Origin: Echinarachnius parma | Taxonomy: Eukaryota > Echinodermata > Echinoidea > Clypeasteroida > Echinarachniidae | Assembly (NCBI GenBank): GCA_037951105.1 | Contig: JBAMJV010009403.1 | Coordinates: forward strand, 1-64,000 | Direction of reading: 5' to 3' | Length of the DNA: 64,000 bases | Shown: positions 1 through 64,000 of the stretch, in pieces | Layout: the number at the start of each line of letters is the position of its first letter | How positions within the stretch are numbered: position 1 is the stretch's first letter | Made by a program: the position numbers and the translations under genes | Notes under the pieces: model-generated | The model's database searches: none | What the model saw: the letters and a program-made list of their open reading frames with translations, nothing else | What the model was told of the DNA's origin: nothing

Positions 1-560
1 GTAAAGTATTCAAACAAAGTCTCCGTAATCTCATGGCAAACTTAATATCTAAACTAAATTACCAATATTATGGTTCTTCTTGTTGAGCCCTCTCCTTTGG
101 AATCTATAAACCAGGCCAAGTTGCCGGGTGAACAGACATCACCTGATAAACTATGACCCTGACATCAGTACGAGTGATGGGTCTTATTATCGATGTTTGT
201 AGAAGGCTTATTCGGTTTTAAACGAGTTGTTTTCATTTCGGTCTGCTTAAAGAGAAACGCCGGGCTGACTGATCGACTCCAATCAGACTTTGTTTGAATA
301 TTAAATAATATATATTGTTTAGAGTTAAAATCAAAAGAATTGTCGGTGTGGGTGATTAAATGGCGTATAATATTGTTATTTGGCTCGTTTCATCAGTATG
401 CAAATAATTATGTGAGGAGGTAATGCTATCAATTACTTTTTCATTCCTTTCTGCATTAAAAGATAATATTTGGCAGCCTGACGGGCTCAGACCTGAACAT
501 GACCCAAGAGAACCTGTGCAATGTTTGAATATTTCATCATAATGGGTCCATGGTATCATA
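1..560. repeat. Fragment of the paralogous segment family (copy 0)
   Basis: No gene is seen. The stretch reads in parallel with 39398-40450: both have 'ataaaccaggcca', 'gataaacta', 'cggttttaaacgag', 'gaaacgccgggctg' and, further on, 'ggcagcctgacgggct'. The 39 kb copy is split by about 700 bp of other sequence. It is therefore one end of a diverged duplicated segment, not a coding region. The short reading frames here are not preserved in the partner copy. Confidence 0.6.
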
Positions 561-684
561 GAAGTTTTAGAACAGGAACATATCCATTACAATTCTTTGC
601 TCTCAACTTTGAATTTGGCCTCCCTTTTTACTAATGACTTAAGTTACTTTATGAAAGGACGTTAATATAATTATATTGAATAAC

Positions 685-1075
685 ACCGGCGTAGATCCGT
701 TTTGAGAAGTGGGGGATGATGCGCGAAGCGCCCGAGGGAGGGGGGGGGGGGGGGGGTTGTAGGAGGGTTATCCCCCTCCAACGCTCGGGAGATTCTGCAA
801 TTTTTCATTTGACATTATGCAATCTGGTACATACTTTGGAAGGAAATATGATAAGCTAGATTTAAAAAAAAACATGACGTAAATTCTACCCCACTGATCA
901 GACCGAAATACATTGACGCATACACATAACAGGGCGTCAACAGCTTCTCAAAAGTGGGGGTGGGGGATTGGAAGGAAGCGAAGCGAACGAGTGGGGGATG
1001 GTATGGAAGGGGGTTTCCCCTCCACCGTAGGGAGCTTTTGCATTGTTTGACTCTGTGAGCCATACCGTATGGGAT
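685..1075. repeat. Two fragments of a G-rich dispersed repeat
   Basis: Two adjacent fragments share a pattern of a 'gtggggg' lead-in, a 'gcgaagcg' stretch, a 'cccctcc' block, then 'gggagcttttgca' or a close variant. The same pattern recurs at 15530-15700 and 19100-19215, inside an element bounded by CAGTGGCGTAGC ends. I infer internal pieces of that hAT-like family. A run of about 19 G near 737 lies in the first fragment. Confidence 0.5.
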
Positions 1076-1204
1076 ACTTGATTATGCAACATTGTCTTCT
1101 TTATCAAAGGGAGAGCAGTCATGCGTTTCTTTTTCTATGGGAGGCCTTGGGGCGAGAATGTCCCAGTGTTCAGAGGATCGCTGGATACGAAAAAGTAGCA
1201 AATT

Positions 1205-1395
1205 TAGGAAACGACATTGTCTCAGAAAAATGGCACTAGGATCCAAACGCCTTACCCAAAATCAATGCTTATGGTATCATTTTGTTGGAAAAAGAATGTT
1301 CTACCCAATCAAATAAAAAAACAATGACATTTGGTAGATGATGTTGATAAAATTAACGATCCTAGGTGTTGCATTCTTTCTGAGACACCCTGTAT
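1205..1395 (+). mobile_element. Truncated mariner-like MITE, family C
   Basis: The sequence matches the right two thirds of the complete element at 17772-18046, sharing 'aaacgccttacccaaaatca' and the 3' end 'ggtgttgcattctttctg' followed by 'caccctgta'. The left inverted repeat is missing, so this is a 5'-truncated copy. The reading frame at 1331 is a translation of this end and adjacent AT repeats. Confidence 0.7.
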
Positions 1396-1399
1396 TGTA

Positions 1400-1975
1400 A
1401 TTAATATTATGATAATTTGTAGTATTTATGTTATGATTATTATGATTATTATTAATTTATTTGTTAATATTATGAGTATTATTCATCTATTTTTTTATTA
1501 TATTGATCATTATCATCATTATTAATATTATTGTTGTAATTATGCATTTTATAAAGATTAAACTTTGAAAAAGTGGGTGGATGTTTGTGCAGGCCCCCCC
1601 CCCCCCTCGATCAAAAAGTGTGTGTGTGTGGGGGGGGGGGGGGAATTATCTACGCCCGTGTTGGATAATGTATCATTGTGTTACAACATTATAATCATAT
1701 CTGTAACTTATGAATAAACCATGCGTTTTGTCATTTCAGAAGATTTGTAGTATGTACATTATTCAAATCATTTTAAAGTACCCGATCCTATCCTTATAAG
1801 TTTACATACAGTATTACGCTTTTGCCATTCCTAACGATGCAACCTAGTGTTTATCATTTGGGAATGGATTCCACACGTTGTGACAAATATGTGTATGCTT
1901 TAAAGGCAATTCAGACCGGTATATCCGATGCGCGAATCCATATTGCGCACTTTTACGCACGGTACGTAATCCCCC
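1400..1975. other. Gene-free AT-rich stretch with simple repeats
   Basis: It begins with ATT/ATG-type low-complexity sequence (about 1400-1545), then a poly-C run, a short GT run and a poly-G run (about 1594-1644), ending in 'tacgcccgtg'. A similar arrangement is seen at 18836-18935, so the homopolymers belong to a dispersed repeat. Nothing coding is seen up to 1975. Confidence 0.5.
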
Positions 1976-3300
1976 TTTGATCAGTTATAAGTTGCGACCG
2001 CAAACTGTCCCAGTTCACGAACGACCGAGTCGAAAATGCATCGCGTTCGGAATGTTTGTTTACCAAGAAGGTACTCCTTGTCAGAGATTTTTACAAGCGA
2101 AAGTAGTTACGCAACACGCTCAACCGACGGTCAACAAAGTGCCGCTGCGATTTTATCAACGCTGTATTGCCTCAGGGGATAGCTCGAGCAATGTACAGTT
2201 TATCGCTTGGTACATAATAGCTACCAGCTGTGTGCTGCATGCAATTTCAAATGAAGGCCCGTGTTCAGATTTCCGAAGCACCGCTCTAAATCGATCCAAC
2301 ACACATCGTGAGTTTACCTCGGGAGATTACGGTGGAGTGCGAGTTGGATTTTGCTGACTACCCATTTTAACCCATGCATATTTGCCTTTAATGTCAAAGT
2401 GGGATTGTAGCACTGGCAATAAACAACATTTCGAGTATAGACTAATGGTATCGATGGTAACGATGTAATTGGTATTACCGCTGCTATTGCTGCTGCTGCT
2501 GATGATGATAATAGTAATGGTAATGATGGTTGTGGTGATAGGTAAAGGATGAGGATACCTTGCTTCCCCCAAAAAGAGTTATTCCATATCCCGTTCAAGA
2601 GAGCACTGTAAGCCAGGTGACTCATACGCATGGGGAACCCCTACTAACATTTCCTGTGGGAGCCTGATATATCGTTGAGGGGTCGTTGCTGTTTATTGGG
2701 GATAACACGAGTGAATGAATCACAGATCTCCGACCATGGTAGTAGGTCTATGCTACGACGTGACTATCAACATACAGTATGTATACTAGTACTTGATATG
2801 ATAAACCGTCTCCATGGTCTATGCCATCAATTTGGGGCAAGTAGTTATCTCGGGTTGTTCGCTTAATTGGTACGATTCAGGCTGAAAGCATTATTGGGAT
2901 TCAGAGGATTATAGGTGCCGAACATGAAGCGTGCATGGTCAAGTATCAGTTTATAGTAAAAGGAAATCGTCAGATTTAACCACTCAATTCAAGGGATACG
3001 CAACTATTAGACTTCAAATTAGACTGGGAAATTAGACTATAATAACGTGTATGGGCACACGCCATTTAGGATTAATGCAATACCGTATACATGCTGATTG
3101 GAGGATGGGAAGGCCACAGCGAGGCCACATCAGCATCGGGCCCCAGAACGAATGATGTACATCTACCGTAGACATCGTAAGGATTGAAATCAGTAAGTAC
3201 GCATGATAACAATAAGTTTGGTTACAGCGGTTACATACACTAGTCACTGCTAGATATGAGAGAATTACGAATAACCATTATTTTCTTACCATACAAATAT
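1976..3300. repeat. Non-coding remainder of paralogous segment copy 0
   Basis: A 126-codon open frame at 1977-2357 has no recognisable domain and no support from paralogous copies. A GAT/GCT-type microsatellite lies at about 2475-2535. From about 2990 on, the sequence resembles 20110-20300 and 28880-29040, including a shared GTAAGT splice-donor-like site (GT at 3193). No gene is called. Confidence 0.45.
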
Positions 3301-3344
3301 TTCAGAAAACATCACTACAAGACCTAAAACGTGGCCGAGTGGGG

Positions 3345-3415
3345 TTGAGAGGAAGGAGAGAGGTAGGGTAGGGAGGGGGGGGGGGGGACGGGGGGGGGGG
3401 GGGGGGGCTGGGGTG
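3345..3415. repeat. Poly-G tract
   Basis: Two long G runs are separated by 'ac' and followed by 'ctgggg'. This is low-complexity DNA able to form G-quadruplexes. Run lengths in such tracts are often unreliable in assemblies. Confidence 0.8.
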
Positions 3416-3707
3416 ATTTAATTAAGAAAACGTACAAACTTCCACTCGTCCAGTATGTAGTTTAGTATCATAGTCAGAGTAAGTGGAGAAACATAGTGTA
3501 GCTCGCATAGCGATCACGAGACAGAAAAGCGTATGATTAAAACACAAATATAGTACACTTGATTGATATATTAATAATTAAACAGCCTATTTATGTTTGT
3601 GTTCATGTTATATACGTTGATGAAAACTGTAATCTAGTTCCCTAGAACTCCATATATCATTAAAATTGTCCCAGTTGTATGTAAAAGGTGAAGTTTCCCC
3701 AAGTACT

Positions 3708-4235
3708 AATGTGGATTGAATCGAAGGAGAACAATTTTAAAAGCCCAATAGTGAAAGTTTGAGCAAATTTGGATTTTCAATTCAAAAGTTATGATTTTGT
3801 TATTTTTGTTTACCACCCTCTCCAGATAGCAATTTGCCAATATATGTGATACCACAGTTGAACAACCTTCCACTGACTCTGTACATATATTTTCATATTT
3901 GTGCATTCTTCGTGGATTGTACTGGACCAGTTGAGAAAGTTTTACCTTAAAGGCATGCACATTTACCTCAGTCTTCTCTAACATATCTCAGAATATTGCG
4001 GGACGATGCTTTTTTCATGAAAAGTGACATTTTGTGATGTTTTGTTGTACACTTCCAGTGGGAGTTGTTCCTCTGTGACATCACAGATTTTGGCAAAGCG
4101 CCGACTACGAGGACAGGAAACAAGATCTTAATGAAAACTTTGAAAAATCATAATTCTTGATTGGATTATCAAAATCTGCTAAAACTTTCGCTATTGGGTA
4201 TCTAAAATTGTTTCCTTTTCACTATGATGTGTTGA
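3708..4235. mobile_element. MITE with long (about 100 bp) imperfect inverted arms
   Basis: The first 100 bases, reverse-complemented, match the last 100. 'cccaatagtgaaagttt' on the left pairs with 'aaactttcgctattggg' on the right, and 'aaagttatgatttt' pairs with 'aaaatcataattctt'. There is no transposase. The length and long fold-back fit a non-autonomous DNA transposon. The superfamily is unknown and the target duplication is unclear. Confidence 0.65.
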
Positions 4236-4378
4236 GATGACGATTCAGGTCTTTACGTCAGGGTGACTCCAATTGTAAATCTATATCGTTTATTTCATCA
4301 GTCTACTCGTGAACAATACTTTTGATGGCAATTTATGAAAATGCTTATTCAGTTATGTAACCATTGAATTGCAGTTAA

Positions 4379-4560
4379 AGGGAGATAATGAAAAATTGAG
4401 TGTCAAATTCGAAAGAGCATACAATTTTAATTACAGAATAAACTTTATTTGACCAACATTGCTTCAGAAATGGCTGAAATATCCATAAACATAACCATTT
4501 GTAATAATTGTGGGTCCCCACAATGTTTACATTTTAGGTATTTGTTTTAGAGGTCAACAA
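4379..4560 (+). mobile_element. Fragment of MITE family A
   Basis: It shares 'gagataatgaaaa', 'tgagtgtcaaatt', 'cagaataaactttatttg' and 'ggctgaaatatc' with the complete family A copies at 18290 and 33761. Only the left part is present and it is more diverged, suggesting an old insertion. Confidence 0.7.
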
Positions 4561-5744
4561 ATTTGAATTATAGTTAGAAATCAAATAAAACAACAACAAC
4601 AATACAATACATAATTGTAAAAAAACAAAGAAATACATAACAAATTATCACAATAGAAAACATAAGGAATGACCTGGCTCTTCCAAATTTGTTGGTTGTA
4701 TTATTATTTCAAATGGTCTATAGACCATATTATGTGACTCCCCAGCCCAAAACCCACAAAAGTCGCTGGATATGTTTGTGTGCTATGAGCCAATATGTGT
4801 ACATTATGCCAAAAAATTAAAATGTTGAACTTTACTTTATCTGAAAGTATAATCTTTCACCTATTAACAGTAACAATTTAGAGTCTTAAATGAAAGCCAA
4901 GGTTGAGTTATATACAGTTTTCTAGACCATGTTTTTTCGGAGTGACTCAAGTTTTTATCAACAATCTTATTGCAGAACGCTGCGAGACAATAGCCCTTCG
5001 CACTGCGCGCCTGAGTGACCATGGTGACCCTAATCTTTAGAGCCACTTTTCTCATTATTCTGTAAAACTAGCCCTGTTCACTTTGCTACTTTTAATCGCT
5101 TTTTTGAATATGTTATACTGGTCCATATTTAATGTATTATGTAGCATATTAAAGCTTATAGTCTACTCGTTCAAGCTATGTAAAAATGTTTAAACCTATT
5201 CTGGTATAAATATTAATGTTATCACCTTATTTGCATAAATTAGTCGGGCGTCCGTTAATGATACACTGCAATGTGTGACCAGGCCTTAACGTACGTGTCA
5301 CTATGGGTAACGTAAGTTACATTTAGTGTTTTTCGGCCACCATGTTGGCCTTGAAATTGGTTACTCGGCTGACCCTGAACCACAAATAAATGACGTACAC
5401 GAATGTAATGTCAATTTAGATAATAATAAATCATATTATACACACATTTATGGATGCATGGTAATGTATGTTACATCACGTACGTTACATCTTTGCATTC
5501 TTTCGGTTAAATTGGCAACATTGAGTTGAACTTAGTTCTCATTTTCGCGCAATAACGATCTACTTCATTGGCCTCATACTTCAGAATAGTCATTGATATT
5601 ACAGTGGTTACGTATTTTTGAAATCGTAGTAACGTATGTTTCACATCTTAAATCTACCTTTTTATGCTGTATGTTATATTTTGAATGCTGTTTCATATGT
5701 TCCCAGTCACATTTGTTTTGTATCTTGATGTTCGAACATGTTTT
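4561..5744. other. No gene seen
   Basis: This is AT-rich sequence with no frame resembling a known protein and no clear repeat boundaries. 'ggtctatagacc' at about 4715 is a small palindrome. The frames at 4864 and 5326 look like chance. Confidence 0.4.
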
Positions 5745-5895
5745 TATTTGTATACACCAGTGCTGTAGTCGAGTCCACCCTGTCCGAGTCCGAGCCCGAG
5801 TCCCTGGAGTCCGAGTCGAGTCCGAGTCCGAGTCCCGAACATCCGAGTCCCGAGTCCCGGACATCCGAGTCCGAGTCCGAGTCCCAATGGGAAAA
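5745..5895. repeat. GAGTCC hexamer array behind a 'CAGTGCTGTAG' end
   Basis: 'cagtgctgtag' is followed by about 20 near-perfect units of the hexamer cgagtc/c, ending before 'caatggg'. The same end sequence occurs in inverse orientation next to the hexamer tracts at 7510 and 8800, so it is a family rather than a random microsatellite. Ser-Glu, Arg-Val and Thr-Arg frames through it are artefacts of the hexamer. Confidence 0.75.
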
Positions 5896-6755
5896 TCTTA
5901 AATTGCAATTATTGTTATGTCACATCAGTTCCACTATGATAAATGCCTTACAGTGAACTCTCTATAACATAAATAGTTGTCTGGTTCATTGTAAACTTCC
6001 ATTTGTCAGATATATTTTAACTCTTCTTACTACAACAGTTATCTTCATAATAGACACCATCAAAGAAATGACAAAGAGTTATCTGCAGAAATGATTTTGG
6101 GCAATGTCGAGGGTTGTTATTACAGAGTATGAGACAAATTCAATTATTGATGTCTATGCAGGATAACAAGTTCATAAAAAGTGTGACAGACGGGACAAGA
6201 ATTTAGTTGATCTTTGTCACCCTTAAATTTCCCAAAAATACAGTGGATAAGGAACTGCTGCATATCTTTTCCTAAGGTTCACTGTCAAATGGATTAATGG
6301 GATATAACTTTATGTGCAAACAGTCAAGTTGCTGAAAAGTAATAATTTTTGAAGTTAAGCATGAAATTCAGCAATTTTTTAATCCTTTTAAGATCACAAT
6401 TTTTAGCAAAAAATATCAAATATCTGAAAATTCACGTTTTGTGCTATAAACTGTCAGTTATGAACAGATGAGCAAGATATCATCCTAAGAAGCAATGAAG
6501 AGCAATCACTGTCAAGAACCAATTGGAAAGAAAAGAAATACTGATTAATAGCGTAATTCAAATTTATCATGGGGGGGGGGGGGGGGGGGGGCGCTACATA
6601 ATTGACTGAAACTGAAGGGACCGGTGCGATACTTGAACATTATATTTCTTGCAAATTGGTGTGAATTATTCAGTCGCAGGCATCTATCATGACCTGATTG
6701 AAGTTTGAAATTGAACTATGATTTTGTTATCAGATTGGATGGTTATATACTGCAA
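5896..6755. other. No gene seen; poly-G at about 6572-6591
   Basis: This is AT-rich, unrecognised sequence. One 20-base G run sits at about 6572. There is no open frame of interest on either strand. Confidence 0.4.
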
Positions 6756-6757
6756 TA

Positions 6758-7060
6758 CAGGGTGGCCCCCAAAAAACGGAACGGGGCACTTCCCAAAATA
6801 TAGTAATAACATGATATGTCCATAGGATATGGTATCTTTTCCAATGAAAAACGATACTTAGAACAGTCATTTTGGTCGAGTAGTTTTTGTTTTAGGGCGC
6901 GCTGAGTGACACCATGTCAGGTTCCCATTCTTGTCAATTTTTACCAAGTCAGTGCCTGATAAATCGCACTTACTGCTCGTCATATCATCAAACAACCATG
7001 CCAATTCTCGCAGCACACAGCTGAATGCACACTAACAATAGCGCGCGTATTGCACGTTGT
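6758..7060 (+). mobile_element. Left half of a mariner-like MITE, family B
   Basis: It starts after TA with 'cagggtggcccccaaaaaac', the same end as the complete copies at 44143 and 49986. It continues through the family's 'cactgtgagtgac'-type interior ('gcgctgagtgacaccatgtc') to about the midpoint, then leaves the family. The right end is absent. The left breakpoint of the 1290-bp tandem duplication lies within it. Confidence 0.75.
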
Positions 7061-8179
7061 TCAATTTAAGTCGCATCATTATCAGGCTTTCGTAAATTAA
7101 TTCACGTTCTGGCCGTAATACTTGACCGTGTCTTACGTGTTTCAAAACATAAAACGACTAATCTCAACGTCTATTTAGGCATATAATAGCTTGCTGAGGC
7201 GATGTTACGATCATTTTCCAGAATGCCACACTCAAGTGCCGAGCAAGGTACGCCAGAACAACGGGTTTGTTTTTGCTTGCGCTGGGGTAATTTTATGAAC
7301 TATAAATAAACGTGGGAAAACGGAAAAAATGCCGGTCTCGTTGCCGGTCTCGGCCCGATTTTCGCCCGAGTCACGAGTCACCATTGGTCGAGTCCGAGTC
7401 CGAGACCGAGTCTTTGTGGCTCGAGTCCGAGTCCGAGTCCGAGTCCCGAGAAATACGGACTCAAGACCGGTCTCGGGTCCGAGTCCGGACTCAAGTCCTA
7501 CAGCACTGGTATACACTATCCTCTTTGTTAAATAAACAAGATAAATGTACAGATGTCAGCATCTAAGCATATTATATTATCTAGTATAATAACTGTAACG
7601 TATATTTCATTGGATTTGGCAACACATTTGCAATGGGCATCACAATTACAAATGAAGTGGGATCATCAAAACTTGTATACATTTTATGGAAATTTGTGCT
7701 GCTGTCATTAAACCGCACTCGTTTTGCTTCTGTGTACTCTTATATCTGTACACAACTTGAACAACTGAAAATTTTGTCTTGGTGACACGGGGTAGGTGAC
7801 TCGGCCATATTCTATCCCCTGTCATTTGCTTATTTCATATTAAATCGCTTTAAAATTATGGTAACTTTTACGAGAAGGACCCTCATTATCAAATAAAAGG
7901 ACAATTTTGCTGGTGTAAAGTTAAATCTCTTCACTAGGAGAGCAGGATCAATGGCGAAACAATATTTCACCAATTGTGCCGAGATAGTGGTTGTGACCCA
8001 TTTACACCGTTAAAAATATATTAATTAAAGGACAATGAAATCCTGACAGATTGTTGTATGCACTATACGACACTGAATAGGATGAATAGTCCCTGAAAAT
8101 TTGGCACAATCGGTCAAGAAATAAGAGAACTATGGCTCTTTTGAAAAGAGACATCTATCTATATGAGTGACTAAAATTG
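6890..8179. repeat. 1290-bp tandem duplication, copy 1
   Basis: This block is repeated directly at 8180-9469. By eye only about six substitutions were seen (for example 'cagcacac' versus 'caacacac', 'tctcgggtcc' versus 'tctcgagtcc'), or roughly 99.5% identity. Both junctions share the trinucleotide TTG, so a microhomology-mediated or replication-slippage origin is plausible. It contains half of a MITE B, a GAGTCC element and the start of a MITE F. No gene is present. Confidence 0.92.
7315..7515. repeat. GAGTCC hexamer element (first of two copies)
   Basis: A hexamer-rich tract (cgagtc/cgagac variants) ends in 'ctacagcactg' then 'gtatac'. That is the inverse complement of the end at 5749-5770, so it is a second, reverse-oriented family member. 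The three overlapping frames here (Ser-Glu, Arg-Val, Thr-Arg) are repeat artefacts. Confidence 0.7.
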
Positions 8180-9469
8180 TTTTAGGGCGCGCTGAGTGAC
8201 ACCATGTCAGGTTCCCATTCTTGTCAATTTTTACCAAGTCAGTGCCTGATAAATCGCACTTACTGCTCGTCATATCATCAAACAACCATGCCAATTCTCG
8301 CAACACACAGCTGAATGCACACTAACAATAGCGCGCGTATTGCACGTTGTTCAATTTTAGTCGCATCATTATCAGGCTTTCGTAAATTAATTCACGTTCT
8401 GGCCGTAATACTTGACCGTGTCTTACGTGTTTCAAAACATAAAACGACTAATCTCAACGTCTATTTAGGCATATAATAGCTTGCTGAGGCGATGTTACGA
8501 TCATTTTCCAGAATGCCACACTCAAGCGCCGAGCAAGGTACGCCAGAACAACGGGTTTGTTTTTGCTTGCGCTGGGGTAATTTTATGAACTATAAATAAA
8601 CGTGGGAAAACGGAAAAAATGCCGGTCTCGTTGCCGGTCTCGGCCCGATTTTCGCCCGAGTCACGAGTCACCATTGGTCGAGTCCGAGTCCGAGACCGAG
8701 TCTTTGTGGCTCGAGTCCGAGTCCGAGTCCGAGTCCCGAGAAATACGGACTCAAGACCGGTCTCGAGTCCGAGTCCGGACTCAAGTCCTACAGCACTGGT
8801 ATACACTATCCTCTTTGTTAAATAAACAAGATAAATGTACAGATGTCAGCATCTAAGCATATTATATTATCTAGTATAATAACTGTAACGTATATTTCAT
8901 TGGATTTGGCAACACATTTGCAATGGGCATCACAATTACAAATGAAGTGGGATCATCAAAACTTGTATACATTTTATGGAAATTTGTGCTGTTGTCATTA
9001 AACCGCACTCGTTTTGCTTCTGTGTACTCTTATATCTGTACACAACTTGAACAACTGAAAATTTTGTCTTGGTGACACGGGGTAGGTGACTCGGCCATAT
9101 TCTATCCCCTGTCATTTGCTTATTTCATATTAAATCGCTTTAAAATTATGGTAACTTTTACGAGAAGGACCCTCATTATCAAATAAAAGGACAATTTTGC
9201 TGGTGTAAAGTTAAATCTCTTCACTAGGAGAGCAGGATCAATGGCGAAACAATATTTCACCAATTGTGCCGAGATAGTGGTTGTGACCCATTTACACCGT
9301 TAAAAATATATTAATTAAAGGACAATGAAATCCTGACAGATTGTTGTATGCACTATACGACACTGAATAGGATGAATAGTCCCTGAAAATTTGGCACAAT
9401 CGGTCAAGAAATAAGAGAACTATGGCTCTTTTGAAAAGAGCCATCTATCTATATGAGTGACTAAAATTG
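8180..9469. repeat. 1290-bp tandem duplication, copy 2
   Basis: This is a direct repeat of 6890-8179. Its right end runs on without a break into the rest of MITE F (to 9883), so this copy keeps the original right flank. Copy 1 keeps the original left flank (the start of MITE B). Confidence 0.92.
8605..8805. repeat. GAGTCC hexamer element (duplicate)
   Basis: Copy of the 7315-7515 element carried by the tandem duplication. One G-to-A change in the 3' hexamer region distinguishes it. Confidence 0.7.
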
Positions 9470-9883
9470 GCAACGCACTCTTCCAACGTTGTGGACTACT
9501 CCTTATACATAATGTACACAAAATTTCAATTTTGTTCAATTTTCTCAATATTTATGTTTACCCTTCGTTTGAGTTTAACATATGTTTTGTAGAATGCCTT
9601 TATACATAACATTATCATAAGTTGGGGGAATGCAAAAGTGTGACTATGAAGAAAACTGTAAAAATGGGAATATTTTTGCACTTAACATAATTATGGGGAG
9701 TAGTCCACACACTTATCAGAATGCGTTGCCAATTTGAGTTCCCCATAGGACTAAATGGACATCTCAAAGAGACATAGTTTTCTTGTTTCTTGCCCAATTA
9801 TGCTCTAACTTTCAGAGATTATTCTTCCTAATCGCTTCAAGTCTATGAAAGCAACATTTTGCTTGGATTTCATTGTCCTTTAA
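9315..9883. mobile_element. MITE F, 569 bp with long inverted arms
   Basis: Its ends are a perfect 19-bp inverted repeat, 'ttaaaggacaatgaaatcc' against 'ggatttcattgtcctttaa'. Inner sequences also pair ('ggcaacgcactc' with a diverged 'gaatgcgttgcc', 'gtggactactcc' with 'ggagtagtccac'). It has no transposase. A truncated left half (8025-8179) remains in copy 1 of the tandem duplication. Confidence 0.85.
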
Positions 9884-10410
9884 GTAAAATTATGGGGTGT
9901 GTTGCAAAAGGATTCTAAGTAAAACTTTACTCTTAGGTTTGATCTAACAATTATGGAGAGCCGTTAGTTTCTGTATAAAATTGTTGATATATTTTTGGGG
10001 GGCATAAAAGTTTGATAAAATCAATTAGATTTTTTTTCTCAGTGAGCCTTGAAATAATCGATGTATTGTGTTGGTTGGAGTTCTTAGATGCCTGTATTGT
10101 TTTGCTTTCCATTTGGCCCCGTTTCGAAACACTTTTGCAATTGTTGTAAGTATTGATATGTGTCAAATTATTGTAAAGACCATGGCGACAGCTGCAATGC
10201 TCAATGCTAATTGACTGTTGACCTTTAGTTACTATAATTGGATAATTCCAACAATTGCAAGAGTTTTATGAAACGGTCCACAGTGTTGTTATTCCAAGGC
10301 AACACAAGGCATTCCATTATTGGTATGTCCAACTTAGTTAGAATTAAGCTCAACTAAAGATCTTTGTGAAACAACTTCTATGTTATACCGTATGTGAGGT
10401 ATCCACCATC
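9884..10410. other. No gene seen
   Basis: This is AT-rich unique-looking sequence. The minus-strand frame at 9951-10166 overlaps the end of a repeat and has no recognisable domain. Confidence 0.4.
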
Positions 10411-10419
10411 CACAAGGTA

Positions 10420-10745
10420 TCCAAAGCGACGAATGTTTGGTATAATGTATAGTTCTGTAATCTGATATGTCCTCTTAGTATCGTGTGAACATTTCGCTTT
10501 AAATGGATGTTTTACGGCCGAGTAATGAGCGAAAATTAAAAGTCATATATTATGCTTACTCATTGCTCTGACTTTATACACAGTTATGACTATCCAGTGG
10601 ATATCTAAAAATCTGAACACTTCAATCGTTCATATCCTTCTACCAAAAGGGAAAAAATGTTCCATGTTCTATTGGTAATACCAATATATGAGAGAGCGAC
10701 TAGATTGTTAGTGAAGCTTTGTGGATATGGGCTATGTTAACTGAT
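10420..10745 (+). mobile_element. Diverged MITE family G copy
   Basis: It shares 'ctgatatgtcc', a 'catttc' then 'aaatgga' block, 'gagtaatgagc', 'cagtggatat' and 'ctgaacacttcaatcg' with 11484-11874, 29800-30156 and 15850-16050. It is the most diverged of these copies, and no clean termini were found. Confidence 0.6.
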
Positions 10746-10874
10746 TCCTTTTAGTTCAACCAGTAATTTGTATTCCCTTGTAATAATTTGGAAAATATAA
10801 TCACATGATTATATTCTTCGTAATGCAGTTTTCTTATCCACGCTGCCTTTCTTACTTAATACATACTTCTGTAA

Positions 10875-11170
10875 CTTGCATAATCAATTTCGTCACGAGT
10901 TTGAGTAGCGTCGGTAAGCATCGTGACAGGTGCTTGAATTATATCTTTACTTCTTGAAAATTAAAAAAGAAAGTCGACATAACAATATCAATGTACGTGA
11001 TTATCATAACAATGCTTTTCTATTGCTTCAGACTGATCAAGTTTCCATGAATTCCATTCTGTGTAATAGAACGCTGGTTAATGGTTAACGTGCAGAAGAG
11101 AAGTTAACAAATAATATTGACCTATGCGCAGGTTAATTGTTTGCACAAATTGGAGGATATGTTTAAAGCG
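10875..11170. repeat. Paralogous segment family (copy A, left part)
   Basis: 'ggttaatggttaacgtgcag' and 'taatattgacct' then 'gcaggttaatt' occur here and at 34800-34900. A looser match lies at 38320-38450. This places the left edge of copy A in the same order as the other segments. Confidence 0.6.
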
Positions 11171-11483
11171 ATATGATTGGCAAATATCGAAGAATAAATG
11201 GTAAAGCACGTAGGCCTATTATTTGTATTTTAAGTGAGTGTCCGCATTTAACAATCGTCTGAACAGTTTCCAGTAGACGGATAAGGATGCATGTAACACA
11301 AACATACAACTTCAGATCGAACAACCCTGTAATTTGGATTTTACGAATGAAACACGAATGTAAAGAAATCATTCCTTCATCGAACTATGTATCGGCCAAT
11401 AAGTGTGTTTAACTGATTTAGCATATCATTGCAACAATATTGTACTTATGTTTGGAAAGGTTTTGTAAAGCCAACATTCTCTA

Positions 11484-11876
11484 TAAAGGGTTCTAGTAAC
11501 TTTGTTCACATGTGCAATAAGTGATGAGTGGTTGATACAATGTAAATTGCTGTTATCTGATATGTCCACCGGGTATTGTGTCAACATTTCAAGTTAAATG
11601 TACGTTATATGGCCAAATAATGAGCAAAAATGCAAAGTGATATTCACTAACTAATTGCACTCCCTTTGTACACGGTTCTGACGATCCAGTGGATATTTTG
11701 ACATCTGAACACTTCAATCGCAAATATATTTTTAACGAAAGGGAAATTTGAAGAAGAAAAAACAGAAACCGGTCCCATGTTTTTTTGTTAATAAGAATAC
11801 AACAAGGTATGAGGGAACCACTAGAATTCCAATTGGATTTTGAGGATTTGGACAATGTTACTAAGTCCCTTTAAGG
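11484..11876 (+). mobile_element. MITE family G, near-complete copy
   Basis: The left end 'taaagggttctagtaacttt' and right end 'gacaatgttactaagtccct' then 'tta' are imperfect inverted repeats (TTAAAGGGACTTAGTAAC type). No protein is encoded. It serves as the reference copy for this family. Confidence 0.65.
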
Positions 11877-13430
11877 TATGCCACGAAAAGGCATCGAAAA
11901 TGATGAGGATGAATGTAACACCCACATAAAGTGTCAGATCGAACAAGCTTGTAATTTTGATTTTACAAATAAAAAACGAATGTGTAGAAATCATCCCTTC
12001 ATCGAAATAAAAAATATCGGCCAGTAATTGTGTTTAACTGAAATAGCATAATATTACAACAATATTGTAGTTATTCTTGTGAAAGTATTGTACATTTTTG
12101 TAATGGTGTGCCACGAAAAGTGTCTCGGAAATGGATAATAGACATTGTCAGTTTTACGAGTCAAAGTTATTTTTGTTTAGTATTCGCTTACGCGCGTTGT
12201 TCGATCACAATTTGTGCACGGTTCACGCATAGCCAAGGGGGGTCGCCGCAATCCGCTGGCAGCTAGTGAGCAAAATTTTGCACGGGCGAAGGCTCGTAGT
12301 GCAATATATACGATGAGGTACATAACTCTGCGAAAATTTGATTTAAAGCCCTAAATTTGTTCAGGCAAGCTGTTAAAGGACAGTTTCTTTCATATAAGAC
12401 AAAACCTTGCAACATTTGAAATTTGGCTTGCAAAAGGCGGACACTCCCTTAAATAAGTTATCTATAGAAGTTATATTTCTATTCATCAACATATTATGTA
12501 GGATTATGTGTATAAGTGTTCATATAAATACATTTATTAAACTTAGATTTCGTGCATTTGTAATATTAAAATGAAGATTATTAGTTGTGTAAAGCGTATT
12601 TAATTTTGCCTCTGTTATTAGATTTTCTGAAAGGAGACAATTTATTAGTGTCATTGTTATTACTGTAAGTGATATTTGTATCATAATCAAAGCTTCTTAT
12701 TTTATCCTACAAGTTGGTCAAACTATCAAACATATATTTGATGTATACTATGTGGCAACATAGTATACGAGTAACAATATTTCTTGGGAAAACGTATGGA
12801 ATAATATAACATTCTTGAGACTCTCTGGTGATCCCCATCCATGTTGTACAGTGCGGAGGCGCTGGCATTGGTAGATGGCAAGCTAGTGGTGGCAGAACAG
12901 AACAAGCTACTATCTTTGCAATGATAAACAAAGCCAGCAGTAAGAGGAACTTTATGAAATAGAAAGTCACAGGACCAGCGCAAGTAGGCTAGGATAATCG
13001 AATTCATATTTCAGCAGGGTTAAAACTTGACTCCGCTTTGGTAATTAAATTAGTATACACACTCTAAACAATATACGTAAGCTATAATACAAGCCAGGGA
13101 GAATGCAAATTTCCAATCATATTTTATTCAAATTTAATTTGTCTTTGAGTAATGATTAATCAAAGTAATTACATACACAAATCCAAGGTGATCAGTGATC
13201 ACTATAATATATGAATATAAAAACGTTTTAGTTTTTAACTTTCAGGCGGTTTTCATAATGACTTTCATAATGAGAACAATCCATGCCAATACTATTAATA
13301 TTGTTGAAGAATGCATTTACTGCAGGATATTATAAAATCGTGTGCAACGTTATTCTCATCACCCACGAATCGAAATAGTTTAATACATATCGTTAATGTA
13401 ATTGATATATCGATCCATCCGCTGTTTGAA
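11877..13430. other. No gene seen; one perfect hairpin at 12743-12768
   Basis: This is mostly AT-rich sequence. 'gtatactatgt ggca acatagtatac' (12743-12768) is a perfect 11-bp stem with a 4-base loop. A short GC-richer patch at 12185-12300 has no recognisable frame. The two overlapping minus-strand frames at 12707-13007 resemble nothing known. Confidence 0.45.
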
Positions 13431-13439
13431 GTGTTTAGA

Positions 13440-14791
13440 CGGATATTTCAGTTTGGTTCATAGGTGTTGAGAGTAAATATATATTTGGCTTATCTTGATT
13501 GATTAAACAATTGTCTTTTAACTCTTCTGAAATAAATAATGGTACTCTCTGTTTATGTTAATGGAAAGTGGTGTGCAATCCAATAATTTGATAAGACTGA
13601 GTAAGAACGTTGGAAAGGGGATAATGTGAAGGAGTGTCATAGAGCCTCTGCTAATTAAAATACAACGCTTCAGATAACTACAAAAAATATTATTTGACTT
13701 CACTAACGTTTACCTCTTCATACTAAGCTGTTCACGACCAACATGTTTATTGTATTACAATACATGTAAACAAAATGTGAAACACGAAAACACCATTCAG
13801 TGAGGTGGCTTTGTAGCGAGGACATGATTATTATGATTTTGTAATTCTTTTTGAGAAATATTTTGAGCAGTTATGAACCAGTTAATTAAACCGTTACTTT
13901 ATTTGTGATAACATGGTAAACGCCCAATCTATTCATGGTTTGCCTACGGTTTAACTATCGATTGACCATGGTTCAACAGTGGTGTAACGATAACTACACA
14001 TCATTCGTTGTGTTACCATGGTTTAAACAATGCGAGATCGTGGTTCAATTCTCAATCAAATATGCAGTCCATTACTCTGGGACGTCGTTGGATGTTTGAC
14101 ACATACAAATGGGGCCAGACAAGTGCCGTGGATTATCACAAACAATTTTTGGACATGGTTTAGCCTTGGTAAAAGCATGGTACAGACAGTTTGTTTTAAA
14201 GATAGGCCTACCATGTTTCAGCCAAAACTCTGGTATTACCAGGGTTTGATAGTGGATCGACAATGGGTATCTAAGATGATCAAATAAACTATATGGACTG
14301 CATTGCAAGAGACATCCAGTGTGAAACTGGGGACTTGCAGACATTAGGCTAATGGATATGGATGGATACAGATTCATCATGGCGTTGCATTGTGATCTCA
14401 ATCTCGGTTGCGTCCGCTTAGTAGTAGTAGTAGTATGATCAAATTAATCCAGCTGAGTCATCATAAGGGGAATCCCCGCTTTTTGAGAGCGTGGGGTCGC
14501 GCTGCGTGTGCGTTCGTGCTTATTGTAAATAACATGGTCGAATGCAATCCGCGCGTGGCTCCTTACAATGGAGCTGCTGCGAACATGGTTTGCAGCTTGT
14601 GCATGTGCTGCTCGCGACTATCCACATGTCATACATTTTGGCGGCTAGTTTTTATCCTTTTGTTCTTAGTGGCGCGCGCAGCGCCTCCTGTTTTAGAGAA
14701 ATGTTATGCGAGAAATACATGGAATAGAGCTTTAGAACCTCGGGCAAGTGAGTTCAAGTATCATTTAAGTGTCAAGGAACATCGTCAGATT
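13440..14791. repeat. Paralogous segment copy A, middle part, with ATGGTT motif cluster
   Basis: It aligns by eye with 27560-28815 over its whole length (for example 'gtggtgtgcaatccaat', 'ctcttcatactaagctgttc', 'ggggccagacaagtgccgtg'). At 13910-14260 the sequence is peppered with CATGGTT/AACCATGG motifs. The 181-codon frame starting at 14408 runs out of this segment into the transposon at 14800, and the partner copy does not keep it open, so it is not called. Confidence 0.75.
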
Positions 14792-14859
14792 CAAATACTC
14801 CCGGGGGGGCCACTCAACTATATTGCTGTACACACGCGCGACCACAGGTTTTTCAAACC

Positions 14860-15075
14860 CACCCTAAACAAGTTTTATCCATTGGTCAAATTTATACCTA
14901 TTCAAGTATTTTCGCGTGCTTTTTTGACAATTTTGCCCCCTAAACAAGTATAACCCCTAAAACATACCCTTATCAAGGTCTACGTCAATTGCTCTCAATT
15001 AAACCTCTAAAAATAATGGAAATGTTTAACCACCTTAAACATTTAACCCTAAACAAGGTCTACCTTAAATAAACC
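14860..15075. repeat. Subterminal ACCCTAAAC repeats of the 5.26 kb element (left side)
   Basis: 'ccctaaacaag' occurs three times here ('accctaaacaagtt', 'cccctaaacaagta', 'accctaaacaaggt') among 'acccctaaaac' variants. On the right side 'accctaaacgcg' and 'accctaaaacgcg' occur at about 19880 and 19943. Repeats just inside the TIRs are typical transposase-binding sites. That role here is inference. Confidence 0.6.
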
Positions 15076-15849
15076 TCTAATGTACATGTACTTGTCAATA
15101 AGAACTACAGTCAACTTCACACTAAGTTGAAACTTTGCCTCAGTTGAAGATATTCAAAAGACCTCTATTTTTTTTTTGGGGGGGGGTTATATAAGTTGAA
15201 TTTGTAAGTAAAAGCTTTTTCATGTTTTCATCAGTACCAGCAGATTCAATTTAAGTTTGACTGTATATCTGATAATACCGATTGCAATATCATACAGCAT
15301 GTGACAACGCCAAGGTATTTTATACAATGGATCGCAGGTCTCTCGAGATATTTGTGTATAGTTACTATACAAACAAATGATAACTACCATGTCTTGTTTC
15401 TGAAACATTTTGGAATAATTTATTTACACAAAATATGAACATCATTAAAACATACACCAAATCCTGAGTTCTTGAAATGGTTCAAACTGTTGTTGAGAAA
15501 CCTGAACAATGGGTAGAGGACTCAGTGGCGTAGCGAGGGTCAACGGATTGGGGGGCACAACTGCGAGGGAGCGGAGCGACCAACCCGTGGGCGCGTAGCG
15601 CCCGAGGGGGAGGGTGTGGGAGGGGGGTGTCCCCCTCCCACGGTAGGGAGCTTTTGCAATTTTTCACTCGAAATAATGCAATCTGGTGCATACCTTGGAA
15701 GAAAATTTGATAATACAGTCAAACCTGTCTATAGCGACCGCTCAAGGGACCGGCGAAAAGTGGTTGGTGTAGACAGGTGGTCTCATTAGACAGGTGGGCG
15801 GCCATTTTGAATTTCTGGTCGCATATTGTGCCTATATGCACATGTGTAA

Positions 15850-16050
15850 TTAATTGGCCATCTGTACACGCACGTGTCAGTGGACAGTTTAACATCTGAA
15901 CACTTCAATCTTAAATATCTTTTTAACGAAAGGGAAATTCAAAAAAACAAAACCTGTCCCATGCTTCTATTGATACAGCAAGGTATGAGGGAACCACCAC
16001 CATTACAATTTGGTTGTGAGGATTTGGACAATGTTACGAGATCCCTTTAA
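15850..16050 (+). mobile_element. MITE family G fragment
   Basis: It shares 'tctgaacacttcaatc', 'aaaacctgtcccatg' and 'gaggatttggacaatgttac' with the copy at 11484-11876. The left portion is missing. Confidence 0.65.
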
Positions 16051-16110
16051 AATAGACTCCTACCACATTTCTAACTATTAAAATCGTACAATACGCTAAA
16101 AACCCGTTCA

Positions 16111-16255
16111 GGGCCCCGTTGCAGGAAGAGAAACAATCGATTGTAAGATGCAATTAATGGTAAGTCAGATCACGTGTTTTTAGATGCGTAAATTTTTCTG
16201 ACTTACAATCAATTGTAACTTACAATCGATTGTATCTCTTTCTGCAACGGGGGCC
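16111..16255. mobile_element. Small MITE with GGCCCCGTTGCA ends
   Basis: Left 'ggccccgttgcaggaagaga' pairs with right 'tctctttctgcaacgggggc'. Just inside both arms is the palindrome 'acaatcgattgta'. At about 145 bp with no coding sequence it is a fold-back non-autonomous transposon. A PIF/Harbinger-type origin is possible but not shown. Confidence 0.8.
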
Positions 16256-17771
16256 TAGGACTGATTGATTAAATTGGTTAAGTGCCAACGAGAATATTTT
16301 GCCAAACCACGTCCACGTAATACATTATTAATACTCAGTAAAATAGTACTCCGCGCAATTGTTGAGAAACTAACCGGCTGTTCAAACATCAGATAGAAGG
16401 ACGCGATTTTATGATACTTATAATTATTTTAATAAATGTTCACTCTTTAGTACACATATAATTATCATTTATAATTATGTACTGAAACTACGTTTGAAAA
16501 ATATATACGAAAAATCTGTCGAATTCCTTATACTCGATGTAATAATGACCCTGGAATATTCAATCCCATATATTAGAGACTAAAATACTTGAATCGAAAT
16601 GTGATAGCTAGGTGACCAGCCAAAGTCAATCTATAAGCTGTCTGAAGTTTATTGTCATTATAAAAGTTTGTTTTATGCATTGACCTGCTCAGGATTGGAG
16701 CCTTGAGTGACCAGAGGCGATCGAGTTGATGCCTTGGTCACTCAAGCGCTAATTTTGTGGTCGTTATACGGGCCATTCTTGGTCACGTGTGTGACCCAAA
16801 ATATGAATTTTTTTGAAATAGGATGCTAATATTTCAATAAGTAAAGGAGGTATGATGATGTGAACTTCATATATGACTTGCATATGTTGAAGTCTTTCAA
16901 GTGTAACACAAAAGATTTTATTTAGATTACGTTACCCAAGGACAGAGGTAAAATGGCATCGGTCACGTGTGTGACTTTGCACGAGAGAGCATTTTTGAAG
17001 AAATTTTTTAAAACTCAATTTCACTTCGGAAATCCTGTGAGATATGAAAAGCTTAAATGTTCATATTAGTATCAGACAACAGGTATATATTATGTTAGTA
17101 AGAAAATGGTACAAAATTTTTTTTTACTCAAACAATTGTTTTTTAATGTATGTTGTTATGTGGGGATGTCTGGGTCACGTGTGTGACATTTTGGCCTGGT
17201 CACGTGTGTGACATGTGCAATGTGAATGGAAATGGAATTTTTCCAAATATCAGGTTTAGATAATTACATAAAGTTCAATTGTCACAAAGTTGGTATCAAC
17301 ATGTACAGGAGAGTAAAAGAAATAAGCTAGCTTGGTTATTTTTGGAGTTATTATTTTTTTGAATTATTGAAATATGTAAATTTATGCAAATGAGTAAGAA
17401 ATTTTCAAAATTTAGTATAAAATATACATTTTATAAAACCTTAGAAATTGATCTTTCTAATAATGGAATAAAAACAACTGAAAAAAACAAACTTCATTTT
17501 TTCCAAAAAAGTTTCACTTTTCAAAGAATGGCCCATACACAGATTTATATGTACGTCGGGACCCAAATAGGGTGGTCGCTGGTCGCGTTAGGCAGGTGGT
17601 CGCATTACGCAGGTCGCTTTAACACATGATTTTTCAGGGGAGGACCAGAGAGCGGTCCGTTATGAGCAGGTGGTCGATATAGACAGGTGGTCGCATTATC
17701 AGGTTTGACTGTACTAACTTTAAAGAAATCATGACTTAAATCATCTCCTCATGATTAGACTGCTATATATA

Positions 17772-18046
17772 CAGGGTGGCCCAGAAAGAATGCAACACCT
17801 ACGATCGTTTATTTCATCAACTTCAACGACCAAATGTCATTGTTTCTTGTTTGATTGGGTAGGAAACGACATTGCCCTCAGAAAATGACCCTAGGATCCA
17901 AACGCCTTACCCAAAATCAATGCTTATGGTATCATTTTATTTGAAAAAGAATGTTTCTACCCAATTAAACAAAAAACAATGACATTTGGTCGATGATGTT
18001 GATGAAATTAACGATCGTAGGTGTTGCATTCTTTCTGGCCACCCTG
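17772..18046. mobile_element. Mariner-like MITE, family C, complete
   Basis: TA precedes 'cagggtggcccagaaagaat' and the mirror 'attctttctggccaccctg' is followed by TA. The TIR continues through 'gcaacacctacgatcgtt'. At 275 bp it carries no transposase. It is the intact reference for the fragment at 1205-1395. Confidence 0.88.
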
Positions 18047-18289
18047 TATAGTATACAAACACAATCGAACCTACACACACACCAGACTCAAATACGCTCA
18101 CATCGTCCGTGCCTGTCTATATATTGTCCTACTTATTTGGGGGAGGGTGGGGGAGAGTGTGTGAGGGGGTTTACCCCCTCCCACGTGGAGAAATTTTTGA
18201 AATTGGTGTTTAAAATATCACTTTAGAAGTATGGTTATTATTTACCATTATCATTGTTATTATGCATTTTTGTAAGAATTATAGATATA

Positions 18290-18832
18290 AAGGGGTAGTT
18301 TTAGTTTTGGTAGAGAGGGCGTAGCACATCACAATTTTTTTGTGAGATAATGAAAACTGAGTGTCGAATTTGAGAGAACATGCAATTTTAATGGCAGAAT
18401 AAACTTTATTTGGTCAAAATCGGTCCAGAAACGGCTGAAATATCAATAAATATATTTGATCTTATAATTATTTGGGGGCCCAAATAATTAGATGATTTTT
18501 TCGAAAAATTAAAAAAAATACTTACACTTTTTCCAAAATTTTCAAAAGCGTTTTTTAAATAGTTGTTGATGATCTATCTACTTAATCATTATTTTAATAG
18601 AACATCACATGCATTATTTTGTATGAAAAATGGTTTGAAACCAATGCCTTTTTAGAAAGCGCCCTCTTGTGTTTTAATGGCTCTTTTTGAATGATAACAG
18701 GCTTTTTACTTAGTCGTTTGTAATTTAGTATACCTTTCGAGCATGGTGGAGTAATAACTATTAGTTTATAATGTTACTGTCCAGGTTTGGTAACTAAAGT
18801 TCAGCCTTACCAAAACTGTACTACCCCTTTAA
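18290..18832 (+). mobile_element. MITE family A, complete copy (543 bp)
   Basis: The left end is 'aaaggggtagttttagtttt' and the right end 'aaaactgtactacccctttaa', so the TIR is of the TAAAGGGGTAGT type. The interior has a palindromic 'aattatttgggggcccaaataatt'. Further copies lie at 33761-34303, 37354-37880, 32804-33370 (inverted) and, interrupted, at 58683 and 60252. 'gcgccctct' motifs sit inside both ends. Confidence 0.85.
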
Positions 18833-19559
18833 CTTCTAAAAAGGTGGGGGATGTTGGTATTTGTACAGGCCACCCCCGCATCAATAAGTGGGGGGATGGG
18901 ATATATCCCCCATCCCCCGGGATTTACGCCCGTGAACACACTAAAACACACGCTGTTGATCCCATGTGTATCTCCTGGTGGAACTATTGTTTCTGGCATA
19001 CATTTGAATTCAGATCTGTCTGATTAATAAAGTGGATCTGTAAATGATGTGTTTGATGTAGAAGGATCAGTTTCAAGAGAAGGGGAAAATGTTCTCTAAA
19101 GTGGAGGGCATTGCGAGGGAGCGAAGCGACCAAGCGGGGGAGGGGGTGTCCCCCTCCCACTGTAGGGAGCTTTTTGCATATTTTTGGCTTTAAATTGTGC
19201 GATTTGGTCCATACCCGAGACAAAAAATATTATATGATTCGTAGTTCAAGCTATGGAATCAAACATACATAATGTATGCATAAGAAAAAAGTGGGAGGGA
19301 AATGTATGGGGGGGGGGGGAATGTCCCCCTTCCCCGTCCCCCGCCTGTTGACGCCCATTTTCAAGTACCTTGTGACTAGACCCACGACACGGGTCCCTTG
19401 GGTTAGGTTCAGTAGACCATGCTCAACTGATGCAGATGTCGACTCTGGAGAAGATGACTGATGGTGCTCTTTGCCTAGACATTTTGGACTACGTATAGTG
19501 CAGCTATGCGAATGATTTAGACACATTTTGCTTAATTTCGGGTCGTTCGACATTTTTTT

Positions 19560-19640
19560 GTTTTTTTTGCCAAACGATTGGGGGGGGGGGGGGGCACGTG
19601 CCCCCCCCCCCCCCGTGCCCCCCGTAGCTACGCCACTAGA
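19560..19640. repeat. Facing poly-G and poly-C tracts beside a hAT-like end
   Basis: A 14-base G run, 'cacgtg', then a 14-base C run form a near-perfect fold-back immediately before 'gctacgccact'. This is the typical inner edge of the CAGTGGCGTAGC family here; compare 24247 and 24340. Confidence 0.7.
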
Positions 19641-20064
19641 GGTTACAATGATACAAGGGATATTATTCTAGGACACTCCCCTTCAAATGTGTCTCTCATA
19701 TTATGATTGTATCTCAGAGTTGAATGGGGACCTGGGAATGGTGGAGGGGGGCGGGGGGTATGATCGTGCGATCAAGGGACGTTCCCGAGATCTGGAATCC
19801 CCTGGAATCATTCGAAGTCGCACTAAATCCCCGGCAAACTCCAGACAAGTCCGGGAAACAAGTTTGGAGAAAAGGATACCCTAAACGCGTATTTGTTTAA
19901 ACTCCACAAACATACCCTTTTTTCAGATTTTGGCCTTTTTGACACCCTAAAACGCGTCACGCGCGTGACGCGCCCATGATCGGCAAAAAGTACCCTTTTT
20001 ACGCGTTTTTTTGGTCGCGCGTGTGTACAGCAATATAGTTGAGTGGCCCCCCCGGGCAAATACT

Positions 20065-21012
20065 TCATAAGTCATGGAACGATCAAAGTGACAACCTGTA
20101 TGGTAATCCAAACCATTGGAATAATATCACGACAACATTGATAGAAACACGCCATTTATGATTGACCCAACACCGTGTTTGTGTATAGCAATAGAAGAAT
20201 TGGATTGTCAGAACCAGCATGCATATATGCAGCGGGCCCTATATATCCATATAGAGGCATCATGAAAAAAAATCGGTAAGTGCACATGGTTATTGTGATG
20301 ACAGTATGTGTTGCAGACCTTAAATATGGTATAAATTAAAATTATACATATCATCACTAGCGTGGTTCTAGAAAGAGAGAGACAAAGAGAGGGCTAGGAA
20401 AATTGATTGATATTACATGATGACATGGTATAGTGTAGCTTTTTAAAGACAATTTACATGACATTTAATTGAAGGGAGATACGATTAAGAATATGTATGC
20501 ATCATGAAAGGGAGACGGATTTTGATCAAAGCGCACGGAACATTAACTACAAATTAAAAATGTAGATAAAAGTATATCATTTATTAACAACCTAAAATGA
20601 GAAATACGAAAGAAATGCTATATAGGGGCAAACTAACGTATACATAATATATAATATATTGTTTATAATTATGGAATATCAAATGTGTTGTTAGTTATAT
20701 TAACTGTATTTAGAATATCATGATTAAATAATTGTACATTCTCTATGCAGTTTTTATTATTATTTCACAAATTCGATTTCATTTGCATTTGTTAATTCTG
20801 TTCCGAAATAAGATGTTGGTAAATTTCGTTGAACAATACCTATCATTTGTTTAATTATAGCTCTGGCACATTACTAGTCCCCTTCTCTCAAATAAAAAAT
20901 AAATGTATAACCAATATAATGGTCACTCTTCCCCCCTACTCCAATAATAGTTGTACGATTCTTCTGAATGATTTTTCTTTTTTTACATAGAAAAAGAACG
21001 ATGTGTATCTTG
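20065..21012. repeat. Paralogous segment copy A, continuing
   Basis: It resumes the alignment with copy B at 28826-29800 ('gattgtcagaaccagcatgc', 'tatatatccatatagaggca', 'taaccaatataatg', 'gtacgattcttctga'). It contains a conserved GTAAGT donor-like site (GT at 20276) and a conserved acceptor-like 'acatag' then 'aaaaagaacga' (about 20990-21000). No coding frame is shared between copies. Confidence 0.75.
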
Positions 21013-21400
21013 TGAAAACAATGTTAATGGATCACTTTATAGGAGTTGTAAATATAGGCCTTCAAATGGTAATTGTTTATGATTTTATAAACGAATTGCA
21101 GTCAATCCTAGACAATCCACTTTTAGTTGGAAAGTCATTGTATCATATGGGAGACTTTAATTTGAATTGTTACTTTGTAATAATGATAACGGAAATGATG
21201 GTTTGTTAAATTTGTTAATGCCTTTCTCCTTATTGCCCCTAATCACTAAGCCAATACAAATAACATAAGTTTCCAGTACTTTAATTGATAATATTTGTTG
21301 CAATGTACATCCATATCCGCCCTCTGGAATTATAGTGTCTGACATGTCTGATCATTTCCCTGTATACTGTAGGTTGTCTTTGGGGAAATTAAATTGGCAG
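21013..21400 (+). pseudogene. LINE endonuclease fragment (APE-type)
   Basis: Two motifs of apurinic-like endonucleases can be read in broken frames: GDFNLN (about 21151) and SDHFPVY (about 21346-21366), the latter holding the catalytic Asp-His pair of the C-terminal half. Between them the frame is disrupted by stops. The N-terminal catalytic Asn/Glu motifs are missing, so nicking activity is not expected. Confidence 0.75.
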
Positions 21401-21401
21401 C

Positions 21402-22871
21402 ATGTCTATCCGTAAAGGTACTCCTGAAAATATTGCTAAATTGAGAGAAGCATTAATTGCAACTGATTGGAATGATGTTCTTTCTGACCAAAATGTTGAA
21501 AGTGCTTTTGATAATTTCTTTAATAGATTTATGTTGTATGATGAGAATGCTCCATTGGTTGCATGCAAAAAGAAAAATTATAATAAAGTTCCTCGTATGC
21601 CATGGATAACTCAATCAATATTAAGGTCAATTACTAAGAAAAATAAGTTGTATTATCAATATAAAAGGAGAAGCTCTGATTTTATGTGGAGAAAGTATTC
21701 TAATTATAGATATACTCTTACTTCTGTATTGCGTGTTGCCAAGAAAAAAATATTATTCTGCTTAATTTCAAATGACATTTAATAATATTAAGAATACATC
21801 GAAAGTCATAAGAAGTTTTGTTAAATCATCAGTCAAAATTCCAAATATTAAATGTATAAATGTGAATGGTTGTTCCGTAGAAGAGAGACAAATTATTTTG
21901 GAAAATTTTAAAGATTATTTGTGTAATGTTGGCTTGAAACTTCAGGACTCTATTCCTAGATGTCAGAGAAGCTTTATTGAGTTTATGCAAGAACCCAATA
22001 TAGATAGCCTATTTCTAATGCCCACGTATGAAATAGAATTGTTTAAACTTGTGAGCTCGCTTAAAAGTAATAAGAGCCCTGGCTTTGATGGCATAAAAAA
22101 TGAATTAATTAAGGATATTATACATGGAATTTCGATACCACTTGTTCATATTTTTAATTTATCTTTCTCATCTGGTATTGTACCTGAACAAATAAAAATT
22201 GCCAAGGTAGTGCCAATATTTAAAAAGGGTGATTCTCAAACATTAGGAAATTATAGACTCATTTCATTATTGACATCCTTTTTCAAAGATTTTAGAAAAG
22301 CCTATATATGATAGAACAGTAATATTTTTAAATAAGACTAAAATATTTTCAAAATTCCAGTTTGGTTTTCGTGAAAAGCACACCACTATACATGTTATCT
22401 TACACTTTGTTGATAAAGTAGCTCAAGCACTAGATAATCACCTTCATACAATTGGTATATTTTTGGATTTCTCTAAGGCGTTTTGATACTGTTGATCATG
22501 AAATTTGAATAAGTAAATTACTGAATTGTCATATTATGGAGTCAGGGGCATCGCTATTAGTTGGTTCAGGAGCTATTTAACCGACATAAAACACATGTAT
22601 CATTGAATGGAATTGACTCGAGTCATCAAACTATATCTTGTGGAGTCCCTCAGAGATCCCTTCTTGGCCCCTACTTTTTATATTATATATTAATGATTTT
22701 TTTCTTTCATCTGATGTCCTATCTTTTATATTTTTTGCAGATGATTCAAGTGTATTTTGTTCTCATAAAAACCCTGAAGTTTTATTAGATACAGTTAATA
22801 GTGATTTAAAGAAAGTTATCTTGTGGATTCATGCAAATAAGTTGTCTTTGAACCTTCAAAAGACAAACTAA
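21402..22871 (+). pseudogene. LINE reverse transcriptase, frame-broken
   Basis: The RT blocks appear in order. They are SNKSPGFDGI (block 1), KIAKVVPIFKKGD and NYRLISLL (block 2), QFGFREKHTT and FLDFSKAF (block A), CGVPQRSLLGP with LFILYINDF (block B), and FADDSSVF (block C, with the two catalytic Asp). WIHANKLSLN follows. At least four breaks (about 21782, 22300, 22484, 22500-22560) and a Q-to-R substitution in block B (GVPQRS for GVPQGS) show it is dead. The SPGxDGI and FADD motifs fit CR1/L2-related clades. Clade assignment is inference. Confidence 0.88.
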
Positions 22872-22902
22872 ATGTTTTTTAGTAACTCCCTAAAGGATTT
22901 AT

Positions 22903-23550
22903 TTGGAGATGATTTTTGATGATGTTAATGTTGTGAGAGTAACTTCCACCAAGTTTCTTGGGCTACACATTGATGAGAAGCTGTCTTGGGCATCTAGTAA
23001 TATTTGTAAAGTTGTGTCTAGAAATACTGATCTAATTTATAAATTAAGTTCTTTTGTCACACAAGAATTTGTGCTTATTTTATATTCTACTTTAATTTTG
23101 CCTTAAATCTCAATTATGGAGTGCTGGCATGGGGGAAGTCATTTAAAACGCAACTAGATAATATTTGTTTTGCCCAGAAAAGGGTGGTTAGAGTTGTTTT
23201 TAATGTAAATTATCGTGCTGATACTAATGTTTGGTTCTATAGTAATAGGTTATTGAAGGTTGAAGACATTTACTTTTTACAGTTAGGCGCAATTATGTAT
23301 GGTTTTGAAAATGGTACTGTCCCAAATGCGCTAGTACAAATATTTCGAAACAACATCAAATTCATAGCTATAATACAAGGCAGGCAACTGCACTTCATAT
23401 ACCACGTGTAAGAACTGCTTTTGTACTGGTTGTACGTACTGGTCCCAAGTTTTGGAACTCACTTCCTATCAACGTAACTAGTTCTGTCAGGGTCTTTGTT
23501 TTTAAACGCAAATTTAAATTACATTTATTGAGTAACTATGCTGAGAATAT
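22903..23550 (+). pseudogene. LINE C-terminal region
   Basis: It holds the post-RT segment with FLGLHIDEKLSW (typical 'thumb' motif), then CFAQKRVVRVV, and a tail ending GPKFWNSLPINV and FKRKFKLHLL as in L2/CR1-type elements. Frames at 22903 and 23121 are separated by a stop or frameshift. An in-frame stop ends the tail at about 23550. Confidence 0.8.
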
Positions 23551-24121
23551 TTAATGTATATATAAATGATATCACCAGAAATGATATAAAGTAATTATTT
23601 ATTTTTGTTATTGATAACGTGCATTGTTTTGTTTTGTTTTGTTTCGTTTGTTAGTAAATGTAAATGTTGTAAATGTTAGTAGTTCACATTCTCTTTCTCT
23701 CTTCTATTTTTCTATTTTTCTTAACACCCTATTTTTCCCAACACCCTTTCCCCTACATAGAACCATCTTCTTTCTCTGCTTTTCTCTGTTTGTTGTTTTT
23801 CTTGTTCCATTTTGCTCTTTCCCCCACGTTTTCCCATGTTTAATCATTCATAGTGTTATGAGGTAGTTTTACTTTTGTTTTAAATGTTTCAAAGTAATCA
23901 AAACATTGATGTATTATATTTTCTGGGGACCTTGCTCTTACAAGACCAGCTTATTTAAGGTCTCCTCTTTCTTTAATGACTTGTTTAGAAAAACCCATTT
24001 GGGTTGTATATTGACTGAATATTGCACTTCAAATTGTTTGCTTATGCTGTTTGTTCTATTATTCTATGTACAAATGTTTTTGTGAAAGAAATAAATAAAA
24101 TGAACCTTGAAGCTTGAACTT
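23551..24121 (+). other. LINE 3' untranslated region
   Basis: T-rich, with TTTTG and TCTCTT stretches, closing with AAATAAATAAAATG and then short TTGAA(C) repeats. The short terminal repeat in place of a long poly-A is usual for L2/CR1-type elements. Confidence 0.65.
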
Positions 24122-24219
24122 TAGTGGCAATGCTACATTTGATCGTTAATATTAATTAGCTGATTAAAATGATGTTACTTGATTCAATTGTTTAACGAAA
24201 TATAGGTTGTTCGTTTCAG

Positions 24220-24387
24220 CAGTGGCGTAGCGTGGTCGGACTGATTGGGGGGGGGGGGGGGCACATTTGATGCATTTTTATTTATTTTTTGTTAATGTCA
24301 TCTCATGTTTCCGATTGTTTCTTTCTTCAAATTATTCGGGGGGGGGGGGCATGTACCCCATGCCCCCTCCCCGTCGCTACGCCACTG
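24220..24387. mobile_element. Short hAT-like MITE (CAGTGGCGTAGCG ends)
   Basis: Perfect 13-bp inverted repeats, 'cagtggcgtagcg' and 'cgctacgccactg', flank a 168-bp body with a G run near each end. No target duplication was recognised. It is the same family as the ends at 15523 and 19637. Confidence 0.85.
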
Positions 24388-25934
24388 TGCTCTCCAAACT
24401 ATTGTAATGTTCGTTCGGTAATGCTGAAAACAAAAAAAGTAATACCGGAAAATTAGAAACATGACTTCATTAAACAGTAAAATATCATCTGACAATTCTC
24501 ACGTTGTATTCTTTAATGACAGCCTCGTGGCCTACCTATACATTTTGCAACTATAATAGTGGCCTCTTCATAACTTTGTACTAGTCGAACACTGGTAAAC
24601 CTGTTTGTATCAATAAGTATCATATTTATTTATTTGCTGTTATGTATTCACCAATAGACCCAAGCCCGAGTATTTTCGGAACCGATCCTGAACGGGTTAC
24701 AACCTACAATGTATGTTATGTTACCTGGGCCTCAAGTCTCAACAAATTAACATAAAAGAACGGTCATGATTTTACAATAGAACTGTGATACAACATACTC
24801 TTCTTAATAAAATAAAGGTTATTCCCAATGCACGGTTACAAGTTCACCGTAATAACGTTAGTACATTTTTTATAAATATTTGCATTATTATGTACAATAA
24901 GCGCCCATTTTATTTGTACTGGATGTTAAAAGACACTTGACACTTTTGATTTGAAATAATTGTATAAGTATGTCAAATATCCCAATTAAAGCAGAAACTA
25001 GCTGAAAAGTTTAACGTTTGGTATGGTAGTGTTCCGTAATCATCGACATCATGCCTTCAATCATTTAAGAATATGCAATTCACATCCTATGATATGTATA
25101 CTACAGAGATACAATAATATGTGTGTTATGTATGTGTATGTGGTATTGCAATATGTCGCTGTAGTATATTGCTAGTAAATTATTTTTTGTCTAACACGCG
25201 ATGTTAGAAGTCTCCCATCGATCACGCGATGTAGGCTGGAAGATGTTTGATTTACAGTGCTGGGTTTCACTTTCAGCTATATGCTAATTCACAAAGGGAA
25301 ACACACTCCCCTTTCAGTATGTTTGTTCAAGAGTTCAGAATTGCCTGTTCACGTTGTCTTGTGTCATGCGTGACGTGGCTCACACCAACATAGTTGTGTG
25401 TATCATAAATATATTTGGTAATAATTTTGCTCAGCGTTCGGACGTTATTTCGGTTCGAGATATGTGTTATGACGTATGATTTTACGCTGTATGTTGGGGT
25501 TTGTTTTTCTATAAGGAGAATGTACCTGGGAAATTGTATAGTATAATCATATCAATAAGAAATGCTCGGACCACAAAATATACCTCCGATTATTGACCAA
25601 AATTATTGTGGAGTTGATGATCTTTATAACAAGACGGCTAACGGAATGAACTTGCATAACTGTTTAGATATAATAGCCTAATGGTTCACATACAAGTAGT
25701 TGGGATCAACATTTAAGATATTTAAGTAATTTCGAAAACCATTTTGACCAGTAATATAGTTTTATCCTTAAAATAATGTGCTCAAATAGCATACTGGAGA
25801 TATTAAACATAGCAATTATTCAAGATACTACATAATATTTGAAGAACTTGTATACATATTTAATAATGATATATTCGATTTATATAGCGCCTTATATGAT
25901 TGATACTCATATTAGAGTCCATGTATTAAAATAA
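24388..25934. repeat. Paralogous segment copy A, right part; no gene
   Basis: It matches 30420-31780 in copy B ('aagcccgagtattttcgga' with 'aagcccgagtatttttagga', 'ctttcagctata', 'gcctgttcac', 'atgctcg(a/g)acca') and, more loosely, 36750-37150. Both A and B end where a TTCGTTATTCCGAAGG array begins. No coding frame is shared. Confidence 0.7.
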
Positions 25935-26680
25935 CGGGTGCGCTTCGTTATTCCGAAGGTTCGTTATTCCGAAGGTTCTTTATTCCGAAGGCTCGTTATT
26001 CCGAACACGCAAATTTCGTATACCTGAGGGTTCGTTAATCCTAAAATGAAATAGGGTTCGTTAATCCGAACATTTGTTGCATTATTCCGAAGGTTCGTTA
26101 TTCCGAAGGTTCGTTATTCCGAGGGTTCGTTATTCCGAAGGTTCGCTATTCCTAAAATGAAATCAGGTTCGTCATTCCAAAGGTTCGTTACTCCGATAAT
26201 AAAATCGGGTTCGTTATTCCGAAGGTTTGTTATTACGAAGGTCCGTTATTCCGGGGGTTCGTTATTCCGAAGGTTCGCTATTCCTAAAATGAAATCGGGT
26301 TCGTTAATCCGAAAATTAAATTTGGTTTGTTATAATGCTATAATTTCATATAAAGAGATAAAATAAACTTAAATGTTTGATTGGTCTGGCCAAGGGAGGG
26401 AAAGGGGGAGGGGTATGCTTAATGCAGGCTGTAAATTAAATAAACAAAACACAAATTATAGTATTATAACAAACCCAATTTAATTTTCTGATTAACGATC
26501 CCTATTTTATTTTCGGACTAATGAACCTTCGGAATAACGAACCTTCGGAATAACGAACCCGATTTGTTTTTCGGATAAACGAACCTTAGGAATAACGAAC
26601 CCGATTTGTTTTTCGGATAAACGAACCTTCGGAATAACGAACCTTCGGAATAACGAACCTTCGGAATAACGGACTGTAAC
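25935..26680. repeat. Inverted arrays of GGTTCGTTATTCCGAA
   Basis: The left arm (to about 26330) carries about 15 units of a 16-bp repeat GGTTCGTTATTCCGAA, mixed with a longer variant containing 'aaaatgaaatcgg'. The right arm (26480-26672) carries the complementary units. About 150 bp of unrelated sequence, with 'ataatgctataatttc', lies between. The outer end 'ggaataacg(ga)ctgtaacc' recurs inverted at 31781, so the array has defined ends. Frames of the GSLFRRF type are repeat artefacts. Confidence 0.85.
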
Positions 26681-26739
26681 CAAAATAACACACGTGATTA
26701 CATTATAACACAATGAAACCAACTGCATTTTGCAAATTC

Positions 26740-26872
26740 ATGAGAAAACCCTCAGTCCGTCATTGATAGGATACTAAACCTCCCAATATAATTTCTGTAG
26801 GCTCATTCAGTATTAAAGGGAGCCCCTTATATAGCTTGGGAAAAATATGTTGAGATCAATCTAATACATAAT
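26740..26872. repeat. Start of paralogous segment copy B
   Basis: 'actaaacctcccaa' and 'aggctcattcagtattaaag' match 35240-35295 in copy C. A looser match exists at 39490 and at about 215. No gene. Confidence 0.65.
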
Positions 26873-26873
26873 A

Positions 26874-27306
26874 TGTGACCTTACACCACAAAACGACCGT
26901 TATGTCGCTATGGTACTTCTCTTTTATTAGCTAAAATAGTCAAAATTTTTTCAAAATATGAGATTTAGGATTTCGGTATTTCCTGAATAAGCATATCTTA
27001 ATCTACCTCCTGTGAAGTTTTGAGCCTAGGAAATCATGTTTAAATATTATTTTTCTTCTAATAAATGTGATCTTATTACAGCGCTTGAATGGACACTGAT
27101 CTTTTAAGCGGCCCGTTTCTCCCTTATTTTAAAAATGCTTCAGCCATATTCCAAATTTTTGGCGTTCATTTTGAAAGGGTTTGCTTAATCCAAATATGAC
27201 AAATTATATACCATTTTAAAGGTAATGACTTCTATTTTAACGTTAAATGAAATTCAGCACAATCAATTTTCCCGACTTATTGGTCGTTTTGTGGTGTAAG
27301 GTCACA
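26874..27306. mobile_element. MITE with 25-bp perfect TIRs (TGTGACCTTACACC)
   Basis: 'tgtgaccttacaccacaaaa' and then 'cgacc' at the left is mirrored exactly by 'ggtcg' and 'ttttgtggtgtaaggtcaca' at the right. TA flanks both sides. It is 433 bp and non-coding. TA duplication and TIR style suggest a Tc1/mariner relative. Confidence 0.88.
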
Positions 27307-27329
27307 TATTCTATCTACTTTTTCGATGT

Positions 27330-29799
27330 AAAAGGATACTACAATAATTTGCATTTCCAATAAATTAGAACCAATCATAATATTCATTGTTTTTTTACTT
27401 GCGGGATTGAGGTTTATTTGAGAAAAACAGTCATAACAAATTATGAAGAAGCACATGACCTCAACAAATGTTGTTTACTACTTCATGATCAATGTTCTCA
27501 ACGTTGGTCAAAACAAGATATTTGTCTGCGTTCTACGAATTGTGAGTATCCTTATGTATCCATATGTGTTGAGAGTAAATACATTATTTTTGGCTTATCC
27601 TGATTTATTAAATAATTGTCTTAACTCTTCTCAAATACATACTGGTCCTCTCTGTTTATTTAAATGGAACGTGGTGTGCAATCCAATATTTGATAAGCCT
27701 GAGTATGAACGATGGAAAAGGGATATAAATTATGTGAAGTAAGGTCAAAAAGCTTCTGTTAGTTAAAACAACGCGTCAGATAAAGCTTCAGATAATTAAA
27801 ACAAAAAAATATGATTTTAACATCAATAATGTTTACCTCTTCATACTAAGCTGTTCAGGACCAACATGCTTATTGTATTACAATGAAAGTACACACAATT
27901 TGAAACACGAAAACACCATTCAGTGAGTAGGCTTTATAGCGATGAAACGATTACTATGGTTTTTATTCTTGTTGACAAATATTTAGAGCAGTTTATGAAC
28001 CAGTTCATTCATTAAACTGTTAATTTATTTGTGTTAACATGGTAAACGCCCAATATATTCATGGTTTACCTACGGTTTAACTATCGATTGACCATGGTTC
28101 AACAGTGGTGTAACGATAAATACACATCATTCGTTGTTTTACCGTGGTTTAAACAATGCGATACCGTCTTCTCATCGAAATTTACAGTCCATTAGTACTA
28201 AGGGCCTTTAAATGTTTGACACATATAAATGGGGCCAGACAAGTGCCGTGGATTATCACCAACAATTTTCTTAATTTTTTTTCAAATGGTTCCGCCATGG
28301 CAAAAGCATCGATCTAACAGTTAGGCCTACCATGTGTCAGCCATACAGCTCTAGTCTTACCATGGTTCATCAGTTAATCGACAATGGTTATCTACGATGA
28401 TTACATTAATAGCAAATCATGGTTTCCATAATTATGGTCGGCCAAGAACCTCAGTATGCAGCCGAGTCATCACACGGGGAGTTCCCACATTTGAGAGCGT
28501 GGGGTCGTGTGCGTAGGCGGTGGCGGTTATTGTGAATTATACGGGTGAATGCATTCCGCGCGGGAGTCTGTGCCTTCTTCCAATCACAGATCTGTGGTCC
28601 AGGATACACGGTGCAGATTTAGTTCGTCGTCGCCAGAAGTGCATTACTTGTCAAACACCCTCAATGTCATAAGTTTGGGCGGGTAATTATTGTCTCAGTT
28701 GATGCTTGGTGCGCCTCCAGTTACAGAGGAATATTTAGTGGAATATAGCTTCGGAACGTCGGGTATGCGAGTTCAAGTACCATTTGAGTGTCAAAAAACA
28801 TCGTCAGATTCAAATACCTCATAATTCACGACACGACCAAAGTTACAACCTGTAACCCGAACCATCGGAATAATTTCACTACAACAGTGATAGAAACACT
28901 CAATTTATGATTACCTAACCCCGTGTTGGGGTATAAGGAAGGAGTATGGGATTGTCAGAACCAGCATGCATATGCAGGGTGTCCTATATATCCATATAGA
29001 GGCATCATGAACCTTCTGTAAGTACACATTATTATTGTGATTACAGTATGTTTTGCTTCATGTTAAAGACCCGTAATGTTATATAAATGTAAAATATACA
29101 TTTTTATTCCTAGCGTGGTTCTAGCGTAATATTATATATAGAGAAAGGTAGGTAAATAGAAAGAGAGAGAGGGACAGCGAGAGACAAAGAGGGGGCTATG
29201 AAAATTGACTTGTATTACATGATGAAAATTATGGTGTAGTTTACTTTTAATAGACAATAGACAATTTACATGACAGATGACAGGAGAAACAGTTACATAT
29301 GCATGGATATGCGTAATTTGGATATGCACACATGCATCACGAAAAAGGAGACGGGTTCTAGTAAAAGTACACAGATAATTAACAACAAATTAAATATGTA
29401 GATAAAGGTATGTAATTTAACGATAATATGAGAAATACCAAAGTAATGCTATTTTGGGGAAAACTACTGTATACAGAATAAATAATGATTTGTGTTATGG
29501 AATGTCAAATGTGATATTAGTAAGATTAACTTTAATGGACTACCAAGAGTTAATGTGACTAAATGCAGTTTTTACAATTATTTCAATAATTAATTTAATT
29601 TGCATTTATTTATTTGTTTCAAAATAATATGTTGGTTAATTTCGTTGATACTTATAACTTTTCGGGCACAATTACTAGGTCCCTTCTGTCAAATACAAAA
29701 TGTATAACCAATATAATGATTACTGTTCCCCCTACACCAATTATCATTGTACGATTCTTCTGAGAGATATTTTTATCATAGAAAAAGAACGAGGTGTAC
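27330..29799. repeat. Paralogous segment copy B, main part; no gene
   Basis: It parallels copy A (13440-14791 then 20065-21012) and copy C (35500-35710). It holds no 5.26 kb transposon, giving the empty site near 28815. It also has the ATGGTT cluster (28030-28440), the GTAAGT site (GT at 29018) and the 'catag' then 'aaaaagaacga' site (about 29778). Frames at 27418 and 27443 are not kept in copies A or C. Confidence 0.75.
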
Positions 29800-30156
29800 C
29801 TTGATCTAATAACTTTCTGGGCAAGTGCAACAATGATGACTGATTAATAATATGTGTATTGCTGTGATCTGATATGTCCACAAAGTAATGTGTGTACATT
29901 TCATGTTAATTAGATTATTTTTTTGCCAAGACATGAGCAAAAACGCAAAGTGATATTCACCTACTGATTACACATACCTTACACACGGTATAGATTATCC
30001 CGTAGACAGTTTAACATCTGAACAATGGAAATTTGAAAAAAAAAAGAAACCTGTCCCGTCCTTTTATTGTTTATATGAATAAGACAAGGTATGAGAGAAA
30101 CACAGAGCTCCAAGTAAGTTTTTAAGATTTTGACAATGTTACTAAGTCCCTTTCAT
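29800..30156 (+). mobile_element. MITE family G copy in segment B
   Basis: It shares 'tctgatatgtccac', 'gagcaaaaacgcaaagtgat', 'tttaacatctgaaca' and 'gacaatgttactaagtccct' with 11484-11876. It occupies the position where copy A carries the LINE. Confidence 0.7.
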
Positions 30157-30301
30157 GGCAGAGCTACATTTTTTGATCGTTACTATTTAGCTGATTAATC
30201 TGGTAAAATGATGTTACTTAATACATTTATTGAGAGGACGAATGATGTATCTTCGTCAGTGTGACTTCAGTTGTATAACTAATCTCTGCTCTTCGTTTCA
30301 C

Positions 30302-30420
30302 CAGTGGCGAAATGTCCCCTTGTACATTATATAATTTATCTTGTTTTCTTCTTCTTCATATTATTGGGAAGGGGGGGGGGGGAGACACGTCCCCATGTCC
30401 CCCTATCGCTACGCCACCTG
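30302..30420. mobile_element. Short hAT-like MITE, degraded
   Basis: 'cagtggcga' and 'cgctacgccacctg' are degraded versions of the CAGTGGCGTAGCG ends, with a 12-base G run inside. It lies about where copy A carries 24220-24387, so the insertion may predate the duplication. Confidence 0.65.
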
Positions 30421-31780
30421 TGTACTCGTGAATAATCTGTTTAATGCCAATTAATGTTCTACGCTCGTTCGGTTATGGTGAAAACATAACAAATACGTAT
30501 TAACGGCCGAGTGTAAACAAACACAGTTAATTCATGAAACGTTGAATTCTTCATTGGAAGCCTCGTAGCCGACCTGAACATTTTGCAACTACTAGTAGCC
30601 TCGTCATAACTTGTACATGTATTAGTCAAAAACGGGTAAACCTGTTTAATCGGCTGAACAATATCAATTTCATTAGCTGTGGTATGTATTCTTCTTAGAC
30701 CGAAGCCCGAGTATTTTTAGGACAGGTCCCACCACGGGTTAAAAAACTACCATGAATGCCATATTACCTTGGCCTCAACAAATTAACATAACAAGTACTG
30801 TTGTGAGTTTAGAATTTAACCTCTTTATAAAAAGCTCTTATGCAACATAATCGTCTAATAACACAGTCACTGTTTGTACATTTGAGCAAAAAGTACATTT
30901 TTGTGTACAAACACCGCCCATTTCATTTGTAATGGATGTTAAATATAATTACTGACACTGACACGAATATTAAAGTATGGCGTGGATTATATCCACATTG
31001 AAGCAGATATGAAAAGTGTAAAGTTGTGCTGTGTAATCATCGGCAGGCTATTAATTATTTGAGTCCTATTCCAATTATCTGATATGTATACTACAGAGCT
31101 AAACGAATATGTTATGTATATTTATGGGGTTTTGCAATATACATGATAATAGGTTGGTTTACATGCGACGTTAGCAGTCTTCCATCGTTTAAAATATACG
31201 AACAGACAGGTATTTCATCTACAGTGTTGGTATAATTGTTGGGTTTCTCTTTCAGCTATACTCCTTTACAAAGACAAACTATTTCCTTTTTGTATTTTTT
31301 TTTCCACGAGTACATTTTGCCTGTTCACATTGGCGAGTTTCGTGCTTGACGTGGTACATTTTACACGCAAATATAGTTTTGATAATATATTTGATAAGCG
31401 CTTGAACGTAGTTCTATTTCTATTATTTCGGTTCGAGTTATGTGGCATGACTGCGGGGGCTATTTTTTCTATAAGCAGAATGTGCCTGGGAAACTGTATA
31501 TATATCGGGAAATGCTCGAACCATCGAATATACTAAGCTAATTGACCAAAATTATAGTGGAGATGATGATTTTAATTAAGACTGTTAACATAATGGTTGA
31601 CTTAAAAGTAGTTGGGACCAATATTTAATTTAGATGTTATAATTCAATTAATTATATTACAGTAATTTCGAAACCCAATACGATCGGTATCCGTAAAATT
31701 ACGTGTTGTGCAAATTAATTAGCGTCATTACAGCACACAAATGAAAATCTTCTGAAGCGCGTTGTCAACCCAACACATTT
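30421..31780. repeat. Paralogous segment copy B, right part; no gene
   Basis: It parallels 24388-25934. No open frame on either strand is conserved between the two copies. Confidence 0.65.
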
Positions 31781-32240
31781 GGTTACAGCGTTATTCCAGA
31801 GGTTTGTTTCTCCGAAAATTAAATCGGGTTCGATATTCCGAAGGTTCGTTAATCCGAAAATGAAATGGGGTTCGTTAATCCGTAAATGAAATGAGGTTCG
31901 TTTATCCGTAAATGAAATGAGGTTCGTTAATCCAATATGAACCCATATAATTTTCGGATTAACGAACCCTATTGCATTTTCGGACTAACAAACCTCATTG
32001 CATTTTCGGATTAACGAATTTAATTTCATTTTCGGATTAACGAACCTTCGGATTATCGAACCCTATTTTAATTTTGGATAAACGAACCATCGGAATACCG
32101 AACCTTCGGATTAATGCAACACATTTTCGGATTAACGAACCCTATTTCATTTTCGGATTAACGAAACCTCAGGTATACGATAACGAACCTTCGGAATAAC
32201 GAATCTTCGGATTAACGAACCTTCGGAGTAACGAACCGCA
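31781..32240. repeat. Second inverted TTCGTTATTCCGAAGG-type array
   Basis: It starts 'ggttacagcgttattcc'. The left arm of GGTTCGTTAATCCG-type units turns over at about 31950 into the complementary units, and ends 'ggagtaacgaaccgcaccc'. Most units are the longer variant with 'aaatgaaat'. The position at the end of segment B mirrors the array at the end of segment A. Confidence 0.82.
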
Positions 32241-32390
32241 CCCAAACATTTTACATTAACAATGTTAATATTGTGTCACTAACTTCACTCGACAAAGAAC
32301 ACTTCAGAATATAGACTATTTAATGTTGGAGTAATTTAATTTGTTAAATGGTATTAAAAGATGCAGTTTTCAAAAATCAACCATTCCTCT

Positions 32391-32803
32391 TTAAAGGGGA
32401 CCACCATACAAAGAACAAAACACAGATGCATGTTTCGTTACCACTGTCAGATATTAACTAGATACCCTACACATGGCAAAGGATTGTGTAAATTCATAAA
32501 ATATACAATTAGTTACCACCACTTACGTTACCAACATGGCCTTAATGTTCCTTTTGCGCCAAACGTCTGTGAGTACGCCAGTTCTATTCACGCGTACGTT
32601 TGGAGACAACAGAAACCTAGACAAAATATAGTCTTCGTTTTCAGACCTAATGAACACACGCTATAGTGTGGTGATGCGTTTTTTAATTATATAATATTTT
32701 TCTGGAAACATATTTTTCTAAAGTTGTTGGTGGAAATGGATGTTTAAAAATGTTACCTTTGATTTGTAAGAATATTTTGTTGTTGTTGTGATACCTTTTA
32801 AAG
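32391..32803. other. Possible diverged MITE of the TTTAAAGGGGACCACCA type
   Basis: The left edge 'tttaaaggggaccaccat' matches the edges of the element at 44901-45316, and a weak mirror 'tgtgataccttttaaa' is seen at about 32789. The 101-codon frame here has no recognisable domain. Confidence 0.4.
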
Positions 32804-33370
32804 GGATAGTTGAGTTCTGGTAGAGAGACTACAGTTTTAGTCAAACTTAATTTTAGTTACCAAAACCTGCACCATTACATTACAAACTAATAGTTATAAC
32901 TCCACCATGCTGAAAAGTAATACAAAATTACAAACAACTAAGTAAAAAGCATGTTATCATTCAAAACGAGCTGTTTAAACTAAAGAGGGCGCTTTCAAAA
33001 ATGCATTTGTTTAAACCATTTTAATTAAAATATTGTGCATGTGATGTTTTGTTGAAATAGTAATTAGATAGAGAGATAATCAACAACTATCTAAAAACCT
33101 CTTTTGAAAATATTTGAAAAGAGGAAGCATTTTAAAACGAATTTTAACGGCTGGTTCAAAATTATCGAATACTTGTGGGGCCCCACATTTAGTACAAATG
33201 GTTACGTTGCGGATATTTCAGCCGTTTCTGAAACCGATTTTGATCAAATAAAGTTTATTCTGCCATTAAAATTGTATGCTCTTTCATATTGGACACTCAG
33301 TTTTCCATTAGCTCACAACAAATATTTTGTGTAGCGCCCTCTCTACCAAAACTCAACTATCACTTTAAGG
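32804..33370 (-). mobile_element. MITE family A, inverted copy
   Basis: It reads as the reverse complement of the family A consensus, from 'aaagggatagttgagttctg' to 'caaaactcaactatcacttt'. The interior keeps 'gggccccaca' and 'ttctgccattaaaattg'. It lies head to head with the + strand copy at 33761, about 390 bp away. Confidence 0.82.
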
Positions 33371-33760
33371 AATGGTTCTCAAGCGACATTACGTGTTTGA
33401 ACATTATTTGTATTGATAGTTTTATTGCAGCAGCAACAATAATAGACAGTAGTGTGTGAATATTTTAAATTACAGAAAACAATGCCAAATAAATGAATGG
33501 ACAATCTAATCTAAGATTACATTTATTTAGAAATATCCAAAATATCTTTATGCGATATGGGAAGTATTCTGTTAAGTGTGTTTGTTTCTATATAGGCCAC
33601 TTCGTATGTGCCACGGTAAATTGAACGGTAATCAGGATAAAATAAAAGTTTCATAATGATCCTGAATTGGAATGTACAATTAAGTTTGCTAGTTACCTTT
33701 GCCTAAAATTGTCTCGGGGGTAAGGACATTATAGCCCAACCGTAACAAAAACAAACACTT
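33371..33760. other. No gene seen
   Basis: AT-rich spacer between two inverted family A MITEs. No frames or repeats recognised. Confidence 0.45.
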
Positions 33761-34303
33761 AAAGGGGTAGTTTAGTTTTGGTAGAGAAGGCGCTGCACAT
33801 CACAATTTTTTTGTGAGGTAATGAAAAACTGAGTGTCGAATTTGCGAGAACATGCAAGTTTAATGGCAGAATAAACTTTATTTGGTCAAAATCGGCCCCA
33901 AAACGGCTGAAATATCAATAAATATATATGACCCTATAATTATTTGGGGCCCAAATAATTAGCTGAATTTTTCAAAAAAATAAAAAAAATGCTTGCACTT
34001 TATCAAAAATTTTCAAAAGCGTTTTTTGAATAGTTGTTGATGATCTCTCTATTTAATCCTTATTTCAATAAAACATCACATGCATAATTTTGTATGAAAA
34101 ATGATTGAAACCAATGACTTTTTAGAGAGCGCCTTCTTGAGTTTTAATGGCTCTTTTTTTAATGATAACGTGCTTTTTACTTAGTCGTTTGTAATTTTGT
34201 ATACCTTTCGAGCATGGTGGAGTTAAAACTATTAGTTTTATAATGTTACTGTCCATGTTTGGTTACTAAAGTTGAGCCTTACCAAAACTAAACTACCCCT
34301 TTA
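33761..34303 (+). mobile_element. MITE family A, complete copy
   Basis: It is almost colinear with 18290-18832, from 'aaaggggtagtttagttttg' to 'ccaaaactaaactacccctt'. Symmetric ends here are the best view of the family's TIR. Confidence 0.87.
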
Positions 34304-37179
34304 AGTTAACCGTCATGCTATCACAGCAGGAGTTATTGACGTGGAATTCAGATGACATACTGGAAATATTAGACAAACCAACCATTGCAGATATGTACAT
34401 AATATTTTAATAACATGTGTACACATTTACATTTTACATACACCCTTTTCAAAAGTTATATGTGTTGTATAGTGTTGTATAGCAGCACGCATGCAATAGC
34501 TAGAGTGTATGTGTTACGTAAGTTATTACACGTAATTAACATGGCAAAGTCGACAATAAGAAAAACTAATTTCAACTACATTTTGCAAAATTCATGGGAA
34601 AACTTTCAGAAGTCTGTGGGCGTCTTGATTGTATTATCATCTTGACAGGTGCTGGGATAATTTCTTTACATTTTGCAAAGGAAAAGGTTTCGTTGAAGTG
34701 TAGTAGACATAGCAATATAGATGTACATGATATGTCATAACGATGCTGTTTTATTGATTCAGATTAATAATTTGTCCATAATTTCCATTATGTGTGATAA
34801 AACGCTAGTTAATGGTTAACGTGCAGAAGAGACAAGTAAACAGATACCAGGTAAACAGGTAATAATATTGACCTGTGAGCAGGTTAATTTATTTCTCAGA
34901 TAGGAGGATATATTTGAAGCGTTATAAGTTACGATATTATAATATATAAATAATATAAGGTACTTTCAACTTTAAATAACCATCAATACACACCGCAGGC
35001 ATTGTTTTTTTTTATGGGATACTAAACAAATACATTTCTGCCGTATCCAAAGTCTCCTTATTTTCATTCTACATTTAAAGTCTGGAATAATGAGTTTGTT
35101 TAATATTTCTGATGCCTTCTAGTATTAGCTACATTTTCAGTTTTCTTGTATAATATAGAGCCTTTACCCTTCGGACTCTGTAAACTAATCCATTTGATTT
35201 CGCCCGATTAGGATATTGACCCTGACTCGGTCATTAATAAGAAACTAAACCTCCCAACAACATTTTGTATAGGCTCATTCAGTATTAAAGGGAATGCCTA
35301 TGATTGCGAAACATTGTCAGATTCACGTTTATGTCGAGAACACTCTAATCCATATTTATTTGACAGACTTTCTCGATGTAAAAAAAAAAAAAAAAGAACA
35401 TTATATCATGGGCCTTTGATGAAATTCTTTGTATTGACAACACGGTGCCGTGATATTCTACATTTAATCAAATATCTCATTTAACCGTCCTACAATAAAA
35501 TTGTTGACTTTCCAATAAAAAAAAGAACTAAACGTAATATTCATTGTTTGTTACTTGTGAGAGTGACGTTTATTTGAGAAAAACAACGAGTCATTACAAA
35601 TTATGGAGAAGCACATGACCTCAACAAATGTTGTTTACTATTTTCATGTCCAATGTTGTTAACGTTGGTCAAAACAAGGATGTTTTCTACTTCCTACGAG
35701 TTGTGAGTATCCAACGTAATTCAATGTTGGGATATGACTGGGCCGAACGATCATCTAATGTTCCGAGGGTTATTACACAGAGACTATGCCTGGTTCTGCA
35801 ACTACTATATGGAGGTGGATAATATGACGTCATATTAACAAAGGACACTCCATAACGGGTTGCATTTTGCTAATACTGGGATACGACCTGCTTCCACAAA
35901 TGATGTTTTCAATAGTGATCACATTATGAGGAACGATTTTTTAACTAAACAAACAACAAACATCAAAAAAAGGAAGGATTGTCATTATTGTCAATAATGG
36001 ATTATTGCTAGATTATAATGTTTTTCTAACAGAATGACGAGTTGACGTGAATATTTGTATGTTTGACAGTCAACATGACTCCAGCACGCAATGGTCAGTG
36101 GGGCTCCTGGCCCCATAGTCAAGAAACCCCGCAAGCTTAGTTGTTTGCTAAGTGTATTCTTTATGTGCAGATTATTGAGCAAAAACGGTTCTCCTACTAG
36201 TCCCGAACTATAGGATCAACTGGGCAAGCATGAGTAACCCATTAAGTAAACCTTCGTTAGCAACTAACGATCTTTGCATATGATTCTTAGCCACGTCATA
36301 CAACAAAAGCCTTAACAAGGAACTAAGCTAGCGGGCTTTCATAACATGGGCCCATGGCTCGAGCCAGTAGTTTGGAATTGTGTGATTTGAATAGATAAAA
36401 TCTAAAATGCAGCCTCACAGGTTGGACCCCCCCCCCCCCCCTTCCACCTTGACCACTTCCTGATTACGCCACTGCATAACGGTTTCCATGACTTTATTTT
36501 GAAGAACGTTTTATGTATTCCTTTTTGTTGCAATTCATTTATTAATGCATACATTTCGGATCAACAGTTTTCCATGACAATCCTTTTTCAATGAGCATTA
36601 CTGGTTGTCATATTTTATTACATTGGTGGGCCACCAATTATTCGACTTTATGATTTTACAATACTACGATATATTTACTAGACTGCTACACGTACAATTG
36701 TATTCGACAATGCAATAATTATGTTGTTTGCACAAAATGTTCATAGCAGCCTCCCACCGAGTTTCTATAGTGTGGATTCAGTTGTGGACTACTGTTTCGA
36801 TTTGATATATTGACAGAGGCAAAAAGATTTCCAATTGTGATTTTTTTCACGAGTTAAATTTTTCCTTTTCACATTGGCGAGTTTCATGCTTGACGTGGTA
36901 TACAGAAATATATTATTGTGTAACATAATCAGTTCACTCAGTGTGGGGACGTATTGCTGATTTCATAAAATATTATATTATTTCTGCTCGAGGTACGTGC
37001 TATGTTTTGTATACAACGTATTGGTATTGGGGCTTTTTTTAATACAGTGCCTGGGAAACTGAAGGTATCAATGAGAAATACTTCAACCACATACAAAGAT
37101 TATTGTGTCAAACTATAGTGGAGGTGAAAATACTAATAATGATAATTATATATTTTTATATAGCACAATAAATACAGAG
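34304..37179. repeat. Paralogous segment copy C; no gene
   Basis: Anchors match copy A at 10875-11170 (34620-34930), copy B at 26740 (35240-35295), copy B at 27350-27550 (35510-35710) and copies A/B at 25300/31320 (36840-36910, 'cacattggcgagtttc(a/g)tgcttgacgtgg'). Large parts of the other copies are missing between 35710 and 36750. A poly-C run lies at about 36428. Confidence 0.65.
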
Positions 37180-37335
37180 ATCTTGCAACTTTGTTGACAT
37201 GTGCCAAAATCTAGCCAATGGTTTATAAAGTGTATATTTCGTGTAAGCAACTATGTCCACTAAGTAGCATGTAAACATTTAAATAGTTTTTTAACGTTAA
37301 ATGGATCTAGTAACATTTTCCAAATCCACAAATCT
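37180..37335 (+). mobile_element. MITE family G fragment
   Basis: 'caactttgttgacatgtgcc', 'tatgtccactaagta' and 'agtaacattttccaaatcca' are recognisable but scrambled relative to the full copy, suggesting internal deletion. Confidence 0.5.
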
Positions 37336-37353
37336 TACTTCTTTCTCATGAAA

Positions 37354-37880
37354 ACAAACTTAGAGAGGGCGCTGCACATCACAATTTTTGTGGGAGGTAA
37401 TTATAAACTGAGTGTCGAATTTGAGAGAACATGCAATTTTAATGGCAGAATAGACTTTATTTGGTCAAAATCGACCCCAAAACGGCTGAAATATCAATAA
37501 ATATATCTGAACCTATAATTATTTGGGGCCCAAATAATTAGTTGATTTTTTCAAAAAATAAAAAAAAATGCTTATACTTTTTCAAAAAATATTCAAAAGC
37601 GTTTTTTAAATAGTTATTGATGATCTCTCTATTTAATCATAATTTCAAAAAAACATCACATGCATTATTTTGTATGAAAATGGTTGAAACCAATGCCTTT
37701 TTAGAAAGCGCCCTCTTGTGTTTTAATGGTTCTTTTTTAATGATAACGGGCTTTTTACTTAGTCGTTTGTAATTTTGTATACCTTTCGAGCATGGTGGAG
37801 TTATAACTATTAGTTTATAATGTTACTGTCCAGGTTTGGTTACTAAAGTTCAGCCTTACCAAAACTGTACTACCCCTTTA
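37354..37880 (+). mobile_element. MITE family A, left end truncated
   Basis: It starts inside the left arm at 'agagagggcgctgcacatca' and is complete to 'aaaactgtactacccctt'. It lacks the first roughly 20 bases of the TIR. Confidence 0.82.
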
Positions 37881-38544
37881 AATGAAACTGTTTCCAAATT
37901 TGTACAATTGAAACAAAATTCCACCACCATAGTCATTGTAATTTCTAACATTTTTGAATTGCATGGCTAAACAGTAAATTAATGGGGAAAAACGCGTATA
38001 TCAACAATCATTGCTTATAACTATTGCAAGCTAAGAGGCATTTTTCGATCCTATCACACTATTTCCACATAATTTCCACACTGACAATAAAAACAAACAA
38101 ATATTACATTTTTCAAATTAATAATGTAATCTCGTGAAGTTTGTATACATCTAACGATCGTACTTGCATCGTGTTTATGCTCGTATTATAATGCTATTCT
38201 TTTTTATGCAAATGAAACATTGGCGTTAATATGCCCTGTTTATCAAAATTGTACATGATATGTAATGACGATGCCATTTTTTCAGATACATTGCTTTTCT
38301 ATAATTCCCATACTTTGTAGTACTACGCTGGTTAATGATTAACACTAAGAACAGATAATCAAATAAGTAATAATGATTTCTGAAAAGGTTCATTGCTAAC
38401 ACAGTTTGAAGATTATGTTTGCGGCAGTAAAAGTTATATATATCGAAGATAAAGCACTTTAAACGTATCGATATAATCACCAATAAACGTATTATGTATT
38501 GTATGTCTCGGATAATATTGAAACGTGTTAACTTCAGCCCTTTA
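37881..38544. repeat. Paralogous segment copy D, left part; no gene
   Basis: 38210-38450 resembles 34720-34900 and 10990-11140 ('acgctggttaatg', 'gtacatgatatgt'). No coding frame. Confidence 0.5.
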
Positions 38545-39084
38545 CAGGGTGACCCCCACAAAACGGAACGGAGCATTTCCCAAAATAAAGTAACAACATG
38601 ATTATGTCCATAAGATAGAGTGTCTTTTCCGATGAAAAATGATACCAAGAACAGTCATTTTGGTCGTGTAATTTTTGTTTTAGGGCGCTGTGAGTAACAG
38701 CCATGTCAGGGTCCATTTTTTGACAATATTTTACCAAGTCAGTGCCTGATAAATGAGACTTACTGCCCGACATACCATTGAACACGCGAGTATTCCGCGC
38801 GCCATTGTTAGTGTGCATTCAGCAGTGTGCCGAGCGGTGCCGAGAGAATGGGCATAGTATGACGGGCAGTAAGTCTCATTTATTAGACACTGAATTGGTA
38901 AAAATTGACAAAAATAGTAACCTGACATGGTCTCACTCAAAGCGCCCTAAAACGAAAACTACACGTCAACAATTAAATTTCTTGGTATCGTTGTTCATTG
39001 GAAAGGACACCTTATCCGATGGACATGTTAATTTTGTTACTTTATTTTGGGAAGTGCCCCGTTTTGTTTTTTTGGGCCACCCTG
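38545..39084. mobile_element. Mariner-like MITE, family B, complete
   Basis: TA then 'cagggtgacccccacaaaac' at the left, with 'gggccaccctg' then TA at the right. The body has inverted halves: 'cagtcattttggtcgtgtag'-type sequence is mirrored across a centre near 38815, where 'gtgtgcattcagcag' lies. No transposase. The frames at 38534-38940 and 38778-39089 are opposite-strand readings of this fold-back. Confidence 0.83.
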
Positions 39085-39374
39085 TATAGTATTTTTTCGT
39101 AAGTATCCGTGATTCATAGTAAACTTTATGTATAAACAAATTATGTACTTTGTGTTATATTCCTAATACATATGTTTATTTGCCTTGGAAAGGACATTTT
39201 ATCTGATGGACATGTTCATTTTGTTACTTAATTTTGGGAAGTGCCCCGTTACGGTTTTTTGGGGCCACACTGTTTAGTATTTATCGTAAGTCTCCGTGAT
39301 TCATAGTTAACTTTATGTATAAACAAATTACGTACTTTGTGTTATATTCCTAATACATATGTTTATTTGCCTTA
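38998..39374. repeat. 187-bp tandem duplication of a MITE B end plus flank
   Basis: The last 87 bases of the MITE plus about 100 bp of flank ('atccgtgattcatagtaaac', 'ttcctaatacatatgtttat') repeat directly with a period of 187. The second copy's MITE end is already diverged ('cacactgtttag' for 'caccctgtatag'). Confidence 0.85.
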
Positions 39375-39397
39375 TAATATTATCTATATATGGTACT

Positions 39398-40450
39398 TCC
39401 ATTTGAGCCCTTACCCTTTGGACTATATAAACCAGGCCAGGCTGCCAGGCGATACACCCGATAAACTATTGTCTTTGACACTGTCTGTATGCTCATTCGG
39501 TTTTAAACGAGCTCTCTTAAATTTTGTTTCTGTTTAAATGTGAAACGCCGGGCTGCCTGATAATACAACTTGTTTAAAGCTAATATCAAAAGAAGTTGTT
39601 GAAAGGCCGCAGTGGGTTATTGTGTGACACGTTTCGTCAGTATGCGAACATCTGAGGAGGTGACGCTGTTAAAGGAGAATTCCGGACGAGTTTAAACAAA
39701 ATACAGTATATTGGAAATAAATCTAGAGAATGTGCTTGAATATTTTCAGGATTTGACTATCTTTGGTTGATTTCTAAGAGATTTTTCTAATGTCATTAAC
39801 TCTGAGGAAATAATTAAATTTACTGCACACAATCATGAGACCCTTACGTAGCACCCTCACTTTGCTCAATTTCTTGAGTAGGCTTGAATCCGGTGCCACT
39901 GCATTGTGATCACTGCATGTGTCATTCATAGTAGCCGGTCATGCAGAGCCAGCAAATTCAATAACCACGTTTACAGGACTTTGTGTCTATTCAAATTCCA
40001 ATGAAAGTCAAACGTGTTACAATTTCGGGCAGGCAAGTATTTTCAAACGGTTCAACAATGCAGTAATGCTCAAAGGCACGGTTGAGTGGCGCATCGTGGA
40101 CTAAACTATTCATGATCGAGCATTGTATTGGTCCGATCAAAAGAACACATTCGCTGCAGTGTAAAAACATAGATAGGCGCATAGTGAGGGTCGCACGTCA
40201 CAAATTGGTGCATTGTGGGATAGAACAAGCTCGCTCCCGAATTTGTGTCATTAGAATTTCAAAGCTAATTATAAGAACCCACAATCATACTTTTTTCATA
40301 AAAAATTGTGTTTATTGACCTAGAATATCTGTCTTTCAATCATTAGAAGCTTGAAATCGTGTGGAAGTCCACTTTAATATCTTCTTTCATTCCGTTCTGC
40401 CTGAATGCATACTAATTGGCAGCCTGACGGGCTTCGACCTGATTTCTTTA
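39398..40450. repeat. Paralogous segment copy D, right part, with an inserted block
   Basis: It matches 85-510 in two pieces. Between them (about 39675-40375) lies unrelated sequence beginning 'ttaaaggagaattccgg' and ending 'gaagtccacttta', probably an inserted element, with no protein recognised. Frames at 39919-40318 fall in that insert. Confidence 0.55.
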
Positions 40451-42360
40451 TGACTATGAACTTAAACAAAACTTGTATAAGTATCAAAATACAGCGCCCA
40501 TCCTGATACCACCATCATATTGTTACGTTGGTCTGGTAATTTTCCTTGTTAATGAATGTTGTTAAAGGAGTGGGGTAATCCCGGCTTTGATTCAGGTTTA
40601 TAGCTTTAAATATGTGCCTTTATTGATATACCACACTCTTTTTTTCAAAGAAATCCTTAAGTTGGGAAAAAAAGGTAAATTTTATGCAACTTTTTTGCTT
40701 TATTACGCATCGGCGTTCCATGCTCCTAACAAAAGTCATTTATAGCAGAGCGGGAATGTGCGCACGTGTCACCCGATTCATGACATCACATGCAGACCGC
40801 AACGCGGAGGAATGTGCATTGTTTACATGTAGAGCCTATGACTTGCTTGTAAAACAAACTCGTTTTTGCTTGTAAATTGAGGTTTTACTAAAAATGCTTA
40901 AGAATTGCTAAGAAATGAATTGTAGCAGGATGCAGCTACACATCTGAGCGTATATCGTCCATGATATAAACCTGAACAAATGTTTGCAAATATTGAAACA
41001 AATGGAAATAATATCTCTGTGTCAACGTGAGTATTGCACTCAGAGTGTACGTCTATGACCGAGCTAAACTGCGATTGCCTGCAGGTGACGTCACAAAGAT
41101 GACGTCATTTTTTGTTCGCCCGGGACTCAGTTTTTTTACGGGGGTTCCGAAAGTGAATTTACAAGTTGATTTTTTTTATTTTACCGGGTTTTCCCACGAG
41201 GAAAATATGTTTGTATTAGTAATCTTCATGAAAATCTACCTTAAATACAGTAAAACCCAATTTTGAGGCAGTTTTCTTGTCACCATACCTTTATTAAGGG
41301 TTGTATAATTTAGATTTGAGATTTAACATTTATAATAGATTATGATTTTGCGTATTAGTGGTCCCTTCATGTTCTCTTAGTAGTATGACAATTAGGACGG
41401 TGCAGCGATTATGTGTGTTAACCAAGATGAACGCAAGTGAAAAGCGATTTGACAAACTTAAAGTACATTCTCATTGTCCTTATCTTTGTCAACTTAAAAT
41501 AACAGTATACGTTCAAATTGTCCTTAGCCTTAGCCTTAGTAATTTTTGGTTTGGTTTGTTTCGGTTGATGCTTCCTTCTTGTCTCATAGGAGACGGAAGA
41601 TACATACCACCCCCCCCCCCCCTCCTCCCCACCTGCCATGTGGGAACGCATAGGCGTAGGAGGCGGTAGCTGAGCCTTTCCTACCCTCCCCCCCCCCCCC
41701 CACCCCCACCCCACCCCTGGAGTTTTGAAAAAGGCCGTATTCCGTCAAAAAGCACCTGGAATTCGGTGAAAACCTTACCGTATTTGGGCAAGACCATTAT
41801 ATATTTGGGGAAAACATGTCATTTTTCAAAGGCAAAACCATGCATGTCATATTCAAATAAACCAGGTCACATTTCGCAATCCCAAGCAACATTCGAGTGA
41901 GGTCGTCTTACTTTCGGGCAAAGCCGTCTCGTAATTGGGAAAATCGAGTTATTGCGGGGATTTTTTTTATTTGGCTTGTCGGTGAATGGTCGGGAAAATA
42001 CCTTAGCTCCCCTCCCCCCAAGTAAAATGGTTACCCACGTAATTAATATCTGTGCTGTATTGTTATCATCACAAATCACCCATAGCAATCTTACAGTGAT
42101 AATACGTATATAACTTCGCCTTAAATACTACGTTTTGAGAAGCTTAATGGTTCACTTTAGTCATGGGTCTTAAAAACAACTACCATTACTTCTAGTCCAT
42201 TCAGTATATTAGAGGAACAACATTTCATGAGACCAAACATTTGTGTTTCAGAAATACTAGTGACAGTTAATCCGAATTATAATTGTCATTTTCCTTCTTG
42301 ATATTTCAAAACAGCTTTGCTTTCGAACAAAATATTTTGATACGTATAATTCTTAACACT
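40451..42360. other. No gene seen; poly-C tracts at 41609 and 41689
   Basis: Mixed sequence upstream of the NLR gene. Opposed 103- and 98-codon frames at 41358-41714 come from C-rich low complexity (Pro/Gly runs) and are not called. The stretch 41720-41960 repeats loose motifs of the 'ggcaaaaccnt' type. No promoter elements can be named with confidence. Confidence 0.4.
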
Positions 42361-42448
42361 TGCCTTTTCCCTCTCCTCAGTCCTGCAGACGACTGTCCAG
42401 AAGTAGAGACTGATTGTATTCTGCTAGGTATGTGACCTGCGCACCACC
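42361..42448 (+). promoter_or_regulatory. NLR 5' leader: splice acceptor and start-stop upstream ORF
   Basis: A pyrimidine-rich 'ttttccctctcctcag' (ending 42380) looks like a good splice acceptor, implying at least one upstream untranslated exon that I cannot locate. In-frame stops at 42404 and 42425 exclude an earlier start in the coding frame. A minimal upstream ORF, ATG directly followed by TGA (42430-42435), lies 13 bases before the main ATG. Start-stop elements of this kind are known to hold ribosomes and lower translation. That role here is inference. Confidence 0.5.
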
Positions 42449-42919
42449 ATGCCTGTCTCCATGTGTGACTGGAGGGTCAGGATTGGGAGATTTATTCCAA
42501 GACCTCCAGTCAAGCACGACAAGACACGAAAGGGCAAGAGATTCCGCCAAAGAAACAAAAAGAAAAGGAAAAAGAAATTACGGACAAGAAAAGAGGAGAA
42601 CAAGAAAAGGGGGGAAAGGGTAGTTCCTAAATACATTAAGAAGAAAGTGAAAGGAATCGTTCACCAAAAGGGATGGAAGAAGATATTGAAACAACGACAT
42701 GTATCACAAAAGGAAGCAGACGCAAGGGAAGAACCATCCCAGAAAGAGCAACATGCAGAGGAAGCAACTGTTGATAGACTGAGAACGAGCACTATGGAGA
42801 GGGCGACCTCATTATGTGAGAGTGAAGCTGCCACACACGAGTATTCACTGAGTTGTTCATCAGGCATCTACCTTCGATGTAGGAAACATTTCAAGCGTAT
42901 AACGTCACGAGCTAAAAAG
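42449..42919 (+). CDS. NLR exon 1: very basic N-terminal segment plus first module
   Basis: It has 157 codons and ends on AAG before the donor GTTAGA, in phase 0. The ATG sits in a strong context (caccaccATGc). Residues about 24-95 are extremely Lys/Arg-rich (for example NKKKRKKKLRTRK), which would suit nuclear or nucleic-acid targeting. The last roughly 30 residues (SSGIYLRCRKHFKRITSRAKKV) form the first copy of a module that recurs in exons 2-6. No known domain is recognised. Membership of the NLR gene is inferred from strand, phase and shared module sequence. Transcript evidence would be needed for certainty. Confidence 0.68.
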
Positions 42920-43923
42920 GTTAGATATTAAAGTGCTATTTGCCTATTTGAACACATCGGGCCATCAGAGGCCATACTTGAGGCCGTCAGTATTATGGCA
43001 TATCTATCATGACATTAGTCTTTTGACAAGCCTGTCTCGTCTGAACTGAGTTGAATGCAAGGAACGACTGGACAGCGCGACTACAATGCACACTCTCTTG
43101 GCGAGACAGTCTTTTCGCAAATGGATTGCTCTCCGATGAACTTCTTTTGTTAAGTATTGAATTCCTCTACCTATGAGTTGCGCCCAATCAGGAAGCCGGG
43201 TTATCACGTACTCCTGCATTATGCATCATTCCCCAACGCAAGACACAAACTATACCACAGTGAACCGACGCTGCATGCACGCTGAAGCAATACAAAGGTC
43301 CGATGCAAAGCAACACACACACATACACGCACACGTCCCGAGGTCACACACAGAAACATACACACACACACACACACACAGCCTACACAGGGATGTGTTT
43401 GTGTATACAATGCTATGTACTGGGCGAGTATGCCGACGTACACGTAGTTCATATTTAAATGGGAGAGGCAAAGAGACGTTTGACTGTACAGAAAGACGTG
43501 TGCTCAATGCAGTAGATATATCACAAAACTATGCATGATTCATTAAATCAAGCTTATGCATATTCATGAGCCAGTAGAAGCGTAAAGGCGAGGGGATCGC
43601 ACGTGAATTCATCATTTGCCAGATAGCCTCCATCAGGCGTTCAGTCGTTCCTGATCTTGCATGCAGCGCAGCCATTGCTTGCTTGAGACACGAAGCCTTG
43701 TTAAAGGCTATCATGACATATGCGTTAGGCACAAACATGCATCCAGTTAATTCTGCTGGATTTTGTTTTGTAATGAACAAATATGTAATACTGTAACGTT
43801 TCATAGATAAGTTGGTAAATAAATACACTAACGAGATAAAAAATAAACTGAACAGTTACCATTTTAAGTATAACACTGTTCATAATAAGCAACTGACATA
43901 TTTTGTTGTATTGTTAAACGCAG
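42920..43923. other. NLR intron 1; CA microsatellite
   Basis: It holds a CA-rich low-complexity tract (about 43313-43380). The frames over it on both strands (His-Thr or Val-Cys runs) are artefacts. Nothing else is recognised. Confidence 0.55.
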
Positions 43924-44115
43924 ACTAAACAAGCAGGAATCATCAAAGGTGGAGGATCCCTCTCCTCTGAGTCAAGGAGGACAAGCGGTGGCCGAAAAGG
44001 GACCTCATCATTCAACGGTGAAGCTGACACATCCAGCTATTCAGAGAGTCGGTCACCTGGCATCTTTCATCGCTGTAGGAAACGTCTCAAGTGCATAACA
44101 CCACGAGCTAAAAAA
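43924..44115 (+). CDS. NLR exon 2: basic Ser/Arg module
   Basis: It has 64 codons, phase 0 at both ends. The acceptor is 'aacgcag' and the donor AAA then GTAAAT. It starts TKQAG and ends with the module SPGIFHRCRKRLKCITPRAKKV, closely related to the end of exon 1 and to exons 3 and 4. The acceptor '(a)acgcag' before ACT/ATT is also conserved in these exons, so the exon duplicated together with its splice signals. Function is unknown. A mariner-like MITE begins only about 25 bases after the donor. Confidence 0.72.
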
Positions 44116-44142
44116 GTAAATGTAATAGACAGGCTATATGTA

Positions 44143-44660
44143 CAGGGTGGCCCCCAAAAAACGGAACAGGGCACTTCCCAAAATATAGTATCAAACTATG
44201 TATATCAACCAGATAAGGTGTCTTTTCCAATGAAAAACGATACCAAGAACAGTACTTTTGGTCGTGTAGTTTTTGTCTTAGGACGCCTTGAGTGAGACCA
44301 TGTCAGGTGCCAATTTTTGTCAATTTGTACCTAGTCAGGGCCAGTAAAACCGCACTCACTGCCCGTAATACCATGCCCATTATCTCGGCACACGGCTGAG
44401 TGCACACTGTTAATGGCGCACTGTGTTATACGCTATGAAAGGCGGTGCGTGCGGTTTTACTGGCCCTGACTAGATACAAATTAACAGAAAACGGAACCTG
44501 ACATCATGTCACTCACAGCGCCCTAGAACAAAAACTACTCAACCAAAATGGCTGCTCTTGGTATCGTTTTTCATTGTAAGGACACCCTATCCATTGGACA
44601 TAATAATTGTGTTGCTGTATTTTGGGAAGTGCCCCGTTCCGTTTTTTGGGGGCCACCCTG
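44143..44660. mobile_element. Mariner-like MITE, family B, complete, in NLR intron 2
   Basis: TA-flanked ends 'cagggtggcccccaaaaaac' and 'gttttttgggggccaccctg' are perfect mirrors. The halves are inverted around about 44400, so the element folds back on itself. 518 bp, no transposase. Confidence 0.92.
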
Positions 44661-44900
44661 TATATGTTCCAAACGTCGTTTATAAGGCTTTTCCAGGGAT
44701 TTATTTGCTGAAAAAATAATTCCATCCCTGAAAAGGCCTTATGGACGAAAATTTGGAAAAACTACGTTTACACACGGTGTTAAATTAAACTGTACGCACT
44801 AGTACAACACTATCTTAAACAAGACTTTGATTTAGACAAGTGCACGTCAGATTTGTAATTTTGTAAGAAGGATATGACATAATAATACGTTATCATGGCT

Positions 44901-45316
44901 TAAAGGGTACCACCACCCAAAAATAATATTCTTATTATAGAAAGGTACCATCTTTAGTATTCCATTCCTTCAACAAGTTCACAAAAATATATTTTCAACA
45001 AAATATATATAATTGGAAAACGCATCACCATTCTCAACCATGCGTTCATGCGGTCTGAATTGCGTAGACTATATGCGTGCAGAGCGAATGAATCATCCGG
45101 GAATCTATTGACGTACGCGTGAAAGCATTGGCGCACTCGCAAATGCTTGGCCCGTATGGAACCAGGAAATAGCAGTGGTTCCGTAAGTGGTGGAAATTAA
45201 TTGCTTTGTTTATGAATTACACAACCCTTTGCAAAATTTTGGGTATCTATTTGATATCACAAAACGGTACCAAAACATATAATAATGTGTTGTCCTTTGC
45301 CTGGTGGTCCCCTTTA
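44901..45316. mobile_element. MITE with TTTAAAGGGNACCACCA ends, in NLR intron 2
   Basis: 'ttaaagggtaccaccaccca' at the left pairs with 'tggtggtcccctttaa' at the right, with secondary pairing 'ggtaccatctttagtatt' near the left. About 415 bp, non-coding. A possible relative lies at 32391. Confidence 0.72.
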
Positions 45317-45615
45317 AAATTACATATGCCTGATAAACTGAAATAGTTCAGTTATTTTCAAGCTTACACAATGTTTTGTTTTTATAATGAAATACTAAAC
45401 ATTATTACTTTAATTTCTGTCAACACACTGTCAATATCTTGCTTACTTTGTTGGAGCCAAAGCTAAATATTCTGAAGCTGAAATATTTAAAAATATGAAA
45501 CAAACAGTTAAGTCTAAACAATTTTTGGTTACAGCAGTCACAATTTCAAGTACAACATTTAAACGAAATATTATTCTATTGCACATATTTACTTTGTTTT
45601 ATCTCTAAAACGCGG

Positions 45616-45813
45616 GCTAAAAAGGCGGGAAACAGCATAGAAACAGGATTCACTTCATCTGAGTCGCAGAGAACCAGCGACGGCCAATGGAGAATCTCGC
45701 TATCCGTAGGTGAACCGTCTACTCCCAGTTGTTCCCAGAGTCGGCCTCCTGGTTTCCTCAACCGAAGTAGGAAACGTCTCAAGTGCCTCACAATCACATC
45801 ACGACTTAAAAAG
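45616..45813 (+). pseudogene. NLR exon 3: basic module with a lost splice acceptor
   Basis: It is colinear with exons 2 and 4 over 66 codons, including RPPGFLNRSRKRLKCLTITSRLKKV, and keeps a donor (AAG then GTTAGT). At the acceptor its siblings read 'aacgcag', but this copy reads 'aacgcgg', so the essential AG is GG. The next AG (45635) would enter out of phase with exon 2. The exon is therefore probably skipped, which its 0-0 phase allows without frame damage. It is labelled pseudo-exon on that basis. Confidence 0.62.
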
Positions 45814-45889
45814 GTTAGTTTAATGTTACCATACTTGACCATTTGCACTGATGATACTAAAATATATGATTGAAAAAGAGCAAAGCAAA

Positions 45890-45963
45890 TGAGAATCCAA
45901 CGGGATTCGAACCCGAGACCTCAGGATTGCTAAACCGGTGCTCTTACCGACTGAGTTATAGAA
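45890..45963 (-). repeat. tRNA-Ala-like SINE head, unit a
   Basis: It reads on the minus strand as 'taactcagtcggtaagagc' (A box), a 'tagcaat' anticodon-loop region with AGC in the anticodon position, and 'gggttcgaatccc' (perfect T arm, B box). The acceptor stem does not pair properly and the unit sits in a repeat, so a SINE head is preferred over a working tRNA gene. Confidence 0.7.
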
Positions 45964-46181
45964 AACACGAGTACGGCACTTATCCCTGAAACCCCTTAAT
46001 TGTAATTGCTCGAGTGGTCAGAAGCTATTATAAACCTGACATAAACCCAAGGATAAACTTCCACTTTGAAAAATATATGCGAGGGATCACCGAAGTGATG
46101 CAGCTTTTTGTAATAATTAATTCAAACATATAAAGAAACTGACCAGAAATATATAAAGTGATTGAACAAGAGCAAAGAAAA

Positions 46182-46255
46182 TGGGGTTCCAATGGGATTC
46201 GAACCTGAGACCTCCAAATTGCTAGACCGGTGCTTATATCGACTGAGCTCTAGAA
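46182..46255 (-). repeat. tRNA-Ala-like SINE head, unit b
   Basis: It is the same arrangement as unit a but more decayed: the A-box region reads 'agctcagtcgatataagc' and the B box 'aggttcgaatccc'. Confidence 0.65.
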
Positions 46256-46377
46256 AACCCTAGTACGGCGCTCATCCCTGAAACCCCTTACATTTCATTG
46301 CTCGAGTGGTAAGAAGCTATTTTCCACTCGAGCAATACAAATTAAAAGGTTTTAGGGATGAGCGCCGCACTAGGGTT

Positions 46378-46461
46378 TTATTTAGCCCAGTTAGCCCAGT
46401 CGGTAATAGCACCGGTCTAGCAATCCGGAGTTCTCGGGTTCAAATCCCGTTCGAATCACAT
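46378..46461 (+). repeat. tRNA-Ala-like SINE head, unit c
   Basis: The A box region is partly duplicated ('agcccagttagcccagtcgg') and the B box reads 'gggttcaaatccc'. It is the inner unit of the right arm, facing unit b. Confidence 0.65.
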
Positions 46462-46688
46462 TATCTTTGCTCTTTTTCAATCACATTATATATTTCTTGT
46501 GAGTTTTTTGTATATGTTTAAATTAATTATTACAAAAAAACTGTATCACTTCAGTGATCCCTCGCATATATTATCCAAAGTGGATGTTTATCCTTTGGGT
46601 TTATGTCAGGTTTATAATAGCTTCTGACCACTCGAGCAATGAAAATTAAAGGGTTTCAGGATGTCAGGGATGAGCGCCGTACTAGGGT

Positions 46689-46763
46689 TTTCTGTAGCTC
46701 AGTCGGTAAGAGCACCGGTCTAGCAATCCGGAGGTCTCGGGTTCAAATCCCGTTGGTATCCCA
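46689..46763 (+). repeat. tRNA-Ala-like SINE head, unit d
   Basis: It is the best preserved unit: 'tgtagctcagtcggtaagag', anticodon stem CCGG/CCGG around a loop with AGC, then 'cgggttcaaatcccg'. Mismatch at the base of the anticodon stem and a poor acceptor stem argue against a functional tRNA. Confidence 0.7.
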
Positions 46764-46800
46764 TTTGCTTTGCTCTTTTTGAATCACATTTTATATTTCT

Positions 46801-47719
46801 AGTCAGTTTCTTGATATTAAAATATGATACAAATATGGTTTTAGGCGACATATGTGCTAGGCACAACAATACATTCAATTATATCGGCGATATTTCACCT
46901 AATTCCAACTTTACACAAAAAGGAAATAAGTCGGATATTGCAGATAACATGTATGGGGGGGGGGGGGTGGTGAGGGTTCTCATATGCTTCTTCGATAAGT
47001 AAGTCAATATTATAAAATACGACACAAGCAATGAGTACTTCTCATGGTAATAAGTGTTATCAGAACAATGTGCATTGTTCTGCTCTGTTGGGGTAAAACA
47101 AATTATACTCTGAAGCTGAAACCAATACAAATATAACGCAAATGGTTTTGTAACAATTTACATGTGTTATATCATATTTGATTACTGAAGCTTAATTTAA
47201 TCTTTAATTATGAAAAAGGCACCTCTTTCATAAATAGGTATCAATTGAAAGCTTTTGATTCTATATGTTGCTGCTTACTAAGTATTTGCGTGTTCTATGT
47301 TGTGGTCTTCTACAATGAAATCAAAAGAGGGTATTCTTATACTATAACAATTAAAATGTTTATGTCACCGTGACTTGTTTAAAAATTCATTTTAGGAGTT
47401 TGTACAAATTTTACCGAATGGTATAATATCTAATCAATTTGATTAGTCCAGTGACCAGATGCAACAAAATTGGTATATTTATTATCATGATTATTTGATG
47501 TAGGGATGCAAGTAATCATGCCTACAAGTAATTCCTTATGTTTGTAGAACTGCAATAATTGTAATGAAGTTCATTAATGTTAGCCTATTATTGTTGTCTT
47601 TTTTCCCAGTAGATAACACATATCCTTTAACATTTGCATGTTAGAATACGAAATACATGATATCTGTCTATCTATATAGTACATATAATTTGTTATTGTA
47701 TTGTATTGCTAAAACGCAG
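46801..47719. other. NLR intron sequence; no gene seen
   Basis: AT-rich. A 13-base G run lies at about 46955, and nothing else was recognised. Confidence 0.45.
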
Positions 47720-47878
47720 ATTGAACAAGGAGAACCCCTTTCACTCGAATCGCGAAGAAGACGGGTCTCCCCATCCGAGGGTGAAGCCGCTACTTCCAGC
47801 TATTCAAAGAGTCGGTCACCTGGCATCTTGCATCGATGCAGGAAACATCTCAAGCGTCTTACGTCACGACCTAAAAAG
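47720..47878 (+). CDS. NLR exon 4: basic Ser/Arg module
   Basis: It has 53 codons, phase 0-0, with acceptor 'aacgcag' and donor AAG then GTTAAA (weak at +4/+5). The encoded SRSPGILHRCRKHLKRLT is the clearest copy of the module. The central Ser stretch (SYSKSRSP) could be phosphorylated like an RS domain, but that is inference. It lacks the roughly 10-residue insertion present in exon 2. Confidence 0.7.
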
Positions 47879-48376
47879 GTTAAATATTATGCAGACTATT
47901 TCTATGTTGAAGTCATTATTCATACATGTAAACATAATATCAAACAATGACGTGTACATATAGTGATCTATTAACTTTCTTAATTTCAACTATCACATAT
48001 CGTTAAAAACAACTCGCAGAATACCGGATGAATCTGATGAATAAGTTATATAGTTATGAAGTCTTTCAGTTATACCCGAACCTGGCACAAACAAAGCAGC
48101 TCTTATTTCAAGTAGCATGGATATATATATTGGTTCGTTAATTTAAAAATACTCTCTACAAGTTATGTTTCATGTTTCGTGCTTCTACATTATTTGGAAC
48201 TACCTGGCAAAATGTATCATTGTGTTTGAACAAACACGGTGACAAACGATTAAAACATTTTGACAGACAATTTGTGTAAAAACGGTTACTACTTGAAGTA
48301 AACTTTAACAGGTTAACACTTTCCATATGAAGTAGTCTTATCAATACATTTGCTTTGATCTATTGAAATCATGCAG
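47879..48376. other. NLR intron; no gene seen
   Basis: AT-rich sequence without recognised repeats. Confidence 0.45.
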
Positions 48377-48565
48377 ACTAGCCATACTGAAATCAGTGAA
48401 GAAACAGGATCTACGACCACTACGCAGAGAAATAGTGATTGTAATGGAGGGAGATCATCATGTGAAAGAGCGGCTGGCGAACACAGATATTTACGGAACC
48501 CGTCACCTGCCGCATGCAGCCAATGTAGAAATCACCTGAATTGTCAGACATCGCAAGCTGAGCAG
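48377..48565 (+). CDS. NLR exon 5: diverged module, Cys/Ser-rich
   Basis: It has 63 codons, phase 0-0. The acceptor is 'catgcag' and the donor CAG then GTACAG. The exon keeps the plan of exons 2-4 (TxH/TKQ start, a polar middle, then NPSPAACSQCRNHLNCQTSQAEQV). The Arg/Lys at the end are largely replaced by Asn, Gln and Glu, so the basic character is lost. It is probably an older duplicate under different constraint. Function unknown. Confidence 0.62.
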
Positions 48566-48606
48566 GTACAGTTACTTCAAGCAGGCATAGTCCACATATT
48601 ACACAT

Positions 48607-49375
48607 ACACATCTTTGTGTCGAGCCCACCGTAGGTGGAGGGAGAATAAGGAATCCAAATTGTGTCCGTCCGTCTGTCCGTCAGTCCGTCTGTCCGTGAC
48701 GCTTTCAAACATTTGAATAACTTTCCAACCCTGCATCCGTTTGTAACCAAATTTGATTGGTAGATGCCCCTATATTGACCTCCATGATATGCTGGGGTCA
48801 AATGTCACATAAGTAGGTCAAAGGTCAAATGAGGTAAAATGTGAACGTTTTGGGGTAAGATGCTATTTGGGTCGATAACCTTCCAACCCTGCATCTGTTT
48901 GTAACCAAACTTAAATTGGTAGATGCCCTATATTGACCTCCATGAAATGCTGGGGTCAAAGGTCAAATGAGGTCAAATGTGAAAGTTTTGGGGTAAGAGT
49001 CTATTAGGGTTGATAACGTTCCAACCCTGCATCTGTTTGTAACCAAACTCGATTGGTAGATGCCCTATATTGACCTCCATGAAATGATGGGGTCAAAGGC
49101 CACAAACGTAGGTCAAAGGTCAAATGAGGTCAAATGTGAAAGTTTTGGGGTAAGAGTCTATTAGGATCGATAACTTTCCAACCCTGCATCTGTTTGTAAC
49201 CAAACTCGATTGGTAGAATGATGCCCTATATTGGCCTCCATGATATTATGGGGTCAAAGGTCACATATGTAGGTCAAAGGTCAAATTATGTCAAATTAAA
49301 AAAATTACCTGCAAGACTCTATAATGGTTGATAACTGTTCAACCCTGCATCTGTTCGTAACCAAACTTCATTGGC
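48607..49375. repeat. Tandem repeat of about 150 bp with AGGTCAAAGGTCA sites
   Basis: It opens with the hairpin 'cccaccgtaggtgg', then a TCCG/TCTG run (48660-48700), then about 4.5 copies of a unit holding 'ccaaccctgcatctgtttgt', 'ttggtagatgccctatattg' and 'ggtcaaaggtcaaatgaggt'. AGGTCAAAGGTCA, a perfect DR1 nuclear-receptor-type site, is present three times. It is non-coding and lies in the intron between exons 5 and 6. Confidence 0.82.
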
Positions 49376-49710
49376 ATGTCTGCGCGCAACTGGGCGAGAC
49401 ACATTACGGCTATCGCCTTGTTAATTGATTATCTTTGTGATTGCTTTCGTAAAGTGAGTGAATTAAAGGATACAACTTATTTATGTTTATATAATCTTGT
49501 GTATTTTATCGACCACACTGGCAAAAATTATGTGTTTATAGATATAAAACGGTTATAAAAACGCTGAAACCTAATTACAAACAAATAAAAAGGTTTAATC
49601 GAACATTTAACACCTTTGTTAAAGCACTGACACTGCTACATACAACATATTATTTGTGTAATATGAGCCAGTTAAATATGTGGTCTGTTTCAATTTCTGA
49701 ACAAATGCAG

Positions 49711-49899
49711 ACTAAACAAACAGAAACATGTGTAGAAGCGGGATCCACCTCCTTCACGTCGCAGCCAACCAGTGATGACAGAAGCGAGACCTCGTCATGT
49801 GACAGTAGTGCTGACCCACACAACCCTTCACAGACTCATGCACCTGCAATATTCACCCGATTTAGTAATGTGACGTGTCTGACATCACACTCAAAACAG
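49711..49899 (+). CDS. NLR exon 6: most diverged module
   Basis: It has 63 codons, phase 0-0. The acceptor is 'aatgcag' and the donor CAG then GTACCA. It starts TKQTET like exon 2 and ends APAIFTRFSNVTCLTSHSKQV, in which only the spacing and the Thr-Ser-x-x-Lys/Gln-x-Val end recall the basic module. The length is identical to exon 5, so those two are the closest pair. No known domain. Confidence 0.62.
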
Positions 49900-49985
49900 G
49901 TACCATGTCATTATTCCAGTATAATCGAATTTCGTCTTCATGAACTATGGAAGTGGTCTATATTTATATAGATTGGGCTCTTATA

Positions 49986-50503
49986 CAGGGTGGGCCAAAA
50001 AAAACGGAACAGGGCACTTCCCAAAATATAGTACCAAACTATTTATGTCCATCATATAGGGTGTCTTTTCCAATGAAAAACGATACCAAGAACAGTAATT
50101 TTGGACGTGTAGTTTTTGTTTTAGGACGCTGTGAGTGAGACCATGTCAGGTGCCAATTTTTGTCAATTTTTACCTATTCATGACCAGTAAAACCGCACTC
50201 ACTGCCCGTAATATCAATGCCCATTATCTCGGAACACGGCTGAGTGCACACTGTCAATGGCGCGCTGTGTATATGGTATGAAAGGCGGTGCGTGCGGGTT
50301 TACTGGCCCTGACTAGGTAGAAATTGACAAAAAACGGAATCTGACATCATGTCACTAACAGCGCCCTAGAACAAAAACTACTCAACCAAAATCACTGTTC
50401 TTGGTATCATTTTTCATTAGAAAGGACACCCTATCCATTGGACATAATAATTGCGTTGCTGTATTTTGGAAGTGCCCCGTTCCGTTTTTTGGGGGGCACC
50501 CTG
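49986..50503. mobile_element. Mariner-like MITE, family B, complete, in NLR intron 6
   Basis: It is TA-flanked, from 'cagggtgggccaaaaaaaac' to 'ttttttggggggcaccctg'. It is highly similar to 44143-44660, including the central 'cgtgcgg(g/t)tttactggccctga'. The two copies were therefore probably active together, or the introns were duplicated with their contents. Confidence 0.9.
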
Positions 50504-50698
50504 TATAGGCAAGGAAAAGGTAGACAAAATCAGGATAACAATGTACACAGTACAGACACAAACACAACAGTGTCATCTGTATGATAGTCGTAACAATACT
50601 ATCTATGTTACTTTAATCTTTATGCATGAACAAAACAACACACAATACAGATGTTAGTACTGTTTATCATATTTTGTATCAATATTCATATAAAGCAG

Positions 50699-50850
50699 AA
50701 AACAACACGGAAGAAGAATAATGACCCACATACGGTGCGTGCACAGAGCGGGCTAAAGCGTCTGTGGAAGCGGTTTCTCTCCAAACTTCACCTCATGAGG
50801 GCAGGAGACATAGAAACCAACCCAGGACCCAAGGCGAAGTCAAAGCATGA
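50699..50850 (+). CDS. NLR exon 7: 2A-type ribosome-skipping peptide
   Basis: It has 50 codons plus 2 bases, with acceptor 'aaagcag' and donor GA then GTACAT. It ends in RAGDIETNPGP, which fits the 2A consensus D(V/I)ExNPGP at every fixed position, followed by KAKSKH. The residues before it (LKRLWKRFLSKLHLM) form a basic amphipathic stretch, as expected upstream of 2A. In working 2A sequences the ribosome fails to join the final Gly (to 50827) and Pro (from 50828), giving two proteins from one mRNA. NLRs with N-terminal 2A-like sequences are known from sea urchins. Activity here is untested. Confidence 0.82.
50807..50830 (+). other. 2A skip motif DIETNPGP
   Basis: Codons GAC to CCC. The predicted break is between Gly (GGA, 50825-50827) and Pro (CCC, 50828-50830). 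All six residues required by the D-x-E-x-N-P-G-P consensus are present. Confidence 0.85.
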
Positions 50851-52054
50851 GTACATATGATTTATTATTTTTAAAGTTATATTTTGTGTTGTTTGACAGA
50901 GATATAACAAGTACAATATTGACTAAGGGTGCACATTTCAAATTGAATGGTAGAACCTTACATGCTTATCCTTTAATAAGGTGTATGTTTGTTTATTTCC
51001 GTTTTATTCAAATAAAACATAACACTGCAACATTTAACGTTGTAAGGATGAATATTTTTCCCGCAAAAACTATTCATGAGTAAGCTATACCCAGAACACA
51101 TACTGTGCAATTTGTTTGTTATATGCATTAATACAGTATTATATTATTTGTTGAAAATGAAAAATAATTAATTAAATAGAATGAAAACTTAAAGTCATGC
51201 CTGTATAGTGTCTAACTCCACGAAAATTACTTGGAGCTTCCTCGTTTCTCTTCTACCGTGTTGTTTAGCTTATGGTAAAAGAAGAATAAAATAGGGTTTG
51301 ATTTTTAAAAATGTCCCTTTAGTATGAAGATAATTATCATGGAAATCTTTTATTTGGAAAACGTTGATCAACGCTTTTGATAAAAAGTACAATTGTCGTA
51401 GCTTAACACGTCCGGATGCAGCACGCTTGGGAAATATTCCGGAGATTGAACTTTGAGCCGAGCGAGCACAAATTCCATGAATTCTGTACTACGTCTGTAA
51501 ACATACACGGGTGCGAATATCTCAAACGGATGATTATTACTGCGACAAATGTATGGCAGACCATCAGTATTCGGTGATAAAATATGAATTCGATATTCGT
51601 TTTTTTCACTAGGTAAACAGTGTTCGTTTTCTTTCAAACTTTCACAAATCTTTCAATTGTATTTTACAATGATATTGATATAGGATTGAAGTCTCAAATG
51701 TCATTTTGTGCAATATCTGACACTTTACAGGTATCACTTAAATTCAATTTCTTGATATAATGAAAACATAATGGATGAGACAATTGTTTGTTAATTTGCC
51801 TTATAATTGTTCTTAAGTAATGTCAAATTATGTAATCAATATCCAGCCTATACCTGACTTATACAGAGATCTGCAATAGGTTGCCTTACAACCCCAACAC
51901 GATTTCCTTGCATGTTGCCTTCGAGCTGTAAAATCTGACCTGGCTTGTGGTAAGCAAGGTGAATATCTCGGTTTGTTCTTTGACTAGTCCCTGATGTTTA
52001 GACTTATTAGATGTATTATCATTAATTTAATTGAATATTACATTGCTATCTCAG
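50851..52054. other. NLR intron 7; no gene seen
   Basis: AT-rich. Overlapping minus-strand frames at 51368-51637 have no recognisable domain. Confidence 0.45.
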
Positions 52055-52323
52055 TTTTAATGTAGTCCTCCGGGCTGTGGCTCGAGATATCGTCGATAGA
52101 GACACAATTGAAGCCTTGGGAAGAGAACTGGGATTCCATCAGGGAGCGATAGAGAACTACATCAAAACCAACATGCGGTCCCAAAGCGTGACTAGTGAAG
52201 GAACACTGCAGATGTTACGGGACTGGCACGACACCGTGGGGAAGGCCGAGGAGAGGCCCGTCCTAAGAGAAGCGCTGGTGAAGGGCAACCTACGTAGGAT
52301 AGCAGATGAATATCTACCGGGCG
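52055..52323 (+). CDS. NLR exon 8: Death domain
   Basis: It encodes about 89 residues with a Death-domain pattern: FNVVLRAVARDIVD, then ALGRELGF, an AIENYI helix, MLRDWHDTV (the conserved Trp) and REALVKGNLRRIADEYL. Acceptor 'tatctcag' (ending 52054) gives a one-base start that completes the two bases left by exon 7. The alternative AG at 52065 would not match phase. The donor is a strong G then GTAAGT, phase 1. Death domains recruit signalling adaptors through homotypic contacts. In this gene the domain would be the first folded unit of the post-2A product. Confidence 0.88.
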
Positions 52324-52534
52324 GTAAGTATTCATAATTAATTGTGGACGTTGATCTGATCAGGGTAATTTTGATACAATAGCATAACTCCTGTCTACGT
52401 GTATTTGGGGAATATATTGTGGAGGCAAATCTTCAAATGATAGCAGCTCGGCTAACTATTATATAACACAACTAAATTGTTGGTCATGTGTCTTGCAAAA
52501 CACGTGGCTCCCATATTATAATGTGTCTTTAAGG

Positions 52535-54308
52535 GGCCCAGTGGGGTATTGATTTTTTTTCTTCATACAAATTGATATCTTCATCTTTAAATGATCCATG
52601 GATTCTAAGCTATACAAAAATACATACATTATGGGGTAGGGGGTAGCTATTACATGGGGGGCCAGTCTGGTAAAAAAAAAAATCTATCCATTTTTTTAAT
52701 TTTCAGATCAAAATAATCTGTGAAGTGTAAGCTTTCAGAATATACCTACTTTTTGGGGACAGATAATTACTTCTGTGCTTAATTAAGGTTTAATCAATTG
52801 GCGTCGACCCTAAAATACACCGAAAAGTGCTCCTTCCAAAATCAGAATTACATATATATGTAATGTAGTCGATTGTGATGAATTATATCTGTGTTAAAAT
52901 ATAGGTTTTACATTAACTTCCGTTTTACCAAAATTAAGGTTTTTTAGACAAAAAATGCTATAACTTGAAAAACATTCATCAGAATTACTTCAAAATTGGC
53001 AGTAACATTTGTTTTCATGCAACAAACAATCCTATGATAGATTTTGCACAAACATACCTCACAAGCAAAATTATTAACAAAAATCATTCGTATTTCTGTT
53101 TTTTCTTTGAAATATGCAAATTTTATGTAAATGATGTAAATTATACAAACGGTGTCATAGGATTGTTGTGCATACCATGTAGTATCAGAATCACATAAAA
53201 GTGCCTTGATAATGTAATCACAATTACAGAAGTAGTAAAAAGAACAAGCAACAAAATATTTGATGAATATTCATGTCCTTGAGAAATGTGCATATAATTT
53301 GCATAATTAATGAGATAATTAAATTTCTCAAAAAGATTTAGATTCTCCATTGTCTCAGCTTTCCAGAAATAAATGGTTTATAGGAGTTTACTTTAAAATC
53401 AAGTAATGATTTATTCAGAATTCTTTATTAACTTGCATTTCACTGTATTTTACCAGACTGGCCCCCTTAAGGATTTTGTTATCAATGTTGTACATTTTTG
53501 GGGCCGTAAGTGATTATTTTCTGGCTTAGATTGGAGATTTGTAATTGTACTTTTCATAAATAGTCCAAATAAAATTACTCCAAATCTAAATTTTTACCAT
53601 CCAAATTGTGTTCCTCTTTTTTCAGAGTGAGCAGCAATATCTAATGTCATGCAGAAAATAAACATGGCAGTTTATTTGTGATTAGCATGCCCTAAACTTC
53701 CATTGAACCAACTACCGACTATTTATCCCGCTATTTTCCTAATTTTATCCATGTCACATTTATCAAACAAATATCAATATTGTATATATGACCTTTCAAG
53801 CTCATTTGCCGAAAATCAGATTGTTAAGACTAACATTCTAACAAAATTGAAAAGTATTTACTCAAATTCAATGAAATTAGAATTAGAGGTAATTTTAGAG
53901 GTAATCCTATTGTAAACCAAAATATGTACATTTCATATGTACATTTCTGATTTTTCGCAAAATTGCCTTTTGACTATGAAGATAGCTGAATAATGTAAAA
54001 AGCCATCATTAATTTGTTTGTATAGCATCATAATATCTATCTTTAAAATGTTGAATGTATACGCCCCTATTCCTCGGAGGAGATACGTTTTGAATGTTGA
54101 CTTGCTAACAGTTTGACATTTTATTTGTCTGTATATAATTGCTGTTTAAACTTTTATTTTAAGTCTAATTGTCTTTAATTTAGTTGGATTCCCCACGTTC
54201 TAAGGTTTCCAGAAACGTATGATTTGTAGGGGGTATCTTCAATGGTTAGAAAGATATTCCTGATATAGTAAAAGTGTGCAAAAACGTCAAATAATACCCC
54301 ACTGGGCC
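52535..54308. mobile_element. Outer MITE-like element with GGCCCAGTGGGGTATT ends
   Basis: 16-bp perfect inverted repeats, 'ggcccagtggggtatt' and 'aataccccactgggcc', bound 1774 bp in the intron after the Death exon. It holds a second inverted-repeat element and has no coding sequence. The 70-codon frame at 53703 is not recognised. Confidence 0.8.
52656..53466. mobile_element. Inner MITE nested in 52535-54308
   Basis: 19-bp perfect inverted repeats, 'gggggccagtctggtaaaa' and 'ttttaccagactggccccc', bound 811 bp. The outer and inner ends are similar in style (GGCCCAGTGGGG versus GGGGCCAGTCTGG), so related families are possible. Confidence 0.8.
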
Positions 54309-55449
54309 ACCATTATTTATTTATTCATGTCTTTTTAATTCCAAATACAGGGTAGGCAACCTCAGTTGAAACACTGCTTTATAGCCGGTACAAATACAAA
54401 TATAAGTATAATCGACATAATAGATAAGCTACGTACATTATACAAATTTAAGTCAACAGATATACAATCAGACATTACAAACAAAAATTAATACAAAACA
54501 CAATCAAAATCTGAAAGCTTAAAGCTATATGATATGACAGTAAAGGAAAACGCCCCGCACACAACTAATGAAATGTATGCATAAGAAAGAATATATTTGA
54601 AATAATATGGGATTATACTAAATTTGCCATGAAACCGCCCGTTCATTGATTTATTTGGAATACAGAACAAATTTAAAGTAACATATCGATATAGCCAAGG
54701 GGTGTATTTGAAATGTTCAATTATATGCAAAGCACACTCAAACCCTGCCGCGCGTGGCAGATAGGCTAGCTGATCGGCTAGCTATACGCCTCCATCATGT
54801 CAATGCGATGAAGCCCGGGCGGAACGATTCGAAGCTGTGAACTTTTTCAATCCATCTAATCGGGGGCGCATGAAATTTTCCGCATTTATATTTCCGCATT
54901 TTCTTTGTTATGGGTCATATTCACCCACACAAACCCTCTTTTACACTATTTCAACACTTGTTATGGCAATAGAGTGGACTTTTGTGATTTTCTTATTACT
55001 GCTCTATGGCTTTAATACATTATCTGGTTAGATTTGATTGTTTTGTTTACATTATATTGGACTAAGTTACGTAAATCACAAATATGTCTAAAGGTAATAT
55101 TAAGAGCCATTTTGTTTTTCTTAATATGCAGTGAGTTTTACGCTTGGTGTGTTTGCCCATAAAGATCAGTGTTATCAAAACAAATTATCTGACTGATTTC
55201 CCTCCAAGTGATACTTGTGAAATTTGTATCACTTTTTTATTGAATTATGTTAACGTGCAATAGAATGAGAATACATTTTTAAAAAAAATATTTTGGATTA
55301 TAACACGTAGGTTGAAGCCTGTAAATATACATTTTGTTATTATTCAAAAGTATTAGCTAAGGGTATACTACATGTTTGTATACAACTTTTGAGCGCTTGA
55401 CAAGTGCACTACCCTTCTAAAAAAACGTTAAAGCTAAACTATGATCGAT
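54309..55449. other. NLR intron sequence; no gene seen
   Basis: AT-rich. A short direct repeat or hairpin 'ggctagctgatcggctagc' lies at about 54766. Frames at 54488 and 54837 have no recognisable domain. Confidence 0.45.
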
Positions 55450-55605
55450 CGAAGTTGTCAACCTCCCCGTGGTGGATCCTGGAAACTGTACATCAGGCGA
55501 ATGACAACAACTAGAGTCAACGACAGCGTCGTGACATCACCGCATAGTAGCACCCTTGTCCGCGTCACTTGAACGCACCACGTCAGACCAACACCACTTT
55601 GAAGC

Positions 55606-56098
55606 ATGCAGCATAGCGCCAACCCACAACACGCGCCCTTGTCAGGGCGGGCATCATCTGATGTCATACGGGACGGCATCACCATCATGCAGCTGAATGT
55701 GGAAGGCATTACTACGGCCAAGATCAACATCATCGAACACCTTCTCCAAAAGCACAAACCTAGTGCTATACTAAGGACATCTCACACCTAAATATCCAAG
55801 GCGTTACCCTAGCTGCTCACACCGAGAGCGACATTCATGGCATCGCCACCTTCATAAGGAACTCTGCCAAATGGAACACAATAGCCTCATGCCATCCAGA
55901 CTCAAGCCTGGAGTGGACAGCAACATCAGTCGAAGGAGTTACAGTCACCAATGTCTACAAGCCCCCCCCCCCCCCACCTTTCGCCTTCAGACTGACTCGA
56001 TCCCAACCTTAGCCCCACCCTGCATTTACGCAGGCGACTTTACTGACCAACCTAGTGGAACTAGACGTAGACAACCTACCCTTACCATCCTCCTCTAA
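55606..56098 (+). pseudogene. Second LINE: endonuclease fragment
   Basis: The opening ITIMQLNVEGI (with the catalytic Asn) followed by KINIIEHLLQKHKPSAI is the N-terminus of APE-type endonucleases. The expected Glu motif (QETHT-type) is blurred to LRTSHT with a nearby frameshift. YAGDF at about 56030 is the central motif. A poly-C run (about 55963-55976) lies at one of the frame changes. Confidence 0.78.
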
Positions 56099-57567
56099 CA
56101 TGGACCAAGCGTACACATCATACCGCAACCTTCTCACCACAGCAGCCATGAGCTTCATCCCACGCGGCCACCGCCGCTGCTACATCCCCTCATGAGACGA
56201 TGAATATAACGACCTCTACAACGACTTCCTCGAGGCCGAATGCGGCGATGAAGCAGCCTCTAAGGCAACCCTTCTAACAGCCTGCCTAGACAACAAACGC
56301 AGAGAGAGATGGGAGGAGACAGTTCAAGGAATTAACTTCACCCACTCCAGCAGACTGGCCTGGAAAACGAAGTCCCAAGCCAAAACAATGCCCCGTTACC
56401 GCTAACTCAATCGCGGAACAGCTCCTCGAGAACGGTCGCTTCAAAGACGCATACAAGAACCACACTCGCCACATCAAACATGAAACATCCAAACTCTGGC
56501 AGGCACCAGGAGTGGATGGACTCTTGTCATCAAAGGCTCAAGGACCAGACAACCTGCCTCCTGAGTTCCTACTGCACTGCGGACCCAAATGCCTGGAATG
56601 GTTATCATCCTGCCCCACCCACCAGTATGGCGCAAAGCAACCATCATCGCCTTACCCAAGCCAAACAAGCCCTTAGACAACCCCAAGAACTACAGACCAA
56701 TCTCCTCCTCTGCATCCCCTTCAAGCTACTCGAAAGACTCCTCCTAGCCCGGCTGGAACCAATCGTCGACCCCCAACTTCCTTACGAACAAGTAGGTTTC
56801 CGCCGCTGCCGCAGCACCGTCCAACAAGTAGTCTTGCTCACCAATGACATCGAGAGCAGTTTTGAGAGAGGCCACAAGGCTGATGCCATCCTGGTCGACC
56901 TAACTGCAGCCTACGACACCGTGTTGCACCAGGGACTTACCCTGAAGCTCCTCTAGATGGTCCCAGACCGCCACCTAGTAGGATTCATAACCAACAACCT
57001 ATCTAACCGCAAGGTTCAGTCATGGCACCAACGCTCTTCAACATTTACATCAGTGATATGCCCAAGACTGCCGCACGACAGTACGGCTACGCAGACGACC
57101 TTGCTCTCTTCCACTCGGACAAAAAATGGTCAAAAGTTGAAGACGCCCTAACATATGACATGACCAAGATAGCGAACTACGTGAAGACATGGAGACTAAA
57201 GCTGAGCGCTGCAAAAACAACGGCAACTGCCTTCCACCTCAACACCAAAGAAGCAAACCGCCAGCTCACAGTCAAAGTCAACAGGAACCCAATGCCCTAC
57301 ATCCCCTCCCCAACATATCTTGGAGTAAAGCTAGATAGACAGCTGACCTTCAAACCACACCTTGATTCACTCCGAGCCAAAATCTCATCTAGGAACCACC
57401 TACTCCGCCGCCTTGCGGGCACCACCGGGGGTGCTAAAACTCCCACGCTTCGTACTGACGCCCTCGCACTAGTCTATAGTGCTGCCGAGTATGCCGCCCC
57501 TACATGGTGTCGCAGCTCACAAACACCCAAATTGGACATTCTGAACGAGGATCATCATCATGAATGA
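56099..57567 (+). pseudogene. Second LINE: reverse transcriptase
   Basis: The motifs are in order: QAPGVDGL-type text and PKPNKPLDNPKNYRPIS-type text are readable across frames near 56500-56705. These are followed by CIPFKLLERLLLARLEPI, QVGFRRCRST, AILVDLTAAYDTV, MAPTLFNIYISDMP and YGYADDLALF (catalytic YADD). YLGVKLDRQLTFKPHL comes in the thumb region. Breaks occur near 56500-56700, at 56954 and at about 57020. Long stretches remain open, so it is younger than the LINE at 21 kb. Confidence 0.86.
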
Positions 57568-58143
57568 GGATCATCACAGGATGCCTCAGACCCACACCAA
57601 CTGATCTCTTACCAGTAATCGCTGGTATCACACCCCCGCCCTCCGCAGAGAACACTATACTCAACAACTAGTAAACAAGTCCCTCCAAGACCGTACACAC
57701 CCTCTACACCATACCACCCAGAACACACATCCGGCCCGCCAACGCCTACGCTCACGCAAACCGTTCAGTCGCCATGCTGACACCTTGCGGGAGGGTACCC
57801 ACAACACCCTCACCGCATGGAAGGACAGCTGGCAGCAGACCCAAACCCCCCTCAATTCAAAGTGACCCCAAACACAAAGCTACCACTTGGCGCGGATCTA
57901 CCCCGAAAGGATTGGGTCACCCTGAACAGGCTCCGCACAGGGGTCGGCAGATTTAACGCCAACATGCACTGCTGGGGACTCAGACCTTCTCCGGCTTGCA
58001 TGTGTGGAGCACCCGAGCAGACTGCCTCCCACATCATGAAGAGTGCCCAATACTTCGCCCACCCCGGCCACCCAAACCCAGATTTGAACAACTTGGACCC
58101 CGACACTGTTCACTGGCTACAAAACTTGCGTGATGTTGCGTAG
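57568..58143 (+). pseudogene. Second LINE: C-terminal segment with Cys/His motif
   Basis: LNRLRTGVGRFNANMHCWG then CMCGAPEQTASHIMKSAQ gives a C-x-C-G-x-x-E-Q-T-x-x-H pattern seen at the ends of many invertebrate LINE proteins. In relatives the block ends with a Cys where this copy has Ala. The segment stops at 58141 (TAG), shortly before the (AAG)n tail. It is out of frame with the RT block. Confidence 0.8.
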
Positions 58144-58177
58144 AAGCTGCGCTGCCTCATACGCAAGAAGAAGAAGG

Positions 58178-58682
58178 TCGATCATTTAACTAGTATTATC
58201 GAATCAGGACAATATCTCTTTGGATTCATTGCATTGCATGGTTGAATTGAAAATGGGGGACGGTCGGAAGTGAAATGTTGTAAAATATGCCAAAAGTGAT
58301 CATTTATAGGAACATTAACTCTTGTATCGCCTTTAAAAAAAATTGTGATATTATTGAAAAGCCTACTCGTTATTTTGTAAATACCATATGTCCTGTAGGA
58401 TGCTTGAGGTTCCAGTCTTAGTATAGCCGGTCACCAGTTACAGTATATCCTGGATGACCGAGGACGCAATATAACTATTGACCGGTTATACTAGGTCTTG
58501 AATGCCAAAATATAATTTGGATGGATGTGTTTGCAGAATAATAAGCATTGGTAATGTGGACCACGAGATAGTCAAATTTAACAGGTGCGACATAGTACAC
58601 CACATTACTGGGATATTGTTGTTTTTGTTAGCCTGTAGTAAAGTAATACCACTGATAAGAATTCGGACAAAACAAGCAGCTT
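58178..58682. other. NLR intron; no gene; short palindromic stretch at 58400-58500
   Basis: 'gttccagtcttagtatagcc' and 'ggttatactaggtcttgaat' are weakly inverted around 58455, with 'ggtcaccagttac' and 'ctattgacc' between. No gene. Confidence 0.4.
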
Positions 58683-60251
58683 AAAAGGGTAGTACAGTTT
58701 TGGTTAGCCTAAGCCTTAGTAACCAAAACCTACACAATAACATTTAACAATAATAGTTATAACTCCACCATGCTCGAAAATACCTTTACAAACAACTAAG
58801 TAAAAAGCCTGTTATCATTCACAAGGGCCATTAAACACAAAAGAGCGCTCTCAAACAAAGCGTTGGTTTCAACAATTTTTCATACAGAATTATGTATGTG
58901 ATGTTTTGTTGAAAATAATAGAGTGACCATCAATTAAATAGAGTGATCATCAACAACTATTTAAAAACTACTTTTGACAATTAAAAAGAAAAGGTAAGGA
59001 TGTTATTTGCCTCCGAAACGAAGTAGCCGGAGGCATTATGTTTTCGGTCGTCCGTCTGTCTGTACGTCCCGTTCTCGTGATCGCGTTATCTCAAGAACCG
59101 ATTGACGGATTCTCACTAAACTTGGATCAACTTGGATAAACTTGGATCAAACTTGGAGTGCCAATGATCTGATTATATTTTGGGGTCATTAGGTCAAAGG
59201 TCAAAGGTCACAGCTAGGACTCATTATATATGCAAATATAGATCGTGATCGCGTTATCTCAGGGACCGATTGACGGATTCTCACCAAATTTGGTTCATGT
59301 ATGTATCTTGGAATGCCAATTATCTGATAAGATTATGGGGTCATGAGGTCAAAGGTCAAATGTCATAAGGCTCATTATATATGCAAAAATACCGCGTGAT
59401 CGCGTTATCTCAAGAACCGATCGGCGGATTCTCACCAAAATTATTTAATGTATGTATCTTGGGGTGCCAATGAAATTATTATATTTTGGGGACATGAGGT
59501 CAAAGGTCACAGGATTACATATGCAAAAAATGCTTTTGATTGCGCTTATATTCCAAAATAGCTTCATCGCGTTATCTTAATAAGTGAATAATGGATCTGG
59601 ACCATACTGGGTGCATGTATGTATCTTGATGAGTCGAAAAGGTGTGTAAGTGTTGGGGTCATGAGGTCAAAGGTCGCAGGGCTCAATGAATTAGCTTGTA
59701 ATTGCACAACCTCAAGAACTGAATGTCAGATTTTAATAAAACTTGGTACCTGAATGTACCTCAGAAAGCCATTGTAGCCATCAGATTTGCAAGTCATGAG
59801 GTCAAAGGTCAAGGTCATAGGACTCATTAATATGCAAAAATAGCTTGTAATTGCAATATCCCAAGAACCATTTGACAAATAACCATCAACATAACTGTGT
59901 ACATGCGTATTTTTTAGGGAGCTATACACTTATACAATTTTGGGGTCTTTATGTCAAAGCTCAAGGTCATGGCCTATACATGCAATTATAGCTCATAATT
60001 GTGATATATCAGGTCTGGACAGGTAGACAGATAACTATGTTGACATGTTAATATGGACTTGATATATAAATTGCAGAATGGTGGAGGCATCATTTACGAC
60101 CGCGCGCAGTCGAAGATCCATCTAGTTTAAATCGAATATATATGTTCCCATATTTATAACAGTCAAATATATTTATTGATATTTCTGGCGTTTCTGATCG
60201 ATTTTGATCAAATAGAGTTTCACGACTTCACATGATATTCATATGTAATAT
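58683..60251 (-). mobile_element. MITE family A, inverted, split by an AGGTCA repeat element
   Basis: The left part (58683-58998) reads as inverted family A from 'aaaagggtagtacagttttg'. The sequence then jumps to an unrelated repeat (59001-60127) and resumes family A interior at about 60145 ('atatttattgatatttctgg', 'cgattttgatcaaata'). It is a clear case of insertion into an older MITE. Confidence 0.75.
59001..60127. repeat. Repeat element with degenerate units of about 110-190 bp and AGGTCA sites
   Basis: It opens with 'gcctccgaaacgaagtagcc' then 'ggaggc' (a hairpin), followed by 'cgtccgtctgtctgtacgtc', then about six decaying units with 'gatcgcgttatctcaagaac', 'cggattctcaccaaa' and 'ggggtcatgaggtcaaaggt'. 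AGGTCAAAGGTCA appears about five times. The plan (hairpin, TCCGTC run, AGGTCA units) matches the element at 48607-49375 although most of the sequence differs. It is non-coding. Confidence 0.8.
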
Positions 60252-61048
60252 TAAAGGGATAGTTGAGTATTGGTCAAACTTAACTTTAGTAACCAAAACC
60301 TGCACCATTACGGTGCAAACTAATAGTTATAACTCCACCATGCTCGAAAAGTATACACAATTACAAACGACAAAGTAAAGCCCCTGTTATCATTCAAAAA
60401 GAGCCGTTACAACTCAAGAGTCAAATTAACTCTAGAGTACGCTAGCGCGAAGCGCTAGCGTTCTAGGTTCTCCTAATACTGGACTGAAACTGAATTTTTT
60501 TTTTTGCACGCTAATTGTGCTTAAAATTATACATATGATACGGTACTTACCACCGATTCATTCTCCAATATGTGATCCAACTATCGGTTGGATTAAAATT
60601 ATGGTTTTTCCCTCAATTCCGCTAAAAATCAGTGATTTATGCGCCTCCTCGACTTCTCTCCGTGTGTTAGCTGCGACTCCGAACAGATTTTGAACGAAAG
60701 ATGATCGCAATGCATGGCCGCCGATGCGAACGGCGAACGGCGCTTGCGATACACATTGTACATGCGTGGTAAGCTTAGGAGAACCTAGAACGCTAGCGCT
60801 TCGCGCTAGCATTCTCTAAAAGTGATGTCCGGACGTCAATCACTTTTATATTATATTTTGAAAGCAAATTTCACAACAATGAGAGCATTTGAGTGGGAAT
60901 TGTTATTATTTCCCATGTTTCTTTTAATGATCTTTCACATGGAATTGAAATCAACCAAATCAGTTACAATTATTATTATTATTTTTTTTTTTTTTTTTTG
61001 GGGGGGGGGGGGCACTTCGGAAAATACCAATACTCAACGCTCCCTTAA
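60252..61048 (-). mobile_element. MITE family A, inverted, split by a hairpin-ended element
   Basis: It starts 'aaagggatagttgagtattg' and ends 'caatactcaacgctccctta', with the family interior before 60425 and after about 60811. The interruption is the element at 60441-60810. A T run followed by a 13-base G run lies at about 60985-61012. Confidence 0.7.
60441..60810. mobile_element. 370-bp element with 36-bp TIRs that each contain a hairpin
   Basis: The two ends are perfect inverted repeats of 36 bp. The outer half of each is itself a hairpin, GCTAGCGC-gaa-GCGCTAGC, and the inner half reads 'gttctaggttctcctaa'. The body contains a minus-strand open frame of 84 codons (60558-60812) with no recognised domain, closely followed by 'ggtggtaagtacc', a strong minus-strand splice-donor-like site. 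The target duplication is unclear. Confidence 0.78.
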
Positions 61049-61485
61049 ATTACATAAAACTGTAGCAAATACGACAAAATTGTTACTCCGCACGTGGCTC
61101 CCATAGACCCCCGCTTATGGAGCACACGCACTATATAAACAAACAAAACGTGATAACAAGTACCACGTTTACTTCGCACTTTTTAAATAAATAAATTCAC
61201 CAAACAAACAAGATTTCATTACTTAAACAGGGGGACCAGTTTGTAAGTCCAAAGAAATCTTGTCCGACCTTTGGCGTATTCAGGTTTATTCAAATGCAGA
61301 TGTCGATCGATAAGGTACGCAGTTTACAATAGGTAATTGTGCCCAAACAACGGAGTACAAAGATCATTATGAGTACGTAAAGCAAGCACACACACATAGT
61401 TCTGATGCAATAACCTCACGACATTCGAGCAGATGAGTTCATTAGTATTATGTACACACAAAAAACATGTACAATTTAGTGCGAT
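61049..61485. other. NLR intron; no gene seen
   Basis: AT-rich sequence with no recognised repeats. Confidence 0.4.
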
Positions 61486-61674
61486 TTAGCAGGCACAGAC
61501 TTGGTAAAATTGGCAAAATTGGAAGCCTGACATGGAGCGCCCTAAAATAAAAAAATACACGCCCATGTTCTGGTATCGTTTTTCATTGGAAAATAAACCC
61601 TATCCGATGGACATAATTATTTTGTTACTATAATTTGGGAAGAGACCCGTCCCGTTTTTGGGGACCACTCTATA
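61486..61674 (+). mobile_element. Right end of a mariner-like MITE, family B
   Basis: 'gacatggagcgccctaaaat', 'tatcgtttttcattggaaaa' and 'gtcccgtttttggggaccac' match the right half of 49986-50503. The left half is absent. Confidence 0.7.
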
Positions 61675-61729
61675 TAGAACAAAAAATGTTTTTATCCGTC
61701 AATACATAAGTCATTTTCTAAACAGATTT

Positions 61730-61925
61730 AGTAACATTGTCCAAATCCAACAAATTATTAAGAACTCTTGCGGTTCACTCATACCATGTTGTTTTTCTAT
61801 TACCAAACATGATTCGGTTTTTTGAATTCCCCTTTCGTTACAAAAATCTTTACGATTGAAGTGTTCGGATTGTTCATCATCCACAGGAAACTGTGTACAA
61901 AGTCAATGTAATGGATAATGATCAT
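61730..61925 (-). mobile_element. MITE family G fragment, inverted
   Basis: 'agtaacattgtccaaatcca', 'gattgaagtgttc' and 'actgtgtacaaagt' are the reverse complement of the family G copies at 11484 and 15850. Confidence 0.6.
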
Positions 61926-61949
61926 CGCTAGTGCGCTTACCCCAAACTG

Positions 61950-62185
61950 TATACTCTAATCGAAAGAACACAGTGTTTTGAACACACTGTATTTAGTGTA
62001 AGCACAATGAGAAGATTATGGTAAATTAGAACGGTTTCACAGTGTGAACACTCATCCCATTGTGATCACCACAGTGAAAGTGCTAAGATACACTGTGTGA
62101 GCCCACTATTCTACACACTATAAACGCAGCCAATTTCACACTGTGGTGACAGTGCGCACACAGTGATTTTACGGTGTGAGTTGGT
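61950..62185. repeat. Cluster of CACTGTG/CACAGTG motifs
   Basis: About a dozen ACACTGT or ACAGTGT motifs in both orientations occur within 230 bp ('gaacacactgta', 'ttcacagtgtgaacac', 'atacactgtgtgag', 'tttcacactgtggtgacagt', 'acacagtgattt'). It could be a fold-back element. No coding sequence. Confidence 0.55.
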
Positions 62186-62769
62186 TTTCATATTGTTAAC
62201 ATGCTCCAATCTGTGATCTTTATCATGTTATATCGATATATGATATAATCATGTTTAAGAGGAATAGAGGAATAGACTTTCTATGAAGCCAGGAGTTATA
62301 ATGACTATTGATTGATTATATAACAAAATATTCCTCCCTGCCATCTACTATGATACAACGTACACGTCAGTCTACCACTGTTTTTTTTGTTTTTTTACAT
62401 AGCTTTGAAAATCCATGTTTATGTTGGTATCCGATTAACAGTGAACATATGTAGTTGCTACATAAATTTAGTTTCCTTCTTCTGCATACAAATACCAACA
62501 ACCAAGTAGGGCTTGCTACATATTTTTGTCTTAATTAAAGTAATTATTACGGGAAAACTGACAGCGGCTTGAAATTGTTGAGTTTCGATGAAGTTATTTT
62601 TTTCTGAATATTTGCGTTTCCTTATTGAAGGTATATTTCCACACATGATAACCGTTATGATAATGTCTATAGACAGGATGTGGGTGAAATAAAGCCAATA
62701 AACCGTTCTGATACATGTATTGAGAAATATTTATTACCACATATTATTTCGTGTTTGTTTTTTCTGCAG
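62186..62769. other. End of NLR intron 8; splice acceptor at 62769
   Basis: AT-rich, closing with 'tttgttttttctgcag', a strong polypyrimidine tract and acceptor for the NACHT exon. No gene. Confidence 0.6.
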
Positions 62770-63480
62770 ATAATCCATCTCCAAGACTGCCGACTCTCAC
62801 AGACGAACAGATTGAAGACTGTGCTAATGATCTCCGGTCTTTCTATCGGAGGCATATATGCAAGATAAGAGATGACCCTCTCGACCCCACTTCACTCCGT
62901 CCATTGGAGGAGATCTACACCAACCTCAAGATGCACACTGAAGATGGCGATGAGTGGGAAGAATTGAAATACGAAGACCTCCTCACAATCGACAACAATG
63001 GGGAGCTCGCCAAACGACTGCTGGTACAGGGAGAAACTGGGTCTGGCAAGACCACCCTGTGTGCAAAGATTGCATGGGACTGGGTGAATCAAACACAATT
63101 CACACAATTCAAAATGGTTCTCATCATCCCACTAAGAGAATCTGAAAATTACACCGTTGGACAAATAGTGAAAGGCTATCTTAGGAAAAACAATCCTATT
63201 CAAGCCAACCAGCTGGATACATACATCATGTTGAATCCAGATAAGTTCTTCATCATCCTTGACGGGCTTGATGAGTTCAAAAGGACAATTCCCGAGTCAA
63301 ATACCAACATGTCACAGGAAAATCACATAGACATTGTCAAAACTCTGACATCAGATCACCTAGAAAACTGCTTTGTGTTGGTAACGACACGGCCTTGGAA
63401 AGCAGACGAGATCAGATGGAATTTGAAACTAAGAGAATTGTATTCCTTCATCCGCGTTGAATGTTTCAATAAGAACGATA
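62770..63480 (+). CDS. NLR exon 9: NACHT domain, N-terminal part
   Basis: The exon starts with AT, completing the G left by exon 8 (Asp), then NPSPRLPTLTDEQIEDC. The NACHT NTPase follows: Walker A GETGSGKTT (63030-63056), Walker B FFIILDGLDE (63246-63275) with the extra acidic residue typical of NACHT, and sensor-1-like FVLVTTRPWKADE. NACHT domains bind ATP and drive receptor oligomerisation in cytosolic innate immune sensing. The frame runs into a stop at 63492 after FNKNDIL because of an apparent single-base deletion at about 63482. The ATG at 62751 lies in the intron and is not the start. Confidence 0.9.
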
Positions 63481-63484
63481 TTTT

Positions 63485-64000
63485 GGTTACATAGCGAAAT
63501 ATTTTAGGAATGATGAAACAAAAGCTAACACACTAATCCAATGTATACATGATAATGACATAATATTCGAACACATGGCCCCATATCCTATTTACATAGC
63601 TATGCTATGTTTGATGTGGAGAGAGCAGGGGAATGAGAAAAGAACAGAATTACAAAAGCTACAGACATTTTCACAGATATTTAAGGAAATGTTTATATTC
63701 TGAGAGAGCATTTTATCATTAATGGTTTGGATCTAGATGATTCATCACGAGAGGTGCATCTCAGAGAAATAGATGACCACTTGAAACTCAGTTTCCCAGA
63801 TCGCATTCAATGGCCTTTTGAAAAGAAAGATGATTTCAAAGAAAATGATTTCAAAGACTGCCCCGATGCCATGAAAACGGCGTGTAAAATCGGAGTTCTT
63901 ACGAAAGAAAGAAAGCTGATCCCCAATGTACAGTTGCAGGGTACTTCCCAATCCCGGTTACAACCTACAGTGTACTTCACCCATAAGCTCTTCCAAGAGT
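63485..64000 (+). pseudogene. NLR exon 9 continued, out of frame: NACHT C-terminal part
   Basis: NACHT-like sequence continues in a shifted frame: GYIAKYF from 63485 and HMAPYPIYIAMLCLMW (helical subdomain) to about 63699. A second single-base loss at about 63697 shifts it again to REHFIINGLDL from 63703, then KTACKIGVLTKERKLI and TVYFTHKLFQE, the winged-helix end, at the window edge. Both shifts go the same way (apparent 1-bp deletions). Leucine-rich repeats would be expected further right. Either the gene is dead or the assembly has indel errors. Confidence 0.82.

Follow-up and report, generated by a model that had tools for sequence, protein, structure and literature searches.

In the window (the whole stretch of DNA that was analysed, 64,000 nucleotides), a series of predicted exons, e1 to e9, leads from a start codon through a 2A ribosome-skipping motif to a Death domain and a NACHT domain:

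42381..42919, forward strand: e1, the exon with the start codon (ATG at 42449, context ACCACCATGC); 157 codons, ending in phase 0
43924..44115, forward strand: e2, module exon; 64 codons, phase 0-0
45625..45813, forward strand: e3, module exon; 63 codons, the usual acceptor altered and a weak alternative used
47720..47878, forward strand: e4, module exon; 53 codons
48377..48565, forward strand: e5, diverged module exon of 63 codons whose product is not basic (pI 6.2)
49711..49899, forward strand: e6, diverged module exon of 63 codons whose product is not basic (pI 5.3)
50699..50850, forward strand: e7, the 2A exon; starts in phase 0 and leaves two bases over
50807..50830, forward strand: the 2A core, DIETNPGP, which would be split between its Gly and final Pro
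52055..52323, forward strand: e8, Death-domain exon; joins e7 in frame
62770..63491, forward strand: e9, NACHT exon (PF05729) up to an in-frame TAG
63488..64000, forward strand: NACHT continuation in two other frames (63488-63700 and 63694-64000)

The frame is open throughout e1 and the five module exons, whose lengths are all divisible by three, so that e1 to e9 stand in frame. The two bases left by e7 fit e8, and e8 in turn passes one base on to the NACHT exon that starts at 62770; at the DNA level the phases of e6, e7, e8 and e9 thus agree, and the frame is open through the 2A into the downstream protein. A first-pass annotation had reported a complete DIETNPGP in phase with Death and NACHT exons, which is what we find at 50807-50830, and had placed the 2A exon at 50699..50850; these limits match splice signals (cag/AAAAC at the 5′ end, in phase 0, and ATGA/gtacat at the 3′ end), and acceptor and donor are conserved in related exons. 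Scored with a rough weight matrix against all AG and GT sites in the window, the acceptor ranks at the 76th percentile and the donor at just the 40th. In protein sequence e7 shows no similarity to the module exons (shuffle p 0.08-0.97), and any resemblance between its acceptor region and theirs is suggestive at most (fractions 0.011-0.12, depending on the method).

The core is the sole NPGP in the six-frame translation of the window. Under a dinucleotide model NPGP alone is expected 0.42 times per window, the 2A core 4.4e-5 times, and the core with R[SA]G in front 1e-8 times; the motif is real and not a product of chance. It is directly preceded by LMRAG, and the upstream context typical of 2As (Gly before Asp, R11, L13 and hydrophobic residues) is present, with His rather than Leu at position 14. 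According to the accessible part of a survey of viral 2A/StopGo sequences (PMC12846837), these fit (D/G/C/N)(V/I)ExNPGP, as does the core here, and their L-rich upstream motifs have AG before the Asp, as here; unlike them, the window 2A lies in a spliced exon of a cellular receptor gene, and two scans of viral contigs found no relative. The same source describes cellular use of 2A as rare, and names the sea-urchin NLR 2A as a case in which incomplete separation is likely to matter.

That 2As occur in sea-urchin NLRs was already established, as the first-pass annotation had it: in the accessible part of Roulston et al. (2016; PMC4981915), 85 of 241 Strongylocentrotus purpuratus NLRs carry 2As (SpNLR2A), likewise ahead of the Death and NACHT domains, and 11 of the last 13 residues of SpNLR2A6 equal those of the window 2A. 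In SpNLR2A6, changes at R11 and L13 cut recoding, and changing the Leu at position 14 to Gly or Asp lowered activity (PMC4981915, same part). That study tested a 26-residue hydrophobic leader acting as a signal sequence, and the 2A is read as a signal-sequence switch, whereas the 2A here lies in an internal exon, with the start codon in an upstream exon (157-260 codons among the loci we translated) of a basic protein. The paper also refers to 2As 'within the N-terminal region', which could have the same leader as here. The last 26 residues at the window 2A are not hydrophobic (hydropathy peak 0.27 vs 3.08 for the signal-like form); by hydropathy, and by its upstream start codon, this 2A is thus not part of a short hydrophobic signal leader.

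The protein predicted upstream of the 2A is 506 aa long at the window locus. Its e1 part starts MPVSMCDWRVRIGRF..., is Lys/Arg-rich and has a Ser/Arg module at its end; the e1 tail and e2 to e6 are related to one another (for example, e2 vs e4 has pS 0.48 and pN 0.20), and the module is multiplied as separate predicted exons in the window's subfamily. Eleven e1-like exons were translated, all of them open, with 157-260 codons (their ends placed by us at the module) and pI 10.1-10.9. The leader of the family begins MPVSxCDWRxRIGRF. Simpler members are predicted to encode about 250 aa if only two exons are joined. The basic protein matched no family above chance level in Pfam, NCBIfam or PDB sequences, searches of the literature on 2A with NLR, NACHT or sea urchin (subscription papers being mostly outside their scope) turned up no such protein, and strings of leader letters did not occur in the literature searched. 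Several repeats lie among these exons: a palindromic element resembling a MITE, roughly 0.5 kb long and ending in sequences like ACAGGGTGGCCC, has two copies (44141-44655 and 49984-50510), the second just upstream of the 2A exon; and 45858-46817 contains sequences similar to tRNA, in both direct and inverted copies, which may be a SINE of tRNA origin. Inside the Death-NACHT intron, at 55458-58143, lies a degenerate non-LTR retroelement that includes a stretch of reverse transcriptase (PF00078).

On the receptor side, the window NACHT matches PF05729 at 2.5e-21 (76.7 bits, cut-off 26.7). The window Death exon scores 17 bits, below the Pfam cut-off of 22.6, and matches FAS with E 0.0013; the paralogous Death exon in L005 scores 27 bits, above the cut-off. 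A single-sequence structure model of the Death exon has six helices, at a low and unreliable confidence (pLDDT 50.6). A NACHT domain with an upstream Death exon is the arrangement of animal Death-NACHT NLR receptors; here a basic protein and a 2A stand in front of it.

The NACHT frame of the window stops at the TAG at 63492-63494, and the protein resumes in two other frames. The NACHT of C4365, 90% identical to it, reads through where the window frame stops and shifts; since it is intact at both points, we read the window copy as broken twice, by mutation or by assembly error, and the copy is probably a pseudogene or carries assembly errors in its NACHT exon. The first-pass annotation had described a Death-NACHT receptor here: the exon order stands, and a working receptor at this locus is not supported, given the two frame breaks. 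The chances are even that the whole window locus is a dead copy without functional product, its 2A a relic; besides the breaks absent from C4365, the weak 2A donor points that way, as does the altered e3 acceptor, though the paralogues C4365 and C529 share the latter change. Against this, e1 to e8 are all open, and single-base assembly errors would look identical to such mutations. The family would be unaffected in either case, since open NACHT frames lie downstream in C4365 (613 codons), C529 (534) and C5654 (525).

These three paralogous loci each contain e1 to e6, the 2A exon and the Death exon, that is, all eight 5′ exons, in the same order on one strand. Modules, 2A and Death are also present in C1251 and C6663, where no e1 match was found in the parts fetched, and e1, one module and the 2A in C1017 and C3228, where no Death match (E 1e-4) was found in the parts fetched. 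The upstream DNA of five further 2A loci has an e1-like exon in all five, with a phase-0 donor at the module end (AAG/gt in four, CAA/gt in the fifth); and in C621 and C5617, both of the further loci examined for this, a Death exon lies between the 2A and the NACHT. The order of basic protein, 2A, Death and NACHT proposed from the window thus recurs in other NLR genes of this genome. Altogether 25 2A loci were read, 22 of them of the window's kind; among these 22, an xCAG acceptor lies 44-46 codons before the last Pro in 19, and the 2A exon has a GTAAAT donor in 18, the window and C4365 having GTACAT. As for the rest, C238 (L056/L064) is of another kind, with another Death domain after its 2A exon (27.2 bits), and C1152 (L054) and C4 (L055) have their own start codon, 41 codons before the last Pro, with a 41-residue leader MAA(A/T)KSPCSS..., and NACHT matches downstream.

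We also counted these components across the window's assembly (1.2 Gb, 14,790 contigs). The pattern D[VI]ExNPGP, which omits valine encoded by GTG, occurs 394 times (0 in the reversed control), a protein search with the 2A exon gave at least 150 matches (150 of 278 candidates scored), and the start of the basic e1 occurs 94 times (0 in the control). For NACHT, 150 listed matches out of 182 were used, the 2A list likewise holding 150; for one NACHT match, G000:C9645:64417-64938, the open frame is given as 21670 codons long, which may reflect a run of N. For 77 of the 94 basic starts, the closest listed 2A match up to 45 kb away lies downstream and on the same strand; it is upstream or on the opposite strand for none, and 17 have no listed 2A match within that distance. 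With 10 hand-picked 2A sites added, 81 have a 2A downstream and 13 do not. Counted as pairs within 45 kb, all 77 of basic start and 2A are on the same strand with the start first (150 listed 2A matches, hand-picked sites excluded), and 71 of 72 of 2A and NACHT are on the same strand with the NACHT downstream (150 listed matches each). Among the 150 listed 2A matches, 70 are followed on their own strand by a listed NACHT no more than 45 kb away, one has it upstream and none on the opposite strand; 43 have both neighbours, 34 a basic start only, 27 a NACHT only and 46 neither, so that 73 are without a listed basic start. At least 43 of the 94 basic starts extend to a NACHT match, among the matches listed. 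Because basic starts precede the 2A genome-wide, and never in the wrong order or orientation, a long basic polypeptide rather than a short leader would lie upstream of the 2A; this had been suggested for the window from its sequence alone, and the 77 starts together with the three paralogues support it as the architecture of the family.

We therefore describe a family of NLR genes that very probably encode, in one frame, a conserved, strongly basic protein, a working 2A and a Death-NACHT receptor, with splicing and skipping predicted from DNA sequence. In this proposal e1 through e9 would be spliced into one message; ribosomes would first make the basic protein and then fail to form the Gly-Pro bond at NPG/P, and translation would continue into a receptor starting Pro-Lys-Ala, followed by the Death domain, while some ribosomes would give a fused product or stop. 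Equal amounts of the two proteins, as the first-pass annotation had expected, do not follow: in the accessible part of Roulston et al. (PMC4981915), about 80% of the product of the 26-residue signal-like form was split in vitro, with fused or terminated products to be expected as well. In this one genome, a 2A appears to let dozens of receptor genes produce an additional protein that is conserved and basic. If this holds, every such receptor would have a partner from the same message, whose role in animal innate immunity could be tested directly. Sea-urchin NLR 2As are themselves known, and the basic protein ahead of the 2A appears to be the new element, judging by the literature searched.

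It is improbable that the 2A is inactive, so that a single protein with a basic N-terminal region is made, although its skipping activity is a prediction and position 14 is His. The 25 loci gave 22 distinct 2A sequences, in which R11 is found in 22, L13 in 21 and His14 in 20, W22 like R11 is invariant and G9 is kept; the core was demanded by our filter, R11, L13 and W22 were not, and the rows were picked by similarity. The pN/pS of 0.105 over the last 8 codons, which is partly owing to this selection of rows, also argues for an active 2A. Between paralogues, dN/dS of the 2A exon is 0.17, 0.17 and 0.40, with 15-19 changes per pair.

Less probable still is that coding begins in the 2A exon itself, at an ATG at 50651, with a 60-residue hydrophobic leader resembling the signal-sequence 2As of sea urchin, and that the basic exons belong elsewhere. 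The stretch in question, MLVLFIIFCINIHI, is in the top 1.05% for hydropathy among 666 open ATG frames, its frame is open into the 2A, and the hydrophobic stretch is open in three paralogues too; moreover, C4 and C1152 do begin with an ATG of their own. However, C4365, C529 and C5654 have Ile in place of this start codon, the start context is poor and there is an upstream stop at 50627. The codon use is intron-like, with none of 171 exon windows as low; with synonymous codons only, 2.3% of exon windows are as low and 59% of intron windows as high, these windows being overlapping. Since the start is not conserved and the codons are intron-like, and with 77 of the 94 basic starts preceding a listed 2A match, we reject this short leader in favour of the long basic protein.

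Retrotransposons of sea urchin carry 2As (PMC4981915); 2A-bearing non-LTR elements were reportedly described by Odon et al. in 2013. An arrival of the window 2A with such an element, outside any receptor gene, is hardly credible and was rejected: although these retrotransposons have the same core in an animal genome, and one retroelement is present in the Death-NACHT intron, no reverse transcriptase or endonuclease frame adjoins e7, its splice sites are conserved in related 2A exons, and NACHT lies downstream on the same strand for 70 of the 150 listed 2A matches.

The basic exons and the receptor exons have diverged to different degrees. Pooled over e1 to e6, dN/dS is 0.41-0.67 in five paralogue pairs, indicating modest constraint; the ratio in the basic exon is 0.29 over the first 19 codons and 0.66 over the last 19, and dN exceeds dS in e5 between C9386 and C529 and between C9386 and C5654. 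Among C9386, C4365 and C529, dS is 0.04-0.07 in e1 to e6, against 0.22-0.42 for the 2A exon and 0.39-0.60 for the Death exon, while between C529 and C5654 it is 0 in e5 to e8 and 0.06-0.21 in e1 to e4. From this conflict between leader and receptor exons we infer that receptor genes have exchanged leaders by recombination or gene conversion. Tentatively, and somewhat short of probable, the basic protein could be a dedicated companion of the receptors, the 2A having turned NLR genes into two-protein genes, and recombination spreading a nearly identical leader among diverged receptors as a reusable immune leader cassette. As for function, our best guess, slightly more doubtful, is that the basic protein works independently alongside the receptor with which it is made; its charge, and nothing else, suggests that it might be nuclear or bind nucleic acids. 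A second, different group of Death-domain genes (C2413 and C5140) is likewise preceded by the cassette: both loci (L065 and L066) have e1 starts, and by eye the Death exon after their 2A resembles that of C238 and is doubled.
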